From Lampropedia hyalina DSM 16112 (GTDB lineage: Bacteria; Pseudomonadota; Gammaproteobacteria; Burkholderiales; Burkholderiaceae_C): a DNA stretch of 40,731 bases. The notes beneath the pieces are model-generated. The model was not told the origin of the DNA, did not search any database, and saw only the letters and a list, made by a program, of their open reading frames with translations. Made by a program: the position numbers and the translations under genes. Below are positions 1-40,731 of the stretch, in pieces. Each line of letters starts with the position of its first letter. The stretch's first letter is position 1. The DNA lies in assembly GCF_900129055.1 (NCBI RefSeq), contig NZ_FQUZ01000030.1:1-40731 (forward strand), written 5' to 3'.

Positions 1-2
1 AC

Positions 3-1193
<1,191 letters not shown>

Positions 1194-1267
1194 TTCTATA
1201 CTCCGAAAGAAACTCAAACAAAAACAGATAAAGAAGCTTTCAGCACCGTGCCGAAACCTCAGAAAGA

Positions 1268-1342
<75 letters not shown>

Positions 1343-1378
1343 AGTCAGACCAACACAAAGCAAACCTGCACCCCAATC

Positions 1379-1452
1379 TGGAGCGGGAGACGGGAATCGA
1401 ACCCGCGTCATTAGCTTGGAAGGCTAAGGTTCTACCATTGAACTACTCCCGC
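1379..1452 (-). tRNA. tRNA-Gly (anticodon TCC)
   Basis: Minus-strand cloverleaf with acceptor stem GCGGGAG/CTCCCGC, anticodon loop CTTCCAA in a TTAGC/GCTAA stem (anticodon TCC), T-arm GGTTCGATTCC, discriminator T and an encoded CCA. It is the middle member of the Tyr-Gly-Thr tRNA cluster. Confidence 0.97.
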
Positions 1453-1514
1453 AAATTGCGTCGCGATCTTCAATTTGCAGATGCAGCACCGGCCAACTTT
1501 GTGCTTTCTCGAAC

Positions 1515-1600
1515 TGGTGGAGGGAGCTGGATTCGAACCAGCGTACTCGTAAGAGGACAGATTTACAGTCTGTTGCCTTTAACCACTCGGCCATCCCTCC
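1515..1600 (-). tRNA. tRNA-Tyr (anticodon GTA)
   Basis: An 86-base class II tRNA on the minus strand. Acceptor stem GGAGGGA/TCCCTCC, anticodon GTA in loop CTGTAAA, a long variable arm as expected for tRNA-Tyr, T-arm GGTTCGAATCC and an encoded CCA. It is the first gene of the tRNA-tuf unit, only about a dozen bases from the predicted -10 box. Confidence 0.97.
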
Positions 1601-1611
1601 GAAAGATCGTG

Positions 1612-1639
1612 ATTCTAGCACAGCATTTTTTGGCATAAA
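1612..1639 (-). promoter_or_regulatory. Sigma-70-type promoter of the tRNA-tuf unit
   Basis: Read on the minus strand, an extended -10 TGCTAGAAT (hexamer 1612-1617) lies just before tRNA-Tyr, with a weak -35 TTTATG at 1634-1639 and a 16-bp spacer. Transcription would start about 4-5 bases before the tRNA 5' end. The very good -10 and its position support the call. The -35 is poor. Confidence 0.55.
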
Positions 1640-1778
1640 CACAAAACCGGCATTTTTCTCGAATCGATGTACGCTTGCGGGTTGCCTCCCGCCGGAACGA
1701 TTTCCCCTACACTCCAAAACCTGTCTTTCACTCGCCATTCACGCCGCATTGGCACGTCGGCCTGCGGCTTCTCTTTCC

Positions 1779-4700
1779 ATGAATCTTCCCAAGTTCACCA
1801 CCGGCCAACGCTACACCCTGCCCATGCCCACCGGCTCTGCCGATGCCCTGCTGCTGAGCCAGCTGGCACTGCGCGAGCGAACCCAGGGGCGACGCACGGC
1901 CGTGGTGACGGCCGATACCAGCGATGCCCTGCGACTGTTGCGCGAAATGGCTTTCTTTGCTCCGGCACTGAAGCTGGTGCTGTTCCCCGACTGGGAAACA
2001 CTGCCCTACGACAGCTTCTCGCCGCACCAGGACCTCATCAGCGAGCGACTGGCCACGCTGTGGAGCATCCAGCAGGGCGAGGCCGATGTGCTGCTGATTC
2101 CGGCCACCACCGCGCTGTACCGGCTCGCACCACCGGAATTCCTGGCTGGCTACACCTTCCAGTTCCAGACCGGACAAACCCTCAACGAAACCAAACTCAG
2201 GGCACAACTGACGATGGCCGGCTACCAGCACGTCACCCAGGTGGTCAGCCCTGGTGAATATGCCGTGCGTGGGGGCCTGATCGACCTCTATCCCAACGGC
2301 TCCGAGCAGCCCTACCGCATCGACCTGTTCGACGACGAAATCGACTCCATCCGCACCTTCGATCCCGATACCCAGCGCAGCCAGCAGACCGTGCAGGAAA
2401 TCCGCCTGCTGCCGGGGCGGGAGTTCCCGATGGACGATGCAGCACGCACACGGTTTCGCAGCCGCTGGCGTGAGTTGCTGGAAGGCGACCCCACCAAAAG
2501 CCGCATCTACAAAGATATGGGCAATGGCATGGCCACGGCTGGCATCGAATACTACCTGCCGCTGTTCTTTGAAGACACGGCCACGGTGTTCGACTACCTC
2601 GGCCCGCAAACCACGCTGGTGCTGCATGGCCCGCTGGAAGACGCGCTGCAACGCTTCTGGCAGGACACCCAGGACCGTTACCGCCTGCTGCAACACGACG
2701 AGGAACGCCCCGCCCTGCCTCCAGCCACATTATTTTTGAGCAGCGAACAGTTCTACCAGTGCTGCAAGACGCTGGCGCAACTCTCACTGCGCCCACCCGC
2801 CGATGCAGCCAGTGCCGAAACCGCCAGCGCGCACAGTGCCGACTTCACCCCGCTGCCCGATGTATCGGCCATACGCGGTGCGGAAGACCCGCTGGCACGC
2901 CTGCAACAACATCTGCGCCACAGCCCCCACCGCATGCTGTTGCTGGCCGAAAGTGCGGGACGGCGCGAGAGCCTCAACGACTTCTTCCGCGCCAGCGGCC
3001 TGATTGCCCCGGCCTTCGACACCCTCCAGGAATTTCTGGACAGCGACGAGAAAACCGGCATTGCCACCAGCGCGTTGCAGCGCGGCTTTGCCTGGCCGGA
3101 TGCGGGCATCGAGTTCGTCACCGAGACCGAACTGTTCCACACCGCCCCCAGCAGCCGCAAGCGCAAACGCCATGAACAGGCCAGCGACATCGATTCCATC
3201 ATCAAGGACCTCGCCGAACTGAAAATCGGCGATCCGGTGGTGCATGCCCAGCACGGCATTGGTCGCTACCAGGGCCTCATCAACATGGACATGGGGCAAA
3301 AAAATCCCGACGGCAGCCCGGCATTGCAGGAGTTTCTGCACCTCGAATACGCGGGCGAAGCCGTGCTGTATGTGCCCGTCAGCCAGCTCCAGCAGATCAG
3401 CCGCTACAGCGGCGTGAGCGCGGAAGATGCGCCACTGCACAAGCTCGGCTCCGGCCAGTGGGAAAAGGCCCGGCGCAAGGCCGCCGAACAGGTGCGTGAC
3501 GTAGCGGCTGAATTGCTCAACATCTACGCGCGCCGTGCTGCACGGGTCGGCCACGCCTTCCGCCTCAGCGAAGCCGATTACGATGTGTTTGCCAAGGACT
3601 TCGGCTTTGAGGAAACACCCGACCAGCACGCCGCCATCCAGGCCGTTATCCACGACATGGTCAGCCCGCAGCCGATGGATCGACTCGTCTGCGGCGACGT
3701 GGGCTTTGGCAAGACCGAAGTCGCTCTACGCGCTGCTTTTGTCGCCGTCATGGGTGGCAAGCAGGTCGCTTTTCTTGCACCCACCACGCTGCTGGCCGAA
3801 CAGCACTACCAGACGCTGGTGGATCGCTTCTCCAAATGGCCAGTGAAGATTGCCGAGATGAGCCGGTTTCGCACCACCAAGGAGATCAACGCCGCAGCCA
3901 AGGGGCTGGCCGAAGGCACGGTGGACATTGTGGTGGGCACGCACAAGCTGCTGTCATCGAGCATCGACTTCAAGAACCTCGGCCTGCTCATCATCGACGA
4001 AGAACACCGCTTTGGCGTGCGCCACAAGGAGGCCATGAAAGCCCTGCGTGCCGAAGTGGACGTGCTCACGCTCACGGCCACGCCCATCCCGCGCACGCTG
4101 GGCATGGCACTCGAAGGCCTGCGCGACCTCAGCGTGATTGCCACCGCACCGCAAAAACGCCTGGCCATCAAGACCTTTGTGCGCAGTGAAGGCCAGAGCG
4201 TCATCCGCGAAGCCGTGCTGCGCGAACTCAAGCGCGGTGGGCAGGTGTACTTTCTGCACAACGAAGTCGAAACCATCGAAAACCGCCGCCAGGCACTCGA
4301 AGAAATCCTGCCCGAAGCACGCATTGCCATTGCCCACGGCCAGATGCCCGAGCGCGAACTGGAAAAAGTCATGCGCGAATTCGTCGCGCAACGCCACAAC
4401 CTGCTGCTGTGTTCCACCATCATCGAAACCGGCATCGACGTGCCCAGTGCCAACACCATCGTCATCAGCCGCGCCGACAAATTCGGCCTCGCCCAATTGC
4501 ACCAGTTGCGCGGGCGCGTGGGCCGCAGCCACCACCAGGCCTACGCCTACCTGATGGTGCCCGATGTGCAAAGCCTCACCAAGCAAGCCCAGCAACGCCT
4601 TGAAGCCATTCAGCAAATGGAAGAACTGGGCAGCGGCTTCTACCTGGCCATGCACGATCTGGAAATTCGCGGTGCTGGCGAAGTGCTGGGCGAACACCAG

Positions 4701-5252
4701 AGCGGCAACATGCTGGAAATCGGCTTCCAGCTCTACAACGAAATGCTGTCAGATGCCGTCAATGCCCTCAAGGCAGGCAAGGAACCTGACCTGCTGGCCC
4801 CGCTGGCCGCCGTCACCGAAATCAACCTGCACACCCCCGCCCTGCTGCCCAGCGACTACTGCGGCGACGTACACCTGCGCCTGTCGTTCTACAAACGGCT
4901 GGCCACCGCCAAGACCACCGACCAGGTGGATCTGCTGCTGGAAGAAATCGTCGATCGCTTCGGCAAACCGCCCGAGCAGGTGCAATCGCTCATCGATACC
5001 CACCGCCTGCGCATCCTCTGCGAACCTTACGGCGTACAAAAAGTCGATGCCGCACCGGGTGTCATCACCATCTCGTTCTGCCCCAACCCACCGGTGGAGC
5101 CGATGGCCATCATTCAAATGATCCAGAAGAACAAACACATCAGGCTGGCAGGCAACGACAAACTGCGCATCGAACGCGAACTGCCCAAGCTGAAAGACCG
5201 TGTACAGATGGTGCGGGATGTGCTGCGCAATTTGGGGCAGCCCATAACATAA
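1779..5252 (+). CDS. mfd: Transcription-repair coupling factor Mfd
   Basis: 1157 residues, the usual Mfd length. Mfd is the DNA translocase that removes RNA polymerase stalled at lesions and recruits UvrA for nucleotide excision repair. Visible parts are an N-terminal UvrB-like homology region, a CarD-like RNA polymerase interaction domain (GDPVVHAQHGIGRYQG near residue 482), a RecG-like helicase core with Walker A GDVGFGKTE near 640, motif II DEEH near 740 and motif III TATPIPRT near 767, then the C-terminal TRCF domain. I chose the ATG at 1779 because the family begins close to this point; an in-frame TTG at 1749 would add ten residues. No strong Shine-Dalgarno is seen. It is divergent from the tRNA-tuf unit, and no terminator is seen before the ATPase gene 40 bp downstream. 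Confidence 0.97.
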   Translation: MNLPKFTTGQRYTLPMPTGSADALLLSQLALRERTQGRRTAVVTADTSDALRLLREMAFFAPALKLVLFPDWETLPYDSFSPHQDLISERLATLWSIQQGEADVLLIPATTALYRLAPPEFLAGYTFQFQTGQTLNETKLRAQLTMAGYQHVTQVVSPGEYAVRGGLIDLYPNGSEQPYRIDLFDDEIDSIRTFDPDTQRSQQTVQEIRLLPGREFPMDDAARTRFRSRWRELLEGDPTKSRIYKDMGNGMATAGIEYYLPLFFEDTATVFDYLGPQTTLVLHGPLEDALQRFWQDTQDRYRLLQHDEERPALPPATLFLSSEQFYQCCKTLAQLSLRPPADAASAETASAHSADFTPLPDVSAIRGAEDPLARLQQHLRHSPHRMLLLAESAGRRESLNDFFRASGLIAPAFDTLQEFLDSDEKTGIATSALQRGFAWPDAGIEFVTETELFHTAPSSRKRKRHEQASDIDSIIKDLAELKIGDPVVHAQHGIGRYQGLINMDMGQKNPDGSPALQEFLHLEYAGEAVLYVPVSQLQQISRYSGVSAEDAPLHKLGSGQWEKARRKAAEQVRDVAAELLNIYARRAARVGHAFRLSEADYDVFAKDFGFEETPDQHAAIQAVIHDMVSPQPMDRLVCGDVGFGKTEVALRAAFVAVMGGKQVAFLAPTTLLAEQHYQTLVDRFSKWPVKIAEMSRFRTTKEINAAAKGLAEGTVDIVVGTHKLLSSSIDFKNLGLLIIDEEHRFGVRHKEAMKALRAEVDVLTLTATPIPRTLGMALEGLRDLSVIATAPQKRLAIKTFVRSEGQSVIREAVLRELKRGGQVYFLHNEVETIENRRQALEEILPEARIAIAHGQMPERELEKVMREFVAQRHNLLLCSTIIETGIDVPSANTIVISRADKFGLAQLHQLRGRVGRSHHQAYAYLMVPDVQSLTKQAQQRLEAIQQMEELGSGFYLAMHDLEIRGAGEVLGEHQSGNMLEIGFQLYNEMLSDAVNALKAGKEPDLLAPLAAVTEINLHTPALLPSDYCGDVHLRLSFYKRLATAKTTDQVDLLLEEIVDRFGKPPEQVQSLIDTHRLRILCEPYGVQKVDAAPGVITISFCPNPPVEPMAIIQMIQKNKHIRLAGNDKLRIERELPKLKDRVQMVRDVLRNLGQPIT

Positions 5253-5292
5253 GCTTGATAATCAGCCATCTTCATTTTGAAAGATCACTCAT

Positions 5293-6690
5293 ATGCTCAC
5301 CCACTTGCACATCAAGAATTTCAAGGCATGGAAAGACACTGGCCCCATACGGCTGGCCCCTCTGACCATCATCTTTGGTGCAAACAGTGCAGGCAAAAGC
5401 AGCCTGGGGCATCTGTTACTGGCACTCAAGCAAACCGTGCTTTCTGCCGACCGAAAACGCGCACTGCAACTGGGTGATGAAAACTCATTGGTTGATTTAG
5501 GAACATTCAAGGAATGTCTGCACCAGCACGATCTCAGCCAACCACTGGAGTTTGAGACTGGCTGGAAACTGCCTAACGATCTGATGATTGAAGACCCCAT
5601 CAACAACAATCAATTCACAGGCAACGAACTTTTTCTAAAAGTTTCCATGCTGGCCGATCACAATGAACAGCCCCGCATCCAGACGATGAACTACTCCTTG
5701 CGCCACCAGGGACAAGAAACACTTCAGATCACCTACCATCAGGACGCAAAAGGCAAGCCTGAAATCACCTCGACACAATATCAATTCACCCGCAATACCG
5801 GTCGGCCTTGGCCTTTGAATCACCCAGACAAGTTCTATCGTATTTCCGACCAAAGCCGGGCACGGTTTCAGAATGCCGAATTTCTCTCTGATCTGGCACT
5901 ACAGACCGAGGCCGCATTGAATGCCGTGGACTATCTTGGCCCATTGCGTGACCATCCCAAAAGAATTTACTCGTGGTCAGGAGAAACTCCCGACAGCGTG
6001 GGTGCGCGTGGTGAATTCACCGTAGCGGCCATTCTGGCAGCCACCCAACAGGGACGTAAACTCAACCGTGGGTATAGAAAACCACTGGAGCCTTTTGACC
6101 AATTCATTGCTCAATGGCTTAAACAATTGGGCATTATCGAGAGCTTTTCCGTCAAACCCGTAGCCGAAGGGCGCAAGGAATTTGAAGTGCTCGTCAAAAC
6201 CCACACCCAAGCCAGCGAGGTCAAAATCACCGACGTAGGCTTTGGCGTCTCGCAAATGCTGCCTGCACTGGTTCAGGCTTTTTATTGCCAGCCCCATTCC
6301 ACCGTATGGATGGAACAACCCGAAATTCACCTTCATCCCCAAGTTCAGGCGGAACTGGCCGATGTATTCATCTCAGCCACCACACAGGCTCGTGAAAACA
6401 AGAAGGAACGCCATGTGCAACTGATTGTAGAAAGCCATTCCGAACACTTTCTGAATCGGCTGCAACGCCGTGTCGCAGAGGGCATTATTTCTGCTGACGA
6501 TGTAGCTGTGTATTTCTGCCAACGCTCCCCATCCGGTGCCGAACTGCAACCCTTGCGGCTCAACATGTTTGGCGAAATCGAAAACTGGCCAGAAAACTTC
6601 TTCGGCGACGAAATGGCCGACATTGCCGCCCGTACCATTGCCGCCATGCGACGTAAACAGGCACTGGCCACACAAAGCCAGCAGCCATGA
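5293..6690 (+). CDS. AAA/ABC-type ATPase, DUF3696-like
   Basis: 465 residues, cytoplasmic. Walker A GANSAGKSS lies at residues 29-37, after the usual N-terminal beta-strand segment LHIKNFKAW. An ABC-signature-like VGFGVSQMLPAL lies at 315-326, Walker B with aromatic/acidic context VWMEQPEIHLHP at 338-349 and a switch-like VESHSEHFLNRL at 379-390. The tail has NWPENFFGDEMADI near 431-444, typical of proteins with a C-terminal DUF3696. These are OLD/RecF-like ATPases, several of which act in phage defence with a partner effector. No nuclease domain (such as TOPRIM) is visible here. Its stop overlaps the start of the PIN gene by 4 bp (ATGA), so the partner is probably that protein. It may be read through from mfd or use a weak GATAAT box near 5257. 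It looks somewhat lower in G+C than mfd. The exact function is unknown. Confidence 0.85.
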   Translation: MLTHLHIKNFKAWKDTGPIRLAPLTIIFGANSAGKSSLGHLLLALKQTVLSADRKRALQLGDENSLVDLGTFKECLHQHDLSQPLEFETGWKLPNDLMIEDPINNNQFTGNELFLKVSMLADHNEQPRIQTMNYSLRHQGQETLQITYHQDAKGKPEITSTQYQFTRNTGRPWPLNHPDKFYRISDQSRARFQNAEFLSDLALQTEAALNAVDYLGPLRDHPKRIYSWSGETPDSVGARGEFTVAAILAATQQGRKLNRGYRKPLEPFDQFIAQWLKQLGIIESFSVKPVAEGRKEFEVLVKTHTQASEVKITDVGFGVSQMLPALVQAFYCQPHSTVWMEQPEIHLHPQVQAELADVFISATTQARENKKERHVQLIVESHSEHFLNRLQRRVAEGIISADDVAVYFCQRSPSGAELQPLRLNMFGEIENWPENFFGDEMADIAARTIAAMRRKQALATQSQQP

Positions 6691-7226
6691 AAGCAGTGAT
6701 TGACACCAATGTGCTACTGGTCGCAAACGGCCAGCATCTGGAGGCTTCGCCCACCTGCATGATTGCCTGCATCGAACATCTGAAAGCCATGAAGCAGTCG
6801 GGCACTGTGGTCATAGACGATGGCCACCACATTCTGGGCGAATACCGCCATAAAACCCACCCCAATCAACCCAAAGGCACTGGTGATATTTTCCTGAAAT
6901 GGCTGCTGCAAAACCAAGGCAATATCCAGCGGGTACAGCAAGTCACCTTGCATGAAACAGAAGAAAACCGCTTCGCAGAATTTCCCGATGCCGCACTGGA
7001 AAATCTGTTCGACCCACCTGACAGAAAATTTGCCGCCACCGCCAACGCACACCCTGACAAGCCCCCTATCTGGCAAGCCGCAGACTGCAAATGGCTGGAC
7101 TGGTGGCCCACACTTGAAGCCCGAGGTATTGAAGTGAAATTTCTATGCCCGGATGATGTCTGTACCAGTTACCGCAAGAAATTCCCCAGGCTGCCACCTC
7201 CCACATTACCGCCCAAGGCAGCATGA
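6687..7226 (+). CDS. PIN-domain protein, probable ribonuclease
   Basis: 179 residues. The start VIDTNVLL carries the first PIN acidic residue (Asp6). Further acidic positions are Glu52 in HHILGEYRH, Asp112 in FDPPDRKFAAT and Asp133 in QAADCKW, so the metal-binding set of a PIN nuclease looks complete. PIN domains are Mg/Mn-dependent endonucleases that usually cut RNA. The C-terminal stretch to about residue 165 is longer than that of VapC toxins, and no small antitoxin gene precedes it. Instead it overlaps the upstream ATPase and the downstream RNA ligase by 4 bp each. I infer an RNase effector controlled by the ATPase. Substrate unknown. The PIN assignment is based on motif layout, not on a database search. 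Confidence 0.72.
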   Translation: MKAVIDTNVLLVANGQHLEASPTCMIACIEHLKAMKQSGTVVIDDGHHILGEYRHKTHPNQPKGTGDIFLKWLLQNQGNIQRVQQVTLHETEENRFAEFPDAALENLFDPPDRKFAATANAHPDKPPIWQAADCKWLDWWPTLEARGIEVKFLCPDDVCTSYRKKFPRLPPPTLPPKAA

Positions 7227-7915
7227 CCGATTTTTTCCGCTTCCCCAGCACCCCACATCTGGTTTGGTTGGGCACAGGCAAGCCGCGTGACGACAAAATT
7301 CTGTCACCCGATGAAGCCACCGCCCTGCTGACCGCAGACGTGGTCGTGGAAGAAAAAGTGGACGGAGCCAACCTGGGCTTCTCACTCACGCCTGACGCAC
7401 ACCTGCAAGTACAGAACCGCGGACAGTATCTACATGAACCATACAGCGGACAGTTTGCCCGCTTGCCACAATGGCTTGAACTGCACGGCGCAGCCCTTGC
7501 GGCAGCCTTGACCCCGAATATCATTCTTTTCGGTGAATGGTGCGCAGCGCGTCACTCGCTGGACTATGATCGCCTGCCCGACTGGTTGCTGGCATTTGAT
7601 GTGTACGACCGTACTGCAAAGCAATTCTGGAGCACAACCCGACGCAATAGGCTGGCAACCCAGGCCGGATTGGTCACCGTACCGCAAATCACCCGTGGCC
7701 ACACCACCGTGCCCCAACTGCAACAACTCATCGCCAGCACCTCCAGCCATTTCCGCAAGGGGCCATTGGAAGGTGTGGTGCTGCGCAGGGAATCAGCCCA
7801 TTGGTGCGATGCACGCGCCAAGCTGGTACGCCCTGACTTCACCCAGACCATCGACACCCATTGGCGCAACCGCATCATTCAGTGGAACCGGCTGGACTAC
7901 CCGCCCAGCCCTTGA
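7223..7915 (+). CDS. Minimal RNA ligase family protein
   Basis: 230 residues, a covalent nucleotidyltransferase. It has motif I EEKVDGANLG with the AMP-accepting Lys45, a conserved Arg in QNRGQYL near 66, motif III-like ILFGEWCAARHS (Glu105) followed by LLAFDVYD, motif IV LEGVVLRRE (Glu183) and motif V RAKLVRPDF (Lys200). The pattern fits the RNA_ligase (Rnl2-like) family, which joins 5'-phosphate and 3'-hydroxyl RNA ends using ATP. It does not fit NAD-dependent DNA ligase. Only about 30 residues follow motif V, so the protein is close to a bare catalytic domain without the C-terminal domain of T4 Rnl2. The start overlaps the PIN gene stop by 4 bp, and mod begins 11 bp after its stop. I infer that it seals RNA cut by the PIN protein or by an invader; this is untested. 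Confidence 0.85.
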   Translation: MTDFFRFPSTPHLVWLGTGKPRDDKILSPDEATALLTADVVVEEKVDGANLGFSLTPDAHLQVQNRGQYLHEPYSGQFARLPQWLELHGAALAAALTPNIILFGEWCAARHSLDYDRLPDWLLAFDVYDRTAKQFWSTTRRNRLATQAGLVTVPQITRGHTTVPQLQQLIASTSSHFRKGPLEGVVLRRESAHWCDARAKLVRPDFTQTIDTHWRNRIIQWNRLDYPPSP

Positions 7916-7926
7916 CCCAAACTCCC

Positions 7927-9837
7927 ATGACCACCTCCAAACATCCCTTCTTCACCGCCCCCAGCCCTGCCGCGCAGAAGCTGGAATTGTTGCGCGAGTT
8001 GTTTCCTGCTGCCGTGCAGACCGAGGCCGATGGGCACATTCGCGTCAATGCGGCGGCGATTCAGCAGGCACTCGACCCGGCCAACCCGGCAGGCATTCGG
8101 GTGGAAGAAGATGGGTATGAATTGCGCTGGGTGGGCAAGCGTGAGGCTTATCACACCGCCTTTGTGCCACCGCAGAAAATCGTGCAGCCCTTGCCGGCTG
8201 ACAGCACGAATTGGGACACCACCGGCAACCTGCTCATCAAGGGCGACAACCTGGATGCCCTCAAACTGCTGCGGCAGAGTTATTTTGGTGCGGTGAAGCT
8301 GATCTACATCGACCCGCCCTATAACACGCAAAGCGATGCCTTTATCTACCGAGACGATTTCAGCGTGAAACAAAGCGAGGTGCTGGCAGAGCTGGGCCAC
8401 AAAGCCGAAGATGTGGAATACATCCAGAACATCTACGGCGCGCGCACGCACAGCGGCTGGCTCAGCTTCATGTACCCGCGCCTGCTGCTGGCCAAGGATT
8501 TGCTGCGCGACGATGGCGTGATTTTCATCAGCATTGACGACAACGAGCAGGCGCAGTTGAAGCTGCTGTGTGATGAGGTGTTTGGGCAGGAGAATTTTGT
8601 TGCATCAATCGTTTGGAAAAAACGATCATCACCTGACCAGCGTGACACCATAGGAGCTGTTCACGACTGGATTCTTTGCTACACGAAGGACTCCACAAAA
8701 ATAAAAGAGGCTATTGGCAAAATTCCTTTGAGTCAGGAGCGCATAGAAGCGTTTTCCAATCCAGATCACGACCCTCGCGGTCCATGGGCTTCAGTAGACA
8801 TGACTGGAATGACTGGGCGAGCTACAAAAGATCAATATTTTTCAGTCACTCTGCCAAGCGGCAGAAAAATAACCCCTCCCCCTGGACGAAGTTGGGGTTT
8901 GATTGAAACAACATTCCTTGAATTAAAAGCAGATAACCGAATCTGGTTCGGATTTTCCGGTGACAACGTACCACGCATCAAACGCTTCCTAAGCGAGTCA
9001 GAAGGACAAGTCGTCCCGAGTTTTTGGGATATGTCGGAATGCGGTAGCAACGATGTCGCAAAAAAAGAACTTAACGCTCTGTTGGAACGGGCTGACGTTT
9101 TTGACACACCCAAACCTGTTGCGCTTATAAGCCGGATGCTAACCATTGGTACAGCTCAGATTAGAAACGACATCATCCTCGACTTCTTCGCCGGCAGCGG
9201 CACCACCGGCGAAGCCGTGATGCGCCTGAATGCCGAAGATGGCGGCCAGCGCCAATTCATTCTGGTGCAAATCCCCCAGCCCATCGACGCGAAAAAACAG
9301 CAGGAAGCGCACCGCTTCGTCACCGAGACACTGGGCAAGCCGGAAGCGACGATTTTCGAGATCACCGCCGAACGTCTGCGCCGCGCCGGAGCCAGAATCC
9401 ATGCAGAAAAGCCAGACGTGGACACGGGCTTTCGCGTGTTCGATCTGGTGGATGATCCCGACGCGCTGATCCTGCAAAAACCGTTGCAGGAGGCCACACA
9501 AGACGATCTGCGCACCTTGCAGCAAAGCATTGCCACGCCCCAGCCCGCGCAATTGCCCCGCATTCTGCACAACCTGCTGCTGGCCGAGGGCTTGCCGTTG
9601 TCCACACGCATGGCAACCATCCAGGGCGACGTGCTGTACCGTGCCGAAAACACGCTGTTCATCCTGCGCGATGCCGACACCGACGACATCCGCCCGCTGC
9701 TGAATGCAGCGCAAAACCCCGTCACCCACCTGAGCGTCTACGCGCCGTGGGTGCATGACAACAATTTCCTGCTGGGCCTGAAAACCATGCTGGAATCGCT
9801 GCACCTGTCGGAAGACCGGCTGCGGCTGCGGGGGTGA
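7927..9837 (+). CDS. mod: Type III restriction-modification methyltransferase (Mod)
   Basis: 636 residues. A beta-class N6-adenine/N4-cytosine methyltransferase with catalytic motif IV DPPYNT at residues 129-134, preceded by KGDNLDALKLL, and the AdoMet-binding motif I DFFAGSGTTGEA at about 419-430. Mod methylates one strand of an asymmetric site and also supplies target recognition for Res. The ATG at 7927 starts the typical N terminus; an in-frame TTG at 7861 lies inside the ligase gene. The region between the motifs (about nt 8595-9170, residues 223-415), where type III enzymes carry the target recognition domain, is visibly A+T-richer than both flanks, suggesting exchange of specificity. 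It is 11 bp downstream of the RNA ligase, so probably in the same operon. Its partner res follows after a repeat block. Confidence 0.93.
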   Translation: MTTSKHPFFTAPSPAAQKLELLRELFPAAVQTEADGHIRVNAAAIQQALDPANPAGIRVEEDGYELRWVGKREAYHTAFVPPQKIVQPLPADSTNWDTTGNLLIKGDNLDALKLLRQSYFGAVKLIYIDPPYNTQSDAFIYRDDFSVKQSEVLAELGHKAEDVEYIQNIYGARTHSGWLSFMYPRLLLAKDLLRDDGVIFISIDDNEQAQLKLLCDEVFGQENFVASIVWKKRSSPDQRDTIGAVHDWILCYTKDSTKIKEAIGKIPLSQERIEAFSNPDHDPRGPWASVDMTGMTGRATKDQYFSVTLPSGRKITPPPGRSWGLIETTFLELKADNRIWFGFSGDNVPRIKRFLSESEGQVVPSFWDMSECGSNDVAKKELNALLERADVFDTPKPVALISRMLTIGTAQIRNDIILDFFAGSGTTGEAVMRLNAEDGGQRQFILVQIPQPIDAKKQQEAHRFVTETLGKPEATIFEITAERLRRAGARIHAEKPDVDTGFRVFDLVDDPDALILQKPLQEATQDDLRTLQQSIATPQPAQLPRILHNLLLAEGLPLSTRMATIQGDVLYRAENTLFILRDADTDDIRPLLNAAQNPVTHLSVYAPWVHDNNFLLGLKTMLESLHLSEDRLRLRG

Positions 9838-9864
9838 ACGCGATGCCGTTTTTTGTCATGCTTC

Positions 9865-10093
9865 GTCATTCCATGCTCAACCCGGAATCCAGTGACGGCG
9901 TTTCCAATGGCTGCAACGGTTTCAAACGCAACCACCGCGCCACCTGGATTCCAGCCTGCGCGGGAATGACGGTGCAGTTTTCTCCCCGTCATTCCGGGCT
10001 TGACCCGGAATCCAGCGGCGGTGTCTCCAATGGCAGCAATAATTTCAAATGCAACCGCCGTGCCACCTGGATTCCCGCCTGCGCGGGAATGAC
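9865..10093 (+). repeat. Two tandem 106-bp palindrome-bounded repeats between mod and res
   Basis: Units at 9865-9970 and 9988-10093 are near copies. Each opens with GTCATTCC... GGAATCCAG and closes with CACCTGGATTCC... GCGGGAATGAC, so each can fold as a large hairpin. The 339-bp gap between mod and res holds nothing else recognisable except a partial third end (GCGGGAATGACGGG near 10106) and the res ribosome-binding site. Confidence 0.85.
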
Positions 10094-10176
10094 GGGACAG
10101 GGTGCGGGAATGACGGGAAGGGATGCAGCAATGCGTGGGGTGGTATTCAACCGAGTCGAGGCAGGGTGACTTTCTT

Positions 10177-13155
10177 ATGACCGTCCAATTCCAATACACC
10201 CGGCTGGCGCACCAGGCCGAGGCCGTGGAGAGTGTGGCGCAGGTGTTCACCGATGTGCGCTTTGTGGCCCCCACAGGCGCACAGGCGAACCCGGTATTCG
10301 TGCCGCATGAGGCGCAGAAAACCATCCGCGCCAATATCGAGCGCGTACGTGCTGCCAATGGCGTAACAGCGGGTGAGGTGCGGGTGGCACTCACCGCCAC
10401 GCCTGCCCTGTCGCTGGATGTGTTGATGGAAACCGGCACGGGCAAGACCTTCACCTTCATCGAGACGATGCACCGGCTCTACCGAGATCACCGAATTGCC
10501 AAGTTCATCGTGCTGGTACCCAGCAATGCGATCCGGCAGGGCACGCTGCGCAGTTTGCAGACGACAGCGGCATTTTTTGCGCGTGAATACGAGAACCAGA
10601 AAATCCGCGTGTTCGATTACTCGGGCAAGACGGTGGCGGGCTTCATCCATGCAGCGAATCAGGGCTGCATTTCGGTGCTGGTGGCCACCTATCAGTCGTT
10701 TGCGGGCGACAGCAAAATCATCAACAAACGCGGAGTGGAGGCCAATCTGTTCGGCCACGCCAAGAGTTACATGGAGGCTCTGGCGGCAATCCGGCCCGTG
10801 CTCATCATCGACGAGCCGCACCGCTTCGAGGGCAAGCAGACGCAGGAATATCTGACCCGGTTCAACCCGCTACTGACGCTTCGCTTTGGCGCGACCTTCA
10901 AGCAGGGCGAGTTCCGCAATCTGGTCTATACGCTGGACAGCCTGGAGGCATTCCGCCAGCGACTGGTCAAGGGCATCACGGTGGATACGGTGGGCACGGG
11001 CGCGGACATGGCGCAAACGCTCACCCTCACACAGGTGAGCGGCACGGCCAAGGAGCGCAAGGCAAGCGTGGCCTACCAGACGGCCAGTGGCAAGACGGCC
11101 ACCGCGCTGTTATATGCCAAGGACAATCTGGGCGAGGTGACGGGGCTGGCGTTTCTGAACGGGCATGTGGTGGAGAAAATCACCAAAAACGAGCTGACGT
11201 TCACGAATGGCTTCGCATTGCCGCTGGAGCAGCCCACGGGCTACGGGATGCTGGCCGATGAGGTGCAGTCCGAACTGGTGCGCCAAACCATTGCCAACCA
11301 TTTCGAACGCGAGGCGGCCTTGTTTGCGCGTGGCATCAAGGCCATCAGCCTGTTCTTCATCGATGCGGTACACAAGTACCTGCCCGAGGGTGGCCGGCCT
11401 GCGGTGCTGCGCGATTTGTTCGAGCAACACTACACAGCCGAATTGCAGAAAGTGCTGGCGCGTGCTGATCTGGAGGCCGATTACCGCGCCTATCTGGAGC
11501 GCACGGCCAGCGACATTGGCCGCATTCACAAGGGCTACTTTGCCCGTTCGCGCACGGAAAAAGGCGAGGAGGAGGCCATCAAACTCATCTTGCAAGAGAA
11601 GGAAAAGCTGCTGAGCTTCGATACCGATCTGCGCTTCATCTTCTCGATGTGGGCGTTGCAGGAGGGCTGGGACAACCCGAACGTGTTCACGCTGTGCAAG
11701 CTGGCCCCGAGCAACAGCAAGATCACCAAGCTGCAACAGATTGGCCGGGGTTTGCGGCTGGCGGTGAACCAGCAGTTGCAGCGCGTGCAGGCCGATGATG
11801 CGGCGTTTGACGAAATCAACGATCTGACGGTGGTGGTTCCGGCCAGTGAAGGCGATTTTGTGCGGGCCATTCAGAACGAAATCACCGCGCAGAGTGTGCG
11901 GCGCGTGGCGGCGACGTTTGATGATGCGGTGCTGGCCGAATACGGCATTGCCAGCAGCACGCGCCAGGCCAACAAGGTGCTGGATGCCTTGCTGGAAACC
12001 GGCCTCATTGCGCTGGACGACGACAGCGGCACGGCCACGTTGCTGTGGGAAAAGCCCCGCTATCAGGCCGAACGTGAACGCATTGCGGCAGCCTTGCAAC
12101 AGGTGCCAAATCTGCCGCCCGAAAGCACCGCCAACATGCTGCGCTATCTGGATGTCTATTACGAGGGCGCAGGGCAGGTCAAGGCCAAACCCGAGCGGCA
12201 AAAACCCACGCTGGCCATCAACCCGGCGCAGTTCGAGAAATTCCGCGATCTGTGGCAGAACCTCAACCGCGATGCCGTGCTGCGCTATGCCATCGACACC
12301 GAAAAACTCACCGACAAGGTGGTGGATGCGATTGGGCAATCCTTCCATGTGCAGCCGCTGTCGGTGACGACCACACGCACCACGGACGTGCAAGCGGTGA
12401 GCCAGGCGCACAGCACGCAGGTGCATTACACGGCCGTGCCGCAATCGGTCTTCACGCTGGCGGGCTTTGTGCGCGAGCTGGCCAACCAGACGCGGCTGGC
12501 CATGCACACCATCAGCGATATTTTGCGGCGTATGCCAGCCGACAAATTCGCACAGATTCGCCACAACGAACACCGTGCCCTGGCCACGCTGCGCGATCTG
12601 ATTGTGCGTTGCGTCCATGAACTGGTGGTGAATGAAGTGCGCTACGAACTGCGCGAAATCCGCGTGGAGACGGCATTGACCGACAAGGCCGGGCAGTTGC
12701 TCAAGACCATCCCGGTGGCCCTGTGCGGCGCGGAAACCCATGCCATTGGCAATCCTGCCGTGCGCGAACGCTCCCTTTACAATGCTGCGCTGATGCCGGT
12801 GGACAGCCAGATCGAGCGTGACACGGTGGACGAATCCAATCACCAGCAGATCACGGTGTTTGCCAAGCTGCCGCGCATTCACATTCCCACGCCGGTGGGC
12901 AACTACAACCCGGATTTTGGCTATGTGGTGTCGCAAGACGGCAAGGCACAGGCCCTGTATCTGGTGGTGGAAACCAAAGGCTACGACAGCGAGGCGGACA
13001 TTTCGCCGCGCGAGAGCTGGAAGATGGCCAGTGCCCGCCAGTTCTTTGCAGCCTTGCAGGAGCGTGGCGTACCCGTGCGCTATGCAGCCAAGACCAACCA
13101 CACCCAGTTGGCACAACTGCTGGCACAGATTGAGCGGACGACACACAAGGGCTGA
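10177..13155 (+). CDS. res: Type III restriction enzyme, Res subunit
   Basis: 992 residues. An SF2 ATPase with Walker A METGTGKTF at residues 84-92, motif II IIDEPHRF (Asp212), a LQEGWDNPNVF segment and motif VI QQIGRGLRL. A C-terminal PD-(D/E)XK nuclease is shown by NPDFGYV (Asp913) and VVETKGY (Glu932-X-Lys934). Res uses ATP hydrolysis after Mod binds an unmethylated site and cuts DNA a short distance away. The ATG at 10177 has the Shine-Dalgarno AGGGTGA at about 8 bases; the earlier in-frame ATG at 10123 has none and lies against the repeats. All key motifs appear intact. The repeats upstream may lower readthrough from mod, or res may have its own promoter. Confidence 0.93.
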   Translation: MTVQFQYTRLAHQAEAVESVAQVFTDVRFVAPTGAQANPVFVPHEAQKTIRANIERVRAANGVTAGEVRVALTATPALSLDVLMETGTGKTFTFIETMHRLYRDHRIAKFIVLVPSNAIRQGTLRSLQTTAAFFAREYENQKIRVFDYSGKTVAGFIHAANQGCISVLVATYQSFAGDSKIINKRGVEANLFGHAKSYMEALAAIRPVLIIDEPHRFEGKQTQEYLTRFNPLLTLRFGATFKQGEFRNLVYTLDSLEAFRQRLVKGITVDTVGTGADMAQTLTLTQVSGTAKERKASVAYQTASGKTATALLYAKDNLGEVTGLAFLNGHVVEKITKNELTFTNGFALPLEQPTGYGMLADEVQSELVRQTIANHFEREAALFARGIKAISLFFIDAVHKYLPEGGRPAVLRDLFEQHYTAELQKVLARADLEADYRAYLERTASDIGRIHKGYFARSRTEKGEEEAIKLILQEKEKLLSFDTDLRFIFSMWALQEGWDNPNVFTLCKLAPSNSKITKLQQIGRGLRLAVNQQLQRVQADDAAFDEINDLTVVVPASEGDFVRAIQNEITAQSVRRVAATFDDAVLAEYGIASSTRQANKVLDALLETGLIALDDDSGTATLLWEKPRYQAERERIAAALQQVPNLPPESTANMLRYLDVYYEGAGQVKAKPERQKPTLAINPAQFEKFRDLWQNLNRDAVLRYAIDTEKLTDKVVDAIGQSFHVQPLSVTTTRTTDVQAVSQAHSTQVHYTAVPQSVFTLAGFVRELANQTRLAMHTISDILRRMPADKFAQIRHNEHRALATLRDLIVRCVHELVVNEVRYELREIRVETALTDKAGQLLKTIPVALCGAETHAIGNPAVRERSLYNAALMPVDSQIERDTVDESNHQQITVFAKLPRIHIPTPVGNYNPDFGYVVSQDGKAQALYLVVETKGYDSEADISPRESWKMASARQFFAALQERGVPVRYAAKTNHTQLAQLLAQIERTTHKG

Positions 13156-13199
13156 CGCAAGCACCGCCGCATCCGCATGAAGAAATGAAAAAACGGTAT

Positions 13200-13229
13200 T
13201 TGACGGTCTGGTGATGGGCTGCCGATAAT
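13200..13229 (+). promoter_or_regulatory. Sigma-70-type promoter for the peptide-binding protein
   Basis: TTGACG at 13200-13205 and GATAAT at 13224-13229 with an 18-bp spacer, about 85 bp before the ATG at 13315. Both hexamers match consensus at five of six positions. Confidence 0.6.
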
Positions 13230-13314
13230 CGTTTGCAGATTGGTATGCCACGGGGTGGCTGCCGTGGCTGGAATTCATCGGGTAGATCAAGCATATGCGG
13301 GGGGAGGAGTCATC

Positions 13315-14907
13315 ATGAAACCATTCTGGGCGCGCACTTGGGTGCTGGCCGCTACGCCTGTGGTGGCGTGGAGCATTGCCAGCAGTGCCTATTCACAGGC
13401 TCAGGAGCCGGTGCGTGGCGGGGTCTTCACCTATGTGGTGGCGCAGGAGCCGACCACGCTGGTGTCGTTCCTGGATACCAAGACGGACAATCGCAACCCC
13501 AGTGCCAAGGTCACGGAAGGGCTGTTGCGCTACGATCTTCAGTTCCGGCCACAGCCTCTGCTGGCGACCGAATGGAACGTCAGTCCAGATGGTCTGCGCT
13601 ATAGCTTCAAGCTGCGCGAGGGCGTGAAATTCCATGACGGCAGCGATTTCACGTCGGCGGATGTGCGCTATTCCATCCTGAAGCAGAAGGAACTGGGGCC
13701 GCGCGGTCGCATCACCTTTGCGAATGTGACGGATGTGAAAACGCCCGATGCGCACACCGCCACCATCGTGCTGCAAAAGCCTGCCCCCTATCTGCTCAAC
13801 GCCCTGTCGTCGGCAGAAACGCCGATTGTGTCTGCGCGGCGTTATGGCAATGCAGACCCGCTCTCGCACGCCAATACCAACCATCCGATCGGCACCGGGC
13901 CTTTCGTGTTCAGGGAGTGGGTCAAGGGCAGTCACGTCGTGCTGGAAAGGAACCCGCACTACTGGCGGGACGGCTACCCGTATCTGGACCGCGTGATCTA
14001 TCGCTTCATCAAGAATGCCGCGTCCATCTCGGCAGCAATCGAGGCCGGTGAGGTCAATGCCGCTTTGAATGTGGCGATTGCCGACATCGACCGCCTGGCG
14101 AAGAACCCGAAACTGGCGGTGGACGATACCTACGATGCCTTCCTCAACAACGCGCTGTTTCTGGAATTCAACCACCAGAACCCAGTTCTGGCGCATGAGA
14201 AGGTACGCCATGCGATTGCCCATGCCTTCGACCGGAACTTCATTGCCAATCAGGTTTATTACCAGCGTTCCCAGGTCGTTCAGTCCCCCATTCCGGCAAT
14301 CCTGACCGACTATTACGATGACAGCACGTTCACCTATTCGCACAATGTCGAAAAGGCCAATGCCCTGCTGGATGCAGCGGGCTTCCCGCGCAAGGGCAAT
14401 GCCCCCCGGTTCGAGCTGCGTCTGAGCTTCCTGCCTTCGGCGGATTTCAAGCGGGCGGCGGAGTACATTCGCGCCTCGCTCAACCGCGTGGGCATCAAGG
14501 TGGAGATTCTTGATGGCGATCTGCCCACCTTCCTGAACCGGGTCTACAAGGAGCGTGGTTTCGATCTGAATGTGAATGGCCTTGGCCGCCTGTTCGACCC
14601 GACCGTGGGCGTGCAGCGCATTTACTGGTCGGATGCCATCCAGAATCCGATTCCCTGGGTCAATGCCTCGCACTACCACAATCCCCGCGTGGATGAATTG
14701 TTCCGTGCGGCCAGTGTGGAAACCGACCAGGCACAACGGGCAGCACAGTTCAAGGAAATCCAGCAGATCGTAGGCCGCGAATTGCCAGTGCTGCCGCTGG
14801 TGACCGTGCCGTCTGCGCTACAGGTGTACCAGAAGCGTGTCCACAATCTCAACAACAGCGTGGACCTCACCGCAGGCGACTGGTCTGACCTGTGGCTGGA
14901 ACCCTGA
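13315..14907 (+). CDS. ABC transporter solute-binding protein, family 5 (peptide/nickel type)
   Basis: 530 residues. The N terminus MKPFWARTWVLAATPVV...SAYSQAQ is a Sec signal peptide, so the mature protein is periplasmic. The body matches the SBP family 5 pattern: an early LVSFLDTKT...VTEGLLRYD, then EWNVSPDGLRYSFKLREGVKFHD, then a VRHAIAHAFDR segment. Such proteins capture oligopeptides, nickel-chelates or similar ligands for an ABC permease. The ATG at 13315 has a strong GGGGAGGAG ribosome-binding site and its own promoter. No permease or ATPase genes of the opp/dpp type are next to it, so it is an orphan receptor here and its ligand cannot be told. Confidence 0.92.
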   Translation: MKPFWARTWVLAATPVVAWSIASSAYSQAQEPVRGGVFTYVVAQEPTTLVSFLDTKTDNRNPSAKVTEGLLRYDLQFRPQPLLATEWNVSPDGLRYSFKLREGVKFHDGSDFTSADVRYSILKQKELGPRGRITFANVTDVKTPDAHTATIVLQKPAPYLLNALSSAETPIVSARRYGNADPLSHANTNHPIGTGPFVFREWVKGSHVVLERNPHYWRDGYPYLDRVIYRFIKNAASISAAIEAGEVNAALNVAIADIDRLAKNPKLAVDDTYDAFLNNALFLEFNHQNPVLAHEKVRHAIAHAFDRNFIANQVYYQRSQVVQSPIPAILTDYYDDSTFTYSHNVEKANALLDAAGFPRKGNAPRFELRLSFLPSADFKRAAEYIRASLNRVGIKVEILDGDLPTFLNRVYKERGFDLNVNGLGRLFDPTVGVQRIYWSDAIQNPIPWVNASHYHNPRVDELFRAASVETDQAQRAAQFKEIQQIVGRELPVLPLVTVPSALQVYQKRVHNLNNSVDLTAGDWSDLWLEP

Positions 14908-14927
14908 AGGGATTGCACGGTAGTCAC

Positions 14928-15177
14928 CAGGGCGATCGTGCCATGCCAAAAGCATTCGACACGCACCCATTTTTGCCAGACACAAACCCCACACGACCCG
15001 GTCATGCCGGGCTTGACCCGGCATCCAGAAGCATTGCACAACCCAGGATATTGGGGCTTTTAAGGCAAACGCTGCCACTGGATGCCGGGTCAAGCCCGGC
15101 ATGACGCTGTGGGTGAGTTTCACCATCGCGCAAACTGGACAAGAGGAATACCATGTCACCATAGCGCGATCGCCCTG
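14928..15177. repeat. Dispersed palindromic repeat, copy A (250 bp)
   Basis: Outer ends CAGGGCGATCG (14928-14938) and CGATCGCCCTG (15167-15177) are inverted. Inside, two perfect 27-bp inverted arms (15001-15027 and 15079-15105; GTCATGCCGGGC... type) flank a 51-bp core. The left flank contains CATTTTTGCCAGACACAAAC and the right flank GTGAGTTTCACCATC. Related copies lie at 30189-30430, 32838-33039 and, in part, 39507-39756. The core has the same orientation as copy C and the opposite orientation to copy B. No coding sequence is seen in the 449-bp gap 14908-15356 apart from this element and the next one. Confidence 0.9.
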
Positions 15178-15230
15178 AGTTAGCCGCACCATAGGCCGGA
15201 AATTCTGAAACAATGTTTTCCTCGCCTGTC

Positions 15231-15325
15231 TTAGAACGTGTTTCCGATCTCGTCCCGAAACTCTATGGCTACGCCATATCCTGAGGGGCAACAGCACTCG
15301 TGCCGAGATCGGAAACACGTTCTTA
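15231..15325. repeat. 95-bp inverted-repeat element upstream of the GST gene
   Basis: Arms AGAACGTGTTTCCGATCTCG (in 15231-15252) and its reverse complement (15304-15325) match over at least 20 bp. A second small palindrome, TATGGC-TAC-GCCATA, lies in the middle (15264-15278). It is either a MITE-like element or a strong hairpin. It ends about 30 bp before the GST start codon. Confidence 0.8.
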
Positions 15326-15356
15326 CAGCCCCGACCCTGCACACAGCCCACTCACC

Positions 15357-16067
15357 ATGTCTTCGCCTCTGACAGAACACCCCATCCAGCGCAAATGGCC
15401 CGCCAGCAAGCCCGATGCCATCCAGCTCTACTCGCTGGCCACCCCCAACGGGGTCAAGGTTTCGATTGCACTGGAAGAACTGGGGCTGCCGTATGAAGCC
15501 CACAAAGTGGACTTTGCCAGCCAGGACCAATTCAGCGCGGAGTTTCTCTCGCTCAACCCCAACAACAAGATTCCCGCCATCCTCGACCCGCACGGCCCCG
15601 GCGACAAGCCACTGACCCTGTTCGAGAGCGGGGCCATCCTGCTGTATCTGGCCGACAAAACCGGCCGGTTGCTGCCGCAAGAGCCTGCTTCCCGCTACCA
15701 CGCCATCCAGTGGCTGATGTGGCAAATGGGTGGCGTAGGCCCGATGTTCGGGCAACTGGGCTTCTTCCACAAATTTGCGGGCAAGGAGATTGACGACAAA
15801 CGCCCGCTGCAACGGTATGTGACCGAATCCGCCCGATTGCTGGCAGTGCTGGAGCAGCAACTCGACGGCAAGGACTGGCTGCTCGGTCAGGGCGAAGCCG
15901 CCTACTCGATTGCCGACATTGCCATCCTGCCCTGGGTGCGCAATCTGGTGGAGTTTTATGGTGCAGGGGAACTGGTGGACTTTGCGCGTTTTGCCAACGT
16001 GCAGCGCGTGTTGGCGCAGTTCTCGGCACGCCCGGCCGTACAAAGAGGGCTGGGCGTACCGGGCTGA
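15357..16067 (+). CDS. Glutathione S-transferase family protein, YfcG-like
   Basis: 236 residues, cytoplasmic. The N-terminal thioredoxin-fold domain contains LYSLATPNGVKVSIALEE (Thr29, Asn31), SLNPNNKIPAI and the glutathione-binding LFESGAILLYLADKTG. The C-terminal helical domain contains YSIADIAILPWV. The TPNG and PNNKIPA signature is that of Nu-class enzymes such as E. coli YfcG, which act as glutathione-dependent disulfide reductases. The start at 15357 fits the family and follows the inverted-repeat element; no clear Shine-Dalgarno is seen. Convergent with the DJ-1 gene 19 bp away. Confidence 0.92.
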   Translation: MSSPLTEHPIQRKWPASKPDAIQLYSLATPNGVKVSIALEELGLPYEAHKVDFASQDQFSAEFLSLNPNNKIPAILDPHGPGDKPLTLFESGAILLYLADKTGRLLPQEPASRYHAIQWLMWQMGGVGPMFGQLGFFHKFAGKEIDDKRPLQRYVTESARLLAVLEQQLDGKDWLLGQGEAAYSIADIAILPWVRNLVEFYGAGELVDFARFANVQRVLAQFSARPAVQRGLGVPG

Positions 16068-16086
16068 CAGAACAACCCCAAAGGCT

Positions 16087-16629
16087 TCAGCGCACCAGCA
16101 AACCTTGGCCCACCTGCTGGGCACGCTCACTGCCCGCCAGTTGTTCCACCAGAGTCAGGGCAAAGTCGATGGTCAGGCCGGGGCCACGGCCTGTGGTGAT
16201 GTTGCCATCCACCACGGCGGCCTGTTCGGTTTGCAGGGTCGCGCCTTGCAGGTACTGCTCGAAACCAGGGTAGCAGGTGGCATTGCGGCCTTGCAACAGT
16301 CCCAGGCCGCCCAGCACCATCGGCGAAGCGCAAATGGCAGCCACTTTCTCGCCACGCTGGGCAAATGCCAGCACCTGCTGCTTCAGTCCTTCGTGCTCGT
16401 TGAACCTGGTCGTGCCGCCCGGCAGCACCAGCAATTGTGCGCGGTCAAAGTCCACGTCTTCAAACAGCAGATCGGCCTGCACCGTCACCGCATGCGCTCC
16501 CGTCACCTGTTTTTCTCCCGTCAGGGAAACGGACTGCACGTCCAGTTGCGCACGGCGCAGTACATCGATCGTGCCGATGGCCTCGATCTCTTCAAAACCC
16601 GTGGTCAGAAACACAAAAACGGTACTCAT
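16087..16629 (-). CDS. DJ-1/PfpI (ThiJ, YajL-like) family protein
   Basis: 180 residues with one DJ-1 domain. It has LTTGFEEIEAIG with the conserved Glu16, LPGG near 69-72, and the nucleophilic elbow AAICASPMVL with Cys100. Family members have been described as protein chaperones, glyoxalases or deglycases; the exact activity is debated. The ATG at 16629 has a textbook AAGGAG ribosome-binding site, which rules out the 27-residue upstream extension. Divergent from the J-domain gene with 169 bp between them. Confidence 0.93.
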   Translation of the reverse strand: MSTVFVFLTTGFEEIEAIGTIDVLRRAQLDVQSVSLTGEKQVTGAHAVTVQADLLFEDVDFDRAQLLVLPGGTTRFNEHEGLKQQVLAFAQRGEKVAAICASPMVLGGLGLLQGRNATCYPGFEQYLQGATLQTEQAAVVDGNITTGRGPGLTIDFALTLVEQLAGSERAQQVGQGLLVR

Positions 16630-16798
16630 CGGATGCTCCTTGGATATGGCTGGTGGTGATGGAAGAAATGCACGGCAGCGCGCCACCGCACCAAGGGATA
16701 TTACCGCCACTCAAGCCATCCGGTGCGAGTGGCAAGCCACTTGCCCGGTGGTTCACTTTTAGAATGCCCCCGCCACCGTCTCTTTTACTGCTCCATCC

Positions 16799-17962
16799 AT
16801 GTCACGCACCCACCCGCTCAGCATCCAGCCTGCCAGCACCCAGCCACTCACGCCTGCGCAAAAAAGGTTCAACGGCCTCATCAAGAAGATCAACCGCCAG
16901 CGCGATACCCTTGAGGCATGGCAGGAGCATGAACCGTCATTTGCACGACGCTGGAATACCGAGTATCTGCCCCTGCAACACACCGCCGATCATTTGCAGC
17001 AGCAACTGGCCCTGCTGCTGGATCATGCCGCCGATACCATCCGGCTCACCGAGGCCGACCAGCAAACCCTGCACAGCATCATCTGCGACATCGTTGAACA
17101 ACTGCTGACATCGGCCACGCTGGACAACGCGGAGCGCGGCACGCTTCAGACATTGTTCGACAAGCACAGCCCCACCAGCTATGCCGAGCAGGAACAGCAG
17201 AAACAAGCACAGATCAAGGCCCAGGTGGAACAGGCATTCGGGGTCAAGCTAGGCGACGAAGCCATCGACCTGGACGACCCGCAGGCTCTGATGCGCCAAC
17301 TGCACGCGGCCATGCAGGCTGAAGCGGAACACGAAACTGCCTCGTCACGCCCACGCAAAACCAGCAGAACCGAACAACGCCGCGAAGCCAATCGCCTGAA
17401 AAAACAGCAGGAGCAGGAACTGGCCGAAAAACAGGCCAGCCAGTCGGTGCAAAGCATTTTTCGCCGTCTGGCCAGCAGCCTGCACCCCGACCGCGAAACC
17501 AACCCGGCAGAACGCGAGCGCAAAACTGCACTGATGCAACGCGCCACCACCGCCTACAAGGACAACCGCCTGCTCGACCTGCTGCAACTCCAGCTGGAAG
17601 TGGAGCAAATCCAGCCCGGCAATCTGGCCCAACTGGCCAACGACCAGCTCAAGCACTACAACCGGGTGCTGCACCAGCAAAGCGAAGACCTGACCATCGA
17701 ACTGCTCCAGACCGAAGCCGCCTTCAAGATGCGCTACCGGCTCGATCCACATGCCAGCATCCAGCCCAGCGACATGCCCCGTATCGTGAACGAATCCGTG
17801 GCACTTCTGGAAGAAGACAACCACGAAACCCGGCAGATGATCGACCGGCTGCAAGAAAGCAAAGCCCTCAAACGCTGGCTGAACCAGACCCGCAAAAGCC
17901 AGCAGTTCGATGAACAGATGTTCGATCTATTGCACGATTTGTTTCCGGGCGGTATGCGCTGA
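16799..17962 (+). CDS. J-domain-containing protein
   Basis: 387 residues, mostly helical and rich in Gln and charged residues. A helical N-terminal region (about 1-130) is followed by a charged stretch with EQRREANRLKKQQEQELAE near 200. Then comes a J-domain core SIFRRLASSLHPDRETN with the HPD motif near residue 226, followed by MQRATTAYKDNRLLDLLQLQ. Such proteins stimulate Hsp70 (DnaK). The J domain sits in the middle, not at the N terminus, and there is no G/F region or zinc finger, so it is a specialised co-chaperone and not DnaJ. The gene ends only 7 bp from the convergent end of the second res gene. Client unknown. Confidence 0.82.
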   Translation: MSRTHPLSIQPASTQPLTPAQKRFNGLIKKINRQRDTLEAWQEHEPSFARRWNTEYLPLQHTADHLQQQLALLLDHAADTIRLTEADQQTLHSIICDIVEQLLTSATLDNAERGTLQTLFDKHSPTSYAEQEQQKQAQIKAQVEQAFGVKLGDEAIDLDDPQALMRQLHAAMQAEAEHETASSRPRKTSRTEQRREANRLKKQQEQELAEKQASQSVQSIFRRLASSLHPDRETNPAERERKTALMQRATTAYKDNRLLDLLQLQLEVEQIQPGNLAQLANDQLKHYNRVLHQQSEDLTIELLQTEAAFKMRYRLDPHASIQPSDMPRIVNESVALLEEDNHETRQMIDRLQESKALKRWLNQTRKSQQFDEQMFDLLHDLFPGGMR

Positions 17963-17969
17963 CACATTC

Positions 17970-20900
17970 TTAAAGCAGCAACGCCTGCAAGCTGTTATCG
18001 GCCGCAGAACGCAGCCGTGCGAAGTCCAGCAGTTCGGCCAGATGCGCTCCTTTGCTCTGCCATTCATGCAGCAGATGCTCGTCCAGCATCACATAGTGCC
18101 AAGGCGGGCCACCCCGCTGGCTGGCATCCAGTCCGTTGATGCGCTCACACCAAGCGAGTGCAGCCTTGTGTTTGCGCCGCAGATTCGGGCGTGCCATCTG
18201 CTGGTTGATCTTGGTTTCCACCAAATAAACAGCCTCGTGTGTGCGCACCAGAAAATCCGGGTGATAAAAGGCCGACAACCCATCCTCCTTCACATAACGC
18301 AATCGCAGAAAACCGTGGCGATTGTCGCTGATCTTGCAGAATGCCAGCACCAGTGCATCTTCCTGCGCCCAGCAGATGAAGTCTCGCTCCAGTCCACCAT
18401 CAAAGGCCGACCAGCCTTGCCGTGTGTAGAGGCACTTGTTCGAAGGGATGGAGTGACTCTCACGCACCATCAAGCGCGGTACTTCGCTGAGCCAGCGCAT
18501 ACGCACCTGGGTCTGACCCACATGCAGGTAACGCTCCTGCTGTGTCAGGGCCTCGGCAAACACCTTGACGATATGATCGACCACGGGAGCGAGCAGCAAA
18601 TACCGCCAGTTCTCTCCTTCAGGGGTGACTTCCAGCGGATGGAAGGTGTCGCCAAACAGTTGCGTCCAGATGTAGTCGTCCAGCCAGCCCGTCAGGATGG
18701 CTTCGCTGGTCTGGAGATACGGAGTGATTCCATGTGCGCAAATCCTGCCGGTTCGTGGCAACTCCTCACTCCAATTCTGACTGATGCGGCGTGTCAGACG
18801 CGACAGGTAGTCGTTGTAGCCCGCCACTTGTGCAACTGTGCCATCCACACAGCAATCCCCGAACAGAGCCGTATTCTGCAAGTCCTGTGAAATGAAATGA
18901 TCGCCCTTGCGCAGCAGTTCGCGCAAATAGGAACGTGTCATGGCGGTGAAAGCAGGTAGCTCACCGACTTTCAACACAGCAGGCTGACGCCACGCCTGCG
19001 CTTCCTGCACGATGAAAGGAACACCAAAGTCGAAAGCCCGGAAGTTTTCGCACAAGTCTGCTGCCACCATGTCACCGGCAGAATGATGGCCGTCACTGGC
19101 CTCGCTGGTCATGCCAGCCCCGCCTGACTGCATCAGTTCGTCATAGAAGAACTGAAAAGCGGGATGTTCGATGATGGTCAATACATCCAGCAGGCTCTTT
19201 GGCTCCTGCCCCGCATGGATGCGTTCGCGGTTTTCGCGTTTGATGTCGGCATAGTCTTCCTCTCGCCACATCAGTCGCAGGCCACGCCCAATGGTCTGCT
19301 CCAGCAGAATGGGGGCCTGTGAACTGCGCAACGGCACGATCACACAGATGTTGCTCACATCAAAGCCCTCGCGCAGCATCAACACACTGACGATGACGCG
19401 CGGTGAGATGTGCCGGTCCACATTGAAAAGGCGTCCGCGCACACTGAGCCACTCTTTTTCTCCCAATGTGACCCTCTTGCCCGAATCGATGCTCATGACA
19501 TCATCCTCCGACAGGCCTTCGTGTTCCTGCAAGAACCGTGTCACCAGCGGCGTGACGGCAGTGTCCTCGCAGACCACCAGCATTTTGGGATAGCGATCGG
19601 GATCGATGGCCGCAAAGTCCCGCTCGAGCTTGCGCAGCTTCTGCAAGCCTGCCCGCAGCATCACGCGTTGGCCCTCGCTGAGCGTGGGATTGCCTTGCTC
19701 GTCACGTTCGGCCTTGAACTCCAGCGGCAATGCACCAATTTCCTTGCGCTGGTTCAGCACCACGGATTTGACAAGCCCTTCGCGCATGGCCGTCTTCAGG
19801 TCGAAATCCGTAATGATGTGCGGGAAGAAGTATTTGGTTCTGTGCTTGCCTCGACCCACGTCGTTGTAAGGCGTTGCAGAAAAATCCATCTGCACAAAAC
19901 GCCTGCCCCGTGCGTTTGTCTTGCTTTGGGCAATGCGCATCAGGCTTTTTTGCCACTCAACTTCGGAGACTTCGCCCGCACGCCTGACCTCATGGATGTG
20001 GTGGGCCTCATCATTGAACACCAGCAATTCCGGCAACTCTGCCAGATACTCCAGAACATTGCCGCGTGTCCAGCGTTTGTCCAGTACATCCAGACTGTTG
20101 CCCGTAGCCTTGCCGGGGGGCAAGGCCAGAAGCTGCTTGACCACTTCATGTACGGCAAGGGGTGTCTGGTCCTGCTCAGAGTCATCGTCTTGTTCATCGG
20201 CGAAATCCCCTTCGGCCAGCAAATGCCAGTTGGTGATGGCGATCATGCCATTGCCAGTGGTTTTCTGGCCGATTTCCTCCTTGCAGCACAGGTTGCCATA
20301 GACAAAGGCAAAGATGGCCTCGCGCTGCGCCTCGGGAATGAAAAGGTCTGCAAACTGCTTGATGTCGGCAGACTCAAAGTCGCGCATGTTCTGCTGATCG
20401 GGCAATGCCTTGCCGCAGAAGGCATCCAGCAGCCGTTCATACACGATCAGGCCAGGAGCGACGATCATGAAATAGCGCGTGAAACGCGCATCGTCCACCC
20501 CTTCGGCCAAGGCTGCCGTCTTGTTCAGCACCTGCCACACCAGCAAGGCCTGCAGCACCCAGGTCTTGCCCGTGCCCGTCGCCATTTTGAAACAGTATTT
20601 GGGGTGCGCATTCGACGGAGAGGCCAGCGCATGCTGGCGGCTGGTGACACGCAGTGCGTCCGGTGCTACCTGCTGGTAAAGGCCCAGCAAGCCCATTGCT
20701 CCCATCTGCACATCGCCCAGAACCTCATGCGCCACAATCGCATTCAGAATGGCCTGCCTCTGTCCGGCATGGAAATTCATCCAGCCGCGTGCCGCCATCA
20801 TGTCTTCACCAAACCACCAGCGCAGCAGTTCTGCGGTGGTGGGCGTGACACGTTCCAGAATCTCCGCTTCGCCGTATTCAATGCCATGGCAGATCCGGTT

Positions 20901-20972
20901 GGTGTACTGCGTCAAGGCAATCGACAATGCCAATGGATTATCCTGCTCGGAATGATGGGCCTGTCGTGCCAT
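17970..20972 (-). CDS. res: Type III-like restriction subunit (DEAH helicase plus nuclease)
   Basis: 1000 residues. An SF2 helicase with Walker A KMATGTGKTWV (GTGKT at 133-137), motif II VFNDEAHHIH (DEAH at 321-324), motif III-like DFSATPYND, and motif VI EQTIGRGLRLMW. The C terminus has HPDFLV (Asp906) and YLVETK (Glu919-X-Lys921), a PD-(D/E)XK nuclease. The start is separated by one base from the stop of the upstream methyltransferase (TGACATG), so the two are translationally linked. It belongs to a different branch from the res at 10177: the spacing of motifs and the N-terminal 120 residues differ. Probably an ATP-dependent restriction enzyme guided by its methyltransferase partner. Confidence 0.88.
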   Translation of the reverse strand: MARQAHHSEQDNPLALSIALTQYTNRICHGIEYGEAEILERVTPTTAELLRWWFGEDMMAARGWMNFHAGQRQAILNAIVAHEVLGDVQMGAMGLLGLYQQVAPDALRVTSRQHALASPSNAHPKYCFKMATGTGKTWVLQALLVWQVLNKTAALAEGVDDARFTRYFMIVAPGLIVYERLLDAFCGKALPDQQNMRDFESADIKQFADLFIPEAQREAIFAFVYGNLCCKEEIGQKTTGNGMIAITNWHLLAEGDFADEQDDDSEQDQTPLAVHEVVKQLLALPPGKATGNSLDVLDKRWTRGNVLEYLAELPELLVFNDEAHHIHEVRRAGEVSEVEWQKSLMRIAQSKTNARGRRFVQMDFSATPYNDVGRGKHRTKYFFPHIITDFDLKTAMREGLVKSVVLNQRKEIGALPLEFKAERDEQGNPTLSEGQRVMLRAGLQKLRKLERDFAAIDPDRYPKMLVVCEDTAVTPLVTRFLQEHEGLSEDDVMSIDSGKRVTLGEKEWLSVRGRLFNVDRHISPRVIVSVLMLREGFDVSNICVIVPLRSSQAPILLEQTIGRGLRLMWREEDYADIKRENRERIHAGQEPKSLLDVLTIIEHPAFQFFYDELMQSGGAGMTSEASDGHHSAGDMVAADLCENFRAFDFGVPFIVQEAQAWRQPAVLKVGELPAFTAMTRSYLRELLRKGDHFISQDLQNTALFGDCCVDGTVAQVAGYNDYLSRLTRRISQNWSEELPRTGRICAHGITPYLQTSEAILTGWLDDYIWTQLFGDTFHPLEVTPEGENWRYLLLAPVVDHIVKVFAEALTQQERYLHVGQTQVRMRWLSEVPRLMVRESHSIPSNKCLYTRQGWSAFDGGLERDFICWAQEDALVLAFCKISDNRHGFLRLRYVKEDGLSAFYHPDFLVRTHEAVYLVETKINQQMARPNLRRKHKAALAWCERINGLDASQRGGPPWHYVMLDEHLLHEWQSKGAHLAELLDFARLRSAADNSLQALLL

Positions 20973-20973
20973 G

Positions 20974-23088
20974 TCAGATTGCCTCCACCGTCACCACCAC
21001 TTCGGCCTCATAGCCAAACACATCCACGGCACGGACACACAGCCTGCGCATCCCGGCATGGACAGGCGCATCGATCCGGGCCTGTTCAACCACGCGCAAT
21101 GGATCGGCATCATTGGCCGTATTGCCCCGGTAGTCCTGCCATGTGGAGCGGAACACCTGGCCATCGTAGTCCGTGTCCACCGCCCAGTATTCCACCAATG
21201 CCAGCGGATCGCGATTGATGATGGCTTGCAGCTTCTGGCGATTGGTATCGTCCAGATTGATGGCCTCGGGTGAAAGCAAGACATAGTTCTTCAGCCGCAC
21301 GGTCAGTTGCTCACCCTCAGCCGTGCGCTGGCGTTGCACGGGATGGATGGCCAGATATTGCAACGAGGCAAAGCGCACCTGTTGGCGCAGCCGCTCCACG
21401 CTGTTGCCTTTTTTCCTCAGACGATCGAGCAGATCCGGAGGGATGACAAGCACCTCCAGCCGGCTGTCGTCCAGTGTGGCAATGGCCTGGCCAATCGCTG
21501 GCTCGAAGTTCCAGCCCAGTACCACGACCCGATCCCAGCCACCCAGCAGACTGTCACGCAATGCAATGGCTTTTTTCAGAGTGCCTGCCCCGGTGAGTAT
21601 ATTGGGAGAGTCGGCCAGCACCAGTGTTTTGCGGCCCTTGCGGCTACCGGGCTGGAGGCCGACAATCTGCCCCAGGTTGCGCTGTGGATTGGCATCGGCA
21701 GACAGTGGCGAGGCACCATACAACGAGAGCACGATCTGCGCCAGATCGCCGATGCGGAAATCGCGCGTGCCAAAATGCGCCTTGGCCGCCTCGACCTGAT
21801 AGTCGCCAATGGCCTGGTAAAGAAAAGGTTTGGCCTCCAGATCAATGAGCCGTTTGCGCGTAATCATGCAGGCAGGCTTGCCAAAGTCCACACAGATCCA
21901 GCGACGCCCGAGCTTCTCGGCCACGGCAGCGGCGGTTCCAGAGCCTGCATTGAAATCCGCAATCAGCCCCCCTCGCGGGCAGGAAGCATGGACGATGCGC
22001 TCAATGAGCTTCTCGGGCTTCTGGGTCGCGTAATCGGTCTTCTCCGAAGACCAGCCACGCAGCATGCTGACATCGTCCCACCACGACCCGACTTGCACGC
22101 CTTTGGACTCATCGAGGTATTTCTTCTGCATAGGCACGGTTCCCGGTCTGGTCTGCACCACCAGCCCTGCCTCGATCAGTTGCTGCATCCGCTCACGCGA
22201 GTACCGCCATGCACGCCGCACTCCCATGACCTCGTACACCGGATTGCCCTTCACCTCACCACCTGGCCCCAGCATGTTTTCGAGCTTGTACCTCCTGCCA
22301 TCAGGGTCCTGATGCTTATAGGAGTAATTGATGTAGGCCTCGGACAGCGGCAGGAACTGCTGATGCCAGTAGCGGTGGGGCGACTTCTGGAAGAACAGGA
22401 TCACATCGTGAACCCTGGAGTAGTGTGAACTGCCCTGTGCCGAGTCGCCCTTGGCATCGCTGCGCTTCCACACGATTTCATTGATGAAGTTTTCCTTGCC
22501 GAACACGTCATCCATGACCAGCTTCACGTAGTGCGCAACATGCCAGTCCAAGTGAATGTAAATCGATCCGGTATCGGCCAGCAACTCGCGCATCAGTATC
22601 AGACGTGGAATCATCATGGCCAGATAAGACGCGGTGCCATCAGCCCAGGTATCCGAATAGGCGAATTGCTCGATGACCGTGGGCCGCTGCTCCAGTTCCA
22701 CTCCAGGCAGGGTGACTTTGGTCCGATAGTCGGACTTGGAGTCGAACGGCGGATCGATATAAATCAGGTCCAGCTTGCCGCGCAGGGATGGCGTGTGCTC
22801 ATCACCAGCGAGCAATGCGGCCATGGCCAGCAGGTTGTCGCCGTAGATCAGCCGATTCATCCATGCTTTCCCACCAGTTGCCTCATCCGCAGCCACCACC
22901 TGCGCCTGCTGCTCGCGGTTTTGCTGCATGACCCAATCGGGCATGCTGCTTTCCCGCGCAGGGAGCACCACCTCGCGGGTTTGCAGAGCGATGCGGCGTT
23001 GTCCTTCAATGCCTTGAAGAATGGCTTCGGCCTCCTTGCGGCCGTTCTTGACAATTTCGGGCAATTGTTCAATCAAAGATTTGAGCAT
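20974..23088 (-). CDS. mod: Type III-like site-specific DNA methyltransferase (Mod)
   Basis: 704 residues. A beta-class methyltransferase with motif IV IYIDPPFDSKSD (DPPF at 112-115), preceded by LIYGDNLLAMAALL, then a TRD-like segment and motif I ADFNAGSGTAAA (378-387). The usual second Phe of DFFAGSGT is Asn here. The last 270 or so residues form a long extension of unknown role. I place the start at the ATG at 23088, about 5 bases after AAGGA; an ATG two codons upstream (23094) is possible. First gene of the mod-res pair, divergent from a small HTH regulator across an A+T-rich gap. I infer protection of host DNA and target recognition for the partner. Confidence 0.88.
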   Translation of the reverse strand: MLKSLIEQLPEIVKNGRKEAEAILQGIEGQRRIALQTREVVLPARESSMPDWVMQQNREQQAQVVAADEATGGKAWMNRLIYGDNLLAMAALLAGDEHTPSLRGKLDLIYIDPPFDSKSDYRTKVTLPGVELEQRPTVIEQFAYSDTWADGTASYLAMMIPRLILMRELLADTGSIYIHLDWHVAHYVKLVMDDVFGKENFINEIVWKRSDAKGDSAQGSSHYSRVHDVILFFQKSPHRYWHQQFLPLSEAYINYSYKHQDPDGRRYKLENMLGPGGEVKGNPVYEVMGVRRAWRYSRERMQQLIEAGLVVQTRPGTVPMQKKYLDESKGVQVGSWWDDVSMLRGWSSEKTDYATQKPEKLIERIVHASCPRGGLIADFNAGSGTAAAVAEKLGRRWICVDFGKPACMITRKRLIDLEAKPFLYQAIGDYQVEAAKAHFGTRDFRIGDLAQIVLSLYGASPLSADANPQRNLGQIVGLQPGSRKGRKTLVLADSPNILTGAGTLKKAIALRDSLLGGWDRVVVLGWNFEPAIGQAIATLDDSRLEVLVIPPDLLDRLRKKGNSVERLRQQVRFASLQYLAIHPVQRQRTAEGEQLTVRLKNYVLLSPEAINLDDTNRQKLQAIINRDPLALVEYWAVDTDYDGQVFRSTWQDYRGNTANDADPLRVVEQARIDAPVHAGMRRLCVRAVDVFGYEAEVVVTVEAI

Positions 23089-23139
23089 TTCCATCCTTGC
23101 CCCATGCGCGCGGTCGAGGCAACACAAGCAGGGCGTTCA

Positions 23140-23158
23140 ATTCAACATTCAGTTGAAT
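23140..23158. promoter_or_regulatory. Palindromic candidate operator in the mod/regulator divergent gap
   Basis: ATTCAAC-N5-GTTGAAT, a perfect 7-bp inverted repeat. It lies in a strikingly A+T-rich 118-bp gap between the divergent mod (start 23088) and HTH regulator (start about 23207). Size and symmetry suit a dimeric HTH repressor, and I infer that the neighbouring regulator binds it. No confident -35/-10 pairs could be placed. Confidence 0.45.
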
Positions 23159-23206
23159 CAATATTACAACAGAAACTTTAACAAAAAAATCACATTGGAA
23201 TTTAAC

Positions 23207-23632
23207 GTGAGAGGATGGAAAAAAAATATTGAATTTTCAATACGTTTGCGTGATGCAATGATTCTTGCCGGCCTGGAGCCGCGACCCAGTGTGTTGCTGA
23301 AACTCTTCAACCTTCATTACCCTGGGCGAGCAGTCACATTTCAGGCCGTGACCCGCTGGCTGCGAGGCGAATCGATTCCCTCGCAGGAGAAGCTGGTCGT
23401 GTTGGCACAACTGTTGAAAGTTGAACCCCAAGCCCTGCGCTATGGCGAAGTCATACACAGTGCTGGCTCCGGTGCTGCCCAGCCGTACCAGCAGCCACCG
23501 GATGAGGCCATGGGCAGCATGGAACGCCAGACATTCGATGCCTTCCTGCAATTGACGACTGCACAACGCAAAATTGTGCGCGAACTGATCCTGGCACTCA
23601 TCAAGGTACAACCACCACAAGAGGGCATGTAA
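23207..23632 (+). CDS. Small HTH transcriptional regulator
   Basis: About 141 residues if it starts at the GTG at 23207. The N-terminal part FSIRLRDAMILAGLEPRP...VTFQAVTRWLRGESIPSQ followed by KLVVLAQLLKVEP looks like an XRE/phage-repressor-type helix-turn-helix, with the recognition helix in the TFQAVTRWL region. A Gln/Pro-rich linker follows, then a helical C-terminal segment with LQLTTAQRKIVRELI. No ATG gives a full HTH: the first internal ATG (MILAG) would cut it, and the ATG at 23215 is out of frame. The start is therefore uncertain. Divergent from the second mod-res pair, which suggests it controls that pair, as C proteins or repressors do in some restriction-modification systems. Confidence 0.7.
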   Translation: MRGWKKNIEFSIRLRDAMILAGLEPRPSVLLKLFNLHYPGRAVTFQAVTRWLRGESIPSQEKLVVLAQLLKVEPQALRYGEVIHSAGSGAAQPYQQPPDEAMGSMERQTFDAFLQLTTAQRKIVRELILALIKVQPPQEGM

Positions 23633-23674
23633 CAGCAACCCACGCACTGTCCTTCCCAGCGGATAATCACGCCC

Positions 23675-24433
23675 ATGGAATGGCTGATTGTTTCTCTGGC
23701 TTCGCTGTTTGCCGGTTTCGTGGATGCGATTGTGGGCGGCGGCGGGTTGATTCTGGTGCCGGTGCTGTTTGCGGTGTACCCCACTGCGGCACCGGCTGCC
23801 CTGTTTGGCACGAACAAAAGCGGGGCCGTATGGGGCACCGCGTTCTCGGCGTGGCGGTACGCGCGGCGCATCGAGTTTCGCTGGGCGGTGATTCTGCCGG
23901 CGGTGCTGGCTGCCTTTGGCGGCTCGCTGCTGGGGTCGTGGGCGGTGACGGTGGCCTCGGCGGATTTTCTGCGCAAGCTACTGCCCTTCGTGCTGCTGGC
24001 GGTGCTGTGTTACACGCTGTGGAAAAAAGACCTGGGGCAGACGGCGCACCCGCTGCAAAGCCGTCGGCGCGAACAAGTGCTGGCCATGTGCATCGGCGCG
24101 CTGATCGGTTTCTACGACGGTTTCTTCGGGCCGGGCACGGGCAGTTTTTTCGTGTTCGCGCTGGTGCGGCTGCTGGGTTATGACTTCCTGAATGCCTCGG
24201 CCCATGCCAAGCTGCTGAACATTGCCACGAATGTGGCCTCGGTCGCCTTGCTGGGCATGAAGGGCTATGTGTGGTGGCATCTGACCGTGCCGCTGGCGGT
24301 GGCGAACATCCTGGGCAGTCTGCTGGGAACCTGGATGGCCCTGCGCTATGGCGCGGGCTTTGTGCGCTGGATTTTCGTGGCAGTGGTATCGGTGCTGATC
24401 GCCCGCTCGGCCTGGGATGCGTTCCTGCGGTAG
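23675..24433 (+). CDS. TSUP family membrane permease (TauE/SafE, YfcA-like)
   Basis: 252 residues with about eight hydrophobic segments. The N-terminal ASLFAGFVDAIVGGGGLI is the first half-repeat signature of TSUP permeases. The central GALIGFYDGFFGPGTGSFF is the second, giving the typical internal duplication. Family members export or import sulfite, sulfoacetate or other small anions across the inner membrane; the substrate here is unknown. The start at 23675 is 42 bp after the regulator stop. A palindromic element follows right after the stop codon. Confidence 0.92.
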   Translation: MEWLIVSLASLFAGFVDAIVGGGGLILVPVLFAVYPTAAPAALFGTNKSGAVWGTAFSAWRYARRIEFRWAVILPAVLAAFGGSLLGSWAVTVASADFLRKLLPFVLLAVLCYTLWKKDLGQTAHPLQSRRREQVLAMCIGALIGFYDGFFGPGTGSFFVFALVRLLGYDFLNASAHAKLLNIATNVASVALLGMKGYVWWHLTVPLAVANILGSLLGTWMALRYGAGFVRWIFVAVVSVLIARSAWDAFLR

Positions 24434-24435
24434 CA

Positions 24436-24604
24436 CTAGGGAAGGTCTGCAAAACCCATTGCGCCGCCCGCATCCCGCCACTGGGCGCATCGCTGCGTTG
24501 GCTTTTGCGGTCAATAGCCCCGCTATTGACCGCAAAATCCGCCTTGCGCTGCATCCCACTGGCGGGCGCAGGCTTACCGCAAGAGTTTTGCAGACCTTCC
24601 CTAG
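24436..24604. repeat. 169-bp element with perfect 20-bp terminal inverted repeats
   Basis: Ends CTAGGGAAGGTCTGCAAAAC (24436-24455) and its exact reverse complement (24585-24604). The centre holds another perfect 16-bp hairpin, TTTTGCGGTCAATAGC (24503-24518) with its complement at 24522-24537, and related CATCCC...GGGCGC segments lie on both sides. It is MITE-like in size and symmetry, and could also end transcription of the TSUP gene. No flanking target duplication is obvious. Confidence 0.82.
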
Positions 24605-24677
24605 GTCGTCATAATATTTTCACAATCGCCACCGACGATACCTGGTTCATGAACGAACACATGACTGGAATCTCGGC

Positions 24678-26690
24678 ATGGAAAAAGCCCAAGCAGTAGC
24701 CACCCTGGGGATGGCCTCTCTTTTGCAGCCTGCGCGCCTACAGGCCGCCCTCAGGGCCAATGACCGGCTCAAGCTGTACCTGACGGTGCTGCAAGCGGCG
24801 GTGGGCCATGCGCACCAGCCCCAGGCCACGCTGCCCGATCTGGGGCAGGAAATGGCCGCTGCGGGAATGGGGCAGACACCCGACCAGCACTGGTTGCGCA
24901 AACTGCCCGGCAGTGCCTCGCTGCAAGGCGCAGACATCAGCCTGCCCGACCTGCCGCTGCTGGCCACGCGCCTGCACGATGATCTGGCGCAGATGGCACG
25001 CCCCTTCCAGGAGCAGGATACGGCAGAGGCGCATGGCCTGCTGGAGCGTGTGCAGCACTGGCAGTCCAGCCTGAACGAGGTGAAGAGCCAGCCCGAGCCG
25101 CTGCTGGATGCCGCCACCCTGTCGAGCCTGACGCACGGGCTGCGTGAGAAGGGCGACAGCCTGCACATTACCGTGATGGATTTGCACAAGGCACTGAACC
25201 GGCTGGCTGCGCAACTGGCCACCGACGAGATTGCCGGAGCGCACGCCTGGCAACTGGCCGAAGACGGCAGCGACGTGCCACGCATTCAGGCATTCATGCG
25301 CGGGCTGGGCCGCACCCGTGGCCTCAAGGGCAACCACCCCGGCCTGGACACCGCCGCCACGCGCGACGCCGCGGTGCTGATGATTCAGAACGACATCGGC
25401 ACGAACGATGCGCATGTGCTGGTGATTCAGGTGGACACGGGGCTGGCACGGCCCCGCATCACCCTCACCTATTCCGATCTGCACGACCAGCGTTTTGCAT
25501 TCTTTCAGGGGCTGCTGCGCGAGGTGGGGGCCACCTGGAGCGAAACCCAGTCACAGCAGCACCGGGGCCTGAATGCGGGCGAAGCCTACTTCGTGGGAAC
25601 GGCGCGTTTCGAGGCAGACAGCGAAGCCGAACTGGCGCGGCAACTGGAAGGCATTGGCGAGCGCATCGTGTTCCTGATCGACTGGAACCGCGCCCGCAAG
25701 CGGCTGCGCACCTTTGTCGGCAAGGCCAATGCGGTGAAGGTGCTGCAAGCGGCGGCACAGCAGCGCGTGGGGCATTATTTCTGGCTGGAATCGGGCGGGG
25801 TGCAACTCATCTGGAACGCCATGGGCGCACAGGCCGGTGGCATCTTCCAGTTGGGCGATCAACTCAGCGACGTGCTGGGCGAGCCGGAAACCGTGGCATT
25901 CCTCACCGAAGTGCTGGCCCTGTCCACCCGACACGCGCTGGCCAAAAGCCCCGGCAGCCTGCTGGAAGACGAAGTGCGCATTCTGCTGACGCGCCATCTG
26001 CGCGGCCACCGCAATGAGCTGGAGCTGTTGCAGGAACATGCGGCCCTCTGCCACGCTCTCGCACAGGCCCTGGTGGATTCGCTGGCACACGGGGCCGAGC
26101 GCGACCCCACCGCCACCACCCGGCTGGCCAGCCGCGCCAAGGGCTGGGAACGCACCGCCGACCAACTGGTGGTGCAGGCGCGGTCACAGTCCCTGCGCCA
26201 GCCCCAGTTGCACAGCCAGTCCATCACACCGCTGCTGGAGCATTCGGACGACGTGGCCGACGCGCTGGAAGAAGCCTGCTTCGTGCTGGACTTGCTGGCC
26301 GGGCATTTCCACGCCAAGCCCCAGACATACTGGAGCGAGCCACTGCGTGCCTTGATGGTCGCTCTGGCAGGCACGGTGCGCACCGCCGTGCAAGACCACA
26401 TCAAGGCACTGACCATCGCCTGCACGCTGGACGAAGTCAGCGAAGCCATCGATCACGACGATTTCCTGCGCATGTCCTGGCATCTGTTGCAGGCCGAACG
26501 CCACTGCGACGAACTGCTGCGCCAGTCGCGCCGCCTGCTGGCACAGGATGCACGCCAGCACAACGATGCCGTGGCCCTGACACTGGGCAACGACTTTGCT
26601 GCCGCCGTGGAACACGCCAGCGACGCACTGCTGCTGCTGGGCCACGGCCTGCGCGAACGGGTGTTCCGCCAGATTCAGCCCCTGAGCTGA
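24678..26690 (+). CDS. Uncharacterised 670-residue protein, PhoU/DUF47-like helical C terminus
   Basis: 670 residues, no signal peptide or membrane segment, Leu/Ala/Gln-rich. An N-terminal helical region (1-190) is followed by a mixed alpha/beta part with LMIQNDIGTNDAHVLVIQVD near 235 and GERIVFLIDWNRARKRLRTF near 330-350. The last 230 residues are helical, with the acidic-pair segment HSDDVADALEEACFVLDLL near 516. The C terminus resembles PhoU/DUF47 proteins, which bind metal or phosphate and regulate transport; I am only moderately sure of this. It lies 55 bp upstream of a truncated PPDK-like gene on the same strand, and I infer that the two act together. Start codon ATG at 24678. Confidence 0.6.
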   Translation: MEKAQAVATLGMASLLQPARLQAALRANDRLKLYLTVLQAAVGHAHQPQATLPDLGQEMAAAGMGQTPDQHWLRKLPGSASLQGADISLPDLPLLATRLHDDLAQMARPFQEQDTAEAHGLLERVQHWQSSLNEVKSQPEPLLDAATLSSLTHGLREKGDSLHITVMDLHKALNRLAAQLATDEIAGAHAWQLAEDGSDVPRIQAFMRGLGRTRGLKGNHPGLDTAATRDAAVLMIQNDIGTNDAHVLVIQVDTGLARPRITLTYSDLHDQRFAFFQGLLREVGATWSETQSQQHRGLNAGEAYFVGTARFEADSEAELARQLEGIGERIVFLIDWNRARKRLRTFVGKANAVKVLQAAAQQRVGHYFWLESGGVQLIWNAMGAQAGGIFQLGDQLSDVLGEPETVAFLTEVLALSTRHALAKSPGSLLEDEVRILLTRHLRGHRNELELLQEHAALCHALAQALVDSLAHGAERDPTATTRLASRAKGWERTADQLVVQARSQSLRQPQLHSQSITPLLEHSDDVADALEEACFVLDLLAGHFHAKPQTYWSEPLRALMVALAGTVRTAVQDHIKALTIACTLDEVSEAIDHDDFLRMSWHLLQAERHCDELLRQSRRLLAQDARQHNDAVALTLGNDFAAAVEHASDALLLLGHGLRERVFRQIQPLS

Positions 26691-26745
26691 ACCATCCCAC
26701 GGCCTGCCATCCGAACCTCCCTGCTGCCCCACCGCATACCACGCC

Positions 26746-28377
26746 ATGAATACCCCGACCGCCCCCCAATCCCCCGCGCTGCCACCGCCCACCCTGATTG
26801 GCTGCCCGGACAGCACCCTGCGCGCATCCGCGCTGCCCGGCCCCGACACCATCGGCTTCAAAGCCTACAACCTCGTGCGCATGGCCGCGCTGGGCCTGCC
26901 CGTACCCCAGGCCTTTGTGCTGGGCACGCACTGGCAGAATGCCCCGGCCTCGCAGTTGCGCCAGAGCTGGTACAGCGGCCTGGCGGCACTGGAATCGGCC
27001 ACTGGCCTGCGTTTCGGCGACAACCGCCGCCCGCTGCTGCTGTCGGTGCGCTCCGGCGCGCCCGTCTCCATGCCGGGCATGATGGAAACCCTGCTCAACA
27101 TCGGCCTGACCGAAAAAACCCTGCCCGGCCTGTTGCGCAGCACCGGCAATCCGCGCCTGGTCTGGGATGCCTACCGCCGCCTGATTGCCGGTTATGGCGA
27201 AGTCGTGCTGGGGCTGGACAGTGCCCTGTTCGAGGCCGACTTGCAGCAGGTCGGCAAAGGCCGGGATGAGCGCGAGCTGGACTTCTCGGAACTGCGCAGC
27301 CTTGCGCGGCTGCACCTCTGCACCGTGCAGCGCGAGGCAGGCAAGAGCTTCCCTCAAGAACCACTGGAGCAACTGGAACAGGCCATTGGCGCGGTATTTG
27401 CCAGTTGGCACGCCCCCAAGGCACAGGAATATCGCAGATTGCACGGCCTGTCGGAACACATGGGCACGGCCGTGACCGTGCAGCGCATGGTGTTCGGCAA
27501 TGCCGGGGGCATCTCGGGAGCGGGCGTGGGCTTCTCGCGCCATCCCAGCACCGGCGAGGCCGTGCCCTGGGTGGATTTTCTGTTCAACGCACAAGGTGAA
27601 GACGTGGTATCGGGCCGACGCAGCGCACGCGGCCACGACGAACTCTCCCGCCTCGCTCCGGCCGTCTGGAAAGAACTGCGCCATGCCATCGCCAAGCTGG
27701 AGAAAGCCTTTGGCGACATGCAGGACTTTGAATTCACCGTAGAAAACGGTCAGTTGTGGCTGCTGCAAACCCGCGACGGCAAGCGCACCGTACAGGCACA
27801 GGCCCGCATCGCACTCGATCTGTGGCAGGAAGGACTGATCGACACCGCAGAAGCCCGCAGGCGCACCGCCGGACTGGATGCCGACACCCTGGCCGTGCCG
27901 CGCATCGTCGCCCAGAGAAGCGAAGGCAAGGCCGATGGCCAGAGCAGCGCACTGGCTCCCGTGGCCACCGGCCTGAGTGCCGCGCACGGCGTGGCCAGCG
28001 GAGCCATCGCGCTGGATGAAGAACAGGCCCGCCGTTGCCACGCCACCCACACCCCACTGCTGCTGGTGCGCCACGACGCAGAAACCAGCGACATTGCCGC
28101 GCTGGACATTGCCCAGGGCCTGCTGACGGCACGCGGCGCGCGCACCTCCCATGCCGCCGTGGTGGCACGCCATCTGGGCAAAGTCTGCCTGGTGGACTGT
28201 CAGGACTTGCAGATCGACCTGGCACGGCGCGTGATTCACCTGGGCGGACAACCCCTGCCCGAAGGCACGGTGCTCACACTGGACGGCAACACCGGCCATA
28301 TTTACGTCGGAACCGTCAAGACCGTGCGCGAAGTGCCAGCAGGCATACTGGAGCGGCTGGCGCAGTTGCGCGAATAA
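26746..28377 (+). CDS. PPDK-like protein lacking the PEP/pyruvate barrel
   Basis: 543 residues. The N-terminal two thirds is a PEP/pyruvate-kinase-type ATP-grasp domain (early GFKAYNLVRMAALGLPVP, LLSVRSGAPVSMPGMM near 103, QDFEFTVENGQLWLLQTR near 327-344). It is followed by a swivelling phosphohistidine domain with TARGARTSHAAVVAR, phospho-accepting His469. Full-length pyruvate phosphate dikinase (about 870 residues) continues into a C-terminal TIM barrel that binds PEP and pyruvate; here the protein stops soon after the His domain at a natural stop. It could autophosphorylate from ATP but has no visible acceptor site for making PEP. The phosphate may go to another protein, possibly the upstream neighbour. 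It is not a frameshifted gene: no barrel remnant follows. Confidence 0.85.
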   Translation: MNTPTAPQSPALPPPTLIGCPDSTLRASALPGPDTIGFKAYNLVRMAALGLPVPQAFVLGTHWQNAPASQLRQSWYSGLAALESATGLRFGDNRRPLLLSVRSGAPVSMPGMMETLLNIGLTEKTLPGLLRSTGNPRLVWDAYRRLIAGYGEVVLGLDSALFEADLQQVGKGRDERELDFSELRSLARLHLCTVQREAGKSFPQEPLEQLEQAIGAVFASWHAPKAQEYRRLHGLSEHMGTAVTVQRMVFGNAGGISGAGVGFSRHPSTGEAVPWVDFLFNAQGEDVVSGRRSARGHDELSRLAPAVWKELRHAIAKLEKAFGDMQDFEFTVENGQLWLLQTRDGKRTVQAQARIALDLWQEGLIDTAEARRRTAGLDADTLAVPRIVAQRSEGKADGQSSALAPVATGLSAAHGVASGAIALDEEQARRCHATHTPLLLVRHDAETSDIAALDIAQGLLTARGARTSHAAVVARHLGKVCLVDCQDLQIDLARRVIHLGGQPLPEGTVLTLDGNTGHIYVGTVKTVREVPAGILERLAQLRE

Positions 28378-28448
28378 ATGGCCCAATTGCACATGAGGCG
28401 ACTGGATTGCGGCCTGCGCCGGAATGACGGCCCCAAACCAAAGTTGGA

Positions 28449-28563
28449 ATCGTTCCTACGCTCCTGCGTGGGAACGCCTCCCCCGCCGCTCCAGCGGCAT
28501 GGCATGAGGCAAGGACGCTGGAGCGTCCCGACACCGTTCCCACGCAGGAGCGCAGGAACGATC
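28449..28563. repeat. 115-bp palindromic repeat (GTTCCCACGC family), copy 1
   Basis: Nested inverted repeats: the outer arm CGTTCCTACGCTCCTGCGTG pairs with CACGCAGGAGCGCAGGAACG, and the inner segments are GCCGCTCCAGCGGC and GGACGCTGGAGCGTCC. A second copy in reverse orientation lies at 34332-34438. Located between convergent genes, so the hairpins may act as a two-way terminator. Confidence 0.8.
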
Positions 28564-28583
28564 CAACCTGCCGCCTCGCCCGC

Positions 28584-29600
28584 TCAGTGCATCGTGCGGG
28601 ATGCCTGGGGCGAGTGCGTGGCATCACCGCTGAACAGCGCGGTGACATCCACCGGGTCGAACAGATACTGCTGGCCGCAGAACTCACAACCCACCTGAAT
28701 CCGCCCCTGCTCTGCCACGATGCCCTGGCTCTCGGCTTCCCCCAGGTTGCGCAGCATGTTCTCCACCCGCTCCTTGCTGCATGTGCAGCGGAAGTGCGGG
28801 CGCAGTGCCGCACCTGCCGCATCCACGGCGGCGGGCAATTGCACCAGCGGCTCCTGCCAGAACAGGCGGCGCAGAATGGTGGGCACATCCAGCGTCAGCA
28901 ACTCGTCTTTTTGCAGGCTGCTGGCGAGGTGGGCAATGCGGTTGAAATCCTCGTTCTCGCCCAGCGTATCCTCGGCCTCGGTATCGAGTTGCCCGGCGGC
29001 GAGATTGTCCTGCCCCTTGACCGGCATGCGCTGCACCAGCAACCCAGCCGCCACCTGCGCATTGGCGGCCAGCACCAGCACGGTATCGAGCTGCTCGGAC
29101 TGGCGCATGTACTGTTGCAAAATCACGTTCAGGCTCTCCAGCGGTTCGCCTGCCTCGTTCACCAGCGGCACAATGCCCTGATAGGGCTGCTGGCCGGGCA
29201 GTTTGCGGTCGGGGTCAAGCGTAATGGCACAACGCCCCTGCCCCTGCTGGTTGAGCAGCGCGGACAGCGGGGTATCGTCCTGCACGCTGGCGCGGGCAGC
29301 ACTGCCCAGGGTAGCGGTACTGCGCACAGCCAGACTGGAATGCACCTCCGCCACCGCCAGCTTCAGCGGCCCATCCCCCGCAATTTGCAGAATGAGCGCG
29401 CCTTCAAACTTGATGTTGGACTGCATCAGCAACCCGGCGGCCACCATTTCGCCCAGCAGGGTCTGCACCGGCAACGGGTACGCGCCGGTTTCGGTATTGG
29501 CGGCACGGCGGCGCAGCATCTCCTGCCATGCGTCGGTCACGCGCACAATCGCGCCCCGCACAGGCAGGCCATCAAACAGAAATTTATGCAGTTCAGACAC
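28584..29600 (-). CDS. hslO: Redox-regulated chaperone Hsp33
   Basis: 338 residues. Hsp33 is a cytoplasmic holdase switched on by oxidation of its C-terminal zinc centre. The four zinc cysteines are visible as RCTCSKERV (Cys272, Cys274) and GCEFCGQQY (Cys305, Cys308), preserving the CXC...CXXC pattern. The N-terminal domain has the usual GLPVRGAIVRVTDAW. The start MSELHKFLF is typical. It follows the gamma-carbonic anhydrase gene by 12 bp on the same strand, so the two probably form one transcript. Slightly longer than E. coli Hsp33 (about 290 residues), as is common in betaproteobacteria. Confidence 0.96.
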   Translation of the reverse strand: MSELHKFLFDGLPVRGAIVRVTDAWQEMLRRRAANTETGAYPLPVQTLLGEMVAAGLLMQSNIKFEGALILQIAGDGPLKLAVAEVHSSLAVRSTATLGSAARASVQDDTPLSALLNQQGQGRCAITLDPDRKLPGQQPYQGIVPLVNEAGEPLESLNVILQQYMRQSEQLDTVLVLAANAQVAAGLLVQRMPVKGQDNLAAGQLDTEAEDTLGENEDFNRIAHLASSLQKDELLTLDVPTILRRLFWQEPLVQLPAAVDAAGAALRPHFRCTCSKERVENMLRNLGEAESQGIVAEQGRIQVGCEFCGQQYLFDPVDVTALFSGDATHSPQASRTMH

Positions 29601-29612
29601 AGTGGGGTTCCT

Positions 29613-30137
29613 TCATTCGGATTTTTTCAGGCCATCGCGGAAGCGGCGGCTGTTGTCGATGTAGTGGCGGGCACTGCGGCGCAGTCCCTCGATTTCTTCG
29701 GGCGTGAGGGCGCGCACCACCTTGGCCGGACTGCCCAGAATCATCACGCCATCGGGGAACTCCTTGCCCTCCGTCACCAGCGAACGCGCACCAACCAGGC
29801 AATTGCAGCCAATGCGTGCGCCGTTGAGAATGACCGAGCCAATGCCGATGAGCGATTCATCGCCAATCGTGCAGCCATGCAGCATCACCTGATGCCCTGC
29901 CGTGACATGGCGGCCAATGTGCAGCGGCTTGCCTTCATCGGCATGCAGCACGCTGCCATCCTGAATATTGCTGCCCGCGCCAATCGTGATGGTATCGCTG
30001 TCGCCCCGCACCACCGTGCCGAACCAGACGCTGGCATCCTCGCCCAGTTGCACCTTGCCCATCACCTGCGCACTATCGGCCACCCAGGCAGTGGGGGCAA
30101 TGTCGGGGTGGATGCCATCGAGTTCGTAAACGGCCAT
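29613..30137 (-). CDS. Gamma-class carbonic anhydrase family protein
   Basis: 174 residues forming a left-handed beta-helix of hexapeptide repeats (for example VQLGEDASVW, ITIGAGSNI, CTIGDESLIGIGSVI). The three expected zinc-binding histidines are His65 (VLHAD), His82 and His87 (AGHQVMLHGC). Proteins of this YrdA/CaiE type are trimeric; many bind metal, but carbonic anhydrase activity is often not shown. First gene of the two-gene unit with hslO. Confidence 0.94.
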   Translation of the reverse strand: MAVYELDGIHPDIAPTAWVADSAQVMGKVQLGEDASVWFGTVVRGDSDTITIGAGSNIQDGSVLHADEGKPLHIGRHVTAGHQVMLHGCTIGDESLIGIGSVILNGARIGCNCLVGARSLVTEGKEFPDGVMILGSPAKVVRALTPEEIEGLRRSARHYIDNSRRFRDGLKKSE

Positions 30138-30188
30138 ATCGGGTCTCCATACAGGGGTGGGGGAAGAATGATTGTGTCGTGATTATGC

Positions 30189-30430
30189 GGGCGATCACGC
30201 CATGTCAAAAACATCCGATACATGCCTATTTTTGCCAAACACAAACCCCACGACCCCGTCATGCCGGGCTTGACCCGGCATCCAGTGGCAACGTTTGCCT
30301 TGAAAGTCCCGGTAGCCTTGGTTGTGCCATGCTTCTGGATGCCGGGTCAGGCCCGGCATGACGCTGTGAGTGAATTCCACCATCACGCAAACTGAACAGC
30401 AAAAACACTGACCATAGCGCGATCGCTCTG
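30189..30430. repeat. Dispersed palindromic repeat, copy B (core inverted)
   Basis: Flanks read in the same direction as copy A: left CTATTTTTGCCAAACACAAA, right GACGCTGTGAGTGAATTCC. The 27-bp arms are at 30258-30284 and 30336-30362 with one mismatch. The core between them (30285-30335), starting GTGGCAACGTTTGCC and ending GTGCCATGCTTC, is the reverse complement of the cores of copies A and C. Ends carry GGGCGATC and GCGATCGC. The 312-bp gap 30138-30449 holds nothing else I recognise. Confidence 0.88.
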
Positions 30431-30449
30431 CACTCCGGCCAAGAGCCAA

Positions 30450-30959
30450 TCAAACCGCCTGCTGCACCACCCGCCCGGTCAGGGAATGAACCTGCTGCCT
30501 GGCAATTGCGTGCCCCTGGGCCGCAGCCTGCGCAATCCACATCAGTGCCAGATGCTGGCTGTCGCCACTCTCACCCCGCCCGGCAGCGTACAGCATTCCC
30601 AGCCAGTGCATGGCATCTGCCGACCCCTGCGCGGCCGCCTGCTCCAGCCAGTAAAAAGCCGCGCAATGGCTCCCGGCTCCCGGCATTTTTTGTGCCCGCA
30701 AGGCAAACATCGCGCCAGCCTCGGCCTGGGCCAGCGCATCACCCGCATCGGCACGGGCAATCATGGCCACTTCCTCATCGGTCAAGGCCATGCCCAGCGC
30801 GGGGCGAATCTCCCCAAACACCAACAACGTGCGTCCACGCGCATCGGCTGGCAACTTGCTGATGCTGCCCTCCTCAATGCGCCGCCACCAGGTACGCCTG
30901 CTGCGCCCCGACATGGCAATGACGGCATCCAGGCTGATTGTTACGGTTTCGGTCATCAT
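30450..30959 (-). CDS. Small Sel1/TPR-like repeat protein with possible N-terminal HTH
   Basis: 169 residues. The C-terminal half contains Sel1-type repeats: FYWLEQAAAQGSADAMHWLG, then YAAGRGESGD and MWIAQAAAQGHAIARQ. These helical repeats mediate protein contacts. The N terminus (LDAVIAMSGRSRRTWWRRIEEG) looks like a short helix-turn-helix or excisionase-like segment. No signal peptide is seen, which is unusual because many Sel1 proteins are exported. Two consecutive ATGs allow a start at 30959 or 30956; there is no clear Shine-Dalgarno. Flanked by repeat copy B and by the broken rpn gene. Function unknown. Confidence 0.75.
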   Translation of the reverse strand: MMTETVTISLDAVIAMSGRSRRTWWRRIEEGSISKLPADARGRTLLVFGEIRPALGMALTDEEVAMIARADAGDALAQAEAGAMFALRAQKMPGAGSHCAAFYWLEQAAAQGSADAMHWLGMLYAAGRGESGDSQHLALMWIAQAAAQGHAIARQQVHSLTGRVVQQAV

Positions 30960-31002
30960 GGTGGCATTGTAGATGCGGGTACAGCCGCAACCATCGGCAG
31001 AC

Positions 31003-31284
31003 TCAATCCGCCAGCACCTGCTCCAGCGTGCTGGCCGTCAGCACCCGCGTCGCCCAAAGCGTCAGGGTATCCGCATCGGCCTGTTGCAGCCGCTGCTGTG
31101 CCCATTGCGGCAAAACCCCGAACCTGCCTTGCAGCAACTTGTTCAGTATCTGGGCAATGCCTTCCTGCCGACCTTCCTGCCGACCTTCCTGCCGGCCTTC
31201 CTGCCGACCCTCCTGCCAGCCCTGATGCTTCCACTGGTCAATCCACGAGCGGGAATTCTCTACAAGCATTTCTTTCACCTCCTT
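31003..31284 (-). pseudogene. 3' part of an Rpn/DUF4351 nuclease-transposase gene cut by a TnpB element
   Basis: The minus-strand frame reads KEVKEMLVENSRSWIDQW, then five GRQEG-type repeats, then IAQILNKLLQGRFGVLPQWA and ending TASTLEQVLAD. This is the C-terminal tail and DUF4351 of Rpn-family (PD-(D/E)XK, recombination-promoting) proteins. No native start remains; a GTG at 31278 would give 91 residues but that is internal to the family. Its upstream continuation lies across the inserted element at 32626-32754, in the same frame. Confidence 0.72.
31161..31220 (-). repeat. Five 12-bp in-frame repeats inside the rpn remnant
   Basis: Forward-strand unit CTTCCTGCCGAC repeated five times with single-base changes. 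On the coding strand it encodes repeated Gly-Arg-Gln-Glu, a common feature of Rpn tails. Multiples of 12 bp keep the frame, so slippage would change length only. Confidence 0.85.
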
Positions 31285-31420
31285 GACATCCTCCCCTCCC
31301 TAAAGTGAGGGGATTCCCGCTTCACCGAACCGCGCCCATGCCTCAAAAAGCCACAGGACTTACCGCTTCTCCACGGGCTGACACCGCCAGTCCGGCGGCC
31401 AGTACGTTGCGCGCAGCGTT
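31285..31420 (-). ncRNA. Putative omega RNA of the TnpB element
   Basis: TnpB proteins use an RNA made from the 3' end of tnpB and the element right end, with the guide being the sequence just outside. Here that would be the tnpB tail, the 57-bp right end with its terminal CCCCTC/GAGGGG hairpin, and a guide beginning AAGGAGGTGAAAGAAATG in the rpn gene. The 5' boundary is a guess. Structure beyond the last hairpin was not modelled. Confidence 0.45.
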
Positions 31421-32491
31421 CACGTCCCGGTCGTGGTGTTCTCCACATTCCGGGCACGTCCACTGCCGCACATTCAAAGGCATTTTTGGCATCGTATATC
31501 CGCAGTCCGAGCATCGCTTTGACGAGGGATACCATTGGTCGATGCCTACCAGTTCACGCCCATACCAATGGGCCTTGTATTCCAACTGTCGCACAAACTC
31601 TGCCCAGCCTGCATCGGCGATGGATTTGGACAGGCAGCGGTTTTTCTGCATGTTCGACACAGACAGACTTTCAATGGCGATCACTTGGTTTTCGTTTATC
31701 AGCCGGGTGGAAAGTTTGTGCAAGAAATCCTTGCGTGAGTCTGCGACCTTTGCATGCAGTTTGGCAACCTTGAGCTTGGCTTTTCTTCGTCGGTTCGATC
31801 CTTTGGTTTTCTTGGCAAGACGGCGTTGCAGCTTGGCCAGCTTTGCCTGGTTCTTGCGGTATGTGTTGGGTGCAGCGACTTTCTCGCCGGTGGAGAGGAT
31901 GGCGAAGTGAGTCAGGCCCAGATCAATGCCTACCTTGCCGGATGCTTCAGGCTTTGCGGCCACGGCATCGTCACACAGCAGACTGACGAAGTAGCGGCCT
32001 GCCGTATCCTTGCTGACTGTCACCGTGGTGATTTTGGCCACTTTCGGAATCGGGCGCGACCAGCGAATGTTCAGTGGGGCATTCATCTTCGCCAGCTTCA
32101 AGGCCGAGCCGTCCCACTTGAATGCGCTGGTGGTGTATTCGGCAGACTGTTTGCCATCCTTGTGTTTGAACTGCGGGTAGCGGGCACGCTTGGCGAAGAA
32201 GTGGCCAAAGGCGGTTTGCAGATGGCGCAAGGCCTGCTGCACCGGGACGCTGGAAACCTCGTTGAGCCATTCATATTCCGGCTGCTTTTTCAGGGCAGTC
32301 AGGGCCGCAGACGTGGCGTGGTACCCGACGCGCTCTTGCCGCTGCATCCAGGCATCGGTGCGCAAGCGCAGCATGTGGTTGTAGGCAAAGCGGGCACAGC
32401 CAAACGTGCGGGCAAGCGTCGATGCTTGCTCGGGCGTGGGGTAGAACCGGAATCGGTAGGCACGTTTGATGTCCACTTGCGCATTGTCCAT
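31343..32491 (-). CDS. tnpB: RNA-guided endonuclease TnpB
   Basis: 382 residues, a full-length compact TnpB. The RuvC catalytic residues are present: Asp190 (VGIDLGLTHFA), Glu274 (IAIESLSVSN) and Asp356 (HHDRDVNAARN). The zinc finger is Cys327-X2-Cys330 and Cys346-X2-Cys349. The N terminus FRFYPTPEQASTLARTFGCA is typical. I use the ATG at 32491; the frame stays open a further 133 codons upstream but that part reads through the element end and repeat C. TnpB cuts DNA at sites matching its guide next to a short TAM and helps the element persist after excision. All motifs look intact, so it is probably active. Confidence 0.95.
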   Translation of the reverse strand: MDNAQVDIKRAYRFRFYPTPEQASTLARTFGCARFAYNHMLRLRTDAWMQRQERVGYHATSAALTALKKQPEYEWLNEVSSVPVQQALRHLQTAFGHFFAKRARYPQFKHKDGKQSAEYTTSAFKWDGSALKLAKMNAPLNIRWSRPIPKVAKITTVTVSKDTAGRYFVSLLCDDAVAAKPEASGKVGIDLGLTHFAILSTGEKVAAPNTYRKNQAKLAKLQRRLAKKTKGSNRRRKAKLKVAKLHAKVADSRKDFLHKLSTRLINENQVIAIESLSVSNMQKNRCLSKSIADAGWAEFVRQLEYKAHWYGRELVGIDQWYPSSKRCSDCGYTMPKMPLNVRQWTCPECGEHHDRDVNAARNVLAAGLAVSARGEAVSPVAF

Positions 32492-32625
32492 AAACCACGC
32501 AAAGATAGCAATTCCAGAAAGGAAGCGAGAGAGGGGGCACTCTACGAGTGCCGCGCTATCCCTCCCCGCCCCCGTATCAAGTACGGGGCAGGCTCTGAAG
32601 GACGGGGTTTCTCGCGCAATCGGAT

Positions 32626-32754
32626 GAAGTCGTGCAGTTCGGGTAGTTTCACATCCGGCAAGGCCCTTGGCAAGAGCACCAGACGAATCCACGACAGAAA
32701 TGCGCGGCGCACTTCCCGCTGGTTGCCAGGTCGTGCGTGGTTTCGCTGGGCATC
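32626..32754 (-). pseudogene. Middle fragment of the interrupted Rpn-family gene
   Basis: In one minus-strand frame the sequence reads NQREVRRAFLSWIRLVLLPR followed by ALPDVKLPELHDF. This is the conserved segment just before the variable tail in Rpn/DUF4351 proteins. It joins in frame with KEVKEML at 31284. The N-terminal nuclease part (roughly 190 residues) is absent, replaced upstream by unrelated sequence and repeat copy C, so the gene was already broken or lost its 5' end as well. Confidence 0.65.
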
Positions 32755-32837
32755 GTTTCTCCTTGGGCCGGGTGCGGGTCTGGGCAGTGTACTTTGCTGA
32801 TGCGGTGGTGGCGGGCCAAAGCGGCATACAGACGGAA

Positions 32838-33039
32838 CGATCGTGCCATGTCAAAAACATTCGATATGTACCTATTTCTACCAAACACAAACCCCACTAC
32901 CCCGTCATGCCGGGCCTGACCCGGCAGCCAGAAGCATGGCACGACCCAGGCTACCGGGACTTTCAAGGCAAACGTTGCCACTGGATGCCGGGTCAGGCCC
33001 GGCATGACGCTGTGAGTGAGTTTCACCATCACGCAAACC
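32838..33039. repeat. Dispersed palindromic repeat, copy C
   Basis: Same left flank as copies A and B (TGCCATGTCAAAAACATTCG) and same right flank (GACGCTGTGAGTGAGTTTCA). Arms at 32904-32930 and 32982-33008 with a few changes. The core orientation equals that of copy A. The right end stops short of the GCGATCGC terminus, so this copy is truncated. Confidence 0.85.
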
Positions 33040-33091
33040 ATACTGCCCACCGTGCCGCCAACATGGCACACCACGGGTTATGACAGCCACC

Positions 33092-33122
33092 AATGGCACA
33101 GCATCTTCTGTGCCATTTTTTT
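33092..33122 (+). terminator. Rho-independent terminator, with a competing second hairpin
   Basis: AATGGCACAG-CATCTT-CTGTGCCATT followed by seven T: a perfect 10-bp stem plus T tract. The 3' arm (GTGCCATT, 33110-33117) can instead pair with AATGGCAC at 33136-33143, enclosing a TGCCC/GGGCA stem. It lies upstream of the sigma-54 site and pilin gene and probably insulates them from upstream transcription. Confidence 0.75.
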
Positions 33123-33186
33123 GCCCCATGCGGGCAATGGCACGGCAGGGAATGTGCCAATGCCGTTTTCAGGGTCGATTTTCAAC

Positions 33187-33202
33187 GGGCATGGCATTTG
33201 CA
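33187..33202 (+). promoter_or_regulatory. Sigma-54-type promoter of the short-pilin operon
   Basis: GGGCATG-N4-TTGCA matches the -24/-12 consensus TGGCACG-N4-TTGCW, with the essential GG (33188-33189) and GC (33200-33201) correctly ten bases apart. Start of transcription would be near 33213, giving a leader of about 55 bases before the ATG. Pilin genes are often sigma-54 and PilR dependent, which fits. Confidence 0.6.
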
Positions 33203-33267
33203 GAAGAAACAGCAAGGGTCAGGAAATATTTTCAGGCCTGTCAATCCCAATCTGGAGGACATTGATT

Positions 33268-33453
33268 ATGAAAAAATCTCTGCAAAAGGGTTTTACCCTG
33301 ATCGAACTGATGATCGTGGTGGCGATTATCGGCATTCTGGCTGCCATTGCCATTCCGCAATACAGCGAATACCAAAAGAAAGCTCAGGATCGTTCGGCAC
33401 AATCTGATGCCAAAAACTTCCTGAGTTCCGCAATGGCCAACTCTGTTAAGTAA
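33268..33453 (+). CDS. Very short type IV pilin (61-residue precursor)
   Basis: 61 residues. MKKSLQKG is a class III (PilD) leader; cleavage after Gly8 would expose [17 protein letters not shown] with the conserved Glu5. The rest is [20 protein letters not shown] and a short tail ending SVK. This is only the N-terminal helix of a type IV pilin; the globular domain of usual pilins (total about 150 residues) is missing. GGAGG lies 8 bases before the ATG. A gene for a small secreted protein follows 24 bp later. Short pilins of this shape, with a separate soluble partner, are known in Geobacter (PilA-N/PilA-C). Whether this one makes filaments is unknown. Confidence 0.9.
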
Positions 33454-33477
33454 TTGATTGAATATCAGGAGAAAATT

Positions 33478-33879
33478 ATGAAAAACTTTTTCAAATTCGG
33501 TCTGATTGCCGCAGCTTTGGTTTCCAGTTCTGCTTTTGCCGCAGATGTGGGTGGTGATGCAACGGGCAGTATTGCATTTGACGGTGATCGCATCAACAAT
33601 TTTGCAGGTGCTGATGCTTTTTATGTTGTGAGTGATTTCAGCTTCCATCTTTCCAATAACGTGGATCTTTTCTACACTCAAAACCGCAACACTATTGCAG
33701 TATCTACCTCCACCCCTCGTGGTCGTAATGTATTCAGTGGCAGCAGTGCTGGTGGCTCTGTATCAGTTTGCGGTGAAGCAACTGCCGGAAATGACGAACC
33801 CGCAGCCGCAGCCCCCAGCGTAGAAGCTGAAGATGAGAACGGTTGTGCTGATGGAACTAACGCCAGCCCTCGCGCATAA
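33478..33879 (+). CDS. Small secreted protein paired with the short pilin
   Basis: 133 residues. MKNFFKFGLIAAALVSSSAFA is a clear Sec signal peptide with an AFA-A cleavage site, and the ribosome-binding site AGGAG is strong. The mature part is acidic and Ser/Gly/Ala-rich with alternating polar/hydrophobic stretches (FYVVSDFSFHLSNNVDLFYT), consistent with beta structure. Two Cys (VCGEA and NGCADG) could form a disulfide loop, as in the C-terminal part of type IV pilins. I recognise no family. Position directly after the short pilin, and before a terminator, suggests it supplies the separated globular domain. Its A+T content is higher than that of the surroundings. Confidence 0.75.
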   Translation: MKNFFKFGLIAAALVSSSAFAADVGGDATGSIAFDGDRINNFAGADAFYVVSDFSFHLSNNVDLFYTQNRNTIAVSTSTPRGRNVFSGSSAGGSVSVCGEATAGNDEPAAAAPSVEAEDENGCADGTNASPRA

Positions 33880-33959
33880 CGCAATTTGCGTGAACGCGTA
33901 ATGTAGAAATAATTTCAAACGTGTTCTTATATTGAGTGGAGCATTCTATGCCCCACTTC

Positions 33960-33993
33960 AAACCGCCCTCCATAAAAAGAGTGGCGGTTTTTT
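33960..33993 (+). terminator. Rho-independent terminator of the short-pilin operon
   Basis: Stem AAACCGCC-CTC pairs with GAG-(T)-GGCGGTTT across loop CATAAAAA, followed by a run of T to 33994. Located 80 bp after the secreted-protein stop. Confidence 0.85.
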
Positions 33994-33999
33994 TCTACC

Positions 34000-34131
34000 C
34001 TGCAAGACCCTGCCCTGTCGGGTCTGGAAGTGGTGGTGGTGGGCGACCATGCACCGGCGTTTCTGGACAAGACCGCCCGTGCGGCATTCGACCCCAAGCG
34101 GGTGCCTTTCATCCATTTGCGAGTGCAATGA
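34000..34131 (+). pseudogene. C-terminal scrap of a possible sulfatase-like protein
   Basis: One open frame reads GLEVVVVGDHAPAFLDKTAR then AAFDPKRVPFIHLRVQ and a stop (34129-34131). The VGDHAPAF and RVPFIHLR pattern resembles the end of sulfatase/phosphoethanolamine-transferase-type enzymes. There is no start and no upstream homology past the terminator, so it is a remnant. Its stop overlaps an ATG that precedes the second pilin. Weakly supported. Confidence 0.35.
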
Positions 34132-34139
34132 GGCCTGCC

Positions 34140-34331
34140 ATGGCATCTGTCCATCGTTCCAGGGGATTCACGTTGATCGAGTTGCTGACGGTCATGGCGG
34201 TGATTGGCATTCTGGCCAGTATTGCCCTGGTGCAGTACCAGGAGTTTGCCAAGAGGAGTCAGGATGCTGCCGCTCGCTCCGATGCCCGCAACTTCCTTTC
34301 TACGGCTATGATGCACTCCGGCAAGAACTGA
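34140..34331 (+). CDS. Second very short type IV pilin
   Basis: 63 residues from the ATG at 34140, preceded by GAGG at about 6 bases; an in-frame ATG at 34128 would add four residues. Leader MASVHRSRG, then FTLIELLTVMAVIGILASIA with Glu5, then VQYQEFAKRSQDAAARSDAR and NFLSTAMMHSGKN. It is clearly a paralogue of the 33268 pilin over its whole length, including the unusual short tail ([11 protein letters not shown] versus SDARNFLSTAM). No globular domain follows; a palindromic repeat starts right after the stop. Its codon use looks closer to the genome average than that of the first pilin, suggesting divergence or a different source. Confidence 0.82.
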   Translation: MASVHRSRGFTLIELLTVMAVIGILASIALVQYQEFAKRSQDAAARSDARNFLSTAMMHSGKN

Positions 34332-34438
34332 TCGTTCCCATGCTCCTGCGTGGGAACGGCATCGGGACGCTCCAGCGTCCATGGCGTGCCGCTGGAGCGG
34401 CGGGGGAGGCGTTGCTACGCAGGAGCGCAGGGACGATC
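34332..34438. repeat. Palindromic repeat (GTTCCCACGC family), copy 2, reversed
   Basis: Starts TCGTTCCCATGCTCCTGCGT and ends CGCAGGAGCGCAGGGACGAT, with inner GGGACGCTCCAGCGTCC and GCCGCTGGAGCGGC. It aligns with the reverse complement of 28449-28563. It could end transcription of the second pilin. Confidence 0.78.
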
Positions 34439-34475
34439 AAACGATCAATCATCCCGCCTTGCCTACAATCGCGGG

Positions 34476-35309
34476 ATGACCGATTCATACCCCGCTTTTT
34501 CCGAATTGCGTGCCCAGGCTCTGGAGATTTTGCTGCTGACCGATGCCGACGAAAAGGCACGCCGCACCCACGCGCTCCATGCCCAGGCCGATGCGTTGCC
34601 GCTGCACGCTGATGCCCAACTGCACGCGCCACCGGCTGCCGGGTTGCCGGGAATGCCTGCGGCTCTGGTGCTGGCACGCCATACGGATGTGGCGCGGCGT
34701 TCCCCGGCCACGTTGGAGGGGCGGGCGGTGCTGGTGCATGCCATCGTGCACATTGAATTCAATGCCATCCATCTGGCCCTGGATGCCATCTGGCGGTTTG
34801 CCGGTATGCCGCCCGCGTTCTACCGCGACTGGCTGAAGGTGGCCGCCGAAGAGGCGAAGCACTTTCAGTTGTTGCAGGCGCAGCTGGAGCGCATGGGCTG
34901 GCACTACGGCAGTTTTCCGGCGCATCAGGGCTTGTGGAGCATGTGCGAGAAAACCCGCCACGACCGGTTGGCACGCATGGCCCTGGTGCCGCGCACGCTG
35001 GAGGCACGCGGGCTGGATGCCACGCCGCTGATTCAGCAGAAGCTGCGCCAGATCGGCACGGACGATGCGGTGCAGACGGTGGCGATTCTGGACATCATCC
35101 TGCGCGAGGAGGTGGGGCATGTGGCCATTGGCAACTACTGGTATCGCTGGCTGTGCCACCAGCAGCAGTTGGAGCCGGTGGGCCTGTACCCGCAACTGGT
35201 GGCGCAGTACGAGGCCCCGCGCCCCAAGGCTCCGCTGAATCTGGAGGCACGACGCGCCGCCGGTTTCACCGAGGAGGAACTGGCGTATCTGCAATGGGGT
35301 GGAGACTGA
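34476..35309 (+). CDS. DUF455 family ferritin-like protein
   Basis: 277 residues, cytoplasmic, helical. Carboxylate/histidine motifs of a ferritin-like di-iron fold are visible: HIEFNAIH near residue 91, AEEAKHFQLL near 127, and REEVGHVAIG near 210. The spacing of the E...EXXH pairs fits DUF455, a conserved family of unknown function found widely in betaproteobacteria. The ATG at 34476 is preceded by the second GTTCCCACGC repeat; no strong Shine-Dalgarno is seen. The parvulin gene follows after 143 bp. Confidence 0.9.
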   Translation: MTDSYPAFSELRAQALEILLLTDADEKARRTHALHAQADALPLHADAQLHAPPAAGLPGMPAALVLARHTDVARRSPATLEGRAVLVHAIVHIEFNAIHLALDAIWRFAGMPPAFYRDWLKVAAEEAKHFQLLQAQLERMGWHYGSFPAHQGLWSMCEKTRHDRLARMALVPRTLEARGLDATPLIQQKLRQIGTDDAVQTVAILDIILREEVGHVAIGNYWYRWLCHQQQLEPVGLYPQLVAQYEAPRPKAPLNLEARRAAGFTEEELAYLQWGGD

Positions 35310-35452
35310 AGATGCGCACCTGCCAGTGCGATGCTGCCGCGACATTCGATTCTCTTTGAACAAACTGCGGGCAGGAAACTCTTTTGGCATATAGTCTGCG
35401 CGTTGGACGCGCTGCATCCTGGAACGTGTGTACGATTTTTCCTGAAACCCCT

Positions 35453-36376
35453 ATGACCCTCCGACTCTCTTTCTCTCCGCTTTCTTCTTCTCGCCATCTG
35501 GTGGGCACTGTGCTGCTGGGCATGGCTGGTGCAGCCTGCATGCCTGCCGTGGCCGATGCGCCGCAGGTGCTGTTCAAGGGGCCGCATGCCACCGTCACCA
35601 CCGATGACATTCAGGCCGAAACCGCCCATTTGCCCGCCGATACGCGCCAGCGTTTGCTCAGTCGCCCCGATCAGGTGGGCCAACTGGCCGAAAACCTGTT
35701 CATACAGCGCACCCTGGCCGCACAGGCACGCGAGCAGAAGCTGGATCAGACCACCGAAGTCCAGACCCGTGTGCAACTGGCCAAGGATCGCATCGAAGCG
35801 GCTCTGGTGCTGGACAAGCTGAAGGACGAGGCCGCGCTGTCGCCGCAGAACCGGGAAAAATACGCCCGCTCCATTTACAAGGCCGAACCAGAGAAGTTCC
35901 GCGCACCGGCCGATACCCGCGCCAGCCATATCCTGATCCTGAGCAAGACCGAAGGGGCCAAGGAGAAGATCGACGGCATTTACGCCCAGCTCCAGCAGGG
36001 GGGGGATTTTGCGGCACTGGCCAAGGAGCACTCGCAAGACCCACGCAGTGCAGAAAACGGTGGCGATCTGGGTTTCTTCACCAAGGGCCGCATGGTGGCC
36101 GAATTCGAGCATGCCGTGGAGCAGTTGAAGAAACCGGGGGAGTGGAGCAAGCCTTTCCTGTCGCACTTCGGCTGGCACATCGCGCGGCTGGAAGAACGCC
36201 GCCCGGAACGCCCCCTGCCGTTCGAGGAGGTGCGCGAGCGGCTGGAGCAGGAGGGTAACGAAGCGGCCTTTCGCAGTGCCCGCACGGCCGTGACCGAAGC
36301 GATCAAGGACAAGGCGACCCCGGACTTCGAGGCCATCGAAGCCTTCAGCAAGGCACAGGCCACCCCCGACCGCTGA
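35453..36376 (+). CDS. Periplasmic parvulin-type peptidyl-prolyl isomerase
   Basis: 307 residues. An N-terminal hydrophobic segment (HLVGTVLLGMAGAACM...AVADA) acts as a signal peptide. A SurA-like helical region (about 40-150) is followed by a parvulin rotamase domain with ASHILILSKTEGAKEKI, GDFAALAKEHSQDP, NGGDLGFFTKGRMV and LSHFGWHIARLEER. Such proteins help outer-membrane or secreted proteins fold. A perfect hairpin lies just downstream. Confidence 0.93.
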   Translation: MTLRLSFSPLSSSRHLVGTVLLGMAGAACMPAVADAPQVLFKGPHATVTTDDIQAETAHLPADTRQRLLSRPDQVGQLAENLFIQRTLAAQAREQKLDQTTEVQTRVQLAKDRIEAALVLDKLKDEAALSPQNREKYARSIYKAEPEKFRAPADTRASHILILSKTEGAKEKIDGIYAQLQQGGDFAALAKEHSQDPRSAENGGDLGFFTKGRMVAEFEHAVEQLKKPGEWSKPFLSHFGWHIARLEERRPERPLPFEEVRERLEQEGNEAAFRSARTAVTEAIKDKATPDFEAIEAFSKAQATPDR

Positions 36377-36388
36377 TGCACTCACCCG

Positions 36389-36420
36389 ATGCCACCTGTT
36401 CGGGTCGGAGCAGGTGGCAT
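36389..36420 (+). terminator. Strong hairpin after the PPIase gene
   Basis: ATGCCACCTG and CAGGTGGCAT form a perfect 10-bp stem with a 12-base loop. There is no immediate T run (TTTTT occurs about 11 bases later), so it may be a weak terminator or an mRNA 3' stabiliser. It sits 17 bp before the next start codon. Confidence 0.5.
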
Positions 36421-36437
36421 TGCAGCTTACTTTTTCC

Positions 36438-37241
36438 ATGAACTTTCTTCTTCAGGACCTGCAATCGCTGCAACGCCTGCGCCAGTTGTGCTGGCGCATG
36501 GGCGTGCGCGAAATGCAGAGCCGCTACGCAGGCACGGCGGCGGGCGTGATCTGGGTGTATCTGCCACCGCTGCTGACGATGGCGACCTACTACCTGGTGT
36601 TCGACATCATCTTCAATATGCGCCTGGGCGATCAGGCCCCCGCCCGCACCGTGGGCGTGTACATGATTGCCGGTATGCTGCCGTGGATTGCCTTTGCCGA
36701 TGCCATCTCGCGCGGCATGGGCAGTCTGCTGGAGGCGGGCAGCGCGTTGCAGAAAAACCCCCTGCCACCGGTGCTGTTTCTCACGCGCACGGTGCTGGCC
36801 AGCGGGCTGATTTTCGGGCCGCTGCTGCTGGCGGTGTTTCTGTTCTATGGGCCGCAGCACGGTTTCGCGCCGCTGGCCCTGCTGTCGTTTGTGCTGTTGC
36901 TGCTGCTTCAGGCAGTGCTGTGCTGGCTGGTGGGCTATCTGCTGGCCCTGCTGGCCGCTGCCGTGCGCGACACGGTACAGATCACCAACTTCATTCTGGG
37001 CATCGGCATTTTCCTCAGCCCCGTGTTGTTCCCAATCGCCATGTTCCCGCAGCAATGGCAGTGGGCACTGTGGCTCAACCCCATGACCCCCTTCGTGCTG
37101 GGCTACCAGAGCGCGTTGCTGGAAGGCGCACTGGCTGGCACCAGCGTCTGGCTGGCCATTGCCGTGTGGTTCTCGCTGCTGGCCCTGGTGCTCAACGGGG
37201 CCATCGGGCGCACCCGCGAAGAACTGATAGACTGGCTGTAA
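36438..37241 (+). CDS. ABC-2 type permease, polysaccharide-export-like
   Basis: 267 residues with six hydrophobic segments (for example VIWVYLPPLLTMATYYLVFD, LALLSFVLLLLLQAVLCWL, LGIGIFLSPVLFPIAMFP). An amphipathic N terminus LCWRMGVREMQSRYAGTAAG is typical of Wzm/KpsM-type permeases that export O-antigen, capsule or teichoic acid. A late LNPMTPFVLGYQSALLEG is also characteristic of the family. The partner ATPase gene, usually next door, is absent; ubiJ follows directly. The ATG at 36438 fits the family start. Confidence 0.85.
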   Translation: MNFLLQDLQSLQRLRQLCWRMGVREMQSRYAGTAAGVIWVYLPPLLTMATYYLVFDIIFNMRLGDQAPARTVGVYMIAGMLPWIAFADAISRGMGSLLEAGSALQKNPLPPVLFLTRTVLASGLIFGPLLLAVFLFYGPQHGFAPLALLSFVLLLLLQAVLCWLVGYLLALLAAAVRDTVQITNFILGIGIFLSPVLFPIAMFPQQWQWALWLNPMTPFVLGYQSALLEGALAGTSVWLAIAVWFSLLALVLNGAIGRTREELIDWL

Positions 37242-37266
37242 CCCCATTTCTCCAAGGCATTCCACC

Positions 37267-37908
37267 ATGACCTCTCCGCAATCCCCCCTGTTCTTTCTGC
37301 GCAACCTGTTCTCTGGCCTGGAAAAAACCCTCACGCCTCCGCCCTGGCTGGTGCATGAGGTACAGCATCGCGTGGTGCTGCTGGTCAATCATGTGCTGCA
37401 ACAGGAGCCGCAGGCCCAAGAGCGGCTGGCCACCCAGCGCGGCAAGGCCGTGTTCATCAGTTGGCGGCAGTTTCACATGCAGGTGAAGATCACGCCCGCC
37501 GGGCTGCTCGATCTGGACGAAGACCACGCCACCAACCACCTGCTGCTGGAAATCACCGAAACCTCGCCTTCCGCCCTGGCCCGCGATGCCATCCACGGCC
37601 AGAAGCCGCCGATCCGCATTGCCGGGGACGTGCAACTGGCCAGCGAACTGAACTGGGTCATCGACAACGTGCGCTGGGACCTGGAAGACGATCTGGCCCG
37701 ATTGATCGGCGATGTGCCGGCCCACAAGGTATCGAACGTGGCGCGGCGCGTGGCACAGGAACTGCGCGGCTTTGCGCAGAACGCCACCGGCTTCATCGAC
37801 GGATTGCGCGGCCAGAAAAACCCGACCCATGATGCCGGCACGGCCAGCGACTTCGGCCACGCACCGGAACACACCGGCAGCAGCGACGACAGAAAGCCAT
37901 CGGCATGA
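37267..37908 (+). CDS. ubiJ: Ubiquinone biosynthesis accessory factor UbiJ
   Basis: 213 residues. UbiJ is a soluble SCP2-domain lipid carrier that, with UbiK, supports the ubiquinone biosynthesis complex. The N-terminal SCP2 part includes [34 protein letters not shown], and [18 protein letters not shown] with the following [20 protein letters not shown]. This last segment is the family signature. The Gly/Asp/Ser-rich tail is disordered. The stop overlaps the start of ubiB by 4 bp (ATGA), the conserved ubiJ-ubiB order; ubiE is not next to it here. Confidence 0.93.
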
Positions 37909-39488
37909 GGAAGTGGCTGCGCGGCTGGGCGATTCTCTGGATTGTGTTCCGCTATGGGCTGGATGAGCTGGTGCTCACCAGCTTCAACCACAAGGGCGTG
38001 GCCGCACTGGCGCGGATTCTCTCGATCGGCCGCAGTCTGGACGCACCGCGTGGCCAGCGACTGCGCGAGGCCCTGGAGCGGCTGGGGCCGATCTTCGTCA
38101 AGTTCGGGCAGGTGCTGTCCACCCGGCGCGATCTGCTGCCACCCGACATTGCCGAGGAACTGGCCCTGCTGCAAGACCGTGTGCCGCCGTTCGACTCCGA
38201 CGTGGCGGTGGGCATCATCGAGAAAGCCTTCAGGAAGCGGCTGGAAGATATCTTCGTCCAGTTCGACCGCACCCCGGTGGCCAGTGCCTCGATTGCGCAG
38301 GTGCATTTCGCGCAGATCACCGACCGCGAAGGCCAGTTGCGCGACGTGGCCGTGAAGGTGCTGCGCCCCGGCATGCTGGACGTGATCGAGCGCGATCTGG
38401 AGCTGATGCACACGATGGCATCCATGCTGGAGCGTGTCTCCGCCGACGGCAAGCGGCTCAAGCCCCGCGAGGTGGTGGCCGAGTTCGACACCTATCTGCA
38501 CGACGAACTCGACCTGATGCGCGAAGCCGCCAATGCCGCGCAGTTGCGCCGCAACATGGACGGGCTGGACCTGGTGCTGATTCCCGAAATCCACTGGGAC
38601 TTCTGCCACATCGACGTGCTGGTGATGGAGCGCATGAACGGCATTCCCGTCGGCCAGACCGAGGTCTTGCAGGAGCAAGGCGTGGATTTGCACCGGCTGG
38701 CACGCGACGGTGTGACGATTTTCTTCACCCAGGTGTTCCGCGACGGCTTCTTCCACGGCGACATGCACCCCGGCAATATCCAGGTCAGCGTGGAGCCGCA
38801 AAGCTTCGGACGCTTCATCTCGCTGGACTTCGGCATCGTCGGCACCCTGACCGATTTCGACAAGGAATACCTGGCGCAGAACTTCTCCGCCTTCTTCCGG
38901 CGCGACTACAAGCGCATTGCCGAGCTGCATGTGGAAAGCGGCTGGGTTCCCGCCGACACCCGCGTGGCCGAACTGGAAGCGGCGGTGCGCACCGTCTGCG
39001 AACCCTATTTCGACCGCCCGCTCAAGGAAATCTCGCTGGGCATGGTGCTGATGCGGCTGTTCCAGACCTCGCGCCGCTTCCACGTCGAAATCCAGCCGCA
39101 ACTGGTGCTGCTGCAAAAGACCCTGCTGAACATCGAGGGGCTGGGCCGCCAGCTCGACCCCGACCTTGACCTCTGGAGCACCGCCAAGCCCTTCCTGGAA
39201 AAGTGGATGAACGAGCAGATGGGGCCGCACCGCCTGATGACCGAGTTGCGCAACGAAGCCCCACGCTACGCGCAAATCCTGCCCGGCCTGCCGCGCCTGT
39301 TGCAGGATTTTCTGGTGCAGCACGGCCAGCAGTCCCACCAGCAGGCGGCATTGCAGCAACTTCTGCAAGAGCAGCGGCGCACCAGCAACCTGCTGCACGC
39401 CCTGCTCTACGGCACGCTGGGCTTTGTGCTGGGCGGGCTGGGGGTGCTGCTGGTGCAGGCTCTGGTGCGGCAGGGAATGCTGGGGTGA
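37905..39488 (+). CDS. ubiB: Ubiquinone biosynthesis atypical kinase/ATPase UbiB
   Basis: 527 residues. UbiB belongs to the ABC1/ADCK/UbiB kinase-like family and is needed for aerobic coenzyme Q synthesis at the inner membrane. The family KxGQ motif appears as [16 protein letters not shown] near residue 66. A nucleotide-binding Lys is in VAVKVLRPG near 150, the catalytic-loop-like HGDMHPGNI near 284 and the metal-binding LDFGIVG near 306. Two hydrophobic helices at the C terminus ([20 protein letters not shown]) anchor it. Translation is coupled to ubiJ. Confidence 0.97.
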
Positions 39489-39506
39489 GCTGCTTCAGCC
39501 CCCTCC

Positions 39507-39756
39507 GTAATGCCGGACTTGATCCGGCATCCAGTTGCGCCGCAACCCATTGGCAAGCGAGGTATTTTTTGTAAGCGTCGTCACTGGATGCCGGATCAAG
39601 TCCGGCATGACAGCGTTTGCTGCTTTGACCCAGGCTGTAATAACCACTTGGCCAGCTTATGCCCAAACGTTCCAGACAGCAGCAGGTTGAGCACGGCATG
39701 ACGCTGTGCGTGAGTCTCACCATCACACAAACCGGACAAGAGAAACACCATGGCAC
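39507..39756. repeat. Dispersed palindromic repeat, copy D (divergent and split)
   Basis: A 27-bp palindrome pair at 39507-39533 and 39585-39611 (GCCGGACTTGATCCGGCATC type) encloses an unrelated core. The typical right flank (GCATGACGCTGTGCGTGAG... CACCATCACACAAACC) appears only at about 39694-39740, after 80 bp of other sequence. It looks like a rearranged or composite copy. Confidence 0.7.
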
Positions 39757-39763
39757 GCTTGCC

Positions 39764-39799
39764 CTGAAAAAATGGGGCCTTGTGCCCTGTTTTTTTCAG
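39764..39799. terminator. Two-way Rho-independent terminator after ubiB
   Basis: CTGAAAAAA-TG-GGGC-CTTGT-GCCC-TG-TTTTTTTCAG: a GC core flanked by A and T tracts that pair, giving a T run on both strands. It would end the ubiJ-ubiB transcript 275 bp after the ubiB stop. Confidence 0.75.
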
Positions 39800-40023
39800 T
39801 ACCGCCACAAAATCTGAAGATAATCCGCCCTTGACAAAATTCAGTCGTGGGCGAGTGCCATCCAGGCAAAAAACCGGCTTGATTTTTGCTCAGTCGCAAC
39901 CATCCGTCTTGCCTGCTGTGCCCGCCCCTGTCATGCCCGCGCCCCGCCGCTGGCCATCAGGCCATGCACTGCCAGCCAGGAAAATGGCTTTCGCTTTGAC
40001 TCTTTGTGTGAGAGGGTTTTCGC
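39800..40023 (+). other. Leader of the symporter gene, no gene seen
   Basis: Contains a consensus-like TTGACA near 39832 but no convincing -10 at the right distance. The GAGAGGG ribosome-binding site is at about 40010-40016. Nothing else recognised. Confidence 0.4.
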
Positions 40024-40438
40024 ATGGCACTGATCGCTTTTATCTTCGCCTACCTGCTGGTTTCCGTGGCCATTGGCCTGTATGCCGCCAGGAATGTTCA
40101 CAACACCACCGATTACGCGCTGGCCAGTCGCCGCCTGCCGCTGTTCATGGTGGTGGTCATGACTTTTGCCACCTGGTTCGGCTCCGAACTGGTATTGGGC
40201 GTTTCGGCGGAATTCGCCGAAGGCGGCCTGATCGCCGTGGTGAAAGACCCCTTCGGGGCCGGGCTTTGCCTGGTGCTGGTGGGCCTGTTCTTCGCCCGCA
40301 AGCTCTACCAGAAGACCCTGCTGACGCTGTGCGACTTCTACCGCCAGCGGTTCGGCACCTTCATTGAGGTGGTCTGCTCCATCATCATCATCTTCAGCTA
40401 TCTGGGCTGGGTGGCCGCACAGGTGAAGTTCCCCCCAT
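40024..40438 (+). pseudogene. 5' part of a sodium:solute symporter gene, cut by an IS
   Basis: About 138 codons remain: MALIAFIFAYLLVSVAIGLY (TM1), NVHNTTDYALASRRLPL, FATWFGSELVLGVSAEFAEG (TM2 region with the family's early signature), GAGLCLVLVGLFFARKLY, LLTLCDFYRQRFG and IIIIFSYLGWVAAQ. This matches the N terminus of SSS-family Na+/substrate symporters (normally about 480-550 residues, 12-14 membrane segments). Homology ends at VKFPP, exactly where an IS3-type left end begins. The start has a good GAGAGGG ribosome-binding site. The 3' part may lie beyond the window on the far side of the IS. Confidence 0.85.
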
Positions 40439-40731
40439 TGACCGGACACCTTATATTTCTCAAAGAAGGAGTCCATCATGTCTTCAAAACGCCCGCAGTA
40501 TCCACCTGAGTTTCGCAGTCAAATTGTTGAGCTGGCCAAAGCAGGTCGCACACATGCTGAACTTGCCCGAGAGTTTGGATGCCACGCCACCAGCATTGGC
40601 ACCTGGGTTCGCCAGAGTCAAATTGATGAAACCGGCGATACGTCTTCAGATGCACCGTTGAGCACCGCTGAGCGCCAAGAATTGACCGCATTACGGCGCG
40701 AGCTCAGGCAAGTTAAGCAGGAGCGCGATAT
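40439..40731 (+). mobile_element. IS3-family insertion sequence, left end (partial)
   Basis: Starts TGACCGGACACC, a TG-initiated end as in IS3 family elements, within the disrupted symporter gene. Contains the beginning of orfA and runs off the window, so the right end, orfB and target duplication cannot be seen. Confidence 0.75.
40478..40731 (+). CDS. IS3-family transposase OrfA (partial, cut by window end)
   Basis: 84 complete codons are visible: MSSKRPQYPPEFRSQIVEL, then AKAGRTHAELAREFGCHATS with IGTWVRQSQ forming the HTH of Tnp_1 (PF01527) transposases. A leucine-zipper-like ELTALRRELRQVKQERD follows. This is the DNA-binding OrfA; the catalytic DDE OrfB would follow by -1 frameshifting. 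Preceded by GAAGGAG at 7-8 bases. Confidence 0.88.
   Translation, partial: MSSKRPQYPPEFRSQIVELAKAGRTHAELAREFGCHATSIGTWVRQSQIDETGDTSSDAPLSTAERQELTALRRELRQVKQERD

Follow-up and report, generated by a model that had tools for sequence, protein, structure and literature searches.

Does a bacterial operon that encodes an ATPase, a nuclease and an RNA ligase cut RNA and also reseal it? The question is raised by three consecutive genes at positions 5293–7915 of the window, by which we mean the whole stretch of DNA that was analysed (40,731 nucleotides of contig NZ_FQUZ01000030.1 of Lampropedia hyalina DSM 16112). An earlier interpretation made from the letters alone (hereafter the sequence-only reading) had described the three genes as joined by two 4-bp ATGA overlaps, which we confirm, and had proposed that they might form an undescribed system. 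The features of the locus are as follows.

5293..6690, + strand: OLD/ABC-class ATPase, AAA_15 with a C-terminal DUF3696 (Pfam, PADLOC, motifs, conservation)
6687..6690, + strand: ATGA overlap between the ATPase and PIN genes (sequence)
6687..7226, + strand: PIN-fold nuclease with Asp6, Glu52, Asp112 (with Asp109) and Asp133 (PADLOC HEC-03A)
7223..7226, + strand: ATGA overlap between the PIN and ligase genes (sequence)
7223..7915, + strand: ATP-dependent RNA ligase, nucleotidyltransferase domain only, 230 aa
7927..9837, + strand: type III restriction-modification methylase (Mod), a neighbour outside the trio (PADLOC MTase_III, 4.7e-167)
10180..13155, + strand: type III restriction enzyme (Res), a neighbour (PADLOC REase_III, 2.7e-136; Pfam RE_endonuc, 2.7e-28, and ResIII, 1.6e-18)

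The DUF3696 C terminus attributed to the ATPase was recovered by Pfam, together with AAA_15. The protein carries the block GANSAGKSS, which includes Lys35 and which we take to be the Walker A motif, and a second block, MEQPEIHLHP, presumably Walker B-like. It matches the PADLOC model HEC-03B at 446 bits (4e-134, profile positions 1–455 of 458), more weakly the Menshen NsnB model (1.5e-59), and also the AriA model (3.7e-24). The sole PADLOC match of the PIN protein is HEC-03A (101 bits, 1.5e-29, profile positions 1–157 of 159, figures given without PADLOC's own score cut-offs); neither Pfam nor PADLOC gave an AriB or TOPRIM match for this gene, and the effector is a PIN protein. No PADLOC model matched the ligase, in which we assign EEKVDG to motif I, LFGEW to motif III, LEGVV to motif IV and RAKLV to motif V, and no Nsn model matched either the PIN protein or the ligase. 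Ahead of the ATPase gene, no promoter-like site was found on the + strand in 5150–5293, and a search for a non-coding RNA partner in positions 1–14000 of the window (Rfam, gathering scores) returned three tRNAs only.

The complete acidic site (Asp6, Glu52, Asp112, Asp133) claimed for the PIN protein is present and is kept in 85–87 of 87 sequences (D6 86/87, E52 86/87, D109 87/87, D112 87/87, D133 85/87). The ligase motifs, described as intact from I to V, are invariant at K45, D47, G48, R66, E105, E183, G184 and K200 (88/88 each), and the ATPase keeps K35 in 78/79 sequences and E341, E344 and H382 in 79/79; these counts omit L002, L003, L004, L005 and L007 as well as fragments covering 60% of the model or less (L001, L002 and L007 are the window itself, fetched three times). 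Such near-invariant catalytic residues argue for selection keeping catalysis in all three proteins. The predicted model of the PIN protein is a PIN fold, with VapC toxins nearest, and that of the ligase is a nucleotidyltransferase fold, nearer to RNA than to DNA ligases, with nick-sealing RNA ligases nearest (the structure alignments drew on 56 PIN and 45 ligase rows from among those found). The ligase model aligns only to residues 1–233 (1s68) or 0–266 (2hvq) of Rnl2, and its residues beyond about 200 form a lower-confidence tail; in its 230 aa, the C-terminal domain of the T4 Rnl2 family proper is absent.

A search with the ligase, using one genome per species, gave 390 relatives, the best 80 of which were kept. 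Among these best 80 of 390, 76 loci have a same-strand PIN gene, always of one family, immediately upstream of the ligase, and all three genes are present in 72, so that the adjacency of PIN and ligase is repeated in unrelated genomes of several phyla and the trio is conserved beyond a single strain. The 72 loci include L092, in which the ATPase is 1.4 kb away from the PIN gene, and L030–L032 and L085, in which the ATPase profile match is partial in the first domain. In L064 and L089 the trio is incomplete where contig ends cut the loci, L079 and L081 hold PIN and ligase without the ATPase and without a contig edge as the cause, and the ligase stands alone in 4/80 (L069, L074, L083 and L090). 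The junction is an overlap of exactly four bases in 47 of 71 measurable trio loci for ATPase/PIN, and in 45 of 71 for PIN/ligase. The trees include 75 loci, which represent Pseudomonadota, Acidobacteriota, Myxococcota, Verrucomicrobiota, Thermodesulfobacteriota, Nitrospirota and Cyanobacteriota, plus a single Chloroflexota MAG; the ligase of this MAG hardly differs from one of Piscinibacter, so that the MAG may reflect a binning error. On plasmids, the trio is complete in three of the six loci opened, one of them from an actinomycete. A phage origin was considered and rejected: the trio is complete in one of 23 viral-contig loci (L142), and in the others only the ligase is present (the start of L140 is cut off). 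We likewise discarded a different middle gene in loci with an ATPase about 30–35% identical, since a profile search and the sequences identify it as a divergent PIN, missed by the BLAST screen and weak in direct pair comparison (E 0.005). Two of the lone family ligases (L069:5334-6672 and L083:5350-6672) lie 44 and 133 bases, respectively, from a divergent gene, which in L069 encodes a macro-domain protein and in L083 a relative of it.

Two kinds of query were blind to the ligase. The HEC-03A model had matches in 12 of 399 genomes from the order and in 6 of 369 from the class, and the PIN alignment in 15 of 398 from the phylum; combined, they yielded 27 distinct genomes, among them that of the window. 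In all 27 the PIN gene has the ATPase next to it, and in 20 the ligase is adjacent too. No ligase was found within the approximately 1.5 kb fetched in six genomes (G168, G048, G508, G448, G1025 and G863), and in G131 a contig end makes its presence beside the PIN gene undecidable, another G131 contig carrying a ligase beside a PIN fragment. Four of the six ligase-less genomes were searched whole: three of them (one 88% complete) have no ligase of the family, and G168 has only a distant one. ATPase and PIN are thus the constant core and the ligase is the usual third part. As a general rule, an obligatory antitoxin role of the ligase is ruled out, as the ATPase–PIN pair occurs without it.

The distances between loci, from which rows covering less than 85% of the model were excluded, show how the three parts evolve together. 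Across 75 complete loci the correlation is r 0.90 for ATPase–PIN, compared with 0.21 for ATPase–ligase and 0.22 for PIN–ligase, and the 20 ligase-blind loci give the same pattern (0.94, 0.42 and 0.44, respectively), which is therefore not produced by choosing loci via the ligase. ATPase and PIN fall into two deep lineages of 45 and 30 loci, between which the ATPases share 35% and the PIN proteins 27% identity; ligase identity is 58% between the lineages versus 58–59% within them. The lineage label needs a single change on each of the ATPase and PIN trees, compared with 19 for the ligase, five of which are forced by well-supported branches (these are 'quick' trees, on which branch support deserves less trust). 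These trees indicate that the ligase has moved between the two deep ATPase–PIN lineages and is not lineage-specific. Only 17 of 500 label shuffles were as low as 19 changes, so that the label is slightly clustered on the ligase tree, and inside each lineage the ligase tracks ATPase and PIN about as well as these two track each other (r 0.56–0.79, compared with 0.45 and 0.76 for ATPase versus PIN). The ligase is then not simply an independent cassette, and a freely moving one is too strong a description. We read these patterns as those of a matched ATPase–PIN pair with a ligase that appears to be co-inherited over short spans and exchangeable over long ones, and that probably works through an RNA product shared with the pair.

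In the window, the Mod gene starts 11 bases past the ligase stop, and restriction-modification genes are also frequent around the trio elsewhere. In the other loci, 65 upstream neighbours include at least eight type IIG enzymes, four ResIII proteins and two type I specificity subunits, and 72 downstream neighbours include four HNH proteins, four with DEAD and three with ResIII domains; the downstream set also contains individual matches to many other defence models, and many neighbours are ordinary metabolic genes. These counts are lower bounds, as the PADLOC tables list families and not the union of matched genes. None of 68 control genes, drawn from 18 stretches of related genomes different from those of the loci, matches PADLOC at 1e-15, the threshold used for the neighbours, although the controls are shorter (mean 299 aa, versus 535 upstream and 426 downstream), a bias that favours the neighbours. 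The neighbours of the trio are enriched in restriction-modification genes. Large methylase-type proteins form a recurrent cluster in 13/80 loci (best 80 of 390), with nine of its 14 genes lying upstream, at most 17 bases from the trio. Within the genus the trio is accessory. The gene mfd is found in all ten genomes of the genus and has the trio beside it only in the window's genome: the other nine have no trio in the 1.3–1.5 kb fetched beyond mfd, and a ligase search of these nine found a single other ligase, 38% identical, in G002. The GC content is 51–55% over most of the trio and 58% at its end, versus 61–62% in mfd. The trio looks like a mobile, defence-associated insertion.

Can the ligase join what the nuclease cuts? 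A PIN cut leaves a 5'-phosphate and a 3'-OH, ends that nick-sealing ligases of the Rnl2/REL type join directly, without a kinase or a phosphatase. The AAA_33 family includes polynucleotide kinases, and an AAA_33 kinase-like profile matched 0/572 neighbour genes within about 6 kb, the profile being built from two proteins and able to miss unrelated healing enzymes. No recurrent kinase or phosphatase family appears among the Pfam families listed for the 65 upstream neighbours (first 25 of 43) or the 72 downstream neighbours (first 25 of 74). Both of the two distant plasmid ligases examined adjoin an AAA_33 protein, which in one case also has an HD domain, as would be expected where ends need healing. 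These two ligases are on Pseudomonas plasmids (L137:4956-6974 and L139:2385-4681), where ligase and AAA_33 genes form two-gene pairs that resemble end-healing and sealing pairs.

We give a probability of about 0.5 to the reading that the trio serves as a defence in which an ATPase gates RNA cutting and a built-in, non-obligatory ligase reseals the cuts. The ABC-class ATPase would hold the nuclease or sense infection, whose signal would release the PIN nuclease; this would cut cellular RNA (tRNA as the target is a guess) and stop growth. Since the ends expected of a PIN cut are those that the ligase would join directly, the latter would mop up leaky cuts and reset surviving cells, and since ATPase–PIN occurs without it, it would be a reset or damage-limiting arm and not an antitoxin. 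We infer the sensing, the RNA target, the direction of action and the repair by the ligase of PIN's own cuts. The sequence-only reading had proposed such an ATPase-gated RNase with a ligase as its repair arm, and this fits best; the ligase is, however, no obligatory antidote, and the six of 27 genomes without a nearby one suggest that resealing is not essential. Ligases alone (4/80) and PIN–ligase pairs without ATPase (2/80, both among the best 80 of 390) suggest that the ligase may have other work, and, against the ATPase-gated reading, the substrate of the nuclease could be DNA or invading RNA. The usual view is that defence RNases are a one-way suicide and that RNA ligases are the phage's answer. 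We put forward, more tentatively, a reversible RNA-cleaving immunity in which one operon would provide sensor, RNase and ligase, and in which cells that are infected, or alarmed by mistake, could stop and restart translation without end-healing enzymes. If true, a widespread operon of cutter and sealer would imply that certain abortive responses have reversal built in, which the matching end chemistry would make directly testable, and would also supply a family of compact, nucleotidyltransferase-only RNA ligases with invariant active sites. In its boldest form, the PIN nuclease would excise a piece, the ligase would reseal and the host RNA would be edited to a phage-proof form.

This reading has competitors. 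The trio might be an RNA repair module, with an ATPase that senses broken RNA, a PIN nuclease that trims the ends to 5'-phosphate and 3'-OH and a ligase that seals them, and would thereby shield the cell against other RNases, whether these come from phage or host. Repair would agree with the higher conservation of the ligase (mean column identity of 63% versus 40% for PIN, inflated by the choice of loci by ligase similarity), with the ligases found alone (4/80, best 80 of 390) and with the distant relatives that pair with kinase-like AAA_33 proteins, as repair pairs do. Yet trimming would lose bases, six of 27 genomes have ATPase–PIN without a nearby ligase, and PADLOC counts the ATPase relatives HEC-03B, NsnB and AriA among defence proteins; we hold this repair reading to be unlikely. 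We are somewhat more doubtful that the ligase undoes anticodon cuts made by unrelated toxins or by phage enzymes and only travels with ATPase–PIN. Its swapping between the two lineages (19 label changes, five of them forced, versus one on the other trees) speaks for this, but the adjacency, the four-base overlaps in most measured loci and the co-variation within lineages argue for a shared pathway; moreover, PrrC ends need a kinase/phosphatase (PMC3506569), of which none recurs here among the families listed.

The remaining possibilities fare worse. Two cuts by PIN might be followed by closure of the gap by the ligase, yielding a shorter RNA beyond repair by phage ligases. This is improbable: nothing points to two cuts, and in some genomes the pair works, if it works at all, without a ligase. 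We consider it more improbable still that PIN and ligase, as accessories of the neighbouring restriction system, have DNA or RNA–DNA nicks as their substrate. Chance adjacency without joint function is already refuted by conservation, namely by 72/80 loci (best 80 of 390) in several phyla and by 20 of 27 ligase-blind genomes.

How much of this proposed ATPase-gated, resealable defence is new? PARIS consists of AriA, an OLD-ABC ATPase, and AriB, a TOPRIM nuclease that cuts tRNA; the trio likewise combines an ABC ATPase with a separate effector, a predicted RNase, but has PIN in place of TOPRIM, plus the ligase. HEC reportedly stands for Hma-embedded candidate, a term from a 2024 preprint of Payne et al. 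In PADLOC, HEC-03 is a candidate with two models, one matched by the ATPase and the other by PIN near full length, and the gene order is the same in the strongest HEC-03A matches, G168 (251 bits) and G1025 (206 bits); these two, however, have no nearby ligase, the window's PIN scores far lower (101 bits) and the trio adds a ligase that matches no PADLOC model. A 2026 paper reports activity for several HECs, mentioning HEC-06 by name (PMC12988326). Another article presents pairs of an OLD-ABC ATPase and a PIN RNase as back-up effectors of BREX and related systems, and the term RNA ligase is absent from its main text (PMC12839542). Menshen (NsnA/B/C) combines a DUF262 gene with a predicted OLD nuclease (PMC10952713); the trio's ATPase matches NsnB, whereas the NsnA and NsnC partners are missing and its PIN and ligase match no Nsn model. 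With the nick-sealing ligases (Naegleria RNA ligase, T4 Rnl2 and trypanosome REL1) the trio's ligase shares the nucleotidyltransferase fold and the motifs, but it lacks a second domain and shares an operon with a likely cutter. The undoing of RNase cleavage by an RNA ligase, predicted for the trio, has a precedent in T4 Pnk and Rnl1, which act against PrrC (PMC3506569, PMC12409363); there the phage repairs, whereas in the trio one operon encodes both nuclease and ligase, with no end-healing enzyme seen beside them. We found no publication that joins a ligase to ATPase–PIN, although the HEC preprint (Payne et al. 2024), Krishnan et al. 2020 on ABC ATPases and Burroughs and Aravind 2016 on RNA repair may list the trio. 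The label of an undescribed system thus fails for the ATPase–PIN pair, which matches HEC-03 and is already known, and may hold for the ligase, which alone is possibly new.

Further observations concern the surroundings of the trio. Between the mod and res genes (window 9864-10100) are two tandem 114-base repeats, 84% alike; their 27-base core motif has three exact copies in the genome, two of them here. The peptide-binding transporter protein at window 13315-14904 has ten matches in the genome, itself included, and belongs to an expanded family. On an Acidithiobacillus caldus plasmid (L138:7001-7153), only the last approximately 50 residues of the ligase are matched, beside genes for an HNH endonuclease and a large N-6 DNA methylase. 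On a Rhodococcus plasmid (L136:9280-10161), a gene with a CAP12/Pycsar-type TIR domain lies within about 600 bases after the trio, and on an Aeromonas salmonicida plasmid (L134:8851-15672) a recombinase and a metallophosphoesterase–GASH gene set come after it.
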